This document shows, piece by piece, positions 1 to 64,000 of a stretch of DNA of 64,000 bases. The stretch's first letter is position 1. Each line of letters starts with the position of its first letter. The position numbers and the translations under genes are program-made. Source of the DNA: Alphaproteobacteria bacterium (GTDB lineage Bacteria > Pseudomonadota > Alphaproteobacteria > Rhizobiales > Rhizobiaceae). Below the pieces are notes generated by a model. It ran no database searches, was not told the DNA's origin, and saw nothing but the letters and a program-made list of their open reading frames with translations. Location: NCBI GenBank assembly GCA_018823835.1, contig JAHJHT010000002.1, positions 1,178,001 to 1,242,000 of the forward strand, written 5' to 3'.

Positions 1-1
1 C

Positions 2-928
2 CAGCAGGAACGTCTGGTACGGACGCCGTTGAAGCCGCTGTCGGGCGACTATCCGATCGAGCGCCAGCGCGAGCTTGGCCTCGCCATGATGGCAGCCGTC
101 GGATTCGACCTCACGCATGGCAGCCTGGCGGTGTCGCATCATCCGTTCTGCGGCGGCGTGCCGAGCGACGTGCGGATCACCACGCGCTATCGCAGCACGG
201 AGTTCCTCTCCGCGCTGATGGGCGTGCTGCACGAGACAGGCCACGCGCTCTACGAACAGAACCTGCCGAAGGAATGGTCGCACTGGCCGCTCGGAAAGGC
301 GCGCGGCATGGCGATGCATGAGAGCCAGAGCCTGTTCGTCGAAAAGCAGCTCGGCCGCAACCCGGCCTTCTGGCAATGGGCCCTGCCCGAGGTCGAGAAG
401 CACCTCGGCGAGGCCTGGAGCATCGACGATATCCTGCCGCATGTTCATTTCGTCCAGCCCGGCCTGATCCGTGTAGACGCCGACGAGGTGACCTATCCGC
501 TGCATGTCATCCTGCGCTACGAGTTGGAGCAGGAACTCGTGGCGGGACGGCTCGAGGCTAACGACATCCCCGAAGCCTGGGACGCCCGGATGCGCGACTA
601 TCTCGGCCTGTCGACCGTCGACAATTTCGCCGACGGCCCGATGCAGGATGTGCACTGGCCCTCCGGCGCGTTCGGCTATTTTCCTTCCTACACTCTGGGG
701 GCCATGATGGCTGCGCAGCAATGGTCGGCGCTGAAGGCAGAACGTCCGGCCATTGACGACGAGATCGCTACCGGACGGTTCGATACGGTCAACGAATGGC
801 GCCGCGCGAAGATCTGGTCGCAGGGCTCGCGCCATTCGACGCCGGACCTGCTGGAGCGAGCGACCGGGGAGCGCCTCAACGCGGCGCATTTCATCGATCA
901 TCTCAGGGCACGCTACGGTTCTTCGTGA
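2..928 (+). CDS. Carboxypeptidase M32 (Taq-type), 5'-truncated by window edge
   Basis: Zinc metallocarboxypeptidase of family M32, a cytoplasmic enzyme that removes C-terminal residues from peptides. The frame is open from base 2, so the N-terminal part lies outside the window; about 308 codons of a family that is usually near 500 residues are present. The zinc-binding HETGH motif is encoded at about 230-244, and HESQS, which supplies the third metal ligand, follows near 317. The conserved HPF, HW and DVHW patches of the family are also visible. It ends 77 bases before the FAD dehydrogenase and may be its upstream neighbour in a transcription unit. Family assignment is firm; the physiological substrate is unknown. 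Confidence 0.93.
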   Translation, partial: QQERLVRTPLKPLSGDYPIERQRELGLAMMAAVGFDLTHGSLAVSHHPFCGGVPSDVRITTRYRSTEFLSALMGVLHETGHALYEQNLPKEWSHWPLGKARGMAMHESQSLFVEKQLGRNPAFWQWALPEVEKHLGEAWSIDDILPHVHFVQPGLIRVDADEVTYPLHVILRYELEQELVAGRLEANDIPEAWDARMRDYLGLSTVDNFADGPMQDVHWPSGAFGYFPSYTLGAMMAAQQWSALKAERPAIDDEIATGRFDTVNEWRRAKIWSQGSRHSTPDLLERATGERLNAAHFIDHLRARYGSS

Positions 929-1005
929 GAGAACCCGCATGCGGGCTTGATCGACCGGCCGCGGGCACACACACTCGCGTCGGTTGAAGGGATGCGGGGG
1001 AGCCT

Positions 1006-2658
1006 ATGGGGGAACATATTGATGCCGTTGTTGTCGGCGCCGGGCTGGCGGGGCTAGCTGCAGCCGCCGAGCTTGGCGATGCCGGCAAGCGTGTCGTCAT
1101 CCTCGAACAAGAAGGCGAGAACTCGCTCGGCGGCCAGGCCTTCTGGTCGCTAGGTGGCCTGTTTTTCGTCGACAGTCCGGAGCAGCGCCGCATGCGCATC
1201 CGCGACAGCCGCGACCTGGCACTGCAGGACTGGCTCGGGTCGGCGCAGTTCGACCGTCCTGAGGATCGCTGGCCGCGCGAGGTGGCGGAAGCCTTCATCG
1301 ACTTCGCCGCCGGAGAGATGCGACCCTGGCTGCACCAGCAGGGCATGCGCTGGTTCCCGGTGGTCGGATGGGCCGAGCGCGGCGGCGGCATGGCGCATGG
1401 CCACGGCAATTCGGTGCCGCGCTTCCACGTTACGTGGGGGGCCGGCCCGGGCGTTCTTGCGCCCTTTCTCCGCCGCGTCGGAGAGCACGTCGCGCGCGGC
1501 ACGACGGTTCTGAAGTTCCGCCACCGGGCGAGTCGCCTCGTGAAGACGAACGGCGCGGTCACCGGCGTTGCCGGGGAGATACTCGAGCCATCGACCGTCC
1601 AGCGGGGGGAGAGGTCCGGCCGCGCAGCGGTCGGCGAGTTCGAGGCTGGCGCTGACGCGGTGATCGTCACGTCGGGCGGCATAGGCGGTGACCACGAACT
1701 TGTGCGCCGCAACTGGCCGGCGAAGCGGCTCGGCCCTGCGCCGAAGACGATGGTCGCCGGCGTACCGCATCACGTCGATGGCCGCATGGTCGCGATCACG
1801 CAGGCAGCCGGCGGCGCGGTGATCAATGCCGACCGCATGTGGCACTACACCGAGGGCGTCAGGAACTTCGCGCCGATCTGGCCGAACCACGGCATCCGCA
1901 TCCTGCCGGGCCCGTCTTCGCTGTGGTTCGATGCGTTGGGCAATCGCATGCCGGCGCCCTGCCTGCCGGGCTTCGATACACTTGGCACGCTGAAGCACAT
2001 TCTGGCGACCGGCCATGACTATTCCTGGTTCGTGCTGACCCAGAAGATCATCGAAAAGGAATTTGCGCTGTCGGGCTCCGAGCAGAACCCGGACCTGACC
2101 TCCGGACGCTGGCTCGCGGTGCTGAAAAGCCGTCGTGCGAGAGGCGCACCGCCGCCTGTCGAGGCCTTCAAGGAGAAGGGCGAGGATTTCGTCGTGCGCG
2201 ACACTCTGCGCGAACTCGTTGACGGGATGAACGCGCTGACCGGCGAGGGCCTGATCGACCACGACGGGATGCTTGCCCAGATCGAGGCGCGCGACCGTCA
2301 ACTCGCCAATCCCTTTTCGAAGGATGCACAGATCGCTGCCATCAGGGGTGCCCGCGCCTATCTCGGAGACAGGCTGATCCGCACGGCAAAGCCACACCGG
2401 ATTCTGGATCCGGCGGCCGGGCCGCTGATCGCGGTCCGGCTGCACGTGCTGACGCGCAAGACGCTCGGCGGCCTGCACACCAATCTGAACGCACAGGTGC
2501 TCGACGAGGTCGGCGAGCCGATACCCGGCCTCTACGCGGCCGGAGAGGTTGCCGGCTTCGGCGGCGGCGGCTACCACGGCTACAATGCGCTGGAAGGAAC
2601 CTTCCTCGGCGGCTGTATCTTCTCGGGCCGCAGCGCCGGACGACACGCTGCCAGATGA
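1006..2658 (+). CDS. FAD-binding dehydrogenase (3-ketosteroid dehydrogenase/fumarate reductase superfamily)
   Basis: 550-residue flavoprotein. An N-terminal Rossmann motif (GAGLAG, residues 11-16) is followed by the LGGQAFWS segment. The C-terminal [15 protein letters not shown] segment closes the FAD site, as in the FAD_binding_2 family. There is no signal peptide, so it should be cytoplasmic. The closest named group is the uncharacterised 'putative FAD-binding dehydrogenase' family, related to 3-ketosteroid-delta1-dehydrogenases. The substrate cannot be read from sequence. Its stop overlaps a possible upstream start of the nitroreductase gene (ATGA at 2655), and an M20 amidohydrolase follows, so these three probably form an operon with a shared catabolic role. 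Confidence 0.88.
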
Positions 2659-2690
2659 ATACTGCGTGCCAACTGCTGGAGCCCGCCCGC

Positions 2691-3380
2691 ATGAGTGACC
2701 GACCCGGCGATGCCTATCGCCCCGTACCGCTGCCAGACTTCGAGGAACTCCCGCATCACGAGATGCGCGCCAATGCCACGGCCTTCTACGATGACATGCG
2801 CAGGCGGCACACGGTGCGGGATTTTTCGAGCCGCGCGGTGCCGCGCGACATCATCGAGACCTGTATCCTGGCCGCAGGGACAGCGCCAAATGGCGCCAAC
2901 CACCAGCCCTGGCACTTCTGCGTGATCGGCGACCCGGTGATCAAGAGCAAGATCCGCCTCGCCGCCGAACAGGAGGAGCGCGCCTTCTACGAGGGACGCG
3001 CGGGAGAGGAATGGCTGAAGGCGCTGGCGCCGCTCGGAACCGATCCGGAAAAGCCGTTCCTGGAAGAGGCGCCCTGGCTGATCTGCATCTTCGGCGAGCG
3101 CAAGAGCCGGTCGGCCGACGGCGTGATGCGCAAGAATTACTACGTCCCCGAATCCGTCTCCATCGCGACAGGCATATTGGTGACGGCGCTGCACCGGGCG
3201 GGGCTGGCGACGCTTACCCACACGCCAAACCCTATGGGTTTCCTCAACGAAATCTGCGGCCGGGAACCGCAGGACAAATGCTACATTCTGATGGTGGTCG
3301 GCTATCCGAAGGAGGGGGCCACGATCCCCGAACACGCGATGCGCAAGAAGCCGCTCCAGGAAATCGCCAGCTTCCTGTAA
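2691..3380 (+). CDS. Nitroreductase family FMN protein
   Basis: About 229 residues from the ATG at 2691, which has a GGAG ribosome-binding site 9 bases upstream. An earlier in-frame ATG at 2655 overlaps the previous stop codon and would add 12 residues, but it fits family length less well. The N-terminal [12 protein letters not shown] segment and the [14 protein letters not shown] segment form the FMN pocket typical of nitroreductase-family oxidoreductases. These are usually homodimers that use NAD(P)H. Its position between an FAD dehydrogenase and an amidohydrolase suggests a catabolic redox step rather than a nitro-compound role. The substrate is unknown. Confidence 0.88.
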
Positions 3381-3409
3381 GCGGCCGCAGCAACCAAGGA
3401 TCATTGACG

Positions 3410-4558
3410 ATGTCTCTCAGCAACCAGGACCTAGTCGAGCTTGTCGCCTTCCGGCGCCAGTTGCACGAACATCCCGAGATCTCGAACGAAGAGGAAAACA
3501 CGGCGCGCGCGGTGGTGTCGTTCCTGAAGGATTCGGGTCCCGACGAGGTGCTGACCGGCCTCGGCGGACATGGCGTGGCAGCCATCTACGACAGCGGAGC
3601 GGAAGGGCCGACTGTACTTCTGCGGGCCGAGCTCGACGCGCTGCCGATCGAGGAACTTTCCGATATCCCGCACCGCTCGCAGGTTGTCGGCAAGGGGCAC
3701 ATGTGCGGCCATGACGGCCACACCGCAATCCTGACGGCAGTCGGACGGCAGCTTGGCCGCCGGAGGACCGCACGCGGCCGCGTCGTGCTGATGTTCCAGC
3801 CGGCGGAGGAAACCGGCAATGGCGCCGCAGGCGTCACGGCCGACCCGCGTTATGAGCGGATCCAGCCCGATTTCGCCTTCTCGCTGCACAATCTGCCGGG
3901 AACGCCGCTCGGCCATGTCCGGCTGAAGGAAGGCGTCGTCAACTGCGCCTCGCGCGGCATGCGCATCGTTCTGACCGGCAAGACGGCGCATTCCTCGATG
4001 CCCGAAACCGGTACATCGCCGATGCCGGCGATCAGCGAGTTGATGCCGGCGCTGCCGGCGCTCGGCAGCGGCAGCTTTGCCGAAGACGATTTCTCCATGC
4101 TTACGGTCACCCACGCCTCGATGGGCGAGGCGGTGTTCGGCATCGCGCCCGGTCGCGCCGAGGTCTGGGCCACGCTGCGCACGCGGCTGGACGGGCGCAT
4201 GGCCGATCTCTGCGAGGGTGCCGAGTCGCTGGCCCGGCGAATAGCCGCGCAGCAAGGGCTGTCCTGCGAGATCGACTATCACGAGATATTCGTTGCCAGC
4301 CTGAACGCGCCGGAGGCGGTCGGCCAGCTCCGCGCCGCGCTCGACGCCGAAGGCGTCAGCCACGACGAGGCCGAGCTGCCGATGCGCGCCTCCGAGGACT
4401 TCGGCCGGTTCGGCCACGGCTCCCGGTCGGCGATGTTCTTCCTCGGGTCGGGCGAGCGCCACCCGGCGCTGCACAATCCCGACTACGACTTCCCCGACGA
4501 CCTGATCCCGATCGGGGCGAAGGTGTTCATGCGGACCGTGCGCAACCTGCTCGGCTGA
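3410..4558 (+). CDS. M20-family amidohydrolase (hippurate/IAA-amino acid hydrolase type)
   Basis: 382-residue zinc peptidase/amidohydrolase of the M20D group, which releases amino acids from N-acyl conjugates. The start at 3410 is preceded by AAGGA and gives the usual N-terminus with FRRQLHEHPEIS. The metal-binding HMCGHDGH motif is at residues 97-104, and PAEETGNGA follows near residue 135 with the catalytic Glu pair. It lies 29 bases after the nitroreductase gene on the same strand and ends just before a convergent ABC exporter gene. No signal peptide is visible. Substrate specificity within the family is not predictable here. Confidence 0.9.
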   Translation: MSLSNQDLVELVAFRRQLHEHPEISNEEENTARAVVSFLKDSGPDEVLTGLGGHGVAAIYDSGAEGPTVLLRAELDALPIEELSDIPHRSQVVGKGHMCGHDGHTAILTAVGRQLGRRRTARGRVVLMFQPAEETGNGAAGVTADPRYERIQPDFAFSLHNLPGTPLGHVRLKEGVVNCASRGMRIVLTGKTAHSSMPETGTSPMPAISELMPALPALGSGSFAEDDFSMLTVTHASMGEAVFGIAPGRAEVWATLRTRLDGRMADLCEGAESLARRIAAQQGLSCEIDYHEIFVASLNAPEAVGQLRAALDAEGVSHDEAELPMRASEDFGRFGHGSRSAMFFLGSGERHPALHNPDYDFPDDLIPIGAKVFMRTVRNLLG

Positions 4559-4561
4559 GCA

Positions 4562-6367
4562 TCACTCGGCAGCGCCGCGAAAGACGCTGGCGCCCGTTTC
4601 GAACTGCAGCTTGGCCAGACGGGCGTAAATGCCGCCCTTCTTGACGAGCGTGGCGTGCGTGCCTTCCTCGACGATCCGGCCGCCATCCATGACGAGGATG
4701 CGGTCGGCCTTGAGTACGGTCGCAAGCCGGTGCGCGATGACGATGGTGGTGCGCCCCTTCATCAGCCGCTCGATCGCGGTCTGAACCAGCGTCTCGCTTG
4801 ACGCGTCGAGCGCCGAGGTCGCTTCGTCGAGCAGCAGGATCGGGGCGTCGCGCAGGATGGCGCGCGCAATGGCGACGCGCTGGCGCTGACCGCCCGAAAG
4901 CATGACGCCGCGCTCGCCAACCTCGGTGTCGAAGCCGTTTTCCAGGCGCTCGATGAATTCGTCGGCCTGCGCGTCGCGGGCAGCCTGCGAAACATCCTCG
5001 AGCGAAGCGCCCGGCCTGCCGAAACCGATATTCTCACCGACCGTCGCGGCAAAGATCGTGACGTCCTGCGGCACGATGGCGATGTGGGAACGGACATCCC
5101 TGGGGTCGGCCCGCTTGACGTCGACGCCGTCAATGGTGACCGCACCTTCCAGGGGATCGTAGTAGCGCAGGATCAGCGAGAAAACGGTGCTCTTGCCGGC
5201 GCCCGACGGGCCGACGATGGCGACTGTCTCGCCGGGCTTCACGCTAAAGGACAGCTCGTGCAGGGCCGGCAGGTCCGGGCGCGCGGGATAGGCGAAGGAG
5301 ACCCGGTCGAAGCTGACCGCCCCTTCGGCAACCGCCGGTAGCGGCACCGGGTTGGCGGGCGCGGAAATCGCCGGCTCCTCGGCCAGGATTTCCGTCAGAC
5401 GCTCGGCAGCGCCCGCAGCCTGGGAAAGCTCGCCCCAGACCTCCGACAGCGCGCCAAGCGCGCCTGCCGCGAAGACAGAATAGATGAGGAACTGGCCGAG
5501 CGTTCCCGGCGAGATCGTGCCGTTCAGCACGTCGCGCGAACCGAACCAGAGCACCATGACGACCGAAGCGAAGATGGTGAAGATGGCGACGAAGGTGAGT
5601 ACGGCGCGCGCCCTGACGGATGAGCGGGCAGCCTGGAAGGCAGCCTCGACGGCGCGCGAGAATTTTCCGGTCACGAGCTTTTCGTTCGTGAAGGCTTGCA
5701 GCGTGCGGACCGAAGAAATCTGCTCGCTGGCATAGGCGGTCGCCTGGGCAAGCGTATCCTGCGCCAGGCGGGACTTGCGGCGCACCGATCGCCCGAAGGC
5801 AACGAGGGGCAGCACGACCAGCGGGATCGCGGCGATGACGAGGCTCGACAGCTTCGGGCTGGTGATGACCATCATGCCGAGAGCGCCAAGCCCGAGGATG
5901 GTGTTACGCAGCGCGACCGAAGCGGTGGCGCCGACTGCCGACTTGACCTGCGTGGTGTCGGCCGAGAGGCGCGAGACGATCTCGCCCGACTGCACCGTGT
6001 CGAAAAAGGCCGGCGACAGTTCGGTCACATGCGCGAAGACGTCGTTCCTGAGATCGGCGACGACCCGCTCGCCGAGCGTAATGACGAAATAATAGCGGCA
6101 GGCCGATGCCAGCGCGAGAATGGCGGCGATCACCACCAGCATGGAAAAATAGTTGGCGACGAAGGTCGTGTCGGCGCTGGAGAAGCCGTGGTCGATCATC
6201 CGGCGCACCGCAAGCGGCAGCGTCAGCGTGGTCGCCGCGGCGGCGGCCAGCGAAACGACCGCGCCGACGACGAGGCGCGGGTAGCGCCCGACATAGGGCA
6301 GGATCCGCCGCAAGGGACGAAGCGATCGCCTGCTGCGTTCGTCGGCCTCAGCCATCGTCACAGCCAT
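4562..6367 (-). CDS. ABC exporter half-transporter (fused TMD-NBD, MsbA-like)
   Basis: 601 residues from the ATG at 6367 (GGGAG upstream). A run of membrane helices in roughly the first 320 residues is followed by a nucleotide-binding domain. The Walker A motif GPSGAGKST is near residues 386-394, the signature LSGGQ near 490-494 and Walker B ILLLDEA near 510-516. This is the subfamily B architecture of a homodimeric exporter (MsbA or multidrug type) in the inner membrane. The exported substrate is unknown. It is transcribed away from rpmE and converges on the M20 hydrolase gene, with only three bases between the two stop codons. Confidence 0.92.
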   Translation of the reverse strand: MAVTMAEADERSRRSLRPLRRILPYVGRYPRLVVGAVVSLAAAAATTLTLPLAVRRMIDHGFSSADTTFVANYFSMLVVIAAILALASACRYYFVITLGERVVADLRNDVFAHVTELSPAFFDTVQSGEIVSRLSADTTQVKSAVGATASVALRNTILGLGALGMMVITSPKLSSLVIAAIPLVVLPLVAFGRSVRRKSRLAQDTLAQATAYASEQISSVRTLQAFTNEKLVTGKFSRAVEAAFQAARSSVRARAVLTFVAIFTIFASVVMVLWFGSRDVLNGTISPGTLGQFLIYSVFAAGALGALSEVWGELSQAAGAAERLTEILAEEPAISAPANPVPLPAVAEGAVSFDRVSFAYPARPDLPALHELSFSVKPGETVAIVGPSGAGKSTVFSLILRYYDPLEGAVTIDGVDVKRADPRDVRSHIAIVPQDVTIFAATVGENIGFGRPGASLEDVSQAARDAQADEFIERLENGFDTEVGERGVMLSGGQRQRVAIARAILRDAPILLLDEATSALDASSETLVQTAIERLMKGRTTIVIAHRLATVLKADRILVMDGGRIVEEGTHATLVKKGGIYARLAKLQFETGASVFRGAAE

Positions 6368-6418
6368 CTCCCGTTTCCCCTCCCGTTCGCCCGGTTCGCC
6401 AATGCTTCGGGCGCGGCC

Positions 6419-6447
6419 TTGTGATTCAATTTCGGCTGATGTATAGG
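6419..6447 (+). promoter_or_regulatory. Candidate sigma70-type promoter of rpmE
   Basis: TTGTGA and TATAGG are separated by 17 bases. A start near 6454 would give a leader of about 115 bases before rpmE. The match to consensus is partial and was found by eye. Confidence 0.35.
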
Positions 6448-6483
6448 CTCGCCGACCGTTTTTGAAGCCGTGGCACCTCAATA

Positions 6484-6554
6484 GCTCCGGCTCGACGTTT
6501 TTCAAAACAGGCGCATCGACGCAGGCCAGTGGCCTGAACTGCCAGTGCCGGAGC
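6484..6554 (+). promoter_or_regulatory. Candidate structured leader of rpmE
   Basis: GCTCCGGC at 6484-6491 can pair with GCCGGAGC at 6547-6554. The loop it encloses contains a perfect smaller hairpin, CAGGCC-AGT-GGCCTG, at 6522-6536. The closing arm sits directly upstream of the AGGAAC ribosome-binding site, so folding could gate translation, as ribosomal-protein autoregulatory leaders do. This is inference from base pairing only. Confidence 0.4.
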
Positions 6555-6567
6555 CAGGAACAGACCG

Positions 6568-6789
6568 ATGAAAGACAAGATTCACCCCGATTACCACACC
6601 ATCAAGGTCGTTATGACCGATGGCACCCAGTACGAGACGCGTTCCACCTACGGCAAGGAAGGCGACACGCTGAACCTCGACATTGACCCGAACACGCATC
6701 CGGCGTGGACCGGCGGACAGCAGAACCTGCTCGACCGCGGCGGTCGCCTGTCGAAGTTCAAGAAGCGTTACGAAGGCCTGACGATCTAG
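6568..6789 (+). CDS. rpmE: 50S ribosomal protein bL31
   Basis: 73-residue large-subunit protein bL31. It begins [10 protein letters not shown] and contains HPAWTGGQQ followed by RLSKFKKRY near the C-terminus, all diagnostic of the family. It has no CxxC pair, so it is the zinc-independent form. An AGGAAC ribosome-binding site lies 6 bases upstream. A strong intrinsic terminator follows 30 bases after the stop, so it appears to be monocistronic. The upstream leader can fold (6484-6554), which could mean autoregulation. Confidence 0.98.
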
Positions 6790-6816
6790 GCCTTGGCTTC
6801 TGCCGAGATCTTCCGG

Positions 6817-6843
6817 AAAGCCCGCCTCCATGGCGGGCTTTTT
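6817..6843 (+). terminator. Intrinsic terminator of rpmE
   Basis: GCCCGCC (6820-6826), a five-base loop, GGCGGGC (6832-6838) and then TTTTT. An A-run before the stem may give weak function on the other strand too. Confidence 0.9.
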
Positions 6844-6887
6844 CGTATGGAGGCGTTGCCAGGCTCGGAAATTGCGGAGGGAAGGCG

Positions 6888-7241
6888 ATGATCGCAGTGA
6901 TCCTGACGGCGGCGGTGGCGCTGCTCCATCTCTGTTTCATGTATCTCGAAATGATCGCCTGGACGCGACCGCTCGGTCGCCGGGTGTTCGGCACCACCGC
7001 GGAGTTTGCCGGCGCGTCCAAGGCTCTGGCCGCCAACCAGGGGCTCTACAACGGGTTCCTGGTGGCCGGTCTGCTGTGGGGCCTCTACCTCGGCCCCGAC
7101 GGATTCGCGATACGCGCCTTCTTTCTCGGCTGCGTCGTCGTCGCCGGGCTGTTCGGCGCGGCGACCGTCAGCCGGCGCATTCTCTACGTACAGGCATTGC
7201 CCGCCGTGGCGGCGCTGATCGCCCTTCTGGCCGGCTGGTAG
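6888..7241 (+). CDS. DUF1304 family membrane protein
   Basis: 117 residues from an ATG with a GGAGGGA ribosome-binding site. Four hydrophobic segments cover most of the protein. The first carries HLCFMYLEM, and later there is the KALAANQGLYNGFLVAGLLWG segment with the NQGxYNGFL pattern of DUF1304 proteins. It is probably an inner-membrane protein of unknown function. It converges on the OmpA-domain gene, and the two stop codons abut at 7241/7242. Confidence 0.85.
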   Translation: MIAVILTAAVALLHLCFMYLEMIAWTRPLGRRVFGTTAEFAGASKALAANQGLYNGFLVAGLLWGLYLGPDGFAIRAFFLGCVVVAGLFGAATVSRRILYVQALPAVAALIALLAGW

Positions 7242-8273
7242 TCAGCGCTCCGTCAGCTTCAGCTCGATGCGACGGTTCCTGGTGCGCGCCTCGTCGCTGT
7301 CGGTCTCGTCGAGCGGCTGGAACTCGCCGAAGCCAGCGGCCACGAGCCGGTTTGCCGGCACGCCGCTTTCGATCAGGAACTTGACGACAGAGGTGGCGCG
7401 CGCCGAGGAGAGTTCCCAGTTGTCGCGGTAGCGCCGGTTGCCGGACACCGGGATGTTGTCGGTATGGCCGTCGACGCGCAGCACCCAGTTGATCTCCGGC
7501 GGGATCTCGCGCTGCAGCTCGATGATGGCGTCGGCGAGCTTCTTCATCTCGACCTTGCCCGCGCTGTTGATGTCTTCAGAGCCGGAGGGGAAAAGGACTT
7601 CCGACTGGAACACGAAGCGGTCTCCGACGATACGGATGTTCTCGCGGTCGGAGAGGATTTCGCGCAGCCGCCCGAAGAAGTCCGAACGATAGCGGTTGAG
7701 CTCCTGCACGCGCTGGGCCAGCGCCACGTTCAGGCGGCGGCCGAGATCCGCAATCTTGGTGTTCGACTGGCGGTCGCGAGCTTCCGAGACCTCGAGCGCG
7801 TCTTCTAGCGCGGCAATCTGCCTGCGCAGCGCGGAAATCTGCTGGTTCAGCAATTCGACCTGCGACAGCGCGCGTTGGCTGATCTGGCGCTGCTCGTCGA
7901 GCTCGCCGGTAACGGTGGCGATCCTTTCGGAGGCTGCAGCATCGGCGCCGGCGCCTTGCTCGAGCAGCTGCTGCAGGCGCGACCGCTCGCTCTCCGCGGC
8001 CGATAGCGAGGCTTCGAGGTTGGCGAGCGAATCCTGGGCGTCCTGCGTGCTGCCCTTCTCGAGCGCCAGGAGCTGGGTCAGTTCGTTGATCTGCGAGTTC
8101 AGGCGCGCCAGCACCTCGTCCTTGCCGCTGATCTCGCGGCTGAGCAGAAACTGCGCCAGCACGAAGACCGACAGCAGGAACATGATCGCCAGAAGCATCG
8201 TCGACAGCGCGTCGACGAAGCCCGGCCAGTAGTCGACGTGGCGGTCTGCTCGCCTGTTGCGCGCGAGTGCCAC
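7242..8273 (-). CDS. MotB/OmpA-like peptidoglycan-binding protein with coiled coil
   Basis: 343 residues starting at a GTG that directly follows the TAG of the upstream channel gene, so translation is probably coupled. A single membrane helix lies near residues 19-46. At its start Asp21 (FVDALST) sits where MotB, TolR and ExbD have their proton-binding Asp. Residues of about 50-190 are heptad-like and rich in Glu, Gln, Leu and Ala, which predicts a long periplasmic coiled coil. The C-terminal third is an OmpA-like domain (RVDGHTDNIP, NRRIEL) that binds peptidoglycan. With its partner it forms a proton-driven stator-like pair. The cellular process it powers is not known. Confidence 0.88.
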   Translation of the reverse strand: MALARNRRADRHVDYWPGFVDALSTMLLAIMFLLSVFVLAQFLLSREISGKDEVLARLNSQINELTQLLALEKGSTQDAQDSLANLEASLSAAESERSRLQQLLEQGAGADAAASERIATVTGELDEQRQISQRALSQVELLNQQISALRRQIAALEDALEVSEARDRQSNTKIADLGRRLNVALAQRVQELNRYRSDFFGRLREILSDRENIRIVGDRFVFQSEVLFPSGSEDINSAGKVEMKKLADAIIELQREIPPEINWVLRVDGHTDNIPVSGNRRYRDNWELSSARATSVVKFLIESGVPANRLVAAGFGEFQPLDETDSDEARTRNRRIELKLTER

Positions 8274-9296
8274 CTAGTTCATCTCGCGCTTCTTCAGCGT
8301 GTCGGCGAGGCGCTCGAGCGTCTCGCGCATCGCCCGCTGTTCCTCAGACTGGGCCTCGACCCAATCACGCATGATCTGCTGCTCGGAACGCATGTTCTTG
8401 ACGAGGCCCGAAATGCCGTCGGCCAGATTGGCCATCGCGGTCGCGACGCGTGGATTGGAGCCGCCGGACTCCTGGAGGTTGCGGAGCCGTTCCGACAGGG
8501 CGCGGATCTCGTCGGAGGAATCTCCCTTCGACGTGTCGACCACGGCGATGTCCGAGGAAAGGTCGGTGACCGAGGAGAGCCAGTTCTCGAGTTCGGTGTA
8601 GAAGCGGGTCTGGGCGCGACCGGACTGCAGGTCGAGAAATCCGAGAACCAGGGAGCCGGACAGGCCGAAAAGCGACGAGGAAAAGGCCGTGCCCATGCCG
8701 GAGAGCGGTGCCGCCAGTCCGGCCTTGAGCGAATCGAGTACCGCGCCGGTATCGCCCGACCCTGGGTCGAGCGACTGGATGGTCTCGCCGATCGAGCCGA
8801 TGGTGCGCAACAAACCCCAGAAGGTGCCGAGGAGGCCGAGAAAAATCAGCAGGCCGATGAGGTAACGCGAGATGTCGCGGCTTTCGTCTAGGCGCGTGGC
8901 GATCGAATCGAGCATCGAGCGCATCGAGCTTGTCGAAAAGGCCATTGTGGACGAACGCGAAAGCAGCGCCTTCATCGGCGCAAGCAGGACCGGTTCGTTG
9001 ACCTCGGAGCCTGCGCGGAACGAGTTGATCCACCTGACTTCCCGAAACAGGCGCAGCGTCTGCAGGAAGGTCAGCACGATGCCGATGAGCAAGATGCCGG
9101 CGATCAGGCCGTTCAGGCCGGGATTGGTTGCGAAGGCGGTGGATATCTGGCGCGCCAGGATGGCTGCGATGAAGGCGACGATGGCGAGAAACACCACCAT
9201 CGACAGGAGAAATACCTGCGGGCTAGACAGCCTGTGTGGATCGTACTCGATCACGTCGGACGAACCGACCAGTCCGATTGATCTCAAAATGCCCAT
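8274..9296 (-). CDS. MotA/TolQ/ExbB-like proton-channel protein
   Basis: 340 residues from the ATG at 9296. Two hydrophobic segments lie near the N-terminus, followed by a cytoplasmic stretch. Two further segments around LIGLLIFLGLLGTFWGLL and the AAPLSGMGTAFSSSLFGLSGSL region match the conserved pore helices of the MotA/TolQ/ExbB family. The C-terminal tail is charged and probably coiled. It is coupled to the OmpA-domain gene (TAG directly followed by GTG). The pair is distinct from tolQ/tolR in this window and no flagellar gene is nearby, so I treat it as an uncharacterised stator-like system. Confidence 0.88.
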   Translation of the reverse strand: MGILRSIGLVGSSDVIEYDPHRLSSPQVFLLSMVVFLAIVAFIAAILARQISTAFATNPGLNGLIAGILLIGIVLTFLQTLRLFREVRWINSFRAGSEVNEPVLLAPMKALLSRSSTMAFSTSSMRSMLDSIATRLDESRDISRYLIGLLIFLGLLGTFWGLLRTIGSIGETIQSLDPGSGDTGAVLDSLKAGLAAPLSGMGTAFSSSLFGLSGSLVLGFLDLQSGRAQTRFYTELENWLSSVTDLSSDIAVVDTSKGDSSDEIRALSERLRNLQESGGSNPRVATAMANLADGISGLVKNMRSEQQIMRDWVEAQSEEQRAMRETLERLADTLKKREMN

Positions 9297-9403
9297 TCTC
9301 GCCCCGATTCCGTTGCCGGCAGTCAACCTGTCGACGACTCTAAGCGGAAATATGTCAAAAATGGAAGATACTTGGCGGGCAGCGGCGCTCGCGGGAGGCG
9401 TGT

Positions 9404-10114
9404 TCAGAGCCTGGCCACGACCAGGCAGTCGATGACGGCCGCGAAATGCAGGCCAGCGCCGGTGACCACGAAGCCGTGCCAGATCGCGTTCTGGAAACGC
9501 AGGCGCTGCCAGGCAAAGAACACGACGCCGCTGGAATAGACAATGCCGCCGGCGAGGATGAGGCCCAGTGTCAAGGCCGGCAGCGTGTCGAGCATGGGCT
9601 TGGCGACGGCAATGCCGCTCCAGCCGATCGCCAGGTAGAAGATCACCGCCAGCCGGTCGAAGCGGCCGGGCAGCAGCAGCTTGATCGCGATTCCGGCTGC
9701 AGCCGCGCCCCACACCAGGGCGATCATGCGCCCCGTGACGGCCGGATCCTGAAGCTGCGCGAGAAACGGCGTATAGGTTGCTGCGATAAGCAGGTAGATC
9801 GCCGCGTGGTCGAAGCGGCGCAAGACCCATTTCGCCGGCGTGTGCGGCCAGATGTTGTAGGCGAGCGAAATCGACAGGACAGTCAGCAGCGACACGACAT
9901 AGAAAATCGCGGCGAGATACTCGCCCGGCGCAGCGTGAAAGGCCGATAGAGAGAGCAGGGCAGAGCCGGCGGCTATGGCCAGGACGATGCCGACTGCGTG
10001 AACGATGCCGTCGGCGATGAGTTCGGCGCGCGAGTAGTGAAACCTGCCCCAGGAGGGCGGGCTGGCGTGGTGTGGTGCAGAATTTTCGCTCATCGTCGGC
10101 GTCACGTCGCCCAT
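9404..10114 (-). CDS. Hemolysin III family (PAQR/YqfA-like) membrane protein
   Basis: Up to 236 residues with seven hydrophobic segments. The N-terminal motif SRAELIADGIVHAVGI and the C-terminal IWHGFVVTGAGLHFAAV segment carry the His residues conserved in the HlyIII/PAQR family. It is an inner-membrane protein. The family name comes from a haemolysin assay, while bacterial members such as YqfA have no settled role. Starts at 10114 and at 10093 are both possible, and neither has a good Shine-Dalgarno. It is a single gene between the stator pair and suhB. Confidence 0.88.
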   Translation of the reverse strand: MGDVTPTMSENSAPHHASPPSWGRFHYSRAELIADGIVHAVGIVLAIAAGSALLSLSAFHAAPGEYLAAIFYVVSLLTVLSISLAYNIWPHTPAKWVLRRFDHAAIYLLIAATYTPFLAQLQDPAVTGRMIALVWGAAAAGIAIKLLLPGRFDRLAVIFYLAIGWSGIAVAKPMLDTLPALTLGLILAGGIVYSSGVVFFAWQRLRFQNAIWHGFVVTGAGLHFAAVIDCLVVARL

Positions 10115-10188
10115 GTGACGCGCATCAGGCCTTCAAATCAAGCCGCGAAGGGCGCGCCTATCGTCGCGGACCGGCGGGCCGGCGAGAC

Positions 10189-10989
10189 TCAGCGCGCAGA
10201 GACAGGACGCTTCAGCGCCTTCAGCAGCGCCTTGTGGATCTGCTCGTTGCCGGCAACTATCTGGCCGCTGCCGAACATGTCCTGGCCGCCCGACTTGTCG
10301 GAAACAAAGCCGCCGGCCTCGCGAATCATCAGGATGCCCGCGGCAACGTCCCAGGGGGACAGGTTGCCTTCCCAGAAGCCATCCATGCGGCCGGCCGCTA
10401 CATAGGCGAGGTCGAGCGCCGCCGAACCGAGGCGGCGGATGCCCGACACTTCGGCCATGATGTTGCGCATCTCGACGAGAAACTCGCCATGGTGGCCGCG
10501 TCCGAGATGCGGCACGCCCGTGCCGATGACCGAATCCGACAGCTTGTTGCGGCCCGCGACACGGAGCCTGCGGTCGTTCATGAAGGCGCCGCCGCCGCGC
10601 TCGGCCGTGTAGAGCTCGTCCATGGCGGGGTTGTAGATGACACCGGCGACGATCTGGCCCTGACGCTCCAACGCGATGGAGATAGAGAAGATAGGCAGGC
10701 CGTGCAGGAAGTTGGTCGTGCCGTCCAGCGGGTCGACGATCCAGCGATGCTGGTCATCCTCACCGGCGACCTCGCCGCGCTCTTCCATCAGGAAGGCGTA
10801 GCCGGGGCGGGCACGCGACAGCTCGGTGAAGATGACTTCCTCGGCCTTTCGGTCGGCCTGGCTGACATAGTCGCCCGGACCCTTCAGCGAGACTTGCAGG
10901 TTCTGCACCTCGCCGAAATCGCGGGCGAGCGAGCGGCCGGCCTTCATTGCGGCCTGGACCATGACATTGAGGATCGCCGAACGCGCCAT
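10189..10989 (-). CDS. suhB: Inositol monophosphatase family protein (SuhB)
   Basis: 266-residue magnesium-dependent phosphatase of the inositol monophosphatase family. Metal-binding residues are visible in FLMEERGE (Glu69, Glu70), in DPLDGTTNF (86-94), and in the PWDVAAG segment near the C-terminus. Family members hydrolyse inositol-1-phosphate and related sugar phosphates. SuhB in other bacteria also acts in rRNA transcription antitermination. It lies 27 bases downstream of efp on the same strand, so the two are likely cotranscribed, as is common in rhizobia. Confidence 0.93.
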   Translation of the reverse strand: MARSAILNVMVQAAMKAGRSLARDFGEVQNLQVSLKGPGDYVSQADRKAEEVIFTELSRARPGYAFLMEERGEVAGEDDQHRWIVDPLDGTTNFLHGLPIFSISIALERQGQIVAGVIYNPAMDELYTAERGGGAFMNDRRLRVAGRNKLSDSVIGTGVPHLGRGHHGEFLVEMRNIMAEVSGIRRLGSAALDLAYVAAGRMDGFWEGNLSPWDVAAGILMIREAGGFVSDKSGGQDMFGSGQIVAGNEQIHKALLKALKRPVSAR

Positions 10990-11016
10990 CGTGCTGCTGC
11001 TCCGTTTCGCGCGAGG

Positions 11017-11583
11017 TCAGTCCGCGCGGCGGACGTAAGTGATTTCGTTGGTGTCGACGACGATGCGCTCGCCCGAACCGATGAAGGGCGGCACGAGGAC
11101 GCGAATCCCGTTCTCGAGCATTGCCGGCTTGTAGGACGAGGCGGCCGTCTGGCCCTTCACGACCGGGTCGGCCTCGGTGATGGTCAGGGTCACCTGGTCC
11201 GGCAGCGAAATGCCGATCGGGCGCTCGTCGTAGAGCTCGACCGTCACCATCATGCCGTCCTGCAGGAATGCGGCGCGGTCGCCGACGAAATCTTTCTGCA
11301 GTTCGAGCTGCTCGTAGCTTTCGGTGTCCATGAAGATCAGCGCATCGCCCTGCTCGTAGAGGTAGGAGAAGTCCTTCTGCTCGAGGCGGATCTTCTCAAC
11401 CGTCTCCGCCGACCGGAACCGCTCGTTGAGCTTGGTGCCGTTGATCAGGTTCTTCAGCTCGACCTGGTTGTAGGCGCCGCCCTTGCCGGGCTTGACATGG
11501 TTGGTCCTGACCGCGACCCAGAGCCCGCCATCATGTTCGATGACGTTGCCGGTACGGATTTCATTGCCGTTGATCTTGGCCAT
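11017..11583 (-). CDS. efp: Elongation factor P
   Basis: 188-residue translation factor that relieves ribosome stalling at polyproline runs. It has the three beta-barrel domains of EF-P: a KOW-like N-terminal domain with loop HVKPGKGGA, an OB domain with the [11 protein letters not shown] segment, and a C-terminal domain. Lys34 sits at the modification-loop tip. A Lys here is the residue beta-lysylated by EpmA/EpmB where those enzymes exist; they are not seen in this window. It is transcribed with suhB downstream. Confidence 0.98.
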
Positions 11584-11712
11584 TTTCGATGTTCCGGAAG
11601 AGGTTTGCTTCGCCAGACAGGCGGTTTCGGCTGCTCATGAACATAAAATGCGCGGGTAGGCAAGAGACGACGCTCTCCGGCGCCGTCGCCGGCACGTCCG
11701 CCAACGGGGGAT

Positions 11713-12678
11713 CTAGCGCAGCCGGTTGGCGCGTTCCAGCGCCTGCTTCTGCTCTTCGTCCGTCAGGCCGCCGAGAAAATCGTTCATCTCCGGATCGACC
11801 AGTCCGGCGCGCCGCGCCAGGAAATACCAGGCGGCAGCATCGATGGCGTTCGGCTCGGTGCCGATGCCACCCCAATAGAGCTTGGCCAGCCGGTTCTGCG
11901 CCGCGACGTTGCCGCCCTCGGCAGCGCGCTTGATCCAGCCGAAGCCTTCCTTCAGGTCGCGCGGGCCACCACGCCCCTCGACCAGCCAGGTGCCGAGATC
12001 GACCTGCGCGGTATCGAAATTCTGGCGCGCAGCGAGGACCAGCCAGCGCCGCGCCTCGACCTCGTCGAGTTTCCTGCCGCCTGCGCCGTTCGCGTAGATC
12101 TGTGCCATGGCGTACTGGGCATCGGCGAGACCGGCCTTGGCCGCCCGCTCGTAGTAGGACACCGCCTTGGCCATGCCCGTCGAGCCGGGTTCCCGGTCGA
12201 CCAGGATCTGGGCGAAGTTGAACTGCGCGAAGCGGTTGCCCGCTGCCGCCGCGGCTTCCATCAGCGCATAGGCGCCCTGCGGGTCCTTCTTGACGAAGCG
12301 CCCGTCGAGCAACAGCAGCGCATACTGAAACTGCGCCTCGGGCACGCCCTGCTCGGCGGCGCGCTGGTACCATTTCGCTGCCTCGGCCTCGTTGCGCTTG
12401 GTGCCAAGGCCGCGCGACAGGATCTCGGCTGCCAGCGTCTGCGCGGCCGGGTCGCCGGCCTCGGCGCGCGGCAGCGCCAGGTTGAGGGCCGTCATGTAGA
12501 GGCCGCGCTGGAAAGCACCGTAGGCAGCATCGGCAGGCGGCGCGCCGAACCGCTCGGGGTCGACATTCTGCGCCAGAGGCCGCGCTTCGCCGGCCTTCGG
12601 CTGACCGTCGACGGCAAACGACTGTTCCGTGATGGCCAGGAGGGCCAGAACTGCAAGAACGGAGCGCACGGCCGGCAC
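11713..12678 (-). CDS. Sel1/TPR repeat protein with signal peptide
   Basis: 321 residues if it starts at the GTG at 12678, which overlaps the end of the ThiE-like gene by a few bases. The first 22 or so residues form a hydrophobic signal peptide ending near QSFA. Several Sel1-type repeats follow (for example AAKWYQRAAEQGVPEAQFQYA, AVSYYERAAKAGLADAQYAMA and GFGWIKRAAEGGNVAAQNRLA). These helical repeats mediate protein-protein contacts, so a periplasmic scaffold is likely. No catalytic domain is seen. Earlier in-frame starts would run antisense-like Arg-rich sequence out of the neighbouring gene and were rejected. Confidence 0.85.
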   Translation of the reverse strand: MPAVRSVLAVLALLAITEQSFAVDGQPKAGEARPLAQNVDPERFGAPPADAAYGAFQRGLYMTALNLALPRAEAGDPAAQTLAAEILSRGLGTKRNEAEAAKWYQRAAEQGVPEAQFQYALLLLDGRFVKKDPQGAYALMEAAAAAGNRFAQFNFAQILVDREPGSTGMAKAVSYYERAAKAGLADAQYAMAQIYANGAGGRKLDEVEARRWLVLAARQNFDTAQVDLGTWLVEGRGGPRDLKEGFGWIKRAAEGGNVAAQNRLAKLYWGGIGTEPNAIDAAAWYFLARRAGLVDPEMNDFLGGLTDEEQKQALERANRLR

Positions 12679-12680
12679 GA

Positions 12681-13340
12681 TCAGACCTCGAAGCGAGGAG
12701 CGGTTTCGTCGAGGATGGCGTTGGCGCGGGCGATCGCCTCCTTCGGGTCGACGCCTTCGCCGAAGACGGCGCTCGACAACGCGACGAAATCCGCGCCGGT
12801 CGCGGCGACCGCCTGGACGCTTGCGATGTCGGAGCCGCCAAGCACGATTACCGGGATCTGGATCATCTCTGCCCACCAGGTGCCGAGCGACAGGTTGCGG
12901 GAATGCGGCTCGGGCTTGTTGTCGTAACCGAAGCGGCCAAAGAATATGTAATCGGGACGCTCCTCACCGAGCTCCAGCGCATCGTCGCGCGTCTTGGCGC
13001 CGCCGGCACCGACGGCGAGCTTCGGCTGGAAATGTCCGATCGCCTCGGCCAGCGCTTCCTTCCCGCCCTCGATGTGAACGCCGTCGGCCTTGACCCGTCC
13101 GGCGATCCGCGTGTCCTCGGCGATTATCGCCGCGATGTCCGCCTGCTGCGCCAGCGGCACGACGCTCTCTGCGAAATCCTGGAAGCTCGCCTCGTCCATG
13201 CCGTTGGAAGGCAGGATGATCGACGCGACATCGCCGCCCGATATCGCCTCGGCAAACCGGCGGGCAAAGCCTGCGGAGGTCTCTCCGGGTGGGGCAATCA
13301 GCACGATGCGGCAGCGGTTCGGGGGCGTGGTCTGGTTCAT
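12681..13340 (-). CDS. Thiamine-phosphate synthase family (ThiE/TenI-like), divergent
   Basis: 219 residues from the ATG at 13340. It has a TIM-barrel ThiE/TenI fold with the conserved ADGVHIEGG segment and the phosphate-binding-like VLGGSDIASVQAV and FVALSSAVFGEG segments. In canonical ThiE a GPxxxTxTK motif binds the pyrimidine pyrophosphate. Here the matching stretch reads YIFFGRFGYDNKPEPHSRN and the TxTK part is missing. It is therefore a family member by fold, but thiamine-phosphate synthase activity is doubtful. It overlaps the Sel1 gene and lies near efp. Confidence 0.75.
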   Translation of the reverse strand: MNQTTPPNRCRIVLIAPPGETSAGFARRFAEAISGGDVASIILPSNGMDEASFQDFAESVVPLAQQADIAAIIAEDTRIAGRVKADGVHIEGGKEALAEAIGHFQPKLAVGAGGAKTRDDALELGEERPDYIFFGRFGYDNKPEPHSRNLSLGTWWAEMIQIPVIVLGGSDIASVQAVAATGADFVALSSAVFGEGVDPKEAIARANAILDETAPRFEV

Positions 13341-13519
13341 TCTCGTCAATTCCGGATGGCGTTCGGCTATGCCGCGCGATGTTGGTTGGAATGCGGCATA
13401 AACGAAGCGGATCGGCTTGAACAGCAGGCGGCGCGCCACCTTGAAGCGAGATTGCAGTCGCGCCGCAGCGATTTTCGGTCTATTCCAGCCGCGACACTTC
13501 CTCGGATGCCCTTCCCTCG

Positions 13520-14293
13520 ATGACTGGTCTTCTCGCCGATCCTTGGTTCTATGCGGCCGCCATTCCCGCGGTCATTCTTGTCGGCCTGTCGAAGGGCGGC
13601 TTCGGCGGTGCCGTCGGTTTCGTCGGCGTGCCGCTGATGGCGCTGGTGATGCCACCGGTTCAGGCGGCGGCCATCCTGCTGCCGATACTCGTCCTCGCCG
13701 ACGTGGTGTCCCTGTGGACGTGGCGCGGCGTCTACGACCGCAAGGTACTGCGTTCGATGCTGCCCGGAGCCATGGTCGGCATCGCGGTCGGCTGGCTGAC
13801 GGCGGCCGTCGTTACCGCCGGCATGGTGCGGTTCATCGTCGGCACGGTCGCGCTGGTCTTCGTGGCGCGCTGGGCCTATCAGCAATTCCGGCACGGCGCG
13901 CACCACGTCGCGGCGCCGAACCGGGCAGCGGCGCTCGGCTGGGGTACCGTTTCGGGCTTTACGAGCTTCGTGGCCCATGTCGGCGGGCCGCCCTTTCAGG
14001 TCTATACGCTGCCCCTGCGGCTCGACCCCAAGGTTCTGAGCGGCACTGCCGCCATCTTCTTTGCCATCACCAATGCCGTGAAGTTGATCCCCTACTTCGC
14101 ACTCGGCCAGTTCGATACGACAAACCTGACCGCCTCGGCCGTTCTGATGCCGATCGCGCCATTGGCGACGCTGGCCGGCGCCTGGCTGGTCAGGCGGATG
14201 AAGCCGGAGGTTTTTTATCCGTTCACCTACGCTACGGTCGCGCTGATCGCGGTCAAGCTGATATACGATGCGATGGGGGATTTCTTCGGATAA
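13520..14293 (+). CDS. Sulfite exporter TauE/SafE family permease
   Basis: 257 residues with about eight membrane helices. The N-terminal half has GLSKGGFGGAVGFVGVPL and the second half has VSGFTSFVAHVGGPPFQVYTLP, the duplicated glycine-rich motifs of the TauE/SafE family. It is an inner-membrane carrier for small anions or sulfonates. Family members export sulfite, sulfoacetate or similar compounds, and the substrate here is unknown. It precedes the acyl-CoA synthetase gene by 50 bases on the same strand. Confidence 0.9.
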   Translation: MTGLLADPWFYAAAIPAVILVGLSKGGFGGAVGFVGVPLMALVMPPVQAAAILLPILVLADVVSLWTWRGVYDRKVLRSMLPGAMVGIAVGWLTAAVVTAGMVRFIVGTVALVFVARWAYQQFRHGAHHVAAPNRAAALGWGTVSGFTSFVAHVGGPPFQVYTLPLRLDPKVLSGTAAIFFAITNAVKLIPYFALGQFDTTNLTASAVLMPIAPLATLAGAWLVRRMKPEVFYPFTYATVALIAVKLIYDAMGDFFG

Positions 14294-14343
14294 TGACGCC
14301 GGCGGCGGCGCGTGATTATAAGGAAGAATCCGGGGAGGAGATC

Positions 14344-15984
14344 ATGGCAAACCAGTACGAACAATGCCTCGACCGTCAGCCGGCGAACCACCAGCCACTG
14401 ACGCCGATCAGCTTCCTAGAGCGCGCAGCCAGGACCTACCCCGATCATGTCGCCGTTATCCACGGTGACCGCCAGATGACCTACCGCGACTTCTGGAGCA
14501 GGTCTCGGCAACTGGCATCGGCGCTGGCCCGGCATGGCATCGGCAAGGGCGACACGGTGACGGTGATGCTGTCCAACACGCCGCCCATGCTGGAGGCGCA
14601 TCACGGCGTGCCGATGGTCAAGGCGGTGCTGCATTCTCTGAACACCCGGCTCGACGCCGCGATCATCGCCTTCCAGCTCGACCATGCCGGATCGAAGATC
14701 GTCATCGTCGACCGCGAGTTCTCCGGCGTGATGAAGGAAGCGCTTGCGCTCGCCAAGGTTCGGCCGACGGTGATAGATTACGATGACCCGGTCTATCCGG
14801 CCGATGCGCCCTATCCGAAAGGCGAGAGGATCGGCACGCTGGACTACGAAGCTTTCCTCACGGGCGGCGACCCCGACTTCGCCTGGTCCATGCCGGACGA
14901 CGAGTGGGATGCGATTTCGCTGAACTACACCTCGGGAACCACCGGCAATCCGAAAGGCGTGGTCTACCACTACCGCGGTGCCGCGCTGATGGCCTACACC
15001 AACACGATCCATGCCGGACTCGGCAAGCATGCCGTCTATCTGTGGACGCTGCCGATGTTCCATTGCAACGGCTGGTGCTTTCCCTGGACGCTCGCCGTGC
15101 AGGCGGGCACCCATGTCTGCCTGCGCTGGGTGCGGGCAAAGCAGATGTACGACGCCATCGCCGATCACGGGGTCACGCATTTGTGCGGCGCGCCTATCGT
15201 GATGTCGGTGCTGATCAATGCTCCTGCCGGCGACAAGCGCGACTTTCCCCAGGCCGTCACCTTCAATACGGCGGCTGCACCGCCGCCCGAGGCCGTGCTT
15301 ACGGGCATGGCCGATGCAGGCTTCGCGGTGACCCATCTCTACGGCCTGACCGAGACCTACGGGCCGGCGGTGGTCAACGAATGGCACACCGATTGGGACG
15401 CACTCGACAAGGGCGCGAAGGCACGCAAGAAGGCGCGGCAGGGCGTGCGCTACGCAGCGCTCGAAGGGCTGACAGTGATGAATCCGGAAACGATGCAGCG
15501 GACACCCGAGGATGGCGAGACCATCGGCGAGGTAATGTTCCGCGGCAACATCGTGATGAAGGGCTACCTGAAGAACAAGCCGGCGACGGACGAGGCCTTT
15601 GCCGGAGGCTGGTTCCATTCCGGCGATCTCGGGGTGATGCATCCCGACGGCTATATCCAGCTGAAGGACCGCTCCAAGGACATCATCATCTCCGGCGGCG
15701 AGAACATCTCGTCGATCGAGGTCGAGGAAGCGCTCTACAAGCATCCCGCCATCGCCTCGTGCGGCGTGGTCGGAAGGCAGGACGAGAAATGGGGCGAGGT
15801 GCCGATCGCCTATGTCGAGCTGAAGCCCGGGGTCTCCGCGACGGCCGACGAGATCGTCGGGCATTGCCGGACGCTGCTTGCCCGCTTCAAGTGCCCGAAA
15901 GACATCATCTTCGCAGAGATACCCAAGACCTCGACGGGCAAGATCCAGAAGTTCAAGCTGCGGGAGCTGGCGAAGGCGGGCTAG
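14344..15984 (+). CDS. Acyl-CoA synthetase (AMP-forming)
   Basis: 546 residues from the ATG at 14344, which follows a GGGGAGGAG ribosome-binding site. It activates a carboxylic acid through an acyl-adenylate and transfers it to CoA. The P-loop-like YTSGTTGNPKGVV lies at residues 195-207. LYGLTETYGP, the GGWFHSGDLG motif, the KDIIISGGENISSIEVEE hinge and the C-terminal KTSTGKIQK lysine motif are all present. The family resembles medium-chain or short-chain synthetases (PRK08162 type). The substrate is not predictable. Confidence 0.92.
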   Translation: MANQYEQCLDRQPANHQPLTPISFLERAARTYPDHVAVIHGDRQMTYRDFWSRSRQLASALARHGIGKGDTVTVMLSNTPPMLEAHHGVPMVKAVLHSLNTRLDAAIIAFQLDHAGSKIVIVDREFSGVMKEALALAKVRPTVIDYDDPVYPADAPYPKGERIGTLDYEAFLTGGDPDFAWSMPDDEWDAISLNYTSGTTGNPKGVVYHYRGAALMAYTNTIHAGLGKHAVYLWTLPMFHCNGWCFPWTLAVQAGTHVCLRWVRAKQMYDAIADHGVTHLCGAPIVMSVLINAPAGDKRDFPQAVTFNTAAAPPPEAVLTGMADAGFAVTHLYGLTETYGPAVVNEWHTDWDALDKGAKARKKARQGVRYAALEGLTVMNPETMQRTPEDGETIGEVMFRGNIVMKGYLKNKPATDEAFAGGWFHSGDLGVMHPDGYIQLKDRSKDIIISGGENISSIEVEEALYKHPAIASCGVVGRQDEKWGEVPIAYVELKPGVSATADEIVGHCRTLLARFKCPKDIIFAEIPKTSTGKIQKFKLRELAKAG

Positions 15985-16013
15985 GCCCGCCATCCCCCAG
16001 CCCGGGCCGCGGT

Positions 16014-16565
16014 TCAGGCGCCGACAGGCGAGGCCTGACGTTGCGGGGCGAAGGCCGTTACCGTGCCGAGTACCAGCACCAGAAGCATCGCTGCGAGGAT
16101 GGCCGTGTCCCCGCTGGTCGGCTTCAGCACCATGTCCGCCACGATGATCAGCATCACGGCATAGTCGAAGCGCGCCACCCTGAGGATGCGCCTGCCCTCC
16201 GTCAGAACAGCAGGGGTCATGCCCTCGCGTGCGATGATCTCGCCCATCCGGTCCGCAGTCGGCTTGAAGATCAGCGTACCGACGAGGAACGTCGTGGCGT
16301 AGCCGGCGAGCCCGATTACCACCCACAATTGGGTGAAGCCGACCCAGAACCAGCACATGATGAGGCCAAACAGGAGCGTCAGCACGGAGGACGGCATGAA
16401 CAGGCGGTTGCCCAGTTCGCCGACCGCGCCCATGGCGCTCAGCGTCCGCTCCACGTCGCCAGCCATGTCGGCGCGAACGGCAAGCAGCATCAGGGCAAAT
16501 CCGCCGCCCACCCATAGCACTGCGGCTGCGACATGCAGGAACTTAACAAGCGAGTACCAGTCCAT
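16014..16565 (-). CDS. DUF2269-like integral membrane protein
   Basis: 183 residues from the ATG at 16565. Four hydrophobic segments are visible, starting with FLHVAAAVLWVGGGF, the His-containing N-terminal motif of DUF2269 proteins. Further segments are FMPSSVLTLLFGLIMCWF, WVVIGLAGYATTFLVGTLI and the C-terminal MLLVLVLGTVTAF. It is probably an inner-membrane protein; some related families bind haem or copper, but nothing here proves that. It converges with the acyl-CoA synthetase gene, 29 bases away. Confidence 0.75.
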   Translation of the reverse strand: MDWYSLVKFLHVAAAVLWVGGGFALMLLAVRADMAGDVERTLSAMGAVGELGNRLFMPSSVLTLLFGLIMCWFWVGFTQLWVVIGLAGYATTFLVGTLIFKPTADRMGEIIAREGMTPAVLTEGRRILRVARFDYAVMLIIVADMVLKPTSGDTAILAAMLLVLVLGTVTAFAPQRQASPVGA

Positions 16566-16830
16566 TTCAATTCCCTTCGAAGAGCGAGGACGGCCCCTGG
16601 CCGCCAGACGGCGGTGGACTAGCATCGGTGCCGTAACGGGGAAGTGTTGCAGCGCGAACGGCTTGGTTTCCGCCCTGTTTCCTCGGGACAGAAAGCGCTT
16701 CGGTGGACCGGCGGTGGCGTTGTGTAACAACTGCGGCGACCGTGCGACATGATGGGGAAACGGTGTAGAATGATGCAGTGCTCGACGGCACCGAGGGGGT
16801 CGGTTGTCGCGGTACTCAAGGAGATGTCCC

Positions 16831-17241
16831 ATGCAAGGCGTTGCACGCAATTTCTTCACGCTGGCAATCGGTTACGCAATCGTCGGAATGCTGCTGGGCC
16901 TGTCGATGGCGATGAGCCACGACCACGCCCAGATGCCTACTCACGCTCACATCATGGTGCTTGGCTGGATCATGTCGTCGGTCTTTGCCTTTTTCTACCA
17001 TCTGGTGCCCGCAGCAGCATCGCGGCTGGCGACGGTGCACTTCTGGCTTTCCGGCATCAGCGGGATCGTGCTGGTCGCTGGCCTGTTCATGATGATCGGC
17101 GGGAATCCATCCATCGAGCCCGTCGTAGCCGTGGCTTCGATGGCCTTCTTCGTCGGTATGTTGCTGTTTGCCTGGATCGCGCTCGGAACGATGTGGAAGA
17201 GCACCACCGTCGCTTCGCCGCGGAATGCCGCTGCAAGTTGA
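16831..17241 (+). CDS. Small haem-copper-oxidase-subunit-I-like membrane protein
   Basis: 136 residues from the ATG at 16831, chosen over 16804 because AAGGAG lies 7 bases upstream. There are four membrane segments. The segment THAHIMVLGWIMSSVFAFFYHL contains His38, His40 and His57 and resembles the H-x-H-x-x-x-x-G-W helix of haem-copper oxidase or NO reductase subunit I. The protein is far too short for a complete subunit I, and no other oxidase gene is nearby. It belongs to a group often annotated 'cytochrome-c oxidase' in rhizobia. Haem binding is only inferred. Confidence 0.7.
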   Translation: MQGVARNFFTLAIGYAIVGMLLGLSMAMSHDHAQMPTHAHIMVLGWIMSSVFAFFYHLVPAAASRLATVHFWLSGISGIVLVAGLFMMIGGNPSIEPVVAVASMAFFVGMLLFAWIALGTMWKSTTVASPRNAAAS

Positions 17242-17261
17242 AGCAAACAATTACGGGAGCG

Positions 17262-17276
17262 TTAACCGTCCATTAA
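17262..17276. promoter_or_regulatory. Perfect CtrA-type box (TTAA-N7-TTAA), upstream site
   Basis: TTAA at 17262-17265, seven bases, TTAA at 17273-17276. It matches the alphaproteobacterial CtrA consensus exactly. It lies about 25 bases before the three-hairpin RNA candidate, where a CtrA-activated promoter would place its -35 region. A -10-like TTTACT lies at 17289-17294. Confidence 0.7.
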
Positions 17277-17299
17277 GCTTTACGGGCGTTTACTGTGTG

Positions 17300-17394
17300 C
17301 ATCCAGTGATCTGGATTCTTACCAAGTGGCTGGAGCCACTTCGTTTGACGCCTCCCTGTTAACTCCTGAGAGCCGCATCTGCGGCTCTTTTTTT
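17300..17394 (+). ncRNA. Candidate trans-acting small RNA (three hairpins, CtrA box upstream)
   Basis: About 95 bases contain three perfect hairpins in series. SL1 is ATCCAG-TGAT-CTGGAT (17301-17316). SL2 is AAGTGGCT-GG-AGCCACTT (17324-17341). SL3 is AGAGCCGC-ATCT-GCGGCTCT (17369-17388) followed by six T, a textbook intrinsic terminator. The unpaired stretch between SL2 and SL3 is C-rich, with CCTCCC and CTCCT that could pair with Shine-Dalgarno sequences. The 5' end is estimated from the CtrA-type box at 17262. The simplest alternative is that SL3 just terminates the upstream membrane-protein gene. Known rhizobial cell-cycle RNAs with three stem-loops (EcpR1, GspR) are possible relatives, but I could not compare them. 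Confidence 0.55.
17369..17394 (+). terminator. Intrinsic terminator (SL3 of RNA candidate)
   Basis: 8-bp perfect stem AGAGCCGC/GCGGCTCT with an ATCT loop, then TTTTTT. It ends either the RNA candidate or the transcript of the gene ending at 17241. Confidence 0.92.
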
Positions 17395-17446
17395 GTCCCG
17401 AGCCGCAGCAATCCGGCATAGAGCGCCGGAGCGGGCCACCGCGCCA

Positions 17447-17461
17447 TTAACCTTTTATTAA
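17447..17461. promoter_or_regulatory. Perfect CtrA-type box upstream of rcdA
   Basis: TTAA at 17447-17450, seven bases, TTAA at 17458-17461, an exact match to the CtrA consensus. It is 128 bases before the RcdA-family start codon and downstream of the preceding terminator, so it most likely serves the rcdA promoter. Confidence 0.75.
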
Positions 17462-17589
17462 ACATACGCTTGCCTTGAACGGCTCCGAAGCGCATTTTCA
17501 ACCTCCTTGCTGTAGGCGTCAGGGGCAGCTAAACGCGGTCGCCGACGAAGCCGGGAACAGTTCGCGACGAGAGCGTGGGGGCGTAAAGT

Positions 17590-18120
17590 ATGAGCGAGCC
17601 ATCGAGGGACGGTGCCAACACCATCAAGCTCGCGGAGCGCCGTGTCTTTACGCAATCCTTCAAGCCGCTCTACGACGAGGGCATGGGGCTGGTCGAGCAG
17701 GCGGCCGAGTATCTCGACGGCAAGGGCCGCCTTGAAGCCAAGAACCTTTCTCGCCTGGCCGCGACCCTCTATGCGGCCGAATCGATGCGGCTGACGACGC
17801 GCCTCATGCAGATTGCATCCTGGCTGTTGCTGCAGCGTGCCGCCAACTCTGGTGAAATGAGCCGCGACCAGGTCGCGGCCGAGAAATCCAAGGTACGGCT
17901 CGACACCGCATCGGCAAATGCAGAGGCCGCCGGCTGGGACGAGCTTCCCGGAGATTTCGTCGCTCTTGTGCGCCATTCGCTCAACCTGCAGTCGCTGGTG
18001 CGGCGGATGGATGACGAGATTTACGGCAAGAACGCCATGGCTTCGGACGGCTCCGCGCCGGCACCCAATCCGGTTTCCGATCAGATCAGCTTGCTCAACA
18101 CGGCCTTCGCGCGCGGCTGA
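17590..18120 (+). CDS. rcdA: RcdA-family protein (DUF1465), CtrA proteolysis adaptor
   Basis: 176-residue helical protein of Pfam DUF1465, the family of Caulobacter RcdA. With CpdR, RcdA delivers the master regulator CtrA to the ClpXP protease at the cell-cycle transition. Conserved features are the N-terminal FTQSFKPLYDEGMGLVE helix, the LAATLYAAESMRLTTRLMQI helix and the C-terminal SLVRRMDDEIYG stretch. A perfect CtrA-type box lies upstream, consistent with feedback control of CtrA degradation. It precedes ruvC on the same strand by 121 bases. Function is transferred from the family. Confidence 0.85.
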   Translation: MSEPSRDGANTIKLAERRVFTQSFKPLYDEGMGLVEQAAEYLDGKGRLEAKNLSRLAATLYAAESMRLTTRLMQIASWLLLQRAANSGEMSRDQVAAEKSKVRLDTASANAEAAGWDELPGDFVALVRHSLNLQSLVRRMDDEIYGKNAMASDGSAPAPNPVSDQISLLNTAFARG

Positions 18121-18241
18121 CACCTAGCAGGCGCACTTGCTGCACCGGTTATCCCCTGCCAGGTGATGCCGACAGCACGCTCTGTTGCCGGTTTGTTCAC
18201 ATTTCACTGGCATCGATTCGGCGGAAAGGTAGAGTTCCGCG

Positions 18242-18751
18242 ATGGATCACGCGATTCGCATCATCGGCATCGACCCCGGCCTCCGCAGGACCGGCTGGGG
18301 CATCGTCGAGACGCTCGGCAATTCGCTGCGCTTCGTGGCTGCCGGAACCGTCAAATCCGACGACAAGGCGCCGCTGGCGCTTCGCCTCTGCCAGATTCAC
18401 GACGGCCTGAGCGCGGTCATTCGGGCGCAGGTGCCGGCCGAGGCGGCCGTCGAGACGACCTTCGTCAACAAGGATGCGGTGGCGACGCTGAAGCTCGGCC
18501 AGGCGCGCGGCATCGCCATGCTGGTGCCGGCGCTTGCCGGTCTCGCGGTAGCGGAGTACGCGCCGAACGCGGTCAAGAAGACCGTCATCGGTGTCGGGCA
18601 TGGCGACAAGCGGCAGATCCACATTATGGTCAAGGTGCTGATGCCGAAGGCGGTTTTCGATTCGGAACACGCAGCCGACGCGCTGGCCATCGCGATCTGC
18701 CACGCGCATCACCGGCAGAGCCCAGCCGCCAGGCTGGCCGCCATGGCGTGA
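18242..18751 (+). CDS. ruvC: Holliday junction resolvase RuvC
   Basis: 169-residue endonuclease that cuts Holliday junctions symmetrically during recombination repair. It has the RNase H-like fold with catalytic Asp11 in [14 protein letters not shown], the Glu in [10 protein letters not shown] and the C-terminal acidic pair in [14 protein letters not shown]. It works with the RuvAB motor encoded directly downstream; the gap to ruvA is 13 bases, so they are cotranscribed. No LexA box was recognised upstream by eye. Confidence 0.98.
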
Positions 18752-18764
18752 GGAGCCAAGCGAC

Positions 18765-19385
18765 ATGATCGGCAAGCTGCGCGGCACGCTGGACGAGATC
18801 GGCGAGGACTACTGTACCGTCGATGTCGGTGGCGTCTTCTACGTCGCCTATTGCTCGGTACGGACGCTGGCCTCCCTGCCAGGGCCCGGCGAAGCTGTGA
18901 CGCTTTTCATAGAGACCTATGTGCGCGAGGACATGATCCGGCTCTACGGCTTCAAGACGTCGCTCGAGCGCGACTGGTTCAGGCTGCTGCAGAATAACGT
19001 TCCGGGTGTCGGCGCCAAGGTTGCCCTGGCGATCCTGTCGACACTTGCCCCGGCCGACCTGGCCAATGCGATCGCATTGCGTGACGTCGCAACGGTCAGC
19101 CGCGCGCCGGGCGTTGGCAAGAAGGTTGCCGAACGCATTGTCACGGAGCTGAAAAACAAGGCGCCGGCCTTCGCCGGATCGGCGTCGGGAACGATCGGGC
19201 TGAAGCAGGAACTGGGCGAGGGCGTGGCGCCAGCGCCGATCTCCGACGCGGTCTCGGCGCTGGTCAACCTTGGCTATTCGCGCGACATCGCCGCCAACGC
19301 TATTGCCGCTGCATTGAAGTCTGCCGGCGAGGATGCCGATTCCCCCAAGCTGATCCGTCTCGGTCTGAAGGAACTGGCGCGCTGA
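18765..19385 (+). CDS. ruvA: Holliday junction DNA helicase subunit RuvA
   Basis: 206-residue junction-binding subunit. It has an N-terminal OB-fold (residues about 1-63, starting MIGKLRGTL), two helix-hairpin-helix motifs ([13 protein letters not shown] and [13 protein letters not shown]) and a C-terminal domain that contacts RuvB (ALVNLGYS). It forms tetramers on four-way junctions and recruits the RuvB hexamers. It lies between ruvC and ruvB in the standard order. Confidence 0.98.
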
Positions 19386-19428
19386 GCACCGCCTTGTCAC
19401 ACGAATCCCTGCATGCAAAGAGAGACCG

Positions 19429-20469
19429 ATGAGCCTCTCCCCCCGCATCATTACCCCCGAACTGCGCGGCGAGGATGCCGATGTCTCCCTGCGGCCACAA
19501 TCGCTCGACGACTTTGTCGGCCAGGCAGCCGCGCGCGCCAACCTCAAGGTCTTCATCGAAGCGGCCAAGGGGCGCGGCGAGGCGCTCGACCATGTCCTGT
19601 TCGTCGGTCCTCCCGGCCTCGGAAAGACGACGCTGGCGCAGATCATGGCCAAGGAACTGGGCGTCAATTTCCGCGCTACCTCTGGCCCGGTAATCGCCAA
19701 GGCCGGCGATCTCGCGGCCCTGCTCACCAATCTGGAGGAGCGGGACGTCCTGTTCATCGACGAGATCCACCGGCTGAACCCGGCGGTGGAGGAGATCCTC
19801 TACCCGGCCATGGAGGATTTCCAGCTCGACCTGATCATCGGCGAGGGGCCTGCTGCGCGGTCGGTCAAGATCGACCTTGCCAAGTTCACGCTGGTTGCCG
19901 CCACGACGCGTCTAGGCCTGCTGACCAATCCGTTGCGCGACCGTTTCGGCATTCCGGTGCGGCTCAACTTCTATTCGGTCGAGGAACTGGAGAAGATCGT
20001 GACACGCGGCGCCCGCGTTCTCGGCATGCCGCTTGGCGATGACGGCGCGCTGGAGATCGCGCGCCGGGCACGCGGCACGCCCCGCATCGCCGGCAGGCTG
20101 CTGCGGCGCGTGCGCGACTTCGCATCGGTCGCCGGTGTCGACCACGTCTCGCGCAAGGTTGCCGATGAGGCGCTGCTGCGGCTTGAGGTCGATGCGCTGG
20201 GGCTCGACCAGCTCGACCGCCGCTATCTGAGCATGATCGCCGGAAATTTCGGCGGTGGGCCGGTTGGCATCGAGACGATCGCGGCGGGCCTTTCCGAGCC
20301 ACGCGACGCCATCGAGGACATCATCGAGCCCTTCCTCATCCAGCAAGGCTTCATCCAGCGCACGCCGCGCGGCCGGGTGCTGACGGCAAACGCCTGGAAA
20401 CATCTCGGCCTCGACGCGCCGGCAGATCTTGCCCAGCAGCAGATCAACCTGTTCCAGGAAGAGGACTAG
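19429..20469 (+). CDS. ruvB: Holliday junction DNA helicase subunit RuvB
   Basis: 346-residue AAA+ motor that drives branch migration with RuvA. Walker A GPPGLGKT is at residues 60-67, Walker B DEIH at 111-114 and a sensor region with [18 protein letters not shown] follows. The C-terminal winged-helix domain ends with the conserved QxGxIxRTPRGR stretch. It follows ruvA by 43 bases and is followed after four bases by ybgC, which links the recombination genes to the Tol-Pal operon. Confidence 0.98.
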
Positions 20470-20473
20470 CTGC

Positions 20474-20944
20474 ATGGCCGACGCCGCCGATCCATTGGCA
20501 GCCGGGCTGTCGGGCGCCCTGACCCCTTTCGGCCACCGGCTGATGGCGCGCGTCTACTACGCCGATACGGATTTCTCAGGCGTCGTCTATCACGCGCGCT
20601 ACCTTGAATTCTTCGAGCGCGGGCGCTCGGATTTCCTGAGGCTGGCTGGCGTGCATCACGCTGAACTGGCCGGCGGCAGCCGTGGCGAGAAGATCGTCTG
20701 GATCGTGCGGCGCATGGAGATCGACTTCGTCCGGTCGGCGCGCATGGACGACATCCTGACGATCGATACGCGGACCGAGAAGATTTCGGGCGCCCGCATC
20801 ACCATGGCCCAGGAGCTGAAGCGCGGCGATGAGGTCCTGGTGACGGCGCGCGTCGAGGCAGCCATCATCGGCGAACAGGGTCGCCCGCAGCGTTTTCCAA
20901 AGGAATGGATCGCCGCCTTCATGCCCCGCGAATCCGGGGCCTGA
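20474..20944 (+). CDS. ybgC: Tol-Pal-associated acyl-CoA thioesterase YbgC
   Basis: 156-residue hotdog-fold thioesterase from the ATG at 20474, four bases after ruvB. The catalytic segment DTDFSGVVYH (31-40) followed by ARYLEFFERGRSDFLR is diagnostic of YbgC. It hydrolyses acyl-CoA thioesters at the inner membrane and is commonly the first gene of tol-pal operons. An in-frame start upstream at 20429 lies inside ruvB and was rejected. Confidence 0.95.
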   Translation: MADAADPLAAGLSGALTPFGHRLMARVYYADTDFSGVVYHARYLEFFERGRSDFLRLAGVHHAELAGGSRGEKIVWIVRRMEIDFVRSARMDDILTIDTRTEKISGARITMAQELKRGDEVLVTARVEAAIIGEQGRPQRFPKEWIAAFMPRESGA

Positions 20945-20965
20945 CGCAGTTCGGCGTCACAAATC

Positions 20966-20981
20966 CTAACTCATCATTAAC
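20966..20981. promoter_or_regulatory. Near-consensus CtrA-type site upstream of tolQ
   Basis: CTAA at 20966-20969, seven bases, then TTAAC at 20977-20981. It has one mismatch to TTAA-N7-TTAAC. It lies just after the ybgC stop and about 190 bases before tolQ, in a 228-base gap that should hold the tolQ promoter. Confidence 0.4.
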
Positions 20982-21172
20982 CATAACGGTCCATGAAGAA
21001 GTTGGTGAGATTTGTCGGCGTTCCAGCGCCTTCGTTTCACCAATATTTGCCCCGAAAAGGCCGCAACCGGGCATTTTCGGGCGACTTCCGGACGCTTCCC
21101 GCTGCCGGACCTTACGGAATTCGCGCTAGGGGCCAGCCGAGAGCCACGCCCAGTATCTTTTAAGGACCTCGC

Positions 21173-21883
21173 ATGGAAAACCTTCCTCTCGCCGAGCCCG
21201 GCGTTCAACTGTCGATCTGGGCGCTGTTCGCCCAAGCCGGCTGGGTCGTCAAACTGGTGATGATCGGCCTGCTCTGTGCATCGATCTGGACCTGGGCCAT
21301 CGTCGTCGACAAGCTCATCGCCTATGCGCGCATGCGCTCGTCGCTCAATCGCTTCGAACAGACCTTCTGGTCCGGGCAGTCGCTCGAGGAACTCTACAAG
21401 ACGCTGTCGGAGCGCAAGACCAGCGGCATGGGCTCGATATTCGTCGCCGCCATGCGCGAATGGAAGAAGAGCTTCGAGAAGGGCGCCAAGTCGCCGCTCG
21501 GCCTGCAGACCCGCATAGACAAGGCGATGGACCTTGCCCTGACACGCGAAATGGAACGCCTCGAGGGACGTCTCGGCTTCCTCGCCACCATCGGCTCGGC
21601 GGCCCCGTTCATCGGCCTGTTCGGCACGGTGGTCGGCATCATGACCTCCTTCCAGGCCATCGCCGGTTCGAAATCGACCAACCTCGCCGTCGTGGCCCCC
21701 GGCATCGCCGAAGCGCTTCTCGCCACCGCGATCGGCCTGCTGGCGGCCATTCCTGCGGTCATCGCCTACAACAAGCTGTCGTCCGACGCTGGCAAGATCG
21801 GCATGCGCATGGAGGGCTTCGCTGACGAGTTCTCCGCCATACTCTCGCGCCAAATCGATGAAAAAGTCGCGCAGAAGGCTTGA
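21173..21883 (+). CDS. tolQ: Tol-Pal inner-membrane channel protein TolQ
   Basis: 236-residue protein of the MotA/TolQ/ExbB family. It has an N-terminal helix (VVKLVMIGLLCASIWTWAIV), a large cytoplasmic loop and two more helices (LATIGSAAPFIGLFGTVVGIM and EALLATAIGLLAAIPAVIAY). With TolR it converts proton-motive force to energise TolA and stabilise the outer membrane during division. The start has AAGGA upstream. It is followed after nine bases by tolR. Confidence 0.97.
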   Translation: MENLPLAEPGVQLSIWALFAQAGWVVKLVMIGLLCASIWTWAIVVDKLIAYARMRSSLNRFEQTFWSGQSLEELYKTLSERKTSGMGSIFVAAMREWKKSFEKGAKSPLGLQTRIDKAMDLALTREMERLEGRLGFLATIGSAAPFIGLFGTVVGIMTSFQAIAGSKSTNLAVVAPGIAEALLATAIGLLAAIPAVIAYNKLSSDAGKIGMRMEGFADEFSAILSRQIDEKVAQKA

Positions 21884-21892
21884 GGAACAACC

Positions 21893-22348
21893 ATGGGAAT
21901 GTCGCTAGGGACGGCAGGACGGGGTGGGCGCGGCCACAGGCGCCGCGGACGCCATCACGGCCTGATCTCCGAAATCAACGTCACGCCCTTCGTCGACGTG
22001 ATGCTGGTGCTCCTGATCATCTTCATGGTCGCGGCGCCGCTGCTTACCGTCGGCGTGCCGATCGACCTGCCAGAGACCCAGGCCAACGCGCTGAACTCGG
22101 AAACGCAGCCGATCACCATCTCGATCAACGAGGCGGGACAGATCTACCTGCAGGAGACCGAGATTCCGCTCGACGAGGTCGTGGCCAAGCTGACCGCTAT
22201 CGCGGCGGCCGGCTACGAGGAGCGCATCTATGTGCGCGGCGACAAGACGGCTGACTACGGCACGGTGATGCAGGTCATGGCGCGCATATCGGCGGCGGGC
22301 TTCCGCAACATCGGGCTGGTGACCCTGCAGGAACAGAGCGACCGATAG
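21893..22348 (+). CDS. tolR: Tol-Pal protein TolR
   Basis: 151-residue ExbD/TolR-family protein. After a basic glycine/arginine-rich cytoplasmic tail, the single membrane helix begins with ISEINVTPFVDVMLVLLIIF. The Asp in that stretch is the proton-binding residue of the family. The periplasmic domain follows (DKTADYGTVMQVMARI). It partners TolQ to form the stator. A GAGGAA ribosome-binding site lies at the end of tolQ. Confidence 0.97.
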   Translation: MGMSLGTAGRGGRGHRRRGRHHGLISEINVTPFVDVMLVLLIIFMVAAPLLTVGVPIDLPETQANALNSETQPITISINEAGQIYLQETEIPLDEVVAKLTAIAAAGYEERIYVRGDKTADYGTVMQVMARISAAGFRNIGLVTLQEQSDR

Positions 22349-22351
22349 GGA

Positions 22352-23413
22352 ATGAAAGCTGGGCTGACGACATCGCTGGTATTGCACGCGACGCTGCTTG
22401 GCTTCGGGCTGTTTTCGCTGTCGGCTCCGCGCGCCTTCGAAGTCGCAGACGTCGAGTCACTGCCGGTCGACATCATCCCCGTGGAATCGATCACCCAGAT
22501 CCAGCAAGGCGACAAGAAGGCGACGGTCAACGAAAAGCCGGCACCGGTCCCGACCAAGCGGCCGGACACCGTGCCCGACGCCGAAAAGGTCGGCGAGGCG
22601 ATGGTCGACACCGACAAGAAGCCGACGCCCGAGGAACGGCCGAAGCCGGTAGAGGCGGCCGCTGTTCCGGCACCGTCTCCAAAACCCGAGCCCAAGCCTG
22701 TCGAAGAAGCCAAGCCTGAGCCGGTCAAGCAGCCGGAACCGACGCCCGCCGCGGTGCCGGCGACCGAGGTGACGCCCGAGCCGCAGCCCAAGGAAGAGGT
22801 CAAGCCCGACCCGGTCACCGAGGCAATCGCTGCCGCCGATACAGGCGCCGAGCCGATCGAGTTGCCGACCGAGGCGCCGGCCCCCGAAGCCAAGCCGCAG
22901 CCACCAAAGGCGCAGACCGCAAAGGCCCCTGACCGCAAGGATGCCGAGAAGCCGGTCAAGCAGGCTGCGTCCAAGCCGAAGTCCGACGAGAAGGAATTCG
23001 ACGCCGACGAGGTCGCCGCGCTTCTCAACAAGCAGAAGCCGTCCGGCGGCGGCGCCAAGCGCTCCACCGAGACGGCCTCGCTGGGCGGCGACAAGACCAC
23101 GGGTGGCTCGAAGCTCTCGCAGAGCGAGATGGACGCGCTTCGCGGCCAGGTGCAGCGCTGCTGGAACATTCCTGCGGGTGCCGCGGATGCCGGGAACCTT
23201 CGCGTCTCGGTGAAGTTCAAGCTGGACCGCAACGGTTCGCTGGATGGCAGCCCCGAAATCATCAGCGGCGGCGGGTCCGCCGGAGTCGAGCGCGCTGCTG
23301 CCGAGGCCGCGCGCCGTGCCGTCGCTCGCTGTGCACCTTACAATCTCCCCGCCGACAAGTACGACGCCTGGGCGGACGTCATTGTCAATTTCGATCCGAG
23401 CGAGATGTTCTAG
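22352..23413 (+). CDS. tolA: Cell-envelope integrity protein TolA
   Basis: 353 residues. One membrane helix near residues 6-26 (SLVLHATLLGFGLFSLS) contains the Ser and His typical of TolA/TonB anchors. A long Pro/Lys/Glu/Ala-rich region spans about residues 45-240 and is expected to cross the periplasm. The C-terminal domain (MDALRGQVQRCWNIPAGA, AVARCAPYNLP) binds Pal/TolB. It starts three bases after tolR. The low-complexity middle also produces open frames on the other strand, which are shadows. Confidence 0.95.
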   Translation: MKAGLTTSLVLHATLLGFGLFSLSAPRAFEVADVESLPVDIIPVESITQIQQGDKKATVNEKPAPVPTKRPDTVPDAEKVGEAMVDTDKKPTPEERPKPVEAAAVPAPSPKPEPKPVEEAKPEPVKQPEPTPAAVPATEVTPEPQPKEEVKPDPVTEAIAAADTGAEPIELPTEAPAPEAKPQPPKAQTAKAPDRKDAEKPVKQAASKPKSDEKEFDADEVAALLNKQKPSGGGAKRSTETASLGGDKTTGGSKLSQSEMDALRGQVQRCWNIPAGAADAGNLRVSVKFKLDRNGSLDGSPEIISGGGSAGVERAAAEAARRAVARCAPYNLPADKYDAWADVIVNFDPSEMF

Positions 23414-23451
23414 ACGTCCGTTTGCCGATCAGTCCCCGAGAGGTTTTGTGA

Positions 23452-24768
23452 ATGAAGATTCTGCTCCGAACGATTCTGCTGGCTGGCGCCATCGCTGCCG
23501 GGATGAATGCTGTGGCGACCCTGCCCGCCCGCGCGCTGGTCGAGATCGACGTCAACAAGGGCAATGTCGAGCCGTTGCCGGTTGCCGTCACCGATTTCCT
23601 GTCGAGTGACGGGCTCGGCGCCGAGATCACGGGCATCATCTCGGCCGACCTCAAGCGCTCCGGCCTATTCGCGCCGATCGACAAGGGCGCCTTCATCGAG
23701 AAGATTTCCAATCCCGACGCCGCCCCACGGTTCGAGGACTGGAGGGTGATCAACGCGCAGGCACTTGTCACCGGCCGTGTCACGCAGGAGGCGGACGGCA
23801 GGCTGCGGGCCGAGTTCCGGCTCTGGGACACTTTCGCCGGCGAGCAGCTGGTGGGCGAGCAGTTCTTTGCCAACAAGGCCAATTCCCGTCGTGTCGCGCA
23901 TATCATCGCCGATTCCATCTACGAGCGGCTGACTGGCGAGAAGGGATATTTTGACACGCGCGTGGTGTTCATCGACGAATCCGGGCCCAAGAACCAGCGC
24001 AAGAAGCGCCTGGCCATCATGGACCAGGATGGCGCCGGCGTGCGCTATCTCTCGGACGGCAGTTCGCTTGCCCTGACGCCACGGTTCTCGCCGAGCCGGC
24101 AGGAAATAACCTACATGTCGTATGAGAGCGGCCAGCCGCGGGTCTACCTGCTGCAGATCGAAACCGGGCAGCGCGAGCTTGTCGGCAATTTTCCGGGCAT
24201 GACCTTCGCACCCCGCTTTTCGCCGGACGGCCAGAAGGTCATCATGAGCCTGCTGCGCGACGACGGCAATTCGAACGTCTTCGCCATGGACCTGAGAAGC
24301 CGGACCACCACGCGGCTGACGAATTCCAACTCCATCGATACGTCGCCTTCCTATTCGCCGGACGGCGGACAGGTGGTTTTCACGTCCGACCGCGGCGGCC
24401 AGCCGCAGATCTACGTGATGGGTGCCGACGGCTCGAACCAGACGCGAATCTCCTTCGGCGGCGGCAGCTATTCGACGCCGGTATGGTCGCCGCGCGGCGA
24501 CCTTATCGCCTTCACCAAGCAGACCGGCGGCGAGTTCCAGATCGGCGTGATGAAGACGGATGGTTCGGGCGAACGCATCCTGTCCTCCGGGTTCCAGCAG
24601 GAGGGCCCGACATGGGCGCCCAACGGCCGCGTCATCATGTTCTTCAGAGAGGCCGCCGGTTCGGGCGGACCGCGCCTCTATTCGATCGACCTGACGGGAC
24701 GAAACGAACAGGCTATTCCGACCGCAAATTTCGCTTCGGATCCGGCCTGGTCGCCGCTTCTCGAATAG
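23452..24768 (+). CDS. tolB: Tol-Pal translocation protein TolB
   Basis: 438-residue periplasmic protein with a signal peptide of about 28 residues (hydrophobic segment then ARA). The N-terminal domain is followed by a six-bladed beta-propeller with repeated [24 protein letters not shown] and [10 protein letters not shown] segments. It docks with Pal and TolA at the outer membrane. It is the fourth tol gene of the operon and begins 38 bases after tolA. Confidence 0.97.
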
Positions 24769-24981
24769 GTACAATCTTAACCATCCCAGTCCCGGTCATC
24801 ACAGCGCCGCGTTTCCGCCCTATTTCCGCCAACGCGCGGCGAGCATTGTAAAACCCGGGTTTGACCTGCCACGGACGGGCGGCAGGCACGAAATGTTAAC
24901 CATGTTCGTTGAGCGCCGATTAACCCAAACGTGGTTACTGGTGGATCAACGAAATTACTCGAATGCGAAGGAGAGGCCGGC

Positions 24982-25482
24982 ATGCGCGGCATCGCAGCAC
25001 TCATAAGAAATCCCCTCATGATAGCGCTGGTCATGGGCCTCGCAATCGCGGGGTGCGCAAACAAGAAGACCCCCAACAGTGCCGCCGACCTCGGGCTGGG
25101 CGGCGCGGCGACGCCGGGCTCGTCCCAGGACTTCACGGTCAATGTCGGCGACCGCATCTTCTTCGACACCGACAGCTCGGTAATCCGTGCCGATGCGCAG
25201 GGCATCCTGAGCCGCCAGGCTCAGTGGCTGAACCAGTACAAGCAGTACGGGATCGTCATCGAGGGTCACGCCGACGAGCGCGGCACCCGCGAGTACAACC
25301 TGGCACTGGGCGCGCGCCGCGCAGCAGCAACGCGCGACTACCTCGTTGCCCGCGGTGTTTCGGCCAACCGGCTGAAGACGATCTCCTATGGCAAGGAGCG
25401 GCCTGTCGCGGTCTGTGACGACATCTCCTGCTGGTCGCAGAACCGCCGTGCCGTGACGGCGCTGAACGGCGCCGGCAGCTGA
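24982..25482 (+). CDS. pal: Peptidoglycan-associated lipoprotein Pal
   Basis: 166-residue outer-membrane lipoprotein from the ATG at 24982 with an AAGGAG ribosome-binding site. The lipobox IAGC places the acylated Cys at residue 25. The OmpA-like C-terminal domain (FDTDSSVIRADAQ, GHADERGTREYNLALGARRA) binds diaminopimelate-containing peptidoglycan. It has its own 213-base upstream region with two TTAACC half-sites (24896 and 24920), so it may also be transcribed apart from tolB. A terminator follows. Confidence 0.97.
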   Translation: MRGIAALIRNPLMIALVMGLAIAGCANKKTPNSAADLGLGGAATPGSSQDFTVNVGDRIFFDTDSSVIRADAQGILSRQAQWLNQYKQYGIVIEGHADERGTREYNLALGARRAAATRDYLVARGVSANRLKTISYGKERPVAVCDDISCWSQNRRAVTALNGAGS

Positions 25483-25507
25483 GGCTGAATGGCCACATTC
25501 AATGCGG

Positions 25508-25531
25508 AAAGGCGGCCAATTGGCCGCCTTT
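25508..25531 (+). terminator. Intrinsic terminator after pal
   Basis: GGCGGCC-AATT-GGCCGCC at 25511-25528, flanked by AAA and TTT. The symmetric flanks suggest it could work on either strand. Confidence 0.75.
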
Positions 25532-25640
25532 CTGCCGTTTGCAGAGTTGAAAACAAAATTTGGCCGAAGTCTGCCGTGCTGATAAAAGGACGTTCATCTG
25601 CGCGACCGCGCACCGTAAGACCTTCCCGTGTGAGAAGCCC

Positions 25641-26702
25641 ATGCCCAATCGAACGATCCTGAGCACCATGCTCGCAATCATGCTCCTGTCCGGAACGGCA
25701 GCCTCGGCCGCCGCTCAGTCGGACGGTGGCCTTTCACTGCCGAAGATCGGCCTGCCGAAGCTGTTCGGCAATTCCAGCTCGGAGCCACCTGCCCGCAGCG
25801 TTCAGATGGCGCAGGCCAGCGACCCGCGCATCACCGCGCTCGAGGAGCAGATCCGCTCGCTCGCCGGCACGGTGGAAGAGCTGAACTTCCAGATCCTGCA
25901 AATGCAGGAGCAGATGCGCAAGATGCAGGAAGATAACGAGTTCCGGTTCCAGGAACTCGAGGGCAAGAAGACCGACGCGGGTGTGGCGGGCGACAACCGC
26001 GTCGCCGAAGCCGCGCCGTCCGACGTTGCGCCGCGGCCGGAAGTGGAGGCTGCGCCGGGCAACGTGCCTTCGGTCGATGAGATCATCATCGACGAAGACG
26101 GCCAGACCGCCGGCACGACGGGTGGGTCTGGAGAACCTCCGCGTACCTTTGGGACGATCACCTTCGACGAAAAGGGCAATGTGACCGGCGGCAGCGTCGG
26201 AGATCAGATCGCAGAGGCACCCGCCGAGCAGTCGGTGCCGCTCGAAGCACCGAGCGCGCCTGCCGACCAGGAGGCATCGAAACCGGACCGGACCGTGGTC
26301 GCCGCACTCCCGACGACGGACGACCCGGACGAGCTCTACCGCAACTCCTACGAATTCATCCTTTCGGGCGACTACGGCACGGCCGAGGCCGGCTTCCGTA
26401 ATCACATCGAGCGCTTTCCAAACGACCAGAAGGCCGCCGATGCGCGCTTCTGGCTTGGGGAATCGCTGCTCGGCCAGAAAAAGTACCGAGACGCCGCCGA
26501 GATTTTCCTTGCCGCAAACAAGGAGTTTCCGTCGGCCAAGAAGGCTCCGGAGATGCTGCTGAAGCTCGGTGTTTCGCTCGCCGGACTCGACCAGCGTGAC
26601 GTGGCCTGCGCAACCTTCTCCGAAATCGGCAAGCGCTATCCGGGCATCAGCGCGCCGCTCAAGGACCGCGTCAAACAGGAACAGGCCCTCGCCGCGTGCT
26701 GA
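25641..26702 (+). CDS. cpoB: Cell division coordinator CpoB (YbgF)
   Basis: 353-residue periplasmic protein from the ATG at 25641. A signal peptide ends near ASAAAQ. A short coiled coil rich in Gln and Glu follows at about residues 60-110 (LEEQIRSLAGTVEELNFQIL). After an acidic low-complexity linker, the C-terminal TPR domain begins around DELYRNSYEFILSGDYGTAE. CpoB couples Tol-Pal constriction to peptidoglycan synthesis in enterobacteria. It overlaps tilS by seven bases. Confidence 0.93.
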   Translation: MPNRTILSTMLAIMLLSGTAASAAAQSDGGLSLPKIGLPKLFGNSSSEPPARSVQMAQASDPRITALEEQIRSLAGTVEELNFQILQMQEQMRKMQEDNEFRFQELEGKKTDAGVAGDNRVAEAAPSDVAPRPEVEAAPGNVPSVDEIIIDEDGQTAGTTGGSGEPPRTFGTITFDEKGNVTGGSVGDQIAEAPAEQSVPLEAPSAPADQEASKPDRTVVAALPTTDDPDELYRNSYEFILSGDYGTAEAGFRNHIERFPNDQKAADARFWLGESLLGQKKYRDAAEIFLAANKEFPSAKKAPEMLLKLGVSLAGLDQRDVACATFSEIGKRYPGISAPLKDRVKQEQALAAC

Positions 26703-28024
26703 GTGAGCTGGCCGGCAGCGACTTCGCCCGGCTGTTTTCCCGTTTCGACTTTGCCTCGCGCCCATGCGTGACGGTTGCAGTTTCCGGCGGCAGCGATTCC
26801 ACCGCCCTGCTGCTCCTTCTCAAAGACCATCTTCAACAATACGCACCTGACACGCGCCTTGCGGCGATCACCATTGACCATGGGCTGCGGCCGGAATCAT
26901 CCTCCGAAGCGGACGAGGTCGCACGTCTCTGTGCCCGGCTCGGGGTCGCCCATGTCATCCGGACGTGGAAAGGCGCCAAACCTGCAACCGGCTTGCCCGC
27001 CGCCGCGCGCGAGGCCCGGCACGAACTGCTGGCGCAGGCTGCCGCCGAGCTTGAGAGCGATCTGGTCGTGATGGGCCACACGGCCGACGACCAGGCCGAG
27101 ACCGTGCTGATGCGCGGCGCGCGCGAGGCGGGGCGTGGACTGGCTGGAATGGCCCCGGCAACGCTTTACGACGGTCGGACGTGGTTCGTGCGACCTATGC
27201 TGGCGGCACGGCGGCAGGACCTGCGCGACTATCTGCGGCAACGCGGCCTCGGCTGGATCGATGATCCGAGCAATGCCAGCGAGAAGTACGAGCGGCCACG
27301 TGTTCGCAAGCGACTTGGCGCCGCTGGTGGCGAGCGCGATCTGGCGGCCGCACTCGACAGGGCTTCCGACGTCGCGTCGCAGCGCGAGCGTTTCGGGGAG
27401 GCGGCAGCAACCTTCATCACCGAGCACGTGACGCGGCCGGCGCCTGGCCTGCTGCGTGTCGATCAGGCTGCCTTCGACAGGCTGGCAACGGACGTCGCCC
27501 TCTATCCATTGCGAATTCTCCTCGCTACTGCCGGCGGCACGCCGCATCTGCCGGATCAGAGCCGGACTTCTGCGCTGCGCGATCGCCTGCGGACGGACCG
27601 TCCGGTCCGTGCCGTTCTGTCGCGGGCGCTGGTCGATCGTCGGAACGCCGGCATTTTTGTTCTGCGCGAAGCCCGCAATCTGCCCGGAGCGGCGGCAATG
27701 AAAATTGGCGCGATCTGGGACGGACGGTATCGCCTGGTCGCCAAGGCCGAGGAAACGGAGAGGCGATCCGCGAGCGCTGCCGCCGGGCACTCCGGCCTCG
27801 CTCCGGTTCCGAAAAGCCTTGCAAAGGCAGCACTTTCGCGCGAGCCGGCACATCTCGAGGGGCAACAGGGCGCCGGATGGGTGCAGGCGGTTCCCGTCGT
27901 GGCGCCGTGGGCGCGCTTCCTGCCCAGTTTCGATCTCGCCCCGGCCCGCGCAGTGGGCTCGCTCATCGGCGCGCCGAAAATTCCGGCGTCGCCATTCCGT
28001 CAACACATTGGGGCTAAACCTTAA
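26696..28024 (+). CDS. tilS: tRNA(Ile)-lysidine synthetase TilS
   Basis: 442 residues starting at a GTG that overlaps the cpoB stop. The PP-loop SGGSDS lies at residues 30-35 and the family [13 protein letters not shown] segment follows. It ligates lysine to C34 of the CAU-anticodon tRNA so that the tRNA reads AUA as Ile. The enzyme is essential in most bacteria. The C-terminal region is poorly conserved, as usual in alphaproteobacteria. ftsH follows after its own promoter. Confidence 0.95.
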
Positions 28025-28042
28025 CCGAGACAGGCTGTCGCG

Positions 28043-28074
28043 CTTGGCAATACCAAGCCGCCTCCCTATGTTAG
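28043..28074 (+). promoter_or_regulatory. RpoH (sigma32)-type heat-shock promoter of ftsH
   Basis: CTTG at 28043-28046, 18 bases, then CCTATGTTAG at 28065-28074. It matches the alphaproteobacterial heat-shock consensus CTTG-N17/18-CYTATNTNNG at every fixed position. Transcription would start near 28080, giving a leader of about 40 bases. Confidence 0.7.
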
Positions 28075-28118
28075 GCGCACACAAAACGCGTCAGTGCCGA
28101 CGCCAAACAGGACAAACG

Positions 28119-30053
28119 ATGAATCCGAATTATCGCAACCTTGCGCTCTGGGCGATCATTGCCGTCCTGCTGATCGCGCTTTTCAACCTGTTCCAGACGC
28201 CGCAGCAGCGGGGTTCGACCCGCGATGTCGCCTATTCGGAGTTCCTGACCGACCTCAACAGTGGTCGCGTCAAGTCGGTGACCATCGCCGGCGATCGCAT
28301 CAGCGGCACCTATACGGACAGTTCGACCGGCTTCCAGACCTACTCGCCGGGCGACTCCTCGCTGGTGAGCCGGCTTGAGGAAAAGAACGTCACAATCAAC
28401 GCAAGGCCGGAAACCGATGGGTCGAATACCATCTTCGGTTACCTGATCTCCTGGCTGCCGATGATCCTCATCCTGGGCGTCTGGATATTCTTCATGCGCC
28501 AGATGCAGTCAGGCTCCGGCCGCGCCATGGGGTTCGGAAAGTCCAAGGCCAAGCTTCTGACCGAGGCACATGGCCGCGTGACCTTCCAGGACGTTGCCGG
28601 TGTCGATGAGGCCAAGGAAGACCTTGAGGAAATCGTCGAGTTCCTGCGCGACCCGCAGAAATTCCAGCGCCTCGGCGGCAAGATCCCGCGCGGCGTCCTG
28701 CTCGTCGGTCCTCCCGGCACGGGTAAGACCCTGCTTGCGCGCGCCATCGCCGGCGAGGCCAATGTGCCGTTCTTCACCATTTCGGGTTCGGATTTCGTCG
28801 AAATGTTCGTCGGCGTCGGCGCATCCCGCGTCCGCGACATGTTCGAGCAGGCCAAGAAGAACGCGCCCTGCATCATCTTCATCGACGAGATCGACGCGGT
28901 CGGTCGCCATCGCGGCGCCGGTCTCGGCGGCGGCAATGACGAGCGCGAGCAGACGCTGAACCAGTTGCTCGTCGAGATGGACGGCTTCGAAGCCAATGAA
29001 GGCGTGATCCTCATTGCGGCGACCAACCGTCCCGACGTGCTGGACCCTGCGCTGTTGCGTCCGGGCCGCTTCGACCGTCAGGTCGTTGTGCCCAATCCCG
29101 ACATCGTCGGACGTGAGAAGATTCTCAAGGTGCATGCCCGCAACGTTCCGCTGGCGCCGAATGTGGACCTCAAGGTTCTGGCACGCGGTACGCCCGGCTT
29201 CTCCGGTGCCGACCTGATGAACCTCGTCAACGAGGCTGCCCTGATGGCGGCGCGGCGCAACAAGCGCCTCGTTACCATGGCCGAGTTCGAAGACGCCAAG
29301 GACAAGATCATGATGGGCGCCGAGCGCCGCTCGACCGCGATGACGCAGGCCGAGAAGGAGCTGACTGCCTACCATGAGGCCGGCCACGCCATCACGGCAC
29401 TGAACGTCACCTCGGCTGATCCGCTGCACAAGGCGACGATCATTCCGCGCGGCCGGGCGCTGGGCATGGTCATGCAGTTGCCCGAGGGCGACCGCTACTC
29501 GATGAGCTACAAGTGGATGACGTCTCGCCTGATCATCATGATGGGCGGGCGCGTTGCCGAGGAGATGAAGTTCGGCAAGGAGAACATTACCTCCGGCGCG
29601 GCTTCCGACATCGACCAGGCGACGAAGCTTGCGCGGGCGATGGTCACCCGCTGGGGCTTCTCCGACAAGCTCGGCCACGTCGCCTATGGCGAGAACCAGG
29701 AAGAGGTCTTCCTTGGCCACTCCGTCGCAAGGACGCAGAACGTTTCAGAGGAAACGGCCCAGATCATCGACGCCGAGGTGCGCCGACTGATCGACGAGGC
29801 CTATGTCGAAGCGAAGAAGATCCTGACCAAGAAGAAAAAGGAATGGATCGCCATCGCCGAGGGCCTGCTCGAATACGAGACATTGTCGGGCGACGAGATC
29901 AAGCAGCTCATAGCGGGCAAGAAGCCATCGCGCGATATGGGCGACGATACGCCGCCAAGCCGCGGATCGGCAGTGCCCAAGGCCGGCGCTTCCAAGAAGC
30001 CCAAGAAGGGATCCGAGCCGGAAGGCGGGATGGAGCCGCAGCCGCAGGGCTGA
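28119..30053 (+). CDS. ftsH: ATP-dependent zinc metalloprotease FtsH
   Basis: 644-residue membrane-anchored AAA+ protease that degrades misfolded membrane proteins and regulators such as sigma32. Two N-terminal membrane helices (about 8-25 and 106-126) flank a periplasmic domain. Walker A GPPGTGKT is at 197-204, Walker B IIFIDEID at 252-259, and the zinc-binding HEAGH at 419-423. The C-terminal tail is Lys/Pro-rich. The start at 28119 is preceded by a perfect RpoH-type promoter. A long stem-loop terminator follows the stop. Confidence 0.98.
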
Positions 30054-30077
30054 AGAACGGATAGCTCAGACCAAGTA

Positions 30078-30114
30078 AAGAATGCCGCCGGCGAAATTCG
30101 CCGGCGGCATTCTT
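30078..30114 (+). terminator. Terminator after ftsH
   Basis: An 18-bp perfect inverted repeat (30078-30095 with 30097-30114) centred on one base. It is GC-rich in the middle and AT-rich at the ends, followed by a loose T-rich stretch. Confidence 0.75.
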
Positions 30115-30577
30115 CTTTCTGGTGATCTGTCTGCAACTGCCGCTTATCTGCGTCATACGGCAAAACGTGCTCTCGGGAACTGGTCCGGCTGGCGCTGCAC
30201 AATGCACCGAAGGGTTGCGAGCGATGCTGCGCGGACCCTGCCGGGCATATCAGATCGGGGTGCCGGGCAAGTTCGCATGATCCTGCTGACGCCTGCTGCC
30301 AATGGCCTTGGGCCCTGAAAATCCGCGCGTTTGCGGCAATTCGAGCCAAACTATCTGCGGTTGCACCACAGCACCGCAGGCTCGATCCTCCGCTGCCCAT
30401 CGCACCGCATTTTTTGTGACTATATTGCAATGCAACTTTGATGTAAGAGTGCCGCCGGTTCGCACCACTTCGGTTCGCGTATGAACCTACCATAACAGGC
30501 CCGGTGCCACCCAAGATCGATCCACCGAAAAGCCGAAAGGCGGACAGGGTTCGACGGCCGGGCAATGGATTGGAAGC
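30115..30577. other. Intergenic region upstream of the RND adaptor gene
   Basis: About 460 bases without a recognisable gene. Short open frames here have no family features. Near its right end are an 11-bp palindrome TTGCAATGCAA (30425-30435) and a direct repeat of CGGTTCGC (30456-30463 and 30471-30478, 15 bases apart). Both could bind a regulator of the RND operon. No regulator gene is adjacent. Confidence 0.5.
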
Positions 30578-31708
30578 ATGGCTAAGTTCAGATTTCACAA
30601 GCTGGCCGCTCTGGTCGTGCTGGTTGGGTTTGCAGCCTGGGTCGCGTCGGGCGAGTTCTCCTCGGTCGGCAGCGCGCAGAGCGAGAGCGAGCAGAAGCCC
30701 GCCGAGACCGAGCAGCCCGAGGCTGTCCTGAGGACGGTGGCGACGGTTACGCCGCCACGCGTCATGCATGCACGCGCCATTCGCATCTCCGGCCAAACAG
30801 ACGCGGAGAAGCGGGTTACGCTCGCCACCCGCGTAATGGGGGTCATCGACAGCTTGCCGGTCAAGCAGGGCGAGCGCGTAGAGCGTGGCGACCTCGTGAT
30901 GCGTCTCGATGCATCGGACAAGGAAGCCGCCGTGCGCATGTCCGAAAGCGTTGTGGCGCAGCGCCAGGCGGAGGCAGACGCGGCAGAGCAACTGGTCAAG
31001 GGCGGCAACGCCCCGAAACTGCAATCGGATCAGGCGCGCGCGGCGCTTGCTACGGCCCAGTCGCAGCTCGAGAGCGCCAAGTCCGAACTGGCCCAGTACG
31101 TGATCCACGCCCCGTTCAACGGTCTCATCGACCGGGTTCCGGTTCAGCGCGGCAGCACCATCCTGGCTGGTGCAGAGGTAGCAACGCTGATCAATCTCGA
31201 TCCGCTGCTCGCCATCGGCGAGGTGAGTGAACGCGACCTGCGCTATCTCAGCATCGGCGACAGGGCCGATGTGCGCCTGGTCAACGGCGACACGGTGCAG
31301 GGCACGTTGCGCTACATCAGCAGGGACGCATCATCGGCCACGCGCACCTTCCGTATCGAAGTCGCCATCCCCAACGAGGACAAGCGGCTTCCGGCGGGCA
31401 TGACGGCAGAAATCGAGCTGCTCGGCGAATCCACGGATGCGGTGATCTTGCCGCGTTCCGTGGTGACGCTAAGCCAGGCAGGCGATCTTGGCATCCGTGC
31501 CGTCGACAGCGACAACAAGGTCGTCTTCTTTCCGATCGACCTCGTCGACGACACGCCGACAGGGCTGGTGCTAGCCGGAATCCCGGCCGATGCGCGGATC
31601 ATCGTCGCCGGCCAGGACCTGGTCACAGAGGGTGACGAGGTCAAGGCCGTAGAGGCCGACGAGACGATGATCCGGAAGATGATCGGCGAAACAACCAACG
31701 GGACCTAG
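30578..31708 (+). CDS. RND efflux periplasmic adaptor (membrane fusion protein)
   Basis: 376 residues. One N-terminal membrane anchor (residues about 8-24) is followed by an HlyD-type adaptor. The lipoyl half-motif GVIDSLPVKQGERVERGDLVMRLD, a coiled-coil hairpin with Gln/Ala-rich helices and the second half-motif YVIHAPFNGLIDRVPVQRG are visible, then beta-barrel domains. It links the inner-membrane RND pump encoded six bases downstream to an outer-membrane channel, which is not encoded here. Confidence 0.93.
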   Translation: MAKFRFHKLAALVVLVGFAAWVASGEFSSVGSAQSESEQKPAETEQPEAVLRTVATVTPPRVMHARAIRISGQTDAEKRVTLATRVMGVIDSLPVKQGERVERGDLVMRLDASDKEAAVRMSESVVAQRQAEADAAEQLVKGGNAPKLQSDQARAALATAQSQLESAKSELAQYVIHAPFNGLIDRVPVQRGSTILAGAEVATLINLDPLLAIGEVSERDLRYLSIGDRADVRLVNGDTVQGTLRYISRDASSATRTFRIEVAIPNEDKRLPAGMTAEIELLGESTDAVILPRSVVTLSQAGDLGIRAVDSDNKVVFFPIDLVDDTPTGLVLAGIPADARIIVAGQDLVTEGDEVKAVEADETMIRKMIGETTNGT

Positions 31709-31714
31709 CCCATC

Positions 31715-34700
31715 ATGGATATTGTCAAGCTGGCGATACGCAACGCGCGCCTGACACTGTCGGTGCTGCTGTTCCTGATCGTGGCAGGTGCGCTCGCCTA
31801 CCAGTCGGTGCCCAAGGAAGCCGAGCCGGACGTCGCCATTCCGGTCATGTATGTCAGCCTGGTCTACCAGGGCATCTCGCCGGAAGATTCCGAGCGGCTG
31901 CTTCTGCGGCCTGTCGAATCCCAGCTGAAGAACCTCAAGGGCCTGAAGGAGATGAAGTCGGCCGCCTATCTGGGCGGCGGCTACGTCCTCGTCGAGTTCG
32001 ACCCTTCGACCGACCTTGGCGACGCGCTTATCGACACCCGAAACAAGGTGCAGGACGCCAAGCGCGACCTCCCCGCCGGCGTCGAGGAGCCGACCGTCAA
32101 CGAGGTCAATATCTCCGAGTTCCCGGTTCTCGTGGTCACCCTGTCGGGCAACGTGCCGGAACGCGTGCTGACGGCCGCCGCCAAGACGCTGCGCGACCAG
32201 ATCGAGGAAGTCCCGGGCGTGCTGGAGGGCTCGATCCAGGGTTCGCGCGACGAACTCGTCGAGGCGATCATCGACCCGATGAAGCTGTCGTCCTACGGGC
32301 TGCAGCTCGACCAGCTGATCCAGGGCATCGGCGCGTCGAACAACCTCGTGGCCGCAGGAACGATCGAGGGCGACGAGGGAAAATACGCCATCAAGGTACC
32401 GGCGCTGATCGAGACGCCGCAGGATGTCGCCAACCTGCCGGTGGTCGCCGGCCCGAATGCTGTGGTCCGCGTGCGCGACCTTGCGACCGTGCGGTCGACC
32501 TTCAAGGATGCGGAAACGATCACGCGTCTCGACGGCAAGCCGGCGATCGCAATCGAAGTCAAGAAGCGCATCGGCGCCAACATCGTCGAAACCATCGGCG
32601 GGGCGAAGGCCGTGGCCGACGCCTTCGTGAAGACGATGCCCGAAGGCGTGCAGGTAACCTACACCCAGGACAAGTCGGTATTCGTCAACACGCTGCTGAA
32701 TGACCTGCAGAATCACGTGCTGATCGCGGTGATCCTGGTGTTCATCGTCATCCTCTACGCCCTTTCGGGCCGTGCTTCGCTGCTGATCGGACTGGCTATT
32801 CCATCGTCCTTCCTGATGGGTATCCTGGCGCTGGCGATGATGGGCTACACGATCAACATGATCGTGCTCTTCAGCCTGATCTTGGCGGTCGGCATGCTGG
32901 TCGACGACGCTATTATCGTAACCGAATTCGCTGAAAGGCGCATGTCGGAAGGCATGAACCGGGTCGATGCCTTCGAACTTGCAGCCAAGCGCATGGCTGG
33001 TCCCGTGATTGCTGCCACGATGACGCGCATCGCGGCGTTTTCGCCACTGCTCTTCTGGCCGGGCATCATCGGCGACTTCATGAAGTACCTGCCGATCACG
33101 CTGATCGTGACGCTGGCGGCTTCGATGGCCTATGCGCTTATCTTCGCGCCAACTATCGGCGCGCTGATCGGCAAGGCGCCGATACATGAGGAAGGCGAGA
33201 TGCAGGACGGCACCTATATGGCGATCGTCAAGCGCGCCGTGCATTATCCCAAGACGGTTCTCGTCCTGACCGTCGCGCTGCTGGTGGCTGTTCCGGTCGC
33301 CTATTCGAAGTACGGCGCGGGCGTCGAGTTCTTCCCGTCGGTCGAGCCTGACTATGGCCTGCTCTACGTGCACGCCCGCGGCAACCTCTCTCTCGCCGAG
33401 ATGGACATCGCCACGCGCGAGGCCGAACAGCGAATCCTCGGCTGGCCAGGCATCAAGTCGGTCTATACGCGCGTCGGCAAGACCCGTGGCGGCGGCGCCG
33501 ACATTCCGGAAGATGTCGTCGGCGTCATACAGTACGAATTCGTCGATTGGCGCGAGCGCAAGTCGGCCAACACCATTCTCGACGAACTGCGCGTGGCGAT
33601 GGCCGGCATTCCAGGCGTCGATGTCGAGGTGCGGGTTCCCGATGCCGGTCCGCCGAGCGGCAAGCCGATACAGGTGGAGCTGTCAGCGGAAGACCCGGCC
33701 GAGTTGAACGACACGGCGCGCCGCGTGGCGGAAGCAGTCGCCAAGGTGCCTGGCGTTATCGACGTCGCGAACGGCCTGCCGCCCCCGGGCATCGACTGGG
33801 CCCTTGAGGTCGACCGCGCCAAGGCAGCCCAATACGGCATCAGCCCGATGTCGGTCGGAACTGTCGTGCAACTGGTGACGACCGGCCTCAAGCTGACCGA
33901 TTACCGGCCGGCGGGTGCCGACGATTCAGTGGACATCCGGCTTCGCGTTCCGGAAGACCGGCGCACGCTGGCGACGCTCGACCAGTTGCGTGTCGAGACG
34001 ACCCAGGGCTCCGTGCCGATCTCGAATTTCGTGTCTCGCAAGCCCGAGCGGACAGTCGGCGTGCTGAATCGGATCGATGGCAAAAGGACCATTACCATCG
34101 CCGGTAACGTCGACTCTTCGCACCAGGTTTCCGCAGTTCAAGCCGAAGTGGCGGAGCTCGTAGGCGGCATGGAGATGCCCGGCATCGGTTGGAAGCTCGG
34201 CGGCTCCAACGAAGACAGCGAAGAAGCCAGCGCCTTCCTGAGCAATGCCTTCGGTGCCGCGATCTTCCTGATCTTCATCGTGCTCCTGGCGCAGTTCAAC
34301 AAGTTCACGAGCGTGTTCCTGGTGCTGTCCTGCGTCGTCATGGCGACGATCGGCGCGCTGCTCGGCATGATGCTGACCGGCCAGCCTTTTGTCATCGTGA
34401 TGTCCGGCATCGGTGTGATCGCGCTGGCTGGCGTTGTGGTCAACAACAACATCGTGCTGATCGACACCTACGACCGGCTGCGCGACGAAGGCTGGAACAA
34501 GTATGACGCTGTGCTTCAGACCTGCCGGGAACGTGCCCGGCCGGTCGTGCTGACCGCGATGTCGGCGATCCTCGGCGTGCTGCCGATCGCCTTCGGCCTC
34601 GGGCTTGAGATCTTCCACCACGAGACGACGATAAACGCGCCGTCGACGCAGTGGTGGATCGCACTGTCATCAGCGATCGTGTTCGGCCTGTCCTTTGCCA

Positions 34701-34885
34701 CCGTGCTGACGTTGGTTGTGACGCCGGCCATGCTGATGGTGTTCACGCGGGACAAGCACAAGAAGGTGCAGCGCGGGTTGCTCGGCCGCCTGTTCTCGAT
34801 GTTCAGGCGTAAAGTGCCCGAGACGGGCACCGCGCCCGTAGCCGTCGGTCAGCTGGCTGAAGCCCTTCCCAAGGCGGCGGAGTGA
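31715..34885 (+). CDS. RND-family efflux permease
   Basis: 1056-residue inner-membrane pump of the AcrB/MexB superfamily with twelve predicted helices and two large periplasmic loops. The proton-relay Asp pair is in the helix reading AVGMLVDDAIIVTEFAERRM. Conserved RND motifs such as YQGISPEDSERLL and the C-terminal VVVNNNIVLIDTYDRLRDEG segment are present. It is slightly longer than typical because of a charged C-terminal tail. It forms an operon with the adaptor gene. Substrates (drug, dye, metal or lipid) cannot be assigned; the family branch looks more like hydrophobe exporters than CzcA. Confidence 0.93.
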   Translation: MDIVKLAIRNARLTLSVLLFLIVAGALAYQSVPKEAEPDVAIPVMYVSLVYQGISPEDSERLLLRPVESQLKNLKGLKEMKSAAYLGGGYVLVEFDPSTDLGDALIDTRNKVQDAKRDLPAGVEEPTVNEVNISEFPVLVVTLSGNVPERVLTAAAKTLRDQIEEVPGVLEGSIQGSRDELVEAIIDPMKLSSYGLQLDQLIQGIGASNNLVAAGTIEGDEGKYAIKVPALIETPQDVANLPVVAGPNAVVRVRDLATVRSTFKDAETITRLDGKPAIAIEVKKRIGANIVETIGGAKAVADAFVKTMPEGVQVTYTQDKSVFVNTLLNDLQNHVLIAVILVFIVILYALSGRASLLIGLAIPSSFLMGILALAMMGYTINMIVLFSLILAVGMLVDDAIIVTEFAERRMSEGMNRVDAFELAAKRMAGPVIAATMTRIAAFSPLLFWPGIIGDFMKYLPITLIVTLAASMAYALIFAPTIGALIGKAPIHEEGEMQDGTYMAIVKRAVHYPKTVLVLTVALLVAVPVAYSKYGAGVEFFPSVEPDYGLLYVHARGNLSLAEMDIATREAEQRILGWPGIKSVYTRVGKTRGGGADIPEDVVGVIQYEFVDWRERKSANTILDELRVAMAGIPGVDVEVRVPDAGPPSGKPIQVELSAEDPAELNDTARRVAEAVAKVPGVIDVANGLPPPGIDWALEVDRAKAAQYGISPMSVGTVVQLVTTGLKLTDYRPAGADDSVDIRLRVPEDRRTLATLDQLRVETTQGSVPISNFVSRKPERTVGVLNRIDGKRTITIAGNVDSSHQVSAVQAEVAELVGGMEMPGIGWKLGGSNEDSEEASAFLSNAFGAAIFLIFIVLLAQFNKFTSVFLVLSCVVMATIGALLGMMLTGQPFVIVMSGIGVIALAGVVVNNNIVLIDTYDRLRDEGWNKYDAVLQTCRERARPVVLTAMSAILGVLPIAFGLGLEIFHHETTINAPSTQWWIALSSAIVFGLSFATVLTLVVTPAMLMVFTRDKHKKVQRGLLGRLFSMFRRKVPETGTAPVAVGQLAEALPKAAE

Positions 34886-34906
34886 CCGCCGCCTTGCCAG
34901 AGGCCG

Positions 34907-35866
34907 CTAGGCAACCTGTCTGACGGCGTGAGCGGGCAGCGCTTCAAGGTCATGCAGCGCGCCGGCAACGGCCCTTTCCAATGGCGTGTGCGGGACCGTT
35001 CCGATCACACTCCCAAGGCGGGCTGACGCCAGCCTGTGGGGCTCGAAGCGCAGACAGGACATCGCCACGAGCTCGCGCCACATGGCGGAGAAAGGGCTGC
35101 CGGCGCGCAGCACCCACCAAGGCATCGAAGCCATTCGTAGCGGACGCCCTACAGCAGCCTCGACCGCCACCTTCATCTGCAGCTCGGTGACAGCGTGTCC
35201 GGGAAGGTGCAGCGACTCGTGCGCCTCCAGCCCGTGCAGATTGTCCGCCAGGGCAACGAAAGCTGCGGCGTAGTCCGGCAGGTAGGTCCATTCATGCACA
35301 AGATCGACCGGTCCTGCAGCGGTGTAGACGCCCTTGCCGAGTTTCGAGGCTGTCACCAGATCGAACCATGACCCCGTGCCTGTGCCGCCGAAGAAATCGC
35401 CCGCCCTGAGCAGAACCGTCCGCACGTTGCCGGCGTCGGCTTCGCGCCTGAACATCTGTTCGAGTTCGGCTCGGATGCGGCCCTTCTCCGTCGTCGGTCG
35501 CTGCGGGGTGTCTTCCGCAATGACGGCAGGCAACGGCGAGCCGTAGTTGTAGACGGTGCCTGGAAAGAACTGCACGGCGCCGTTCGCGCGGCATGCCGCC
35601 AGCACGTTGCGTGCCATGGGCAGAACCGTGCTCCAGTCGGAATACACGGGATTGAGTGCGTGCAGGACGATGTCTGCTCCTTTGGTCGCGTCGATCAGAG
35701 ATGTCTTGTCAAGCGCATTGCCGGCGATGGCGGTCGCGCCCTCAAGACCGGCCGGCAATTCGCCCGTCCGGGTGACGGCGCGCACGTCGTACCCACTTGC
35801 CAGGAAGGCCTTGGTAGCGGCGCGGCCAAGCCGGCCTTTGGCTCCGAGAACTGCAATGCTGGTCAT
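34907..35866 (-). CDS. NAD(P)-dependent epimerase/dehydratase family protein
   Basis: 319 residues from the ATG at 35866 (GGAGA upstream). The N-terminal GAKGRLGRAATKAFL is the nucleotide-binding glycine motif of atypical short-chain dehydrogenases. The YNYGSPLP stretch may be the degenerate active-site Tyr region. It is probably cytoplasmic; the substrate is unknown. It is divergent from the LysR gene at 35965, which suggests control by that regulator. Confidence 0.88.
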   Translation of the reverse strand: MTSIAVLGAKGRLGRAATKAFLASGYDVRAVTRTGELPAGLEGATAIAGNALDKTSLIDATKGADIVLHALNPVYSDWSTVLPMARNVLAACRANGAVQFFPGTVYNYGSPLPAVIAEDTPQRPTTEKGRIRAELEQMFRREADAGNVRTVLLRAGDFFGGTGTGSWFDLVTASKLGKGVYTAAGPVDLVHEWTYLPDYAAAFVALADNLHGLEAHESLHLPGHAVTELQMKVAVEAAVGRPLRMASMPWWVLRAGSPFSAMWRELVAMSCLRFEPHRLASARLGSVIGTVPHTPLERAVAGALHDLEALPAHAVRQVA

Positions 35867-35947
35867 GGGATGTCTCCGATTGATTGATATGGCACCCATA
35901 TGACGTCCATGTTCCCGAATGGAAATTGACTAGAAGTGGCCTTATGA

Positions 35948-35963
35948 TATTCAATATTGAATA
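35948..35963. promoter_or_regulatory. 16-bp perfect palindrome at the LysR start (candidate operator)
   Basis: TATTCAATATTGAATA is its own reverse complement and ends two bases before the LysR start codon. It covers the ribosome-binding-site region and lies between two divergent genes, so binding there could repress lysR translation or transcription and affect the SDR gene. Confidence 0.5.
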
Positions 35964-35964
35964 G

Positions 35965-36855
35965 ATGGATGGGCTTGACTGGAACCTGATCAAGAGTTTC
36001 GTGGCGGTGGCCGAGACTGGCAGCCTGTCGGCTGCCGCGCGCAGGCTGTCGTCCAGCCAGCCGACGATCGGGCGCCATATCGCCGAACTCGAGAAGTCGA
36101 TCGACGTGACACTGTTCCGGCGCGGCAAGCGCGGCTACGTGCTGACCGAAGCCGGCAGCGCTCTTTTCGAGCGGGGTCTGGCCGTCAGCGAGCAGGCGAC
36201 GGCCTTCTCGCATCTTGCGCTTGGTTCAGTTGAAGCGATCGAAGGCACGGTGCGGATTGCCGCAAGCGAGGTGGTGGCTGCCTGCGTGTTGCCAGAGATC
36301 CTGGCGCAACTCGGTATCGAGGAGCCCGGGCTCGAACTCGAGATCGTCGCCTCCAACCAGGTCGAGAACCTGCTCAGGCGCGATGCCGACATCGCCATTC
36401 GCATGGTCAGGCCGGCGCAGCAGGAACTCGTGGCACGCAAGGTCGCCGACATCGAGCTTTGCGCTTGCGCGGCGACGACCTATCTCGACCGGCGCGGGCG
36501 CCCCTCGGCGGTATCGGAGCTTGCTCGCCATGACCTGATCGGCTTCGATCGCAGCGACGACATCGTCCGTGCCATTGCATCATTCGGGCTCATGTTGGAG
36601 CGGAGCGCCTTCCGCATCCGCAGCGACAACCAGATCCTGCTGTGGGAGGCTATCCGGGCGGGCAACGGAATCGGCTTCGCGCAGCTCCCGCTCGCCGAGC
36701 GGGACCCGGGGATCGAGCGCCTGCTGCCGGAGGTGCCGCTGCCCAGCTTACCAGTGTGGCTGGCCATGCACCGCGATGTACGCAAGAGCGTGCGCATCCG
36801 GCGTGTCGCGGACTTTCTGCACGATGCGTTGCGATCCTACGCGAGATCGGACTGA
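35965..36855 (+). CDS. LysR-family transcriptional regulator
   Basis: 296 residues. The N-terminal winged helix-turn-helix is at about residues 6-65 (GSLSAAARRLSSSQPTIGRHIAELE). The C-terminal effector domain of the PBP2 type follows (GTVRIAASEVVAACVLPEIL). It is divergently transcribed from the SDR/epimerase gene, the classic LysR arrangement. A 16-bp palindrome sits immediately upstream of its start. The effector is unknown. Confidence 0.92.
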   Translation: MDGLDWNLIKSFVAVAETGSLSAAARRLSSSQPTIGRHIAELEKSIDVTLFRRGKRGYVLTEAGSALFERGLAVSEQATAFSHLALGSVEAIEGTVRIAASEVVAACVLPEILAQLGIEEPGLELEIVASNQVENLLRRDADIAIRMVRPAQQELVARKVADIELCACAATTYLDRRGRPSAVSELARHDLIGFDRSDDIVRAIASFGLMLERSAFRIRSDNQILLWEAIRAGNGIGFAQLPLAERDPGIERLLPEVPLPSLPVWLAMHRDVRKSVRIRRVADFLHDALRSYARSD

Positions 36856-36948
36856 AACCTCCAAGGGCAGTTCTCGACGGCGTTCCGGGAACCAGCGGCG
36901 ATGTTGCGCATTGTTGTGCAACTGCAACACCAAGCGAGGGCCGCTGCC

Positions 36949-37107
36949 ATGACCATTTCCACGATCCTGATCATCGTTCTCATCCTGATTTTGCTGGGCG
37001 CCATTCCAGCCTGGCCGCACTCGCGCTCCTGGGGCTATGCGCCTTCGGGTATCGTCGGTGTGATCCTGGTTGTGCTCTTGATTCTGGTACTGATGGGCCG
37101 GATCTGA
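36949..37107 (+). CDS. DUF3309 miniprotein
   Basis: 52-residue hydrophobic protein. It begins MTISTILIIVLILILLGAIP and continues through a short AWPHSRSWGYAPSG loop into a second hydrophobic helix, the pattern of DUF3309. It has a GCGAGGG ribosome-binding site. It is probably an inner-membrane protein of two helices; function is unknown, though the family is widespread in alpha- and betaproteobacteria. A weak hairpin follows the stop. Confidence 0.85.
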   Translation: MTISTILIIVLILILLGAIPAWPHSRSWGYAPSGIVGVILVVLLILVLMGRI

Positions 37108-37124
37108 TTCCTGGGGAATTTCAT

Positions 37125-37154
37125 AGGGGCGCGCTCCAGCCGGGGCGCGTCCTT
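37125..37154 (+). terminator. Weak stem-loop after the DUF3309 gene
   Basis: AGGGGCGCGC (37125-37134) can pair with GCGCGTCCTT (37145-37154) with two G-U pairs. Only a loose T-rich tract follows, so termination is uncertain. Confidence 0.35.
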
Positions 37155-37174
37155 CTCCTTATCTGGCGCTGTCG

Positions 37175-38347
37175 TCAGGCCTGTGATGAGTCCGCGGAAA
37201 ACTCCGCGGCGCTGGCCAGCTGGCTCATCATAAAGACCAGCACCAGCAGCAAGGCAATTCCGACGAAGACCGGAGAGAACCCGGTGCGTTCGCCGACAAA
37301 GCCGATCAGCGACGGCGCGGCAAGAATACCTGAATAGCCCATGGTGGTGACGACACTCATGCCCGCCCCTGACGAAACGCCGGGCTGGTTGCCGGCAGCC
37401 GAGAACAGGATCGGGACCATGTTGGCGATGCCCAGTCCGCTCACTGCAAAAGCTGCAATTGCAAACCACGACCAGGGTGCAATACCGGCGGCGAGCATTC
37501 CCGCAGCAGCCACGAGTGCCGAGATCCGGAAGGTTGCAACAGCACCGAAGCGATTTCGGACAGCATCGCCCAGAAACCGCATCGCCGCCATCGTGCCGGC
37601 AAAGGCTGCGTAGGCAAAGCCCGCCGTGGCAATGTCGGCGCCAAGCTCCTGGCGCATGTAGAGGGCTCCCCAGTCGAGCACGGCGCCCTCCGAATTCATG
37701 CACAGCAGGGCCATCAGTCCGAGCAGGTACACAGCCGGGCTGCGCGGCAGGATAAACCTCCGATGCTCCTGCGGCGTCGGTGCGTCGGCGACCACGTGGC
37801 GAAGCGAAACCGCCACCAGGACGATCGCCGCTGCAGTTACCAGCACAGCGTGGACAAGGTGACCGCAACTTTGAATGGCGATGCCGCCGAGCCCGCCGCC
37901 TACGAAGCCGCCCAGGCTCCAAAAGCCGTGCGAGGAGGACATGATGGCGCGCCCCAACATCTTCTCGGCCGTCACGGCGTTGGCGTTCATGGATACGTCC
38001 ATCGCGCCGATCATGCCGCCAAACAGGAACATGGTGATGGCGGCGACCGGCACATTGGGTGCCAGCGCAACCAGGAGAAGACCGAACGAGCCAGTAAGCG
38101 CAAACAGGCTGGTGACGAATTTCGAACCATGGCGCGCGATCAGGTGGCCGGCCCAGGCCATCGCGCTTACGGCACCGGCGCCGAACAGCAGGATCAGCAG
38201 GCCAAGCGTGAACTCGGTTATGTCCAAGCGATTCAGAAAGACCGGGATCTGCGGCGCCCAGCTGCCGATCAGGAAGCCGTTGACGAGGAAGATCGCAGCT
38301 ATGGCCCAACGTCCGCGTGCGGCGATGGCTTGGTTGGCGGCACGCAT
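37175..38347 (-). CDS. MFS transporter (fucose permease/YbjJ-like)
   Basis: 390 residues with twelve predicted helices. An N-terminal NGFLIGSWAPQIPVF motif and the central loop around TPQEHRR fit small-molecule MFS carriers of the YbjJ or sugar type. Its promoter region on the minus strand has TTGACA (38400-38405 on the plus strand) followed by an AAATCGGTTT operator-like element, suggesting control by a LacI-family or similar regulator. The substrate is unknown. Confidence 0.88.
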   Translation of the reverse strand: MRAANQAIAARGRWAIAAIFLVNGFLIGSWAPQIPVFLNRLDITEFTLGLLILLFGAGAVSAMAWAGHLIARHGSKFVTSLFALTGSFGLLLVALAPNVPVAAITMFLFGGMIGAMDVSMNANAVTAEKMLGRAIMSSSHGFWSLGGFVGGGLGGIAIQSCGHLVHAVLVTAAAIVLVAVSLRHVVADAPTPQEHRRFILPRSPAVYLLGLMALLCMNSEGAVLDWGALYMRQELGADIATAGFAYAAFAGTMAAMRFLGDAVRNRFGAVATFRISALVAAAGMLAAGIAPWSWFAIAAFAVSGLGIANMVPILFSAAGNQPGVSSGAGMSVVTTMGYSGILAAPSLIGFVGERTGFSPVFVGIALLLVLVFMMSQLASAAEFSADSSQA

Positions 38348-38380
38348 GGTCGAAGGGTCCCAGTTCCAGCGACCGCGAAC

Positions 38381-38405
38381 CTAAATCGGTTTAGATCCGT
38401 GTCAA
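38381..38405 (-). promoter_or_regulatory. Promoter of the MFS gene with LacI-type operator-like repeat
   Basis: On the minus strand TTGACA (38400-38405) is followed five bases later by CTAAACCGATTTAG, the reverse complement of CTAAATCGGTTTAG at 38381-38394. That repeat has the AAA-N-CG-N-TTT form of LacI/GalR operators and lies where the -35/-10 spacer should be. The -10 is not clear. Confidence 0.45.
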
Positions 38406-38494
38406 GACAAGCGGACCGAAAGGTTTTGGGCCAGTGCAAGTCCGTTGGCTACGTCACATCCGGCATGGGTCAGATATGCGTTCCGCAGCCTCTG

Positions 38495-41400
38495 CTAGGC
38501 GGCTTCCTCGAAGACGACCAGAAGATCCTTCGCATCGATCTGGTCCCCCGCCTTGACCAGCACTTCGGCGATTGTGCCGTCGCGCTCGGCGTGCAGCGCG
38601 GTTTCCATCTTCATCGCCTCGATCGACAACAGGACATCGCCGGCCTTGACCTTCTGCCCGGCCGCGACGGCCAGCGTCGACACAACCCCTGGCATCGGGG
38701 CGCCGACATGCGCCTCATTCGCGGACTCGGCCTTGGGACGGGCTTTGCCCGCCGATGCACCATGCGCTCGATCCGGAACTTTGACACGCCGCGGCTGGCC
38801 GTTGATCTCGAAAAACACCGTCACCATGCCCTTTTCGTCGACGTCGCCGATGGCCAGGCAACGGATGACCAGCGTCTTGCCCTTTTCGATGTCGACGAAA
38901 ATCTCGTCCTCGGCCTGCATGCCGTAGAAGTAGACCGGGGTGGGCAGCACGCTGACCGGCCCGTAGACCTCCTGCAGGCCGGCGAAATCAACGAAGACTT
39001 TCGGATACATCAGCCAGGAGGCGAATTCGTATTCGCTGAGCGGCCGGCCGAGCTTTTCCTCGATCTCCTTGCGATCGGCCTTCAGGTCGGCCGGCTTGAG
39101 CAGGGAGCCTGGCCTCACCGTGATCGGCTTGTCGCCCTTCAGGGCCTTCTTCTGCAGCTTCTCGGGCCAGCCGCCGGGCGACTGTCCGAGATCGCCATGC
39201 AGCATCGAGATGACGGAATCGGGAAAGGCGATGTCCTTGGCCGGGTTCTCGACGTCGGCCACGGTAAGGTCCTGGCTGACCATCATCAGTGCCATGTCGC
39301 CGACAACCTTGGAGGACGGCGTCACCTTGACGATGTCGCCGAACATCAGGTTGACGTCGTGATAGGCCTGCGCGACCTCGTGCCAGCGGGTCTCGAGGCC
39401 AAGAGAGCGGGCCTGCTCCTTGAGATTGGTGAACTGGCCACCCGGCATTTCGTGCAGGTAAACCTCGGAGGCCGGACCCTTGAGGTCGCTCTCGAAGGCT
39501 GCGTACTGGTTGCGAACCGCCTCCCAGTAAAACGAGATCCTGCGGATCCATTCGGGGTCGAGTTCGGGATCGCGCTCGGAACCCTTGAGCGCCTCGACGA
39601 CCGAACCGAGACAGGGCTGTGAGGTGTTGCCCGAGAAAGCATCCATGGCAGCATCGATGGCGTCGACCCCGCTGTCGACCGCGGCCAGAACCGTAGCGGC
39701 GGACAGTCCGGACGTATCGTGCGTGTGGAAGTGGATCGGTAGATCGGTCGCCTCGCGCAGAGCCTTGAAAAGCACCCTTGCGGCATTGGGCTTGAGCAGC
39801 CCTGCCATGTCCTTGACCGCAATGATGTGCGCGCCCGCGGCCTCGAGTTCGCGGGTCAGCCCAACGTAATATTTCAGGTCATACTTGGCGCGGTCGGGAT
39901 CGAGCAGGTCGCCGGTGTAGCAGATGGCCGCCTCGCACAGCTTGCCCTCGGCGACGATCGCGTCCATCGAGACACGCATGTTCTCGACCCAGTTCAGGCA
40001 GTCGAAGACGCGGAACAGGTCGATGCCGCCGGCCGCGGCCTGCTTGACGAAGTGCTGCACCACGTTGTCGGGATAGTTCGTGTAGCCGACGCCATTGGCG
40101 CCCCTGAGCAGCATCTGAAGCAGAAGATTGGGCGCAGCCTCGCGCACCCGCGCGAGCCGCTCCCAGGGGTCCTCGGTGAGAAAGCGCATGGCGACGTCGA
40201 AGGTCGCGCCGCCCCAGCATTCCAGCGACAGAAGCTGGGGCAGGGCACGGGCATAGACGCCGGCGATGCCGGCGATGTCATGCGTGCGCATGCGCGTGGC
40301 AAGCAGCGACTGGTGGCCATCGCGCATCGTGGTATCGGTAACGAGAACCTGCTTCTCGGCACGCATCCAGGCAGCAAACTTCTCGGGCCCGAGCGCGTCG
40401 AACTTCTGCTTGCTGCCGTCTGGAATGGCGCCGTTGAGGTAAGGCACGACCGGACGCGGCGCGTCCGCCTTGGGCTCCGGCCGTCCCCGCGTCTCGGGGT
40501 GGCCGTTGACGCTCACGTCGGCAAGGTAATTCAGCAGCTTGGTTGCGCGGTCCTGGCGCTTGACCTGGGCGAACAGCTCCGGCGTCGAGTCGATGAAGCG
40601 GGTGGTGTAGCTGTTGTCGGCGAAACTCGGGTGATTGATGATCGCCTCGAGGAAAGTCAGGTTGGTCGCGACGCCGCGAATGCGGAACTCGCGCAGGGCG
40701 CGGTTCATGCGGGCGATCGCCTCGCCCGGCGTCGGCGCCCAGGCGGTGATCTTTTCAAGCAGCGGATCGTAGAAGCGGGTGATGACGGCGCCGGAATAGG
40801 CGGTGCCGCCGTCGAGCCGGATGCCGAAACCGGTGGCGCCGCGATAGGCGGTGATGCGGCCATAGTCGGGAATGAAATTGTGTTCGGGATCTTCGGTGGT
40901 GATGCGGCACTGGAGCGCATGGCCCGTGTGGCGGATGTCGGCCTGGGCCGGAACGCCGGATTCAGGTGTTCCGATGGCGAAGCCGTCGAGGATGTGGATC
41001 TGCGCCTTGACGATATCGATGCCGGTGACCTGCTCGGTCACCGTGTGCTCGACCTGGATGCGCGGATTGACCTCGATGAAGTAGAACTTGCCGGTGTCGG
41101 CATCCATCAGGAACTCGACCGTGCCGGCGCCGATGTAAGAGGTATCGTTGGCGATGGCCAGCGCGTAGCCGCAGAGCTCGGCCCGCTGTTCGTCGTCGAG
41201 ATAGGGCGCGGGGGCCCGCTCGACGACCTTCTGGTTGCGCCGCTGGATCGAGCAGTCGCGTTCGAAGAGATGGACCGCGTTGCCGTGCGTGTCGCCGAGG
41301 ATCTGTACCTCGACGTGGCGGGCGCGTTCGATCAGCTTTTCGAGATAGACCTCGTCCTTGCCGAAGGCGGCGCGTGCCTCGCGCTTGCCCTCCGTAACCT

Positions 41401-41962
41401 CGCGCAGCAGGTCGTCCTCGCTGCGGATGGAGCGCATGCCGCGTCCGCCGCCGCCCCAGGAAGCCTTCAGCATCACCGGATAGCCAACCTCGGCGGCGAG
41501 CTTCTTGATGGCTTCGGGATCGTCGGGAAGCGGCTCTGTCGCCGGGATGACCGGCACGCCGACGCGAATGGCGAGGTTGCGGGCAGCGACCTTGTTGCCG
41601 AGACTTCGCATTGTCTCGGCCTTGGGACCGATGAAGGTGATGCCGGCCTCGGCGCAAGCGTCGGCGAACTCGGGACTTTCCGACAGCAGGCCGTAGCCCG
41701 GGTGGATAGCGTCGGCGCCAGAAAGCCTCGCCACCCGCATGATCTCGTCGATCGACAGGTAGCTCTCGATCGGGCCCATCTCCTTGGCGAGATGCGGCCC
41801 GCGGCCGACCTGGTAGGACTCGTCGGCCTTGAAGCGATGCAGGGAGTACTTGTCTTCCTCCGCCCAGATGGCGACGGTCTTCAATCCAAGCTCGTTGGCG
41901 GCACGGAAGACACGGATGGCTATCTCGGAGCGATTGGCGACAAGAATTTTTGTAATCGACAC
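38495..41962 (-). CDS. pyc: Pyruvate carboxylase
   Basis: 1155-residue biotin enzyme that carboxylates pyruvate to oxaloacetate, an anaplerotic step. The order is the biotin carboxylase domain (residues about 1-450, starting KILVANRSEIAIRVFRAA), the carboxyltransferase domain (TTMRDGHQSLLATRMRT), then the biotin carrier domain. The biotinylated Lys is near residue 1118 in EAMKMETAL. It has its own upstream region of 115 bases, and the neighbouring livJ ends before it at a strong terminator, so it is separate from liv. Confidence 0.98.
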   Translation of the reverse strand: MSITKILVANRSEIAIRVFRAANELGLKTVAIWAEEDKYSLHRFKADESYQVGRGPHLAKEMGPIESYLSIDEIMRVARLSGADAIHPGYGLLSESPEFADACAEAGITFIGPKAETMRSLGNKVAARNLAIRVGVPVIPATEPLPDDPEAIKKLAAEVGYPVMLKASWGGGGRGMRSIRSEDDLLREVTEGKREARAAFGKDEVYLEKLIERARHVEVQILGDTHGNAVHLFERDCSIQRRNQKVVERAPAPYLDDEQRAELCGYALAIANDTSYIGAGTVEFLMDADTGKFYFIEVNPRIQVEHTVTEQVTGIDIVKAQIHILDGFAIGTPESGVPAQADIRHTGHALQCRITTEDPEHNFIPDYGRITAYRGATGFGIRLDGGTAYSGAVITRFYDPLLEKITAWAPTPGEAIARMNRALREFRIRGVATNLTFLEAIINHPSFADNSYTTRFIDSTPELFAQVKRQDRATKLLNYLADVSVNGHPETRGRPEPKADAPRPVVPYLNGAIPDGSKQKFDALGPEKFAAWMRAEKQVLVTDTTMRDGHQSLLATRMRTHDIAGIAGVYARALPQLLSLECWGGATFDVAMRFLTEDPWERLARVREAAPNLLLQMLLRGANGVGYTNYPDNVVQHFVKQAAAGGIDLFRVFDCLNWVENMRVSMDAIVAEGKLCEAAICYTGDLLDPDRAKYDLKYYVGLTRELEAAGAHIIAVKDMAGLLKPNAARVLFKALREATDLPIHFHTHDTSGLSAATVLAAVDSGVDAIDAAMDAFSGNTSQPCLGSVVEALKGSERDPELDPEWIRRISFYWEAVRNQYAAFESDLKGPASEVYLHEMPGGQFTNLKEQARSLGLETRWHEVAQAYHDVNLMFGDIVKVTPSSKVVGDMALMMVSQDLTVADVENPAKDIAFPDSVISMLHGDLGQSPGGWPEKLQKKALKGDKPITVRPGSLLKPADLKADRKEIEEKLGRPLSEYEFASWLMYPKVFVDFAGLQEVYGPVSVLPTPVYFYGMQAEDEIFVDIEKGKTLVIRCLAIGDVDEKGMVTVFFEINGQPRRVKVPDRAHGASAGKARPKAESANEAHVGAPMPGVVSTLAVAAGQKVKAGDVLLSIEAMKMETALHAERDGTIAEVLVKAGDQIDAKDLLVVFEEAA

Positions 41963-42079
41963 AGGGACGCTCCAGGCACGAAATTACGGATCAGGAGCCC
42001 ATGTGTAGCGGGAAAATGCTGCAGTGCAAACCAAAACCCGTGCGGTCTTTGGGGTCGAGCCGGCCGTCGGCCCAAACAA

Positions 42080-42108
42080 AAATGCCCGGCGCGGAGCGCC
42101 GGGCATTT
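42080..42108 (-). terminator. Intrinsic terminator after livJ
   Basis: A 13-bp perfect stem, AAATGCCCGGCGC with GCGCCGGGCATTT, and a GGA loop. On the minus strand it is followed by a T-run. It separates livJ from pyc. Confidence 0.9.
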
Positions 42109-42130
42109 CGGGCAAAAAAACCTTGCCGGA

Positions 42131-43252
42131 TTACATTTCGTTTTCGAAGTAGCTGTACTTGCCGTCGTCACCCTTCTTCCAGGTGTACATGACGTAGTCC
42201 GGACGCGTGATGTCGCCCTTTTCGTCGAAGCTGAGCTCGCCGATGGCCGTGGTGAAGGGACCATTGGCCTTGGCGGCCTCGGCGACCTTCTGCGGATCAT
42301 TTTCGCCCGCGGCAGCGGCGGCGGCGGCGATGACCTGCATGGCAGCGTAGGAGTACAGCGTGTAGGCTTCAGGCTCGAAACCGGCGGCGCGGAACTTCTC
42401 GACGAGTTCCTTGGCGTTCGGGTTCTTGCGCGGATCTGGAGCGAACGTCATCAGCGTGCCGTCCACAGCGTCGCCGGCGATCGAGGCCAACTCGTTGGAG
42501 ACGATGCCGTCGCCCGACATGAACGAGGCCTTCAGGCCCTGGTCGGCGAGCTGACGCATAATCAGGCCGGCCTCGGTGTGCAGGCCGCCCCAGTAGACGA
42601 CCGAGACGCCGGCTTCCTTCATCTTGGCGATGAGCGCCGAGAAGTCCTTGTCGCCGACATTGACGCCTTCGTACATGACTTCGTTGACGCCGTTGGCGTT
42701 TGCCGCCTTCTTGGTTTCGTCGGCCAGACCCTGACCGTAAGGCGTCTTGTCGTGCAGGATGGCGACCTTGGCATCCTTGAAGTTGGCGGCCAGGTAATCG
42801 CCGGCAACCTTGCCCTGCTGATCGTCACGTCCGCAGGTGCGGAAGGTGTTCCAAAGGCCACGCTCCGTGAAGGTCGGGTTCGTCGAGGCAGGCGTGATCT
42901 GGAAGACGCCGTTCTCGGCGTAGACTTCCGACGCCGGGATCGAAACGCCCGAGTTGAAGTGGCCGACAACGAACTTGACGCCATCGGCGACAAACTTGTT
43001 GGCGACGGAGATGCCCTGCTTCGGGTCGGAGACGTCGTCGCCGACGACGACCTTGACCATCTCGCCGTTGATGCCGCCAGCTGCATTGATGTCGGCGGCA
43101 GCCTGCTCGGCGCCCTTCTGGAGCTGTGCGCCGAAGGCAGCGTTCGGGCCGGTGATCGGACCGGCGACGCCTACCAGGATGTCTGCCCAAGCGGAGCCGC
43201 TGAACGCCATGAGCGCGGTCAGGGCAACTGCGGACAAGAGTGATTTCTTCAT
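42131..43252 (-). CDS. livJ: Branched-chain amino acid ABC transporter substrate-binding protein (LivJ/LivK type)
   Basis: 373 residues from the ATG at 43252. A signal peptide of 23 residues ends at SAWA. The mature protein is a type-1 periplasmic binding protein that begins [18 protein letters not shown], with [12 protein letters not shown] and [15 protein letters not shown] segments. Residues around the binding cleft support Leu/Ile/Val or other hydrophobic amino acids, but paralogues can bind different ligands. It is the most downstream liv gene on this strand; the permeases and ATPases lie upstream, with a small DUF6867-like gene between. Confidence 0.92.
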
Positions 43253-43385
43253 CGATTGACTCCCATTTACTGAGTGGGCGGATGATGCCTTCATGCGATG
43301 CCCACCCTATCGCAGAAGCCGTACTTTGCCGATTTTCCGGCAGTTGTCACGCCCATTTACCTCGAGGCGAGGTTAATCATGAACG

Positions 43386-43733
43386 TCAACTCTTTGCCCG
43401 CCAGCTCAACATCGAGGCGCGCTCGTAGAGCCAGTGGTATTGGGTCACCATCTGGTTGGTCCGCGTGTAACGATAGCCAAGAAGACCGATGATCATCAGG
43501 ACGATAGTGTCAACCACGTAGTACTGTGCAGTGAACATCGTGCCGTCGAACAGCGCATGATGGATAAAGCGTACCCCGATGCCCAGCAACAACAAGAAGA
43601 CGACCAGGCTCGACACCGGCCGCCAGGTCTGCGCACTCGCCCTGCCGGTCATCCACGCCGCCCAGCCGCCAAGCAGGCAGGTGACAAAAAAGAACTGCCA
43701 GATGGAGGCTTCCTCGTAGAGAATTCCCTGCAT
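43386..43733 (-). CDS. DUF6867-like small membrane protein in the liv cluster
   Basis: 115 residues with three hydrophobic segments (FFFVTCLLGGWAAWM, VVFLLLLGIGVRFIHHALF and YYVVDTIVLMIIGLLGYRYTR). The conserved-looking GVRFIHHALFDG carries two His residues in a membrane segment. It sits between livF and livJ on the same strand, 17 bases after livF, and is therefore likely part of the liv operon. The role in transport is unknown. The family name is from memory of the usual rhizobial annotation. Confidence 0.75.
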   Translation of the reverse strand: MQGILYEEASIWQFFFVTCLLGGWAAWMTGRASAQTWRPVSSLVVFLLLLGIGVRFIHHALFDGTMFTAQYYVVDTIVLMIIGLLGYRYTRTNQMVTQYHWLYERASMLSWRAKS

Positions 43734-43750
43734 GGTTCAGTCTCCAAAAA

Positions 43751-44479
43751 TCAATGGCGGCCGCCTTCAAGGTAGGCGGCACGCACCTCGGGGTTGGCCA
43801 GAAGATCCTTGCCAGTCCCGCTCATCGTGACCATGCCGTTGACCATGACGTAGCCGCGGTTGGCGAGTTTCAGGGCGCCAAAAGCGTTCTGTTCAACGAG
43901 AAAGACGGTCAGTCCCTGTGAGGCATTGAGCTCACGGATGGCGTCGAAAATCTGTTTGACGATAAGTGGCGCCAGACCGAGCGAGGGCTCGTCGAGAAGG
44001 AGCAGCTTGGGCCGCGCCATGAGCGCTCGACCGATCGAAAGCATCTGCTGCTCGCCACCCGAAAGCGTGCCGCCGCGCTGCGACGCGCGTTCCTTGAGAC
44101 GCGGAAACAGATGGAAGACCTTCTCGACGTCCTCGTCGAAGAATTCGAGCTTGTCGAGACTGGCTCCCATCTGAAGGTTTTCCAGCACCGTCATGCGCGG
44201 AAAGATGCGGCGCCCTTCCGGCGACTGCGCGATGCGCATGCGAGCGATCTCGTGCGTGGGCATCTCGGTGATGTCGGTGCCCTGGAAGGTGATGGTACCC
44301 CTTCTTGCACGCGGGGTGCCGAAGATGGTCATCATCATGGTCGACTTGCCGGCGCCATTGGCGCCGATCAGGGCGACGATCTCGCCCTTGTTGACGTTGA
44401 TGCTGACACCGCCAAGGGCGCGGATGTTGCCGTAATAGGCTTCGACGCCATCGATCTCGAGCAATGGTTTCTCGGCCAT
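43751..44479 (-). CDS. livF: Branched-chain amino acid ABC transporter ATPase LivF
   Basis: 242-residue ABC ATPase. Walker A GANGAGKST, signature LSGGEQQML and Walker B LLLLDEPSLGLAP are visible, with EAYYGNIRALGGVSINV near the start as in LivF. It pairs with LivG to power LivH/LivM. Its start overlaps the livG stop by one base (TAATG), so translation is coupled. Confidence 0.97.
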   Translation of the reverse strand: MAEKPLLEIDGVEAYYGNIRALGGVSINVNKGEIVALIGANGAGKSTMMMTIFGTPRARRGTITFQGTDITEMPTHEIARMRIAQSPEGRRIFPRMTVLENLQMGASLDKLEFFDEDVEKVFHLFPRLKERASQRGGTLSGGEQQMLSIGRALMARPKLLLLDEPSLGLAPLIVKQIFDAIRELNASQGLTVFLVEQNAFGALKLANRGYVMVNGMVTMSGTGKDLLANPEVRAAYLEGGRH

Positions 44480-46068
44480 TATTTAGCCCCCCTGGTCTTC
44501 GGCGCCGGTTTGGACTGGGCCTTGGCGAGCTTCTTCGCCTGTCCGATCCAGTCTTCGCGGGCAATGCGCCCGTCAAAGGCCAGGTAGGCTTCGACCGCTG
44601 CAATGTCAGCCTTCGTCCAGGCCGCGATCTGATCGAAATGGTAGATGCCGTGCTGGTTCAGCTTGCGCTCATTCACGGGGCCGATGCCCTTGATCAGGGT
44701 CAGCTTGTCGGCGGTGCCGCCGCGCGGACCCGACAGCTTCCTTGCGGGCTTCGCGGCAGCAGGCTTCTTTGCCGGCGCGGCAGCCGCCTTGGCAGTGGCA
44801 GGCTTTGCAGCCGCCTTTGCGGAAGCCGGTTTTGCAGCCGCCTTGGCAGATGCAGGCTTCGTTGCCGCAGCCTTCGCAGGTGCCGGCTTGGCCGCTGCCA
44901 ACTTCGCCGGCTTTGCCGTCACAGTCTTGGCAGCTACCGGCTTGCGGGTTGCCTTTTCAGCGGCCGGCTTGGGCTCGACCTTTGACGGCGCCTTCGCCGC
45001 TGCGGGCTTCGCACGCTTGGGTTTGGCTGGCGCGGCTGTCTTGGCCTTGGCCGCACGCCGCTCCACCTGGTCTGCCTTGGACGCCGAATGCGATATGCTG
45101 ACCACCTCGCCCATCGCATCGCTGTGGCCGACGGAGTCCGAGACCGGTCCGGCCATCATGGAGGCAGAATCGTGCGGGCCGTGTGCACGGTCCGGCTCGC
45201 CGTCGAATTTCTCGATGACATCGGTGTCGCCGACCTCGGTAAGCACGTCGACCACTTCCTCGTCGTCGATGCCCAGATAGGCGGCGATGACCTTGGGATC
45301 GTTCTTCACATGGGCGGGATTGCCGTCAGAAATCTTGCGGCCATATTCGAGCACGACGACATGGTCGGAGATTTCCATGACCACGGACATGTCATGCTCG
45401 ATGAGCAGGATCGAGGTTCCGGTGGTGGCCTTGATGTCGTTGAGCAGTGAGTTGAGCGCCAGCGACTCGCGCGGGTTGAGGCCGGCGGCCGGTTCGTCCA
45501 GGCACAAAAGCTCTGGCCCGGTGCACATCGCGCGGGCGATTTCCAGCCGGCGCTGCGCGCCATAGGGGAGGTCGCCCGCCGGATCGTCGGCGCGCTCGAT
45601 GAGGTCCGCCTTTTCCAGCCAGAACTTCGCCAGCTCGATCGAGTCGGCAGAGGCCTTCTTGTAGCGGCTGAAACCGAGCAGGCCGAGAACCGTGTAGCCC
45701 GAGGCCAGCATCAGCTTGTTGTGCTGCGCAACCAGCAGGTTTTCCAGCACCGTCATGCCCGAGAAGAGGCGGATGTTCTGAAACGTTCGCGCAACCTTGG
45801 CGCGGGCCGGAATCTCGTGGTCGGGCAGGCGCTCAAGAAGATACTGCCTGCCGTTCTTCCGGTTCAGTTTGATCATGCCCTCGGTCGGCTTGTAGAAGCC
45901 GGTGATGCAGTTGAACACGGTCGTCTTGCCGGCGCCATTCGGACCGATCAGCGCGGTGATGTCGCCGCGCTTTGCCTGAAATGACAGGTCGCCGATGGCC
46001 ACCAGACCGCCGAACTTCATGGACAGGTGCTCGACCTCGAGGACCGCGTCTTTGTGGGGAACTTTCAT
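44479..46068 (-). CDS. livG: LivG ABC ATPase with C-terminal Ala/Lys/Pro linker and HhH-like domain
   Basis: 529 residues, about twice the usual LivG length. Residues 1-270 form a complete ABC ATPase: Walker A GPNGAGKTT at 42-50, signature-like LPYGAQRRLEIARA at 167-180 and Walker B LLCLDEP at 187-193. Residues of about 335-446 are an Ala/Lys/Pro-rich linker with repeats like PASAKAAAK. Residues 452-515 form a small domain beginning DKLTLIKGIGPVNERKL, followed by IYHFDQIAAWT and GRIAREDWI. This looks like the helix-hairpin-helix tail seen on rhizobial NuoE and ribosomal protein L21. The stop overlaps livF and the start overlaps livM, so it is in frame and in the operon. Confidence 0.9.
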   Translation of the reverse strand: MKVPHKDAVLEVEHLSMKFGGLVAIGDLSFQAKRGDITALIGPNGAGKTTVFNCITGFYKPTEGMIKLNRKNGRQYLLERLPDHEIPARAKVARTFQNIRLFSGMTVLENLLVAQHNKLMLASGYTVLGLLGFSRYKKASADSIELAKFWLEKADLIERADDPAGDLPYGAQRRLEIARAMCTGPELLCLDEPAAGLNPRESLALNSLLNDIKATTGTSILLIEHDMSVVMEISDHVVVLEYGRKISDGNPAHVKNDPKVIAAYLGIDDEEVVDVLTEVGDTDVIEKFDGEPDRAHGPHDSASMMAGPVSDSVGHSDAMGEVVSISHSASKADQVERRAAKAKTAAPAKPKRAKPAAAKAPSKVEPKPAAEKATRKPVAAKTVTAKPAKLAAAKPAPAKAAATKPASAKAAAKPASAKAAAKPATAKAAAAPAKKPAAAKPARKLSGPRGGTADKLTLIKGIGPVNERKLNQHGIYHFDQIAAWTKADIAAVEAYLAFDGRIAREDWIGQAKKLAKAQSKPAPKTRGAK

Positions 46069-47459
46069 CAGCCGTGGCCCTCCTTGGTGAAGGAGCCTGA
46101 GACCGATTTGCTTTCATGCAGAAAAGCCGTCGGTTCCCGACTGCCGACAAAACCGCGCGGCTTCCACAGCATCACGATGACCATTGCCAGGCCGAACAGC
46201 AGCATGCGGTAGAGCTCCGGCGTAAACCCTTCGCCGAATACGACCTTCAGGAACTCCAGCTCTCGCAGAATCTCGGTTCCGCCGATCATCACCAGCGCGG
46301 CGATGGCGATGCCGGTGAGCGAGCCCATGCCGCCGAGAACGACGATCGCAAGGATGATCGCCGATTCCAGGAAGATGAAGGATTCTGGGCTGACGAAACC
46401 CTGGCGGGCGGCGAAGAAGGAGCCGGCGAAGCCGCCGAACATTGCGCCGATGGCGAAGGCCGTGAGCTTGGTGGTGGTAGTATTGATGCCAAGCGAGCGG
46501 CAGGCGATCTCATCCTCGCGCAGCGCCTCCCAGGCGCGGCCAACCGGCATGCGCCGCAGCCTGACCGTCACGAAGGCGGTGAGCAGGGCGAGGGCCAGGA
46601 TCAGATAGTAGAGGAAGATTTTGTAGTAGGCGCCGGACTGGGCGATGTCGAAGACCTTGGAGATGTAGCGCGGCGACGACACGTCGAACGAGAACAGGCC
46701 GAAGAAGGTGACCTTGGGAATGCCCGATATGCCGGCCGTGCCGTTGGTGACTTCACGCCAGTTGATCAGGACCAGCCGGATGATCTCGCCGAAAGCCAGC
46801 GTCACGATGGCAAGGTAGTCGCCGCGCAGGCGCAGCACCGGAAAGCCAAGGATGACACCCCAGAGCGCCGCCATGGCGCCTGCTGCCGGCAGCAGGATCC
46901 AGAATGACCATCCGAATTCGGTTCCGAGCAGGGCGTAGCTGTAGGCGCCGACCGCATAGAAGGCGACATAGCCGAGGTCGAGCAGGCCGGCGAGGCCGAC
47001 GACGATGTTCAAACCCCAGGCGAGCATCACGTAAATCAGGATCTGGATGCCGAAATTGTCGACCCATTTCAGCGAGCCCTGAAAGCCCACGAGGAGCACG
47101 ATGGCGACCGGGTAAAGAATAAGAGCGCCGATGGCGATCTTGTACCAGTGCTTCCAGAACAGCGACTTCTCGGTCGACGGCGCGACAACCGGCGCCTTAG
47201 CCCTGGTCGCCTTGCGCGCTGCGAAATAGGGCTGCAGGTAGGCGACCGTGACGAACCGCCCGGCCGCGACGAGCGCGACCACGACGGCCAGCAGGCCCCA
47301 GCGCGGCACCAGCACCAGTTCGTTGCGGATGTTCTGGTCGGTCTTGATGCCGATCATCAGGACGAACAGGCCGAACGCAATGGCGGCGGCGTAGGCCGCT
47401 TCCTTGAAAGCCTTGGCGAACAGGTTCTGCCCGTCGCGGGTATTGCCTTGAACTGCCAT
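46068..47459 (-). CDS. livM: Branched-chain amino acid ABC transporter permease LivM
   Basis: 463 residues, longer than typical LivM because of an N-terminal extension of about 130 residues with additional membrane segments. The core carries [26 protein letters not shown] and the conserved cytoplasmic [25 protein letters not shown] motif that contacts the ATPases. It partners LivH in the inner membrane. Its stop overlaps the livG start by one base, so it is coupled. Confidence 0.95.
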
Positions 47460-47463
47460 CAGA

Positions 47464-48366
<903 letters not shown>

Positions 48367-48694
48367 GTCTAGTCGGCTCCCCTGGAACGTCACCCGGATG
48401 GGCGCGCTCCTTATGTACTTTCCCCTAGTCCTAAAGTGTCGGGCCCGGATTGCAACGTCAATCTGCTGCCTCGAAACGGGATTCGTTCAGCTCCGTTTCG
48501 CCGCGTTGCTTGCACCGGGTTCATACTTGGACCAACCGGACGCTACCATTGGCGCAGCGCAATGTCCTTGATGATTCGGGCTCGCTAGCGAGTTTGAGTG
48601 GAAGAATGTTCGAATGATGCCCTGTCTCTCGCATGAAAATTGCAACCACGCGTTTGGTTGAGGTGCGCCGTTAGTGCAGCCCGGCTGGCTGCCT
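48367..48694. other. Intergenic region between livH and the hydroxyproline genes
   Basis: About 330 bases containing the promoter of livH on the minus strand and the downstream end of the epimerase gene. The only ordered element I see is a perfect palindrome CTCGCTAGCGAG at 48581-48592. No gene, RNA or clear terminator was recognised. Confidence 0.5.
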
Positions 48695-49696
48695 TTAGGT
48701 CACCACGAAGCCATGCGCGAAGGGGTCCCGGTCGTCGATGAAGATGGTGTTCAGGCCGGTCATTCTCGCCCAGCCACCGATGGAGGGAACAATCGCCGGA
48801 CGGTCGGCCACAGTCGTCTCTTGCTCTACCCGACCCTTGAAGAGCGAGCCGATGATCGACTCGTGGACGAAGTCATCTCCGGTTTTCAGGACTCCCTTGG
48901 CGTGCAGCTGGGCCATGCGCGCCGAGGTGCCGGTGCCGCAAGGGCTCCGGTCAATCGCCTTGTCGCCATAAAATACCGCGTTGCGCGCGTCGGCTTCGGC
49001 CGACACCGGCGCGCCGGTCCAAAGCATGTGCGACAGCCGGTTGATGCCGGGATTCTCGGGATGAACGAAGGCATACTTCTCGTTGAGCCGCGCCCGCACG
49101 ACTGGGCTCCAGGCGATGAAGTCGCCGGCTGAATGATCGGCCATGTCGCGAAAATTCTGCTGCGGTTCGACGATGGCGTAGAAATTGCCGCCATAGGCGA
49201 CATCGACCCTGATCTCGCCAAGCGTCGGGCATTCGACGGTGAGGTTCTCGGCGTAGAGGAATGACGGCACGTTGGTGATGCGCACCTCCTCGACATAGTC
49301 CCCGACCTGCCTGTACTCGGCCACCACCAGACCGGCCGGCGTGTCGAGGCGAAGCGTGCCCGGCGTCTTCGGTTTCACCAGGCCCTGCTCGATGGCCATG
49401 GTGACAGTGCCGATCGTGCCGTGGCCGCACATTGGCAGGCAGCCTGAGGTCTCGATAAACAGTATCGCGATGTCGCAGTCCGGCCGCGTCGGTGGGTAGA
49501 GGATCGAGCCGGACATCACATCATGCCCGCGCGGCTCGAACATCAGCCCGGTGCGGATCCAGTCGAATTCGGCGAGGAAGTGCGCCCGCCGCTCCATCAT
49601 CGTCGAGCCCTCGAGCAGCGGACCGCCGCCGGCGACCAGCCGCACCGGATTGCCGCAGGTATGACCGTCGATGCAGAAAAATGAGTGTCGCGCCAT
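48695..49696 (-). CDS. 4-hydroxyproline 2-epimerase (proline racemase family)
   Basis: 333-residue pyridoxal-independent epimerase. The two catalytic cysteines are Cys90 in PMCGHGTIG and Cys253 in SPCGTGTSARMA. Having both Cys distinguishes racemases and epimerases from the hydroxyproline dehydratases, which carry Ser or Thr at the first site. It converts trans-4-hydroxy-L-proline to cis-4-hydroxy-D-proline. It lies one base after the D-amino acid dehydrogenase gene, and a DapA-family gene comes first, which matches rhizobial hydroxyproline catabolic (hyp) clusters. In Sinorhizobium the gene is called hypRE. Confidence 0.9.
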   Translation of the reverse strand: MARHSFFCIDGHTCGNPVRLVAGGGPLLEGSTMMERRAHFLAEFDWIRTGLMFEPRGHDVMSGSILYPPTRPDCDIAILFIETSGCLPMCGHGTIGTVTMAIEQGLVKPKTPGTLRLDTPAGLVVAEYRQVGDYVEEVRITNVPSFLYAENLTVECPTLGEIRVDVAYGGNFYAIVEPQQNFRDMADHSAGDFIAWSPVVRARLNEKYAFVHPENPGINRLSHMLWTGAPVSAEADARNAVFYGDKAIDRSPCGTGTSARMAQLHAKGVLKTGDDFVHESIIGSLFKGRVEQETTVADRPAIVPSIGGWARMTGLNTIFIDDRDPFAHGFVVT

Positions 49697-49697
49697 G

Positions 49698-50948
49698 TCA
49701 GAACCGCTGCGGGCTGAAGGGTTGAAGATTAATCGCCGGAGCCTGCCCGAGAACGAGGTCGCGGATCAAGCGACCGGTTGCCGCGGACTGCGTCAGGCCG
49801 AGATGGCCGTGGCCGAAGGCCAGGAACACATTGGCATGGCTTGCCGATTGTCCGACCACCGGCAGCGAGTCCGGCAGCGACGGGCGGTAGCCCATCCATT
49901 CACGGCCGCCGCTTGTGTCCAGATCGGGCAGGAAGAGCTTGGCCTTTTTCAGCATGGCTTTCGAGCGCTGGAAGTTGGGCGGACGCGACAGGCCGGCGAG
50001 TTCGACGGCGCCACCAACCCGGATGCCGGTTTCAAGCGGCGTGACGACGAAGCCATGGTCGGAAAAGGTCAGCATGTGCGTCAGGTCGAAGGCCGATGTC
50101 GGCAGCGTGGTGTTGTAGCCGCGCTCGGTCTCCAGAGGGATCCTGTCGCCGAACTGGCGGGCCAGCAGATGCGACCAGGCACCGGCTGCGATCACCAGCT
50201 TTTCGGCTATTATGGTGCGCCCCTGCTTGAGCTGGATGGCGATACGGCCGTTCGACGGCAGTACCAGCCCGACGTCGCCGGAGAGGAAGCGCGCACCTCT
50301 GGTTTCGGCGTAGGTCCAGATCGCCTTGCCGAGCAGCTTCGGGTCGGCAACGGTCTTCCAGCCCGGCAGGAAAGTGGCGCGAGTGAAGCGCGGCGAAAGG
50401 CCCGGCTGCAACCCGTCAATCCCGGCCCGGTCGAGATGGTGGTATTCGATGCCATGCCGCTCGCGTGCGAGCCAGCCGGGAAACGAGGCCTTGAACGAGG
50501 CCTCGCTGTCGTAGAGTTCGAGCGAGCCGTCCTCGCGCAGCATGTGCCCCGTGGCGGAGCGCTGCATAAGGCCCGACCACTCGGCTTCGGCAAGTTTCAT
50601 CAACCCGGCCTGCGCGGCGAGGCTGGCTTCGTAATGCTTCGGGTCTCCGGCCCTCCAGAAACGGAAAAGCCAGGGCAGCAGTTTGGGCAGGTAGGCCGGC
50701 GGAATGCTGAGCGGCCCAAGCGGATCGGCGAGCCATTTCGGCATTTGCCGCATCATGCCCTTGTGCGCCAGCGGCAGCACTTCCGAAAAGGCGAAGGCCG
50801 CCGCATTGCCGGAACTCGTTTCCTCGCAGATGCCTGTTCGGTCGATGACCGTGACGCTGCTGCCCGCCTCTGCGAGGAAGGCTGCCGCGCAAATGCCGAC
50901 AATGCCGCCGCCAATGACGGCAATGTCGCAGGCTGTCTCGTCATTCAT
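49698..50948 (-). CDS. FAD-dependent D-amino acid dehydrogenase (D-hydroxyproline type)
   Basis: 416-residue DAO-family flavoprotein. The N-terminal IAVIGGGIVGICAAAFLAEAG FAD motif, the SSGNAAAF segment and the C-terminal FLAFGHGHLGLTQSAATG motif are those of DadA-like enzymes. In a cluster with the epimerase it most likely oxidises cis-4-hydroxy-D-proline to 1-pyrroline-4-hydroxy-2-carboxylate, passing electrons to the membrane chain. The specificity is inferred from the neighbours. Confidence 0.88.
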   Translation of the reverse strand: MNDETACDIAVIGGGIVGICAAAFLAEAGSSVTVIDRTGICEETSSGNAAAFAFSEVLPLAHKGMMRQMPKWLADPLGPLSIPPAYLPKLLPWLFRFWRAGDPKHYEASLAAQAGLMKLAEAEWSGLMQRSATGHMLREDGSLELYDSEASFKASFPGWLARERHGIEYHHLDRAGIDGLQPGLSPRFTRATFLPGWKTVADPKLLGKAIWTYAETRGARFLSGDVGLVLPSNGRIAIQLKQGRTIIAEKLVIAAGAWSHLLARQFGDRIPLETERGYNTTLPTSAFDLTHMLTFSDHGFVVTPLETGIRVGGAVELAGLSRPPNFQRSKAMLKKAKLFLPDLDTSGGREWMGYRPSLPDSLPVVGQSASHANVFLAFGHGHLGLTQSAATGRLIRDLVLGQAPAINLQPFSPQRF

Positions 50949-50987
50949 GCGCGCTTGCCCGGTTGACCAACCTCCAACGCTGCTGCG

Positions 50988-51899
50988 TCAGGCGGCCTTC
51001 GCCACGGAAAGCTTCGGCAGTTCGGGTCTCGTTGCAAGAGCGTCACGGACAATCTTCTCAACCATGGTTCGCCGTTCACCCGACAGCGGCCGGCGCGGCA
51101 TGCGCACCCGGTCGTTGGTGCCGATCGCCAGCACCTCGGCGAGCTTGATGTTCTGCACCAGGTATGTCGAGACATCGAGATCGAGCAGAGGGCGGAACCA
51201 GCGATAGATCGCCAGCGCTTCGTCACGGCGGCCCTGCTTCAGCAACTGATATATCGCCACCGTTTCAGCCGGGAAAGCAGTGACCAGTCCGGCGACCCAG
51301 CCGATGGCGCCGACCGAAAGCGCCTCGAAGGCGAGGTTGTCGACGCCGGTGAAAAGGTCAAAGCGGTCGCCAAAGGCATTGATGATTTCGGTCGAGCGGC
51401 GGATGTCGTCTGACGATTCCTTGATCGCGACGAAAAGCGGATCTGAGGCCAGTTCCCGCATCACATCGATCGTCACATCAACCCGGTAGGCGACGCGGTT
51501 CGAGTAGATCATCACCGGCAGCCCGCCGGCATGGGCGACGGCCTTCAGCGCGCCGACCGTCTCCTCGGGATTGGTGTGATATATCGAACTCGGGACCACC
51601 ATCAGGCCATCGGCGCCTTCCTTGGCGGCGCGCTTGGCGATGCTGGCGGCCTCACGCGTACCGGCTTCGTTGACGGTGAGCAGCACGGGCTTCGTGCCGG
51701 CCACGCGGCGGGCGGTGCGGAACACCTCGATCACTTCGTCATGGCTCAGCATCGGGCCTTCGCCCAGCGAACCGCCGACAATAATGCCGTCGCATCCCGC
51801 TTCCATCTGCAACGCAAAGCAGCGCTCCATCTCGGCATGGTCGAGACGGTCGTCTTCGGTGAACTTGGTTGTTACGGCGGGGAATATACCGGTCCACAT
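50988..51899 (-). CDS. DapA-family deaminase (1-pyrroline-4-hydroxy-2-carboxylate type)
   Basis: 303-residue TIM-barrel of the dihydrodipicolinate synthase family. The Schiff-base Lys160 is in FVAIKESSDD, and the conserved Tyr132 is in MIYSNRVAYRV. GGSLGEGPMLSHDE takes the place of the DapA GTTGE motif. In hydroxyproline clusters such proteins deaminate 1-pyrroline-4-hydroxy-2-carboxylate to 2-oxoglutarate semialdehyde. It is the first gene of the cluster and its start is preceded by tandem TGATATAT repeats. Confidence 0.85.
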   Translation of the reverse strand: MWTGIFPAVTTKFTEDDRLDHAEMERCFALQMEAGCDGIIVGGSLGEGPMLSHDEVIEVFRTARRVAGTKPVLLTVNEAGTREAASIAKRAAKEGADGLMVVPSSIYHTNPEETVGALKAVAHAGGLPVMIYSNRVAYRVDVTIDVMRELASDPLFVAIKESSDDIRRSTEIINAFGDRFDLFTGVDNLAFEALSVGAIGWVAGLVTAFPAETVAIYQLLKQGRRDEALAIYRWFRPLLDLDVSTYLVQNIKLAEVLAIGTNDRVRMPRRPLSGERRTMVEKIVRDALATRPELPKLSVAKAA

Positions 51900-51914
51900 G
51901 GCTATCGCTCCTCT

Positions 51915-51935
51915 TGATATATCAGTGATATATTA
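51915..51935. promoter_or_regulatory. Tandem TGATATATYA operator-like repeats
   Basis: TGATATATCA (51915-51924, a perfect 10-bp palindrome) is repeated as TGATATATTA at 51926-51935, one helical turn (11 bases) apart. They lie just upstream of the DapA-family start on the minus strand. Spacing and symmetry fit a GntR-family regulator, but none is encoded nearby. Confidence 0.55.
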
Positions 51936-52039
51936 CATCGAGATTTGAATTGTCAATCGGGATTTTGTCGGCCCGCGGCCGCACCGAGCGTCCTGGAAGG
52001 GCAAGCCTAGCAATCTTCCATCCGATGAAGGAGTGCACC

Positions 52040-52441
52040 ATGGGGAAGACAATCGCCATCATCATTGCCCGGCTGATCTTCGCAGGGGTATTCCTGATGG
52101 CCGCCACATTCAAATTTCTCGGCATGGCGCCGACGGCCGATTACATAGCTGCGGCCGGGTTTCCCCTGCCGCTGACGCTAGCCTGGATTGCTGCGCTGTT
52201 TGAAGTCGCACTGGTCTGCGGATTCCTGAGCGGTGCGTTCTTCAGGGAAGTCTCGCTGCTGGCAGCGGTCTACGTCGTCTTCCTGGCCTTCGCTTTTCAC
52301 GGCCCTTCGCATTGGGCAGGCAACCAGGCGGAGTTTGGATTCTTCGTCGACCACTTCAACTTTCTGGCCGGTCTTCTGTTCGCGGCCGTTCACGGGCCGG
52401 GCGAAAGGCTGGCTTTGCGGACAGGACCGATCTGGAAGTAG
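52040..52441 (+). CDS. DoxX-family membrane protein
   Basis: 133 residues from the ATG at 52040 with AAGGAG six bases upstream; an earlier ATG at 52025 is also in frame. Four membrane segments carry ARLIFAGVFLMAATFKFLGM and the later FHGPSHWAGNQAEFGFFVDHFNFLAGL, typical of DoxX/DoxD-like proteins. It is an inner-membrane protein of uncertain function, sometimes linked to redox or sulfur metabolism. It is convergent with mmsA, with a terminator between the two. Confidence 0.85.
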   Translation: MGKTIAIIIARLIFAGVFLMAATFKFLGMAPTADYIAAAGFPLPLTLAWIAALFEVALVCGFLSGAFFREVSLLAAVYVVFLAFAFHGPSHWAGNQAEFGFFVDHFNFLAGLLFAAVHGPGERLALRTGPIWK

Positions 52442-52449
52442 ACGGAACG

Positions 52450-52476
52450 AAAAAGGACCGCGGAATGTCCGCGGCC
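52450..52476 (-). terminator. Intrinsic terminator after mmsA
   Basis: CCGCGGA-ATG-TCCGCGG (52458-52474). Read on the minus strand the stem is followed by TTTTT. Confidence 0.8.
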
Positions 52477-52505
52477 CTGGTTCGTTACGGATCCGGTCCG
52501 CCCGA

Positions 52506-54002
52506 TCAGTTCATGGTCGGGATGACGAACTCGGCGCCATCCTTGACGCCGGACGGCCAGCGCGAGGTTACAGTCTTGGTCTTGGTGTAGAAGCGGAACG
52601 CATCGGGGCCATGCTGGTTGAGGTCGCCGAAGGACGAGGCCTTCCAGCCGCCGAAGGTGTAGTAGGCGATCGGCACCGGGATCGGCACGTTGATGCCGAC
52701 CATGCCGACCTGGACACGGGACGCGAAGTCGCGGGCGGCGTCGCCGTCGCGGGTAAAGATCGCCACGCCATTGCCCATCTCGTGGTCGTTGGCGAGCTTG
52801 ATGGCGTTCTCGTAGGTCGGAGCACGCACGACCGACAGCACCGGCCCAAAGATCTCTTCCTTGTAGATCTTCATGTCGGGGGTGACGTTGTCGAAGAGGC
52901 AGCCGCCCATATAGTAGCCATTCTCGTAGCCCTGCATGGAGAAACCGCGGCCATCGACGGCCAGCGTCGCGCCTTCCTTGACGCCGGTATCGACATAACC
53001 CTTGACGCGCTCCAGCGCCTGCTTGGTCACCAGCGGGCCGAAATCGGCGGATGAATCCGTCGAGGGCCCGACCTTCAGGCTTTCGACGCGCGGGATCAGC
53101 TTGCTCATCAGCCGCTCGGCCGTGTCGTGACCGACAGGAACCGCCACCGAAATCGCCATGCAGCGTTCGCCTGCCGATCCGTAACCGGCGCCGATCAGCG
53201 CGTCGACTGTCTGGTCCATGTCGGCGTCCGGCATGATGATCATGTGGTTCTTGGCGCCGCCGAAGCACTGCACGCGCTTGCCGTTGGCGCAGCCGCGCGA
53301 ATAGATGTACTGCGCGATCGGCGTCGAGCCGACAAAGCCGATGGCCTTGATGTCCGGGTCGTCGAGGATCGCGTCGACGGCGACCTTGTCGCCATTTACG
53401 ACATTGAGGATGCCGGCCGGCAGCCCGGCCTCGATGAACAGTTCGGCAATGCGCATCGGCACGCCCGGGTCGCGCTCGGACGGCTTCAGGATGAAGGCGT
53501 TGCCGCAGGCGATGGCGGGCGCAATCTTCCACAGCGGGATCATGGCCGGGAAGTTGAAGGGCGTGATGCCGGCGACCACGCCGAGCGCCTGGCGCATCGA
53601 ATAGACGTCGATGCCGGGGCCGGCGCCGTCGGTGAATTCGCCCTTCATCATGTGCGGCGCGCCGATGCATACCTCGACCACTTCGAGGCCGCGCTGAATG
53701 TCGCCCTTGGCGTCGGCGATCGTCTTGCCATGTTCGCGGGCAAGGATCTCGGCGAGTTCGTCGTACTCGCGGTTCACCAGTTCAAGAAATTTCATCAGCA
53801 CGCGCACGCGGCGCTGCGGATTGGTCGCTGCCCAGGCCGGCTGGGCCGCCTTGGCGTTTTCGACGGCGGCGCGCATCTCGGCAGCCGACGCCAGGGCCAC
53901 GGTGCCACGAACGCTGCCGTCCATCGGCTGAAGAACCTCATGGGTCTGCCCGCTGGTGCCGGCGACGCGCTTGCCGCCGATGAAGTGGCCGTATTCGATC
54001 AT
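52506..54002 (-). CDS. mmsA: CoA-acylating methylmalonate-semialdehyde dehydrogenase
   Basis: 498 residues from the ATG at 54002 with GGGAGA upstream. It oxidises methylmalonate (or malonate) semialdehyde to propionyl-CoA (or acetyl-CoA) in valine or inositol breakdown. Catalytic Cys281 lies in YGSAGERCMAISV, and the cofactor region has TPFNFPAMIPLWKI. It is divergent from a LysR regulator with 174 bases between. No iol or valine-pathway gene is adjacent, so its pathway here is not fixed. It could serve beta-alanine or another amine if the nearby aminotransferase makes the semialdehyde. Confidence 0.95.
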   Translation of the reverse strand: MIEYGHFIGGKRVAGTSGQTHEVLQPMDGSVRGTVALASAAEMRAAVENAKAAQPAWAATNPQRRVRVLMKFLELVNREYDELAEILAREHGKTIADAKGDIQRGLEVVEVCIGAPHMMKGEFTDGAGPGIDVYSMRQALGVVAGITPFNFPAMIPLWKIAPAIACGNAFILKPSERDPGVPMRIAELFIEAGLPAGILNVVNGDKVAVDAILDDPDIKAIGFVGSTPIAQYIYSRGCANGKRVQCFGGAKNHMIIMPDADMDQTVDALIGAGYGSAGERCMAISVAVPVGHDTAERLMSKLIPRVESLKVGPSTDSSADFGPLVTKQALERVKGYVDTGVKEGATLAVDGRGFSMQGYENGYYMGGCLFDNVTPDMKIYKEEIFGPVLSVVRAPTYENAIKLANDHEMGNGVAIFTRDGDAARDFASRVQVGMVGINVPIPVPIAYYTFGGWKASSFGDLNQHGPDAFRFYTKTKTVTSRWPSGVKDGAEFVIPTMN

Positions 54003-54176
54003 GGTCTTCTCCCTGAACGTCATTGTCGTTGCGGCACTGTCGCGCTTTGGCCGACCATTGGCAACGCGCAGCGGCGCGCAACCGTTGTGCAAGAATTGGT
54101 GTTCGAATATGAGGGTCCATCAAATGTTGCGGTGCTGTAGCGAATAGACAGCCCGCACGAGGAGGCCGATCCGACG

Positions 54177-55058
54177 ATGAACTGGGACGACGTTCGCATC
54201 TTCCTCGCCGTGGCCAGGGCCGGGCAGATTCTAGGGGCTGCGCGGCGGCTCGACCTTAATCATGCGACTGTTTCCCGCCGGGTCGCGGCGCTTGAAGCGG
54301 CACTTGGCGCCAAGCTCTTCCGCCGGCTGACCACCGGCAGCGAGATGACACCCGCCGGCGAACGGTTCCTGGAAATAGCCGAGCGCATGGAGGCCGATAT
54401 GATCGCCGCGCGCGGCGCGATCGCCGGGGAGGATTCCGATGTCTCGGGAACCGTGCGCATCGGTGCGCCGGACGGCTTCGGCGTGGCCTTCCTGGCGCCG
54501 CGGCTCGGCGCGCTCACCGCACAGCACAGAGGACTGAAGATTCAGCTCGTGCCGGTACCGCGGTCCTTTTCGCTGTCGCGGCGAGAGGCCGATATCGCGA
54601 TCACCACGGAGCGTCCGGAAGAAGGCCGGCTGGTCGCGCAGAAGCTCGTCGACTATTCGCTCGGCCTGTTTGCATCGCGTGACTATGCAGCAGTCCATGG
54701 CCTGCCTGAAACCCTGGCACAACTCGCTCAGCACCGGCTGGTCGGCTACGTGCCCGATCTGGTCGCCAGTCCCTCGCTCTCCTACGCGCAGGAGTTCAGT
54801 CCGGGCTGGGAATCCGCCTTCGAGATATCGTCGGCGCTCGGCCAGGTGGAGGCGGTGCGGGCTGACGCCGGCATCGGCATCCTGCATGCCTTCATTGCGC
54901 GTTCGATGCCGGACCTGATTGCCGTGACGGCCGCCAAGCCGATCCGGCGCGCCTACTGGCTCGTCTATCACGAATCGGTTCGGCCGCTGCGCCGTGTCCA
55001 GATTGTCGCGGCCCACATCATCGCGGAAGTGGAGCGCGAGCGGAGCCTGTTTCAATAG
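54177..55058 (+). CDS. LysR-family transcriptional regulator divergent from mmsA
   Basis: 293 residues with the N-terminal helix-turn-helix at about residues 15-62 (GAARRLDLNHATVSRRVAALE). The remainder is a PBP2-type effector domain. It is transcribed away from mmsA, so regulation of mmsA is the obvious hypothesis. Nothing in its sequence reveals the effector. It ends about 207 bases before the Rieske gene. Confidence 0.92.
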   Translation: MNWDDVRIFLAVARAGQILGAARRLDLNHATVSRRVAALEAALGAKLFRRLTTGSEMTPAGERFLEIAERMEADMIAARGAIAGEDSDVSGTVRIGAPDGFGVAFLAPRLGALTAQHRGLKIQLVPVPRSFSLSRREADIAITTERPEEGRLVAQKLVDYSLGLFASRDYAAVHGLPETLAQLAQHRLVGYVPDLVASPSLSYAQEFSPGWESAFEISSALGQVEAVRADAGIGILHAFIARSMPDLIAVTAAKPIRRAYWLVYHESVRPLRRVQIVAAHIIAEVERERSLFQ

Positions 55059-55231
55059 GGCGCCGAGCGGATCGAGGACGCGCCCGCTAAGGCGTGGAAA
55101 TTCCGGAACAATTCGCGCTTTCAGCGCCGGCGGAAGCCGCCGGACCGACCGCCAGAACAGGCGCAAGGCGCGCGACCACACTCCGGCGGAATTCCTTAAA
55201 CTGTTGCAATTGCATGTAAAATATGCTCATA

Positions 55232-55247
55232 TTGAATGAACATTCAA
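55232..55247. promoter_or_regulatory. 16-bp inverted repeat in front of the Rieske gene
   Basis: TTGAATGAACATTCAA, arms TTGAATG and CATTCAA, lies 19 bases before the ATG. The same pattern (TTGAATG-NN-CRTTCAA) occurs at 58634-58649 upstream of the aminotransferase. A 10-bp palindrome TGCAATTGCA also lies at 55205-55214. The repeat is of the length used by TetR-family repressors. Confidence 0.65.
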
Positions 55248-55265
55248 CAATAATAGAGCCGGCAC

Positions 55266-56465
55266 ATGAACCACCATCTCCTCGACGTGGCCATTCCCAA
55301 CGATTGGGACAGGAGAGGTCTGCCAGGCTGGGCCTATCATAGCGACGCCCTTCTCGAGCTCGAGAAAGAGCATGTTTTCCGCAATCACTGGCAAATTGCC
55401 GGCCATGTCTCGGATGTGCAGGAAGCGGGTGACTATCTGACCATGGATGTGGTCGGCGAGCGGGCGCTTGTCGTGCGCGGCAAGGACGGCGAGGTGCGTG
55501 CCTTCCACAATATCTGCCGCCATCGCGGCTCCCGCGTCGTTGCCGACAATCAGGGCAATTGCAAGAACGCGCTGGTCTGCCCGTTTCACGGCTGGGTCTA
55601 CAATCTCGACGGCACGCTGCGCGGCGCGGCGCGGCCGCGTTCCTTCCCCGATCTCGACAAGACCGAATTCGGCCTCGTGCCGCTGGAGCTCGAGATATGG
55701 AACGGACTGATCTTCATCCGCTTCCGCAAGGGGCCGCAGCCTTCGGTAGCCGAACTGATGGCGCCGGTCGCCGAGGAACTCGGGCACTACAAGTTCGCCG
55801 AGATGGTGCCGTCCTACGGCATCTGGTCACAGACGACGCCGGTCAACTGGAAGTCGGTGCGCGATGTCGACAATGAGGGCTATCACGTGGCCATGGCGCA
55901 TCCGGCGCTTCAGGATCTTTACGGCTCGACCTATTTCGACGAGCCTTTCGTCAACGGCGTGTCGCGCTCCTTCGCGACCTACAATCCGCATGCCGGCCGC
56001 CGCTGGAGCGTCCGCAACTACGTGAAGCTCGCGCCGGAGGCGACACATCTGCCGGAGCATCTGCGCAAGGCCTGGGTCTATTACGGCATGTTTCCCAACA
56101 TGGTCATTTCGGTAATGCCTGAATCGGTGCAATTCTACCAGGAGTTCCCGCTGTCGACAGGCGAGACGCTGCTGCGCGGCGCGATCTACAAGCACCGCGA
56201 CGAGACCCGCGAGCAGGCCGCGGCGCGCTACCTGTCGTTCCGCATCGATCGCGAGACCATGTCGGAAGACGTGCAGCTCTCGGTGTGGTCGAACGAGTCC
56301 ATGCTGTCGCAAGCCTTCGAGGGGTTCTACCTGTCCGATCTTGAATATGGCGTGCGCACGCATCACGACCATCTGCGCGCCATGCTGCCGGTGCTGGGAC
56401 TGGAATCAGCGCCGGACGAAAAGGACATGGCCAACCTCAACGATGCGCTGAGAAGCCGAGGCTGA
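55266..56465 (+). CDS. Rieske non-haem iron oxygenase, alpha subunit (quaternary-amine oxygenase-like)
   Basis: 399 residues. The Rieske 2Fe-2S ligands are Cys84-x-His86 (CRHRG) and Cys105-x2-His108 (CPFHGW). The mononuclear iron site has His207 and His212 in EGYHVAMAHP. The residue three before His207 is Glu204. Most ring-hydroxylating oxygenases have Asp here; Glu is typical of the CntA/YeaW-type oxygenases that act on carnitine and other quaternary amines. No reductase gene is in this window, so the electron donor is encoded elsewhere. It is the first gene downstream of the LysR and shares an operator-like repeat with the aminotransferase promoter. Confidence 0.9.
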   Translation: MNHHLLDVAIPNDWDRRGLPGWAYHSDALLELEKEHVFRNHWQIAGHVSDVQEAGDYLTMDVVGERALVVRGKDGEVRAFHNICRHRGSRVVADNQGNCKNALVCPFHGWVYNLDGTLRGAARPRSFPDLDKTEFGLVPLELEIWNGLIFIRFRKGPQPSVAELMAPVAEELGHYKFAEMVPSYGIWSQTTPVNWKSVRDVDNEGYHVAMAHPALQDLYGSTYFDEPFVNGVSRSFATYNPHAGRRWSVRNYVKLAPEATHLPEHLRKAWVYYGMFPNMVISVMPESVQFYQEFPLSTGETLLRGAIYKHRDETREQAAARYLSFRIDRETMSEDVQLSVWSNESMLSQAFEGFYLSDLEYGVRTHHDHLRAMLPVLGLESAPDEKDMANLNDALRSRG

Positions 56466-56650
56466 GACGCCGGCACTGGCTGGGGGCTTTGATCTTGCCA
56501 CCGGTGGCCTCCTGAGCATAGGACGTTTCGAGAGCGAACCGGCGAGGTTCCAGAGCGGGCCAATCCCGTCCGGCTGCTGGCTGCGCTGTCCTGATCCCTG
56601 TGGCCCCCTGTCCGGCCTGTCTGCCGCCTGTTCGAAAGACGACACCGCCG

Positions 56651-57091
56651 ATGGACGATCTAGCCATTCTGGGCGGGCTCTTCGCGATTGCCTTCATCGC
56701 CGCAACGATCCTTCCGGCCCAGTCGGAGGCAGCCCTCGTTGCGCTTCTGGTCGCGGGAACGCACTCGCCAATCCTGCTGGTGGCGGTGGCAAGTCTCGGC
56801 AATGTGCTGGGCGCCGTGGTCAACTGGGCGCTCGGTCGCAGCGTCGAGCGGTTTCGCGACCGGCGGTGGTTTCCCGTCAGCCCGCGCGCGCTTGACCGGG
56901 CAACCGGCTGGTACCACCGCTGGGGGCGGTGGAGCCTGCTTTTCAGCTGGGCGCCCATCGGGGGCGATGCGCTGACGGTTGCGGCAGGTGTGTTGCGCGA
57001 ACCGCTGCGAAGCTTTCTGGTGCTGGTCACGATCGCCAAGACGGGGCGTTATGCCGTACTCGCCGCCGTCACGCTTGGCGTGCTGGCGTAA
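56651..57091 (+). CDS. YqaA-type SNARE-associated/DedA-like small membrane protein
   Basis: 146 residues from the ATG at 56651. It has about four hydrophobic segments; GTHSPILLVAVASLGNVLGAVVNWALGR carries the GNVLG-NW pattern of YqaA-family proteins, a small branch of the DedA superfamily. It is an inner-membrane protein whose role may involve lipid carriers or membrane maintenance. It is separated from the Rieske gene by 185 bases and converges with the aminotransferase gene. Earlier in-frame starts run out of the Cys/Pro-rich intergenic sequence. Confidence 0.8.
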   Translation: MDDLAILGGLFAIAFIAATILPAQSEAALVALLVAGTHSPILLVAVASLGNVLGAVVNWALGRSVERFRDRRWFPVSPRALDRATGWYHRWGRWSLLFSWAPIGGDALTVAAGVLREPLRSFLVLVTIAKTGRYAVLAAVTLGVLA

Positions 57092-57131
57092 GCGCCCTAG
57101 CTGCCGCAAGCGAGCCGACTGCGAAGGCCGG

Positions 57132-58550
57132 TCAGCCCTGCCAGACGCCTTCCTTGCGCAGGTCTTCCATGGTGCGCGAAATGCCCTCGCGCAGGATTCC
57201 CACCATGTCGTCGACCTGCTCGCGGGTGATGACCAGCGGCGGGCTCATCACGCACATGTTGATCAGCGGCCGCACCAACAGGCCGAGTTCGTGGCAATGC
57301 GCATCGATGCGGTTGCCGACGTCCTTGTCGAGCTTGAGCGGATCGTTGCTCTCGCGGTCGGCGACGCATTCGACGCAGGCCATCAGCCCGGCGCCGCGCA
57401 CTTCGCCGACGATCTCCAGCTCTTCGAGCGACTTCATGCGCTCCTGGAAATAGGGACCGACCTCGCGGGCATGATCGAGGATGCCGTCCTCCAGCAGGTC
57501 GAGGTTCTTCAGCGCAACCGCGCAGCCGACAGGATGGCTGGTATAGGTCAGGCCGTGCCCGAACAGAGCATCGGGATGGTTGGACCGCCGCAGTTCCTCC
57601 AGGAGACGTTCCGAAATGATGACGCCGCCAAGCGGGAAGTAGCCGGAGGTCAGGCCCTTGGCGAAGGTGATCATGTCGGGATCGATGCCGAACACTTCCT
57701 CCGAAGCGAAGACGTGACCAAGCCGCCCGAAGGCGGTGACGACCTCGTCGGAGACGTAGAGGATCTCGTTGTCGCGGCAGATTTCGCGGATGCGCCCGAG
57801 ATAGTTGGGCGGCGGGACGATGACGCCGCCGGATGCCTGTACCGGCTCGCCTACGAATGCGCCGATCCTGTCCGCGCCGATGCGGTTCACCGTGTCGCGG
57901 AATTCGGCAACGAGCATGTCGGAGAAGGCCCCGACACTCATGCCGGCCGGGCGCCGGAACGGGTCCGGCGACGACAGCTTGACGACCAGATCATGGGCGC
58001 CGTCCATCCAGTCGCGGTCGCGCGCACGACCGTTGAGCGACGCCGACAGATAGGTCGAGCCGTGATAGGCGCCGCCACGGCTGATGATCAGCTTCTTCTC
58101 GCTGCGGCCGCGCACATTGTTGTAGAACTGCATGAAGCGAAGCGCCGTCTCGACGGCAGACGAGCCGCCGGTGGTGAAGAAGATGTGGCTGAGGTCGCCC
58201 GGCGCGTGACCGGCGATGCGGCGGGCAAGCTCCGCCGACGGACTGTTCATCGTGTACCACGGCGTGTTGTAGGACAGCTGCATGGCCTGATCGTACATGA
58301 CGCGCGCCAGTTCCTCGCGGCGGTGGCCGACATTGACGCACCACATGCCGGCGGGTCCGTCGATCAGCTTCTTGCCGTCGCCGTCGGTGATGTAGATGCC
58401 CTCGCCACCCTCGATCAGGCTGCGCGCCTCGGCGCCGACAGTGCCGGCATAGGGCCAGGGCTGGACGAGGTGGCGCTTGGCGAGGTCGACAGACTGCGCG
58501 GCAGCGGCAGCATCTGTTTCCGCCGGCTTGAAGTTCCTGATTGCCGCCAT
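57132..58550 (-). CDS. Class III aminotransferase (omega-amine:pyruvate type)
   Basis: 472 residues from the ATG at 58550 with AGGTGA upstream. PLP-binding Lys298 is in MITFAKGLTSGYFPLGG, and the pocket Asp268 is in YVSDEVVTAFGR. The N-terminal IDGPAGMWCVNVGHRREEL and the SHIFFTTGGSSAVETALR segments are close to putrescine:pyruvate and beta-alanine:pyruvate aminotransferases of the SpuC/AptA type. It would remove an amino group from a diamine or omega-amino acid. It is divergent from the ABC permease genes and is preceded by the shared TTGAATG-NN-CRTTCAA repeat. Confidence 0.9.
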   Translation of the reverse strand: MAAIRNFKPAETDAAAAAQSVDLAKRHLVQPWPYAGTVGAEARSLIEGGEGIYITDGDGKKLIDGPAGMWCVNVGHRREELARVMYDQAMQLSYNTPWYTMNSPSAELARRIAGHAPGDLSHIFFTTGGSSAVETALRFMQFYNNVRGRSEKKLIISRGGAYHGSTYLSASLNGRARDRDWMDGAHDLVVKLSSPDPFRRPAGMSVGAFSDMLVAEFRDTVNRIGADRIGAFVGEPVQASGGVIVPPPNYLGRIREICRDNEILYVSDEVVTAFGRLGHVFASEEVFGIDPDMITFAKGLTSGYFPLGGVIISERLLEELRRSNHPDALFGHGLTYTSHPVGCAVALKNLDLLEDGILDHAREVGPYFQERMKSLEELEIVGEVRGAGLMACVECVADRESNDPLKLDKDVGNRIDAHCHELGLLVRPLINMCVMSPPLVITREQVDDMVGILREGISRTMEDLRKEGVWQG

Positions 58551-58633
58551 CTTGTCACCTCGTTGTTGCGCGTGGATCGCGCAGATTGCAGAAGTGTCCA
58601 AGCCCCCGAATTCAGGCGCCAATTCACTCCATT

Positions 58634-58649
58634 TTGAATGTCCGTTCAA
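58634..58649. promoter_or_regulatory. Second copy of the TTGAATG-NN-CRTTCAA repeat
   Basis: TTGAATGTCCGTTCAA lies in the 247-base divergent region between the aminotransferase and the ABC permease operon. It is 84 bases upstream of the aminotransferase start on the minus strand and about 150 bases before the permease start on the plus strand, so one regulator could control both directions. Confidence 0.65.
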
Positions 58650-58797
58650 TCAATATCGCAGAAATGCCACTTGATTTCAATCGTCGCTTGGGCACATGAT
58701 GCGAGATAGCCGGCAAGCGACGGGGAACGCGCAATGCCGGCAAGGCAGTGGGGCACGAAACAATGCGACAGGCCAGATCGGCGAGGAAGCCTCTGAT

Positions 58798-59718
58798 ATG
58801 ACGGAGGCGGCGGATGAGACCCTGCCGCCGGCGCGCGCCACGCGCGGGCACCGCAAGGCTCTTCTGCAATCCGAACAGTCCAAGGGCTTCGCCCTGATCA
58901 GCCCGACCTTCGCCTATGCGCTGGTGCTGCTTGTGGCACCGATTATCGTGGTGGTGGCGCACAGTTTCTGGACCCAGGACTACTTGACCATCGACCGCAC
59001 CTTCACGCTCGAAAACTACCGCATAGCGCTGACCGAACCGATCTATCGCGACCTGTTGATGCGCTCGCTGGTGATATCGCTGCTCGTCAGCTTCTTCACC
59101 GTGATCCTCGCCTATCCGATCGCCTTCTACATTTCCTTCCATGGCGGCCGCCACAAGGGCATCTGGCTTTTCCTCATCACCGTTCCGTTCTGGACCAGCT
59201 ACCTGCTGCGCGTCATGTCGTGGAAGGTCATCCTGGGGTACAATGGCGTGCTGAACTCGGGCCTGATGGGCCTGGGCATCATCGATGAACCGTCGACAGC
59301 ACTGCTTTACAACACCACCGCCGTGGTCATCACGCTGACGCACGCCTGGGCGGCCTTTGCCGTGCTGCCGATCTTCGTTTCCCTGGAGAAGATCGACCGC
59401 ACCCTGATCGAGGCGGCAATCGACCTCGGCGACGGCCCGGTGCGGCGTTTCCTGCGCGTGGTGCTGCCGCTGTCGCTGCCCGGCGTCATCGCTGCCCTGC
59501 TCATCGTCATGATCCCGACCGTCGGCGACTATGTCACGCCCAAGCTCGTGGGCGGCAAGGATGGCGTGATGATCGCCAACGCCATCCAGGCGCAGTTCGG
59601 AAAGGCGTCGAACTGGCCGCTGGGGGCGGCCCTTTCGGTAACGACCATGGCCGTCGTGACGACCATGGCCGGCGGCATCGTGCTTCTGCTGCGCTGGTCC
59701 ACGAGGCTGATGCGATGA
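58798..59718 (+). CDS. ABC transporter permease, spermidine/putrescine family (PotB-like)
   Basis: 306 residues from the ATG at 58798 with GAGGAAG upstream. Six predicted helices follow a soluble N-terminal tail. The EAAIDLGDGPVRRFLRVVLPLSLPGV segment is the EAA coupling loop of polyamine-type permeases. The LAYPIAFYISF segment is also typical. It forms an operon with a second permease (ATGA overlap) and the ATPase. Confidence 0.93.
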   Translation: MTEAADETLPPARATRGHRKALLQSEQSKGFALISPTFAYALVLLVAPIIVVVAHSFWTQDYLTIDRTFTLENYRIALTEPIYRDLLMRSLVISLLVSFFTVILAYPIAFYISFHGGRHKGIWLFLITVPFWTSYLLRVMSWKVILGYNGVLNSGLMGLGIIDEPSTALLYNTTAVVITLTHAWAAFAVLPIFVSLEKIDRTLIEAAIDLGDGPVRRFLRVVLPLSLPGVIAALLIVMIPTVGDYVTPKLVGGKDGVMIANAIQAQFGKASNWPLGAALSVTTMAVVTTMAGGIVLLLRWSTRLMR

Positions 59719-60527
59719 ACCGGCTCCTGTCCAGATGGCTGCCCGTCTATGCCTTCCTCTACATCGTCTTCCTCTATCTGCCGGTGATCTTCCTGCCGAT
59801 CTTCTCGGTCAACACATCGGCCGTGCCGCAGTTTCCGCTCTCCGGCCTGACCACCAAATGGTACAAGGAACTGCCGAACACGCCGGCATTGCTCGACGCC
59901 GCCTGGAACAGCCTGATCGTCGGTGTCGCAGCGGCCATCCTCAGCACCATCCTCGGCATCTGCGCGGCACGCGCCATCACGCGCTACCGCTTCAGGGGCC
60001 GCACCGCCATCAACGGGCTGATCATGGCGCCGCTCGTGCTGCCCGAGATCATTGTCGCGATCTCGCTGCTCATCGTGCTTATCCAGCTCGGCTTCAGCCT
60101 GTCGCTGTTCACAGTCGTGCTCGGCCATATCCTGATCTGCATACCCTATTCGATGACCGTGCTGACCTCCGGTTTCGAGGGCTTTGACCGCAGCCTCGAG
60201 GAAGCCTCCGCCGATCTTGGCGAGAGCGCCTTCGGCACGTTCCGGCGGGTGACGTTGCCGATGGTGGCGCCGGCCATCATTTCGAGCCTGCTCGTCTCCT
60301 TCACCATCTCGCTCGACGAGTTCATCCTTGCCTTCTTCCTCGCCGGCACCGACGCGACGCTGCCGCTCTACATCTGGGGCCAGCTGCGCTTTGCGGCGAA
60401 ACTGCCCGGGGTCCTGGCGCTCGGCACCCTGTTGCTCGTCGGCTCCTTCCTGCTTGTCACCATCGCCGAAGTGATCCGCCGCCGCGCGGCCCGGCGCACC
60501 CAGAACGAGGGAGGCGCGATTGTCTGA
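59715..60527 (+). CDS. ABC transporter permease, spermidine/putrescine family (PotC-like)
   Basis: 270 residues and six predicted helices. The coupling loop EEASADLGESAFGTFRRVTLP is present, and the start overlaps the previous stop as ATGA. It pairs with the PotB-like permease to form the transmembrane channel. It overlaps the ATPase gene by eight bases. The family is clear; the precise substrate (putrescine, spermidine or another cationic amine) is not. Confidence 0.93.
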   Translation: MNRLLSRWLPVYAFLYIVFLYLPVIFLPIFSVNTSAVPQFPLSGLTTKWYKELPNTPALLDAAWNSLIVGVAAAILSTILGICAARAITRYRFRGRTAINGLIMAPLVLPEIIVAISLLIVLIQLGFSLSLFTVVLGHILICIPYSMTVLTSGFEGFDRSLEEASADLGESAFGTFRRVTLPMVAPAIISSLLVSFTISLDEFILAFFLAGTDATLPLYIWGQLRFAAKLPGVLALGTLLLVGSFLLVTIAEVIRRRAARRTQNEGGAIV

Positions 60528-61608
60528 TCGCCCCATGATCGAAATCCGTAACGTCACGCGCAGCTACGGCTCGTTCAAGGCGCTCGACGATGCAAATCTG
60601 AGCATTCGCGAGGGCGAGTTCTTTTCGCTGCTCGGACCCTCGGGTTGCGGCAAGACCACGCTGCTCAGAATGATCGCAGGCTTCGACAATCCGACTTCTG
60701 GCAGCATCTTCATCGACGGCCAGCCGATGGCCGGCATCGCCGCAAACCGGCGCCCGACCAACATGGTGTTTCAGAGCTACGCCATCTTCCCGCATCTCAA
60801 TGTCGGCGAAAACGTCTCCTACGGGCTGAAGCGGCTGAAACTCGACGCCGGCGAAGAAAAGCGTCGCGTCGAGGAAGCGCTGGAGCAGGTTTCGCTGACC
60901 GGGCTCGGCCAGCGCGGCGCCACCGAACTGTCAGGCGGTCAGAGGCAGCGCGTTGCGCTGGCGCGTGCGCTGGTCATGCGGCCAAAAGTGCTGCTGCTGG
61001 ACGAACCGTTGTCGGCGCTCGACAAGAAGCTGCGCGAGCAGATGCAAGTCGAGCTTCGCCGGCTGCAGCAGGCAGTCGGCATCACCTTCATCCTGGTTAC
61101 GCACGACCAGTACGAGGCGCTCGCCATGTCGGACCGTATCGCCGTGATGTTCGGCGGCAAGATCGCCCAGGTCGACGCGCCGCAAGTGATCTACCAGCGC
61201 CCGGCGACGCGGCAGGTAGCCGACTTCCTGGGCGGCATGAATTTTGTCAAGGCGGATGTCGTGGAGGTAAACGGAGAGACCATCACGCTGGAGACGCTGG
61301 GCTTCGGCCGCATCACGACGGCCAAGCCGGCCGGCTTTTCCGGCAATGGCGCATCGACCACGCTGGGCATTCGCCCGGAACGGCTACGCGTGCTGTGGGA
61401 CGAGGAGAAGGCCAAGTTCGAGGTCGCGGGCAAGGTCATCGAGCGGCACTATTTCGGCGAGATCACGCAGCTCGTCGTCGCTGTGGACGGCCTGGAAAAA
61501 CCCCTTTCGGTGACCGAGACCAACGATTTCGGTGCCGACGACATCCCGGTCGGCGCGCCCATCCGCCTCGGCTACGACCCCGACGCGTTGGTGGCGATGG
61601 CGGACTGA
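60520..61608 (+). CDS. ABC transporter ATPase, polyamine type (PotA-like)
   Basis: 362 residues starting at a TTG (60520) behind AGGGAGG; the first ATG is five codons later at 60535 and lacks a Shine-Dalgarno, so TTG is preferred. Walker A GPSGCGKTT, signature ELSGGQRQRVALARAL and Walker B LLLDEPLSALD are present, and a C-terminal TOBE domain follows. It drives import through the two permeases. It is the last gene of this operon; the matching binding protein is encoded on the other strand at the window end. Confidence 0.94.
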   Translation: MSDRPMIEIRNVTRSYGSFKALDDANLSIREGEFFSLLGPSGCGKTTLLRMIAGFDNPTSGSIFIDGQPMAGIAANRRPTNMVFQSYAIFPHLNVGENVSYGLKRLKLDAGEEKRRVEEALEQVSLTGLGQRGATELSGGQRQRVALARALVMRPKVLLLDEPLSALDKKLREQMQVELRRLQQAVGITFILVTHDQYEALAMSDRIAVMFGGKIAQVDAPQVIYQRPATRQVADFLGGMNFVKADVVEVNGETITLETLGFGRITTAKPAGFSGNGASTTLGIRPERLRVLWDEEKAKFEVAGKVIERHYFGEITQLVVAVDGLEKPLSVTETNDFGADDIPVGAPIRLGYDPDALVAMAD

Positions 61609-61626
61609 AGCTCGCCAGCCAAGTCC

Positions 61627-61734
61627 CTACCCCTTCTTCTCCACATGACCGCCGAAGGCGAAGCGCATCGCCGATAGCAGCTTGTCGACGAACTCGGATT
61701 CGCCCCGCGAGGCAAAACGGTCGAACAGCGCCGT
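61627..61734 (-). pseudogene. gnd: 3' remnant of 6-phosphogluconate dehydrogenase (gnd)
   Basis: Reading the minus strand from 61734 to the TAG at 61627 gives about 35 codons. They include [19 protein letters not shown] and then [15 protein letters not shown]. That matches the conserved C-terminus of the short NAD-type 6-phosphogluconate dehydrogenase family, whose pattern is RFxSR, KxLxAxR and FGGHxxK. Upstream on that strand the similarity stops and no start or other gnd domain is visible before the amine oxidase gene. So this is a truncated tail, left when something replaced the rest of the gene. Confidence 0.8.
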
Positions 61735-61857
61735 CCGCTCTCGCCGCACGAAAGCTCTGCCTTGTGCAATCCTATGCGGCGGCGCCGCAGCGGAAGAGTC
61801 GCATGTCGCTCAGGGCTTATCCATGTTGGTCCGGCGAAGGCGGTCCCGCACACGGGT

Positions 61858-63150
61858 TCAGCCGGCAGGCAGGCTCCCGGCCAGCTGCGCGACGACCTCT
61901 GCCGCGGCCTCCCGTCCGGCGACGAGCGCACCCTCGATATAGCCCGGATAGGATGGCGACAGTTCCGAGCAGGCAAAGCTTATGTCGGCGAGGCCACTGC
62001 GCAGCACCGCCTCAGCGTTGCTGGCAGCGCAATCGATCACAATGTCGGAATAGGCGCCGCCGCTCCATCTGTCGTCCGACCAGTCCCTGAGCGTTATGTC
62101 CAGGGCATCCGCAGCCTGCGGCCCGAGGGCTGCCGAGAGCCTGGCAACGATCCTGGCCGCCGTTCCGGACTTGCCGCCGGCGGCCCATTCGCTCGCAATG
62201 CGGCCACCGATGAAGACGACCAGTGCGGCATGCCCGTCATCGTGGCTGGCGTCGCAGGCGTAGAGCCCTGCAGGATCGAGAAAGAAGACCATGCCGCTGA
62301 GACCTCGCTCGCGCCAGAAGGGTTCCTTGTAGCGGACGAAGGCCTTGATGACGCGACCGCTTCGCCATGCACCGAGCGCATCGGCAAGGCTCTTGGGGAG
62401 CGGCGGATCGAAGGCGATCCTGCCCGCCATGACCGGCGGAACGGCGACGATCAGCTTTCGCGCACTGATCGTACCGCGCGGCGTCTTGACGGTGATGCCA
62501 CTAGCGTCCTGCACAATGCGTTCGGCAGGCTCGGACAGCCGTACCGCATCGCCCAGCGGGCGTGCCAGATCGACGGCCAGGGAATGGATTGTTTCCTTCA
62601 GGAGATACTGCAGTTCCGGCACTTCATTGGTGATGCGCCGGTCATTGCCGATCAGGTACCACAGCGGCACGTCGGCGGGTGGCTGGCACCAAAGGCCCTC
62701 GATCATCGAGAGAAAGCCGGCTTTGGCATCCTTTTCGTCAGCTTGCGCAGCGGTCCATGCGGCGACACTCAGGCCAGCGATGGAGGGATCGTCCGGCTCT
62801 ATCGCGTTCAGGCGGTCGCGCATTGCCGTGACCCGGCCATAGAGATCGTCGGCATTCTGTGGAATGGGCTGAACCAGACCGGCACCGACAGTATAGGCCC
62901 GCACCAGGGTTTTCCCGTGTTGCCGGGCCAGCGCCATGATCTCGGGCATGTCGTCGCAAATGAACTGGCCGCCGAGATCGACTGTTTCACCGAGCCCGTT
63001 TGATCCGGCCTCGACACGTCCGCCTACGCGGTCACGCGCCTCAAGCACCAGGCAATCGACGCCTGCTGCCTTGATCTGGTTCGCCGCGGCGAGGCCGGCA
63101 AAGCCGGCCCCGACGACGACGACATCAATTAGAGCAGTCTGGCCGATCAA
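61858..63150 (-). CDS. Flavin-containing monoamine oxidase family protein
   Basis: 430 residues. The N-terminal VVVVGAGFAGLAAANQI and LEARDRVGGRV motifs are the FAD-binding signature of the amine oxidase/PAO family. The C-terminal EGALVAGREAAAEV segment closes the FAD site. It oxidatively deaminates a primary or secondary amine to the aldehyde. There is no signal peptide. Its start overlaps the binding-protein stop by four bases (ATGA), so it is cotranscribed with the amine-binding protein, which supports a polyamine-type substrate. Confidence 0.9.
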   Translation of the reverse strand: MIGQTALIDVVVVGAGFAGLAAANQIKAAGVDCLVLEARDRVGGRVEAGSNGLGETVDLGGQFICDDMPEIMALARQHGKTLVRAYTVGAGLVQPIPQNADDLYGRVTAMRDRLNAIEPDDPSIAGLSVAAWTAAQADEKDAKAGFLSMIEGLWCQPPADVPLWYLIGNDRRITNEVPELQYLLKETIHSLAVDLARPLGDAVRLSEPAERIVQDASGITVKTPRGTISARKLIVAVPPVMAGRIAFDPPLPKSLADALGAWRSGRVIKAFVRYKEPFWRERGLSGMVFFLDPAGLYACDASHDDGHAALVVFIGGRIASEWAAGGKSGTAARIVARLSAALGPQAADALDITLRDWSDDRWSGGAYSDIVIDCAASNAEAVLRSGLADISFACSELSPSYPGYIEGALVAGREAAAEVVAQLAGSLPAG

Positions 63151-64000
63151 TAACCGGCCTTGATCTTCTCGAACTCGGCGATCATCTTCTGCTTCAGTTC
63201 GGCAGGCACCGGCGACTGGAACAGCGTCTTGTCGACGAACTTGTCGACATCGCCATAGCCTTGGGACTCAACGACGGCCTTGTCGACCGTGGCCATGCTC
63301 TTGGCGTTGGCGTGGCCGTAGCCCCAGTCCGACAGCAGGTAGCTGGCAACTTCCGGCGCGTTGATCGAGTTCAGGAAGTCGTAGGCCTTGTCTTCGCTGC
63401 CGGGGGCATCCTTGAGGCGAACATAGCCGCAGACCCAGGTGGAGAGACCTTCCTCGGTGTCGCGCTTGGCCTTGATCGGCGCGCCCGCCATGGCCGACTG
63501 AACTGCCGCGTCGTTCCATGCCCAGGCGAGATCGACCTCGCCGCCGCTCAGCGCCTGAACGATCTCGGTCGTGTCCGACCAGTAGAGCCGCACGTTCTTG
63601 TGAACCTCGCGCAGGAAGGCGGAAGCTTCCTCGAACTGCGCGTCGGTCATCGCCGACCAGTCGGTCAGGCCGATGGAGAGAGAGGCAAGCGCGTAGGCGT
63701 CATCGACATTGTCGCCGATCGAGACACGATCCTTGAACTTGGGATCGGCGAACGCCTTCAGCGACGCGATGTCCTTTTCGTCGATCTTCTCGGAATTGTA
63801 GGTGACGAGCGTGTTGCCCCAGTCCCACGGCAGGAACCATGCCGTGCCGTCGGCTGTCGTCGCCAGATCCTTCATCTTCATGATACCGGGATTGAGATCG
63901 TTCCATCCCTCGATCTTCGATGTGTCGAGGGGCTGCAGGAGTCCGGCTTCGCGCCACTTCACGACGCTCTGCGAGCAGGGATGCGCCAGGTCGGTCTTGA
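63147..64000 (-). CDS. Polyamine-type ABC substrate-binding protein (PotD-like), N-terminus outside window
   Basis: About 284 residues of a PotD/PotF-type periplasmic binding protein are present and the frame remains open to the window edge. AHPCSQSVVKWREAGLLQP, ADGTAWFLPWDWGNTLVTYN and the SLSIGLTDWSAMTDAQ segment fit this family. It should deliver the substrate to the PotABC-like genes at 58798-61608, which lie on the opposite strand beyond the amine oxidase. This split arrangement is unusual. The signal peptide is not in the window. Confidence 0.92.
   Translation of the reverse strand, partial: KTDLAHPCSQSVVKWREAGLLQPLDTSKIEGWNDLNPGIMKMKDLATTADGTAWFLPWDWGNTLVTYNSEKIDEKDIASLKAFADPKFKDRVSIGDNVDDAYALASLSIGLTDWSAMTDAQFEEASAFLREVHKNVRLYWSDTTEIVQALSGGEVDLAWAWNDAAVQSAMAGAPIKAKRDTEEGLSTWVCGYVRLKDAPGSEDKAYDFLNSINAPEVASYLLSDWGYGHANAKSMATVDKAVVESQGYGDVDKFVDKTLFQSPVPAELKQKMIAEFEKIKAGY

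Follow-up and report, generated by a model that had tools for sequence, protein, structure and literature searches.

A BjrC1505-family small RNA with a conserved CtrA-type promoter box upstream of rcdA in an alphaproteobacterial genome

Several bacterial small RNAs (sRNAs) resemble the locus described here in one respect or another. CcnA (CCNA_R0094) of Caulobacter is a non-coding RNA of the CtrA circuit with a predicted CtrA promoter site, and its C-rich loop is described as acting near ribosome-binding sites. EcpR1 and GspR of Sinorhizobium are stem-loop sRNAs with a cell-cycle link, while mmgR/suhB (RF00519), SorX (RF02784) and SorY (RF02651) carry an unpaired CUCCCU motif in front of a GC-rich terminator. 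For the BjrC1505 family (RF02356), named for an RNA of Bradyrhizobium japonicum, our literature search found neither a described regulator or function nor a published link to CtrA or rcdA; a mention in the original 2012 BjrC paper is possible. We analysed a stretch of 64 000 nt (hereafter the window), in which an earlier note had proposed a small-RNA gene with three hairpins, flanked by two CtrA-type boxes and followed by rcdA.

Positions 17252-17394 match RF02356 with 68.7 bits (curated cut-off 50) over the entire model (1-140 of 140). Since this Rfam search, which the earlier note had suggested, gave a full-length match above the cut-off, the window RNA belongs to BjrC1505, a known and otherwise uncharacterised alphaproteobacterial sRNA family, and the idea of a new family is not borne out. 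Core and terminator are common to the window RNA and its homologs, and the genome carries one copy of this type of RNA. Compared with the Bradyrhizobium RNA and its relatives, the window RNA is alike in covariance model, core, three-stem layout, terminator and position upstream of rcdA, but SL1 and SL2 differ in sequence, the CtrA box is exact (in many relatives it is one base off) and a second box precedes rcdA. The suggestion of EcpR1 or GspR found no support: EcpR1 is reported between divK-pleD and rpmG and was rejected, and GspR, reported in Sinorhizobium only, between SMc03844 and SMc03845, appears to differ in location and taxonomic range, the features compared; the window RNA lies between a membrane-protein gene and rcdA-ruvC. 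Both also differ in their pairing sites, and GspR is without a known promoter signature. CcnA differs in its location, the chromosomal origin, and in its targets, ctrA and gcrA, and no clear S. meliloti homolog has been reported for it. We also rejected mmgR/suhB (23.6 bits, cut-off 41) and SorY (21.3 bits, cut-off 111), whose sub-threshold matches are due to the CUCCCU motif shared with the window RNA (SorY also shares a GUU motif); SorX gave no match in the window in the Rfam search. SorX and SorY differ further in being reported as controlled by stress sigma factors.

Table 1. Features of the sRNA-rcdA locus in window coordinates
Feature	Position	Strand	Remarks
CtrA-type box 1, TTAACCGTCCATTAA	17262..17276	+	5' base at -39 from predicted RNA start
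Probable -10 region TTTACTGTG (hexamer TACTGT 17291-17296)	17289..17297	+	From conservation
sRNA gene, BjrC1505 family, predicted transcript	17301..17394	+	Rfam RF02356, transcript-only model R1, fold; predicted ends
SL1	17301..17316	+	ATCCAG-TGAT-CTGGAT; 6 bp, loop UGAU
SL2	17324..17341	+	AAGTGGC-TGGA-GCCACTT; double changes in 5 of 7 counted pairs
Unpaired core GUUUGACGCCUCCCUGUUAA, nearly invariant	17343..17362	+	Anti-Shine-Dalgarno CCUCCC; conservation in homologs
SL3, intrinsic terminator with U tract	17369..17394	+	9-bp stem AGAGCCGCA/TGCGGCTCT (17369-17388); seven T (17388-17394)
CtrA-type box 2, TTAACCTTTTATTAA	17447..17461	+	143-129 bases before rcdA ATG
rcdA ribosome-binding region, GGGGGCGU	17577..17584	+	Predicted to pair with core ACGCCUCC (17348-17355)
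rcdA, CtrA-proteolysis adaptor	17590..18120	+	PF07323/DUF1465; ruvC next

Three stable stem-loops lie between the boxes, the third being the terminator, and the predicted RNA folds at -35.6 kcal/mol (z -4.4 versus shuffled sequence). Fold, terminator and Rfam match all point to a small-RNA gene between the boxes, as had been proposed. The three hairpins stand, but SL3 was described as an 8-bp stem with six T and needs correction (Table 1); the C-rich stretch between SL2 and SL3 is indeed unpaired. The recommended covariation check confirmed the hairpins: among 64 diverse sequences, 98% of cells at 19 pairs hold standard pairs, and double changes occur at 10 pairs, compared with 2.2 in shuffles (0 of 500 reached 10) and with 1-4 when the pairing partners were slid as a control. 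The unpaired core, GUUUGACGCCUCCCUGUU, about 18 nt with CCUCCC, is almost invariant among the homologs; a diverged Rhizobium-type clade keeps CUCCCUGUU and has lost GACGC. A small protein encoded by the RNA was rejected, the 18-codon GTG frame showing no conservation.

Searches with RF02356 in three genome samples gave matches in 331 of 397 genomes (order), 96 of 121 (family) and 40 of 385 (class); the transcript-only model R1, which leaves out the promoter, finds 72 of the 385 class genomes, many of its weakest matches being other CUCCCU RNAs. The window gene after the hairpins is indeed of the RcdA family, and this linkage holds widely: among 167 distant loci, 120 have rcdA downstream in the same orientation, and none has it upstream or antisense. 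The 47 remaining loci are in many cases weak matches or truncated at a contig end, and some class members of the RNA family do not lie beside rcdA. Such same-strand linkage in 120 loci would also suit hairpins that serve as an rcdA leader or attenuator, i.e. a cis element within a long transcript running from box 1 through the terminator, and Agrobacterium rcdA has several start sites together with upstream CtrA motifs. We regard such a leader as unlikely, given the strong terminator, the nearly invariant core typical of trans-acting sRNAs, the homologs away from rcdA (L220-L222, L228) that keep box and core, and the separate box 2 nearer rcdA within the family. Tandem copies of BjrC1505-type RNAs occur in one distant family (f106), at L105 (1301-1443 and 1501-1647, 200 bases apart, upstream of rcdA) and also on contigs C10 and C15 of G210.

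Both exact TTAA-N7-TTAA boxes were found where the earlier note had placed them, and they are the only such sites in the 64 kb (0.01 expected; two sites in 0 of 100 shuffles). Among 80 Mesorhizobium/Aminobacter-type loci, 78 have an exact box 1. Scanning 140 distant loci with the CTCCCTG core as anchor and a threshold of 7 of 8 consensus bases, we found a CtrA-type box upstream of the RNA in 138 (exact in 75), nearly always 84-97 bases upstream of the anchor; mononucleotide shuffles reached this threshold in about 12 loci and gave 1.1 exact boxes, while displaced windows in these loci usually contained none. As the Rfam model spans the box region, RF02356 matches are mildly selected for boxes, and we therefore fetched loci again by the RcdA protein alone: box 1 was exact in 77 of the 79 Mesorhizobium/Aminobacter loci spanning it. 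In 126 of 220 loci SL1 begins 39 nt after the first base of the box. The interval between box 1 and SL1 holds a conserved -10-like TTTACTATG; in Mesorhizobium, GTTTACTATG is conserved, with variable bases just 3' of it. In Caulobacter, activated promoters have a full CtrA motif starting near -35, and at -39 in ctrA P2 (PMC4287350). The full box in the window begins at -39 relative to the predicted start and shares this geometry, which makes activation of the sRNA promoter by CtrA the likeliest reading. The proposed CtrA box in an sRNA promoter is supported at the sequence level by the nearly fixed spacing in the distant loci.

The Rfam consensus in the box 1 region reads UUUA-N7-UUAA, which suggests that the promoter was curated as part of the 'RNA'. 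Apparently model positions 1-50 count the CtrA promoter as RNA, and the 5' stem modelled there is doubtful, as many of its pairs are non-standard in the match to the window. Separately, homologs away from rcdA at L220-L222 and L227 (~2500) share the identical box TTAATTGTAATTTAA; a CtrA-type box can therefore persist without rcdA linkage.

The upstream membrane-protein gene ends at 17241, its stop codon 20 bases before box 1, a proximity that would allow the RNA to be a 3' UTR product or read-through of this gene. We consider this very improbable, because a conserved box 1 and a conserved -10 region separate the upstream gene from the RNA, and in many loci with box and RNA (L002-L005, L008 and others) the upstream gene was not detected.

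Box 2 is exact in 80 of 80 Mesorhizobium-type loci, 23 of 29 other loci of the family and 8 of 10 Rhizobium-type loci, but in only 1 of 54 other loci of the order; its conservation is confined to the family. A previous comparative study described CtrA control of rcdA as conserved (PMC2877005), and CtrA is bound at the rcdA promoter region of S. meliloti with rcdA mRNA unaffected (PMC4433202). The earlier note had CtrA driving both an sRNA and its own degradation factor. The sRNA box of this proposal stands; the rcdA part is uncertain, because box 2 is strong in the family only and S. meliloti rcdA mRNA does not change despite CtrA binding. Conversely, box 1 might mainly be the class-wide CtrA site of rcdA itself, or a repressor site, with the RNA by-passed or little transcribed. 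The ascription of CtrA control to rcdA in the comparative work and the CtrA-bound rcdA promoter regions of Caulobacter and S. meliloti fit such a role; the nearly fixed box-to-RNA spacing argues against it, and the unchanged S. meliloti rcdA mRNA upon CtrA depletion fits a bound site that serves another transcript. We judge this role of box 1 quite unlikely, and we infer that the conserved CtrA site belongs mainly to the sRNA. BjrC1505 could then explain why CtrA binds before S. meliloti rcdA without a change in rcdA mRNA.

From the computed family assignment, structure, covariation, class-wide CtrA box and rcdA linkage we infer transcription in this organism, CtrA activation and the kind of targets: the locus probably encodes a CtrA-activated, free-standing, trans-acting BjrC1505 sRNA with its own terminator that blocks ribosome-binding sites. 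Phosphorylated CtrA would probably activate the promoter via the full box, most likely in predivisional cells; the sRNA would end at the SL3 terminator, which lies about 195 nt upstream of rcdA, and its unpaired core (GACGCCUCCCUGUU) would probably pair in trans with Shine-Dalgarno regions and thereby block translation. The near-fixed CtrA box in almost every homolog, together with the rcdA linkage, is the reason for placing BjrC1505 in the CtrA cell-cycle circuit, in which few sRNAs are known.

An anti-Shine-Dalgarno role of the C-rich strand had been considered possible, and the nearly invariant unpaired CCUCCC is in line with it: purine-rich ribosome-binding sites are possible partners of the core, by analogy with the anti-SD motifs of the AbcR and NfeR RNAs (PMC7143759). 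One candidate is rcdA. In the window the core pairs with the rcdA start region at -18.6 kcal/mol (mean of 52 gene starts, -12.1), and the rcdA ribosome-binding site pairs modestly better than those of other genes in 4 of 4 groups (top 14-18% of genes), an advantage that persists against cores with shuffled flanks and when testing only the CUCCCU flanks. As the p-values of these tests ignore relatedness, rcdA is a candidate target only. If it were the target, the CtrA-made sRNA would lower RcdA and protect CtrA, a positive feedback, and some Rhizobium-type rcdA leaders do contain AACAGGGA, which matches the seed over 8 nt. Nevertheless, the effect is modest, any anti-SD RNA pairs with G-rich ribosome-binding sites and the exact pairing register varies between clades, so that we view this feedback as tentative and rather improbable. 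The broader version would make BjrC1505 an ancient RNA arm of the CtrA circuit, activated by CtrA throughout the class and delaying CtrA proteolysis by pairing with the adjacent rcdA ribosome-binding site, an arm which earlier work logged as CtrA control of rcdA. It is likewise speculative, and we doubt it to a similar degree.

For the preferred reading, a trans-acting sRNA, target prediction gave no clear strong target. Duplex energies with ctrA mRNA equal those of shuffles and other genes, no better than background. The exact complement of the core occurs in the own genome at the gene itself only, and the remaining matches of a strict complement search there look chance-like and are mostly coding. 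An extended motif, AACAGGGAG, is about as frequent before start codons as permuted ACA/CAA controls. Three of the five own-genome genes with AACAGGGAG code for periplasmic substrate-binding proteins, but 6 of 16 control genes do as well, so that this is a property of AGGGAG sites generally; for a further control motif, with G changed to A, the genes found were judged by eye only. Among 21 examined genes of the own genome (G000) with an AGGGAG ribosome-binding site (exact motif matches), 9 encode periplasmic solute-binding proteins (L371, L373, L374, L412, L413, L416, L417, L422 and L423). Such genes may be natural targets for CUCCC-type sRNAs.

Two further elements were noticed in the sampled genomes. 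A different RNA-like element, often in small genomes (L263, L265, L267, L270, L278, L279 and L282, ~2500), consists of a UCUCCC hairpin, then (G)AAGCCUCCCUGUU and a terminator; it has partial, sub-threshold similarity to SorX/mmgR, neither a CtrA box nor rcdA nearby, and is possibly an unnamed family. In G392, a coding element starting with MAQNSVQLQKGLSITAFLEQYG is repeated more than 20 times, chiefly at the ends of contigs (L436 and L457 are examples), and looks like an insertion sequence.
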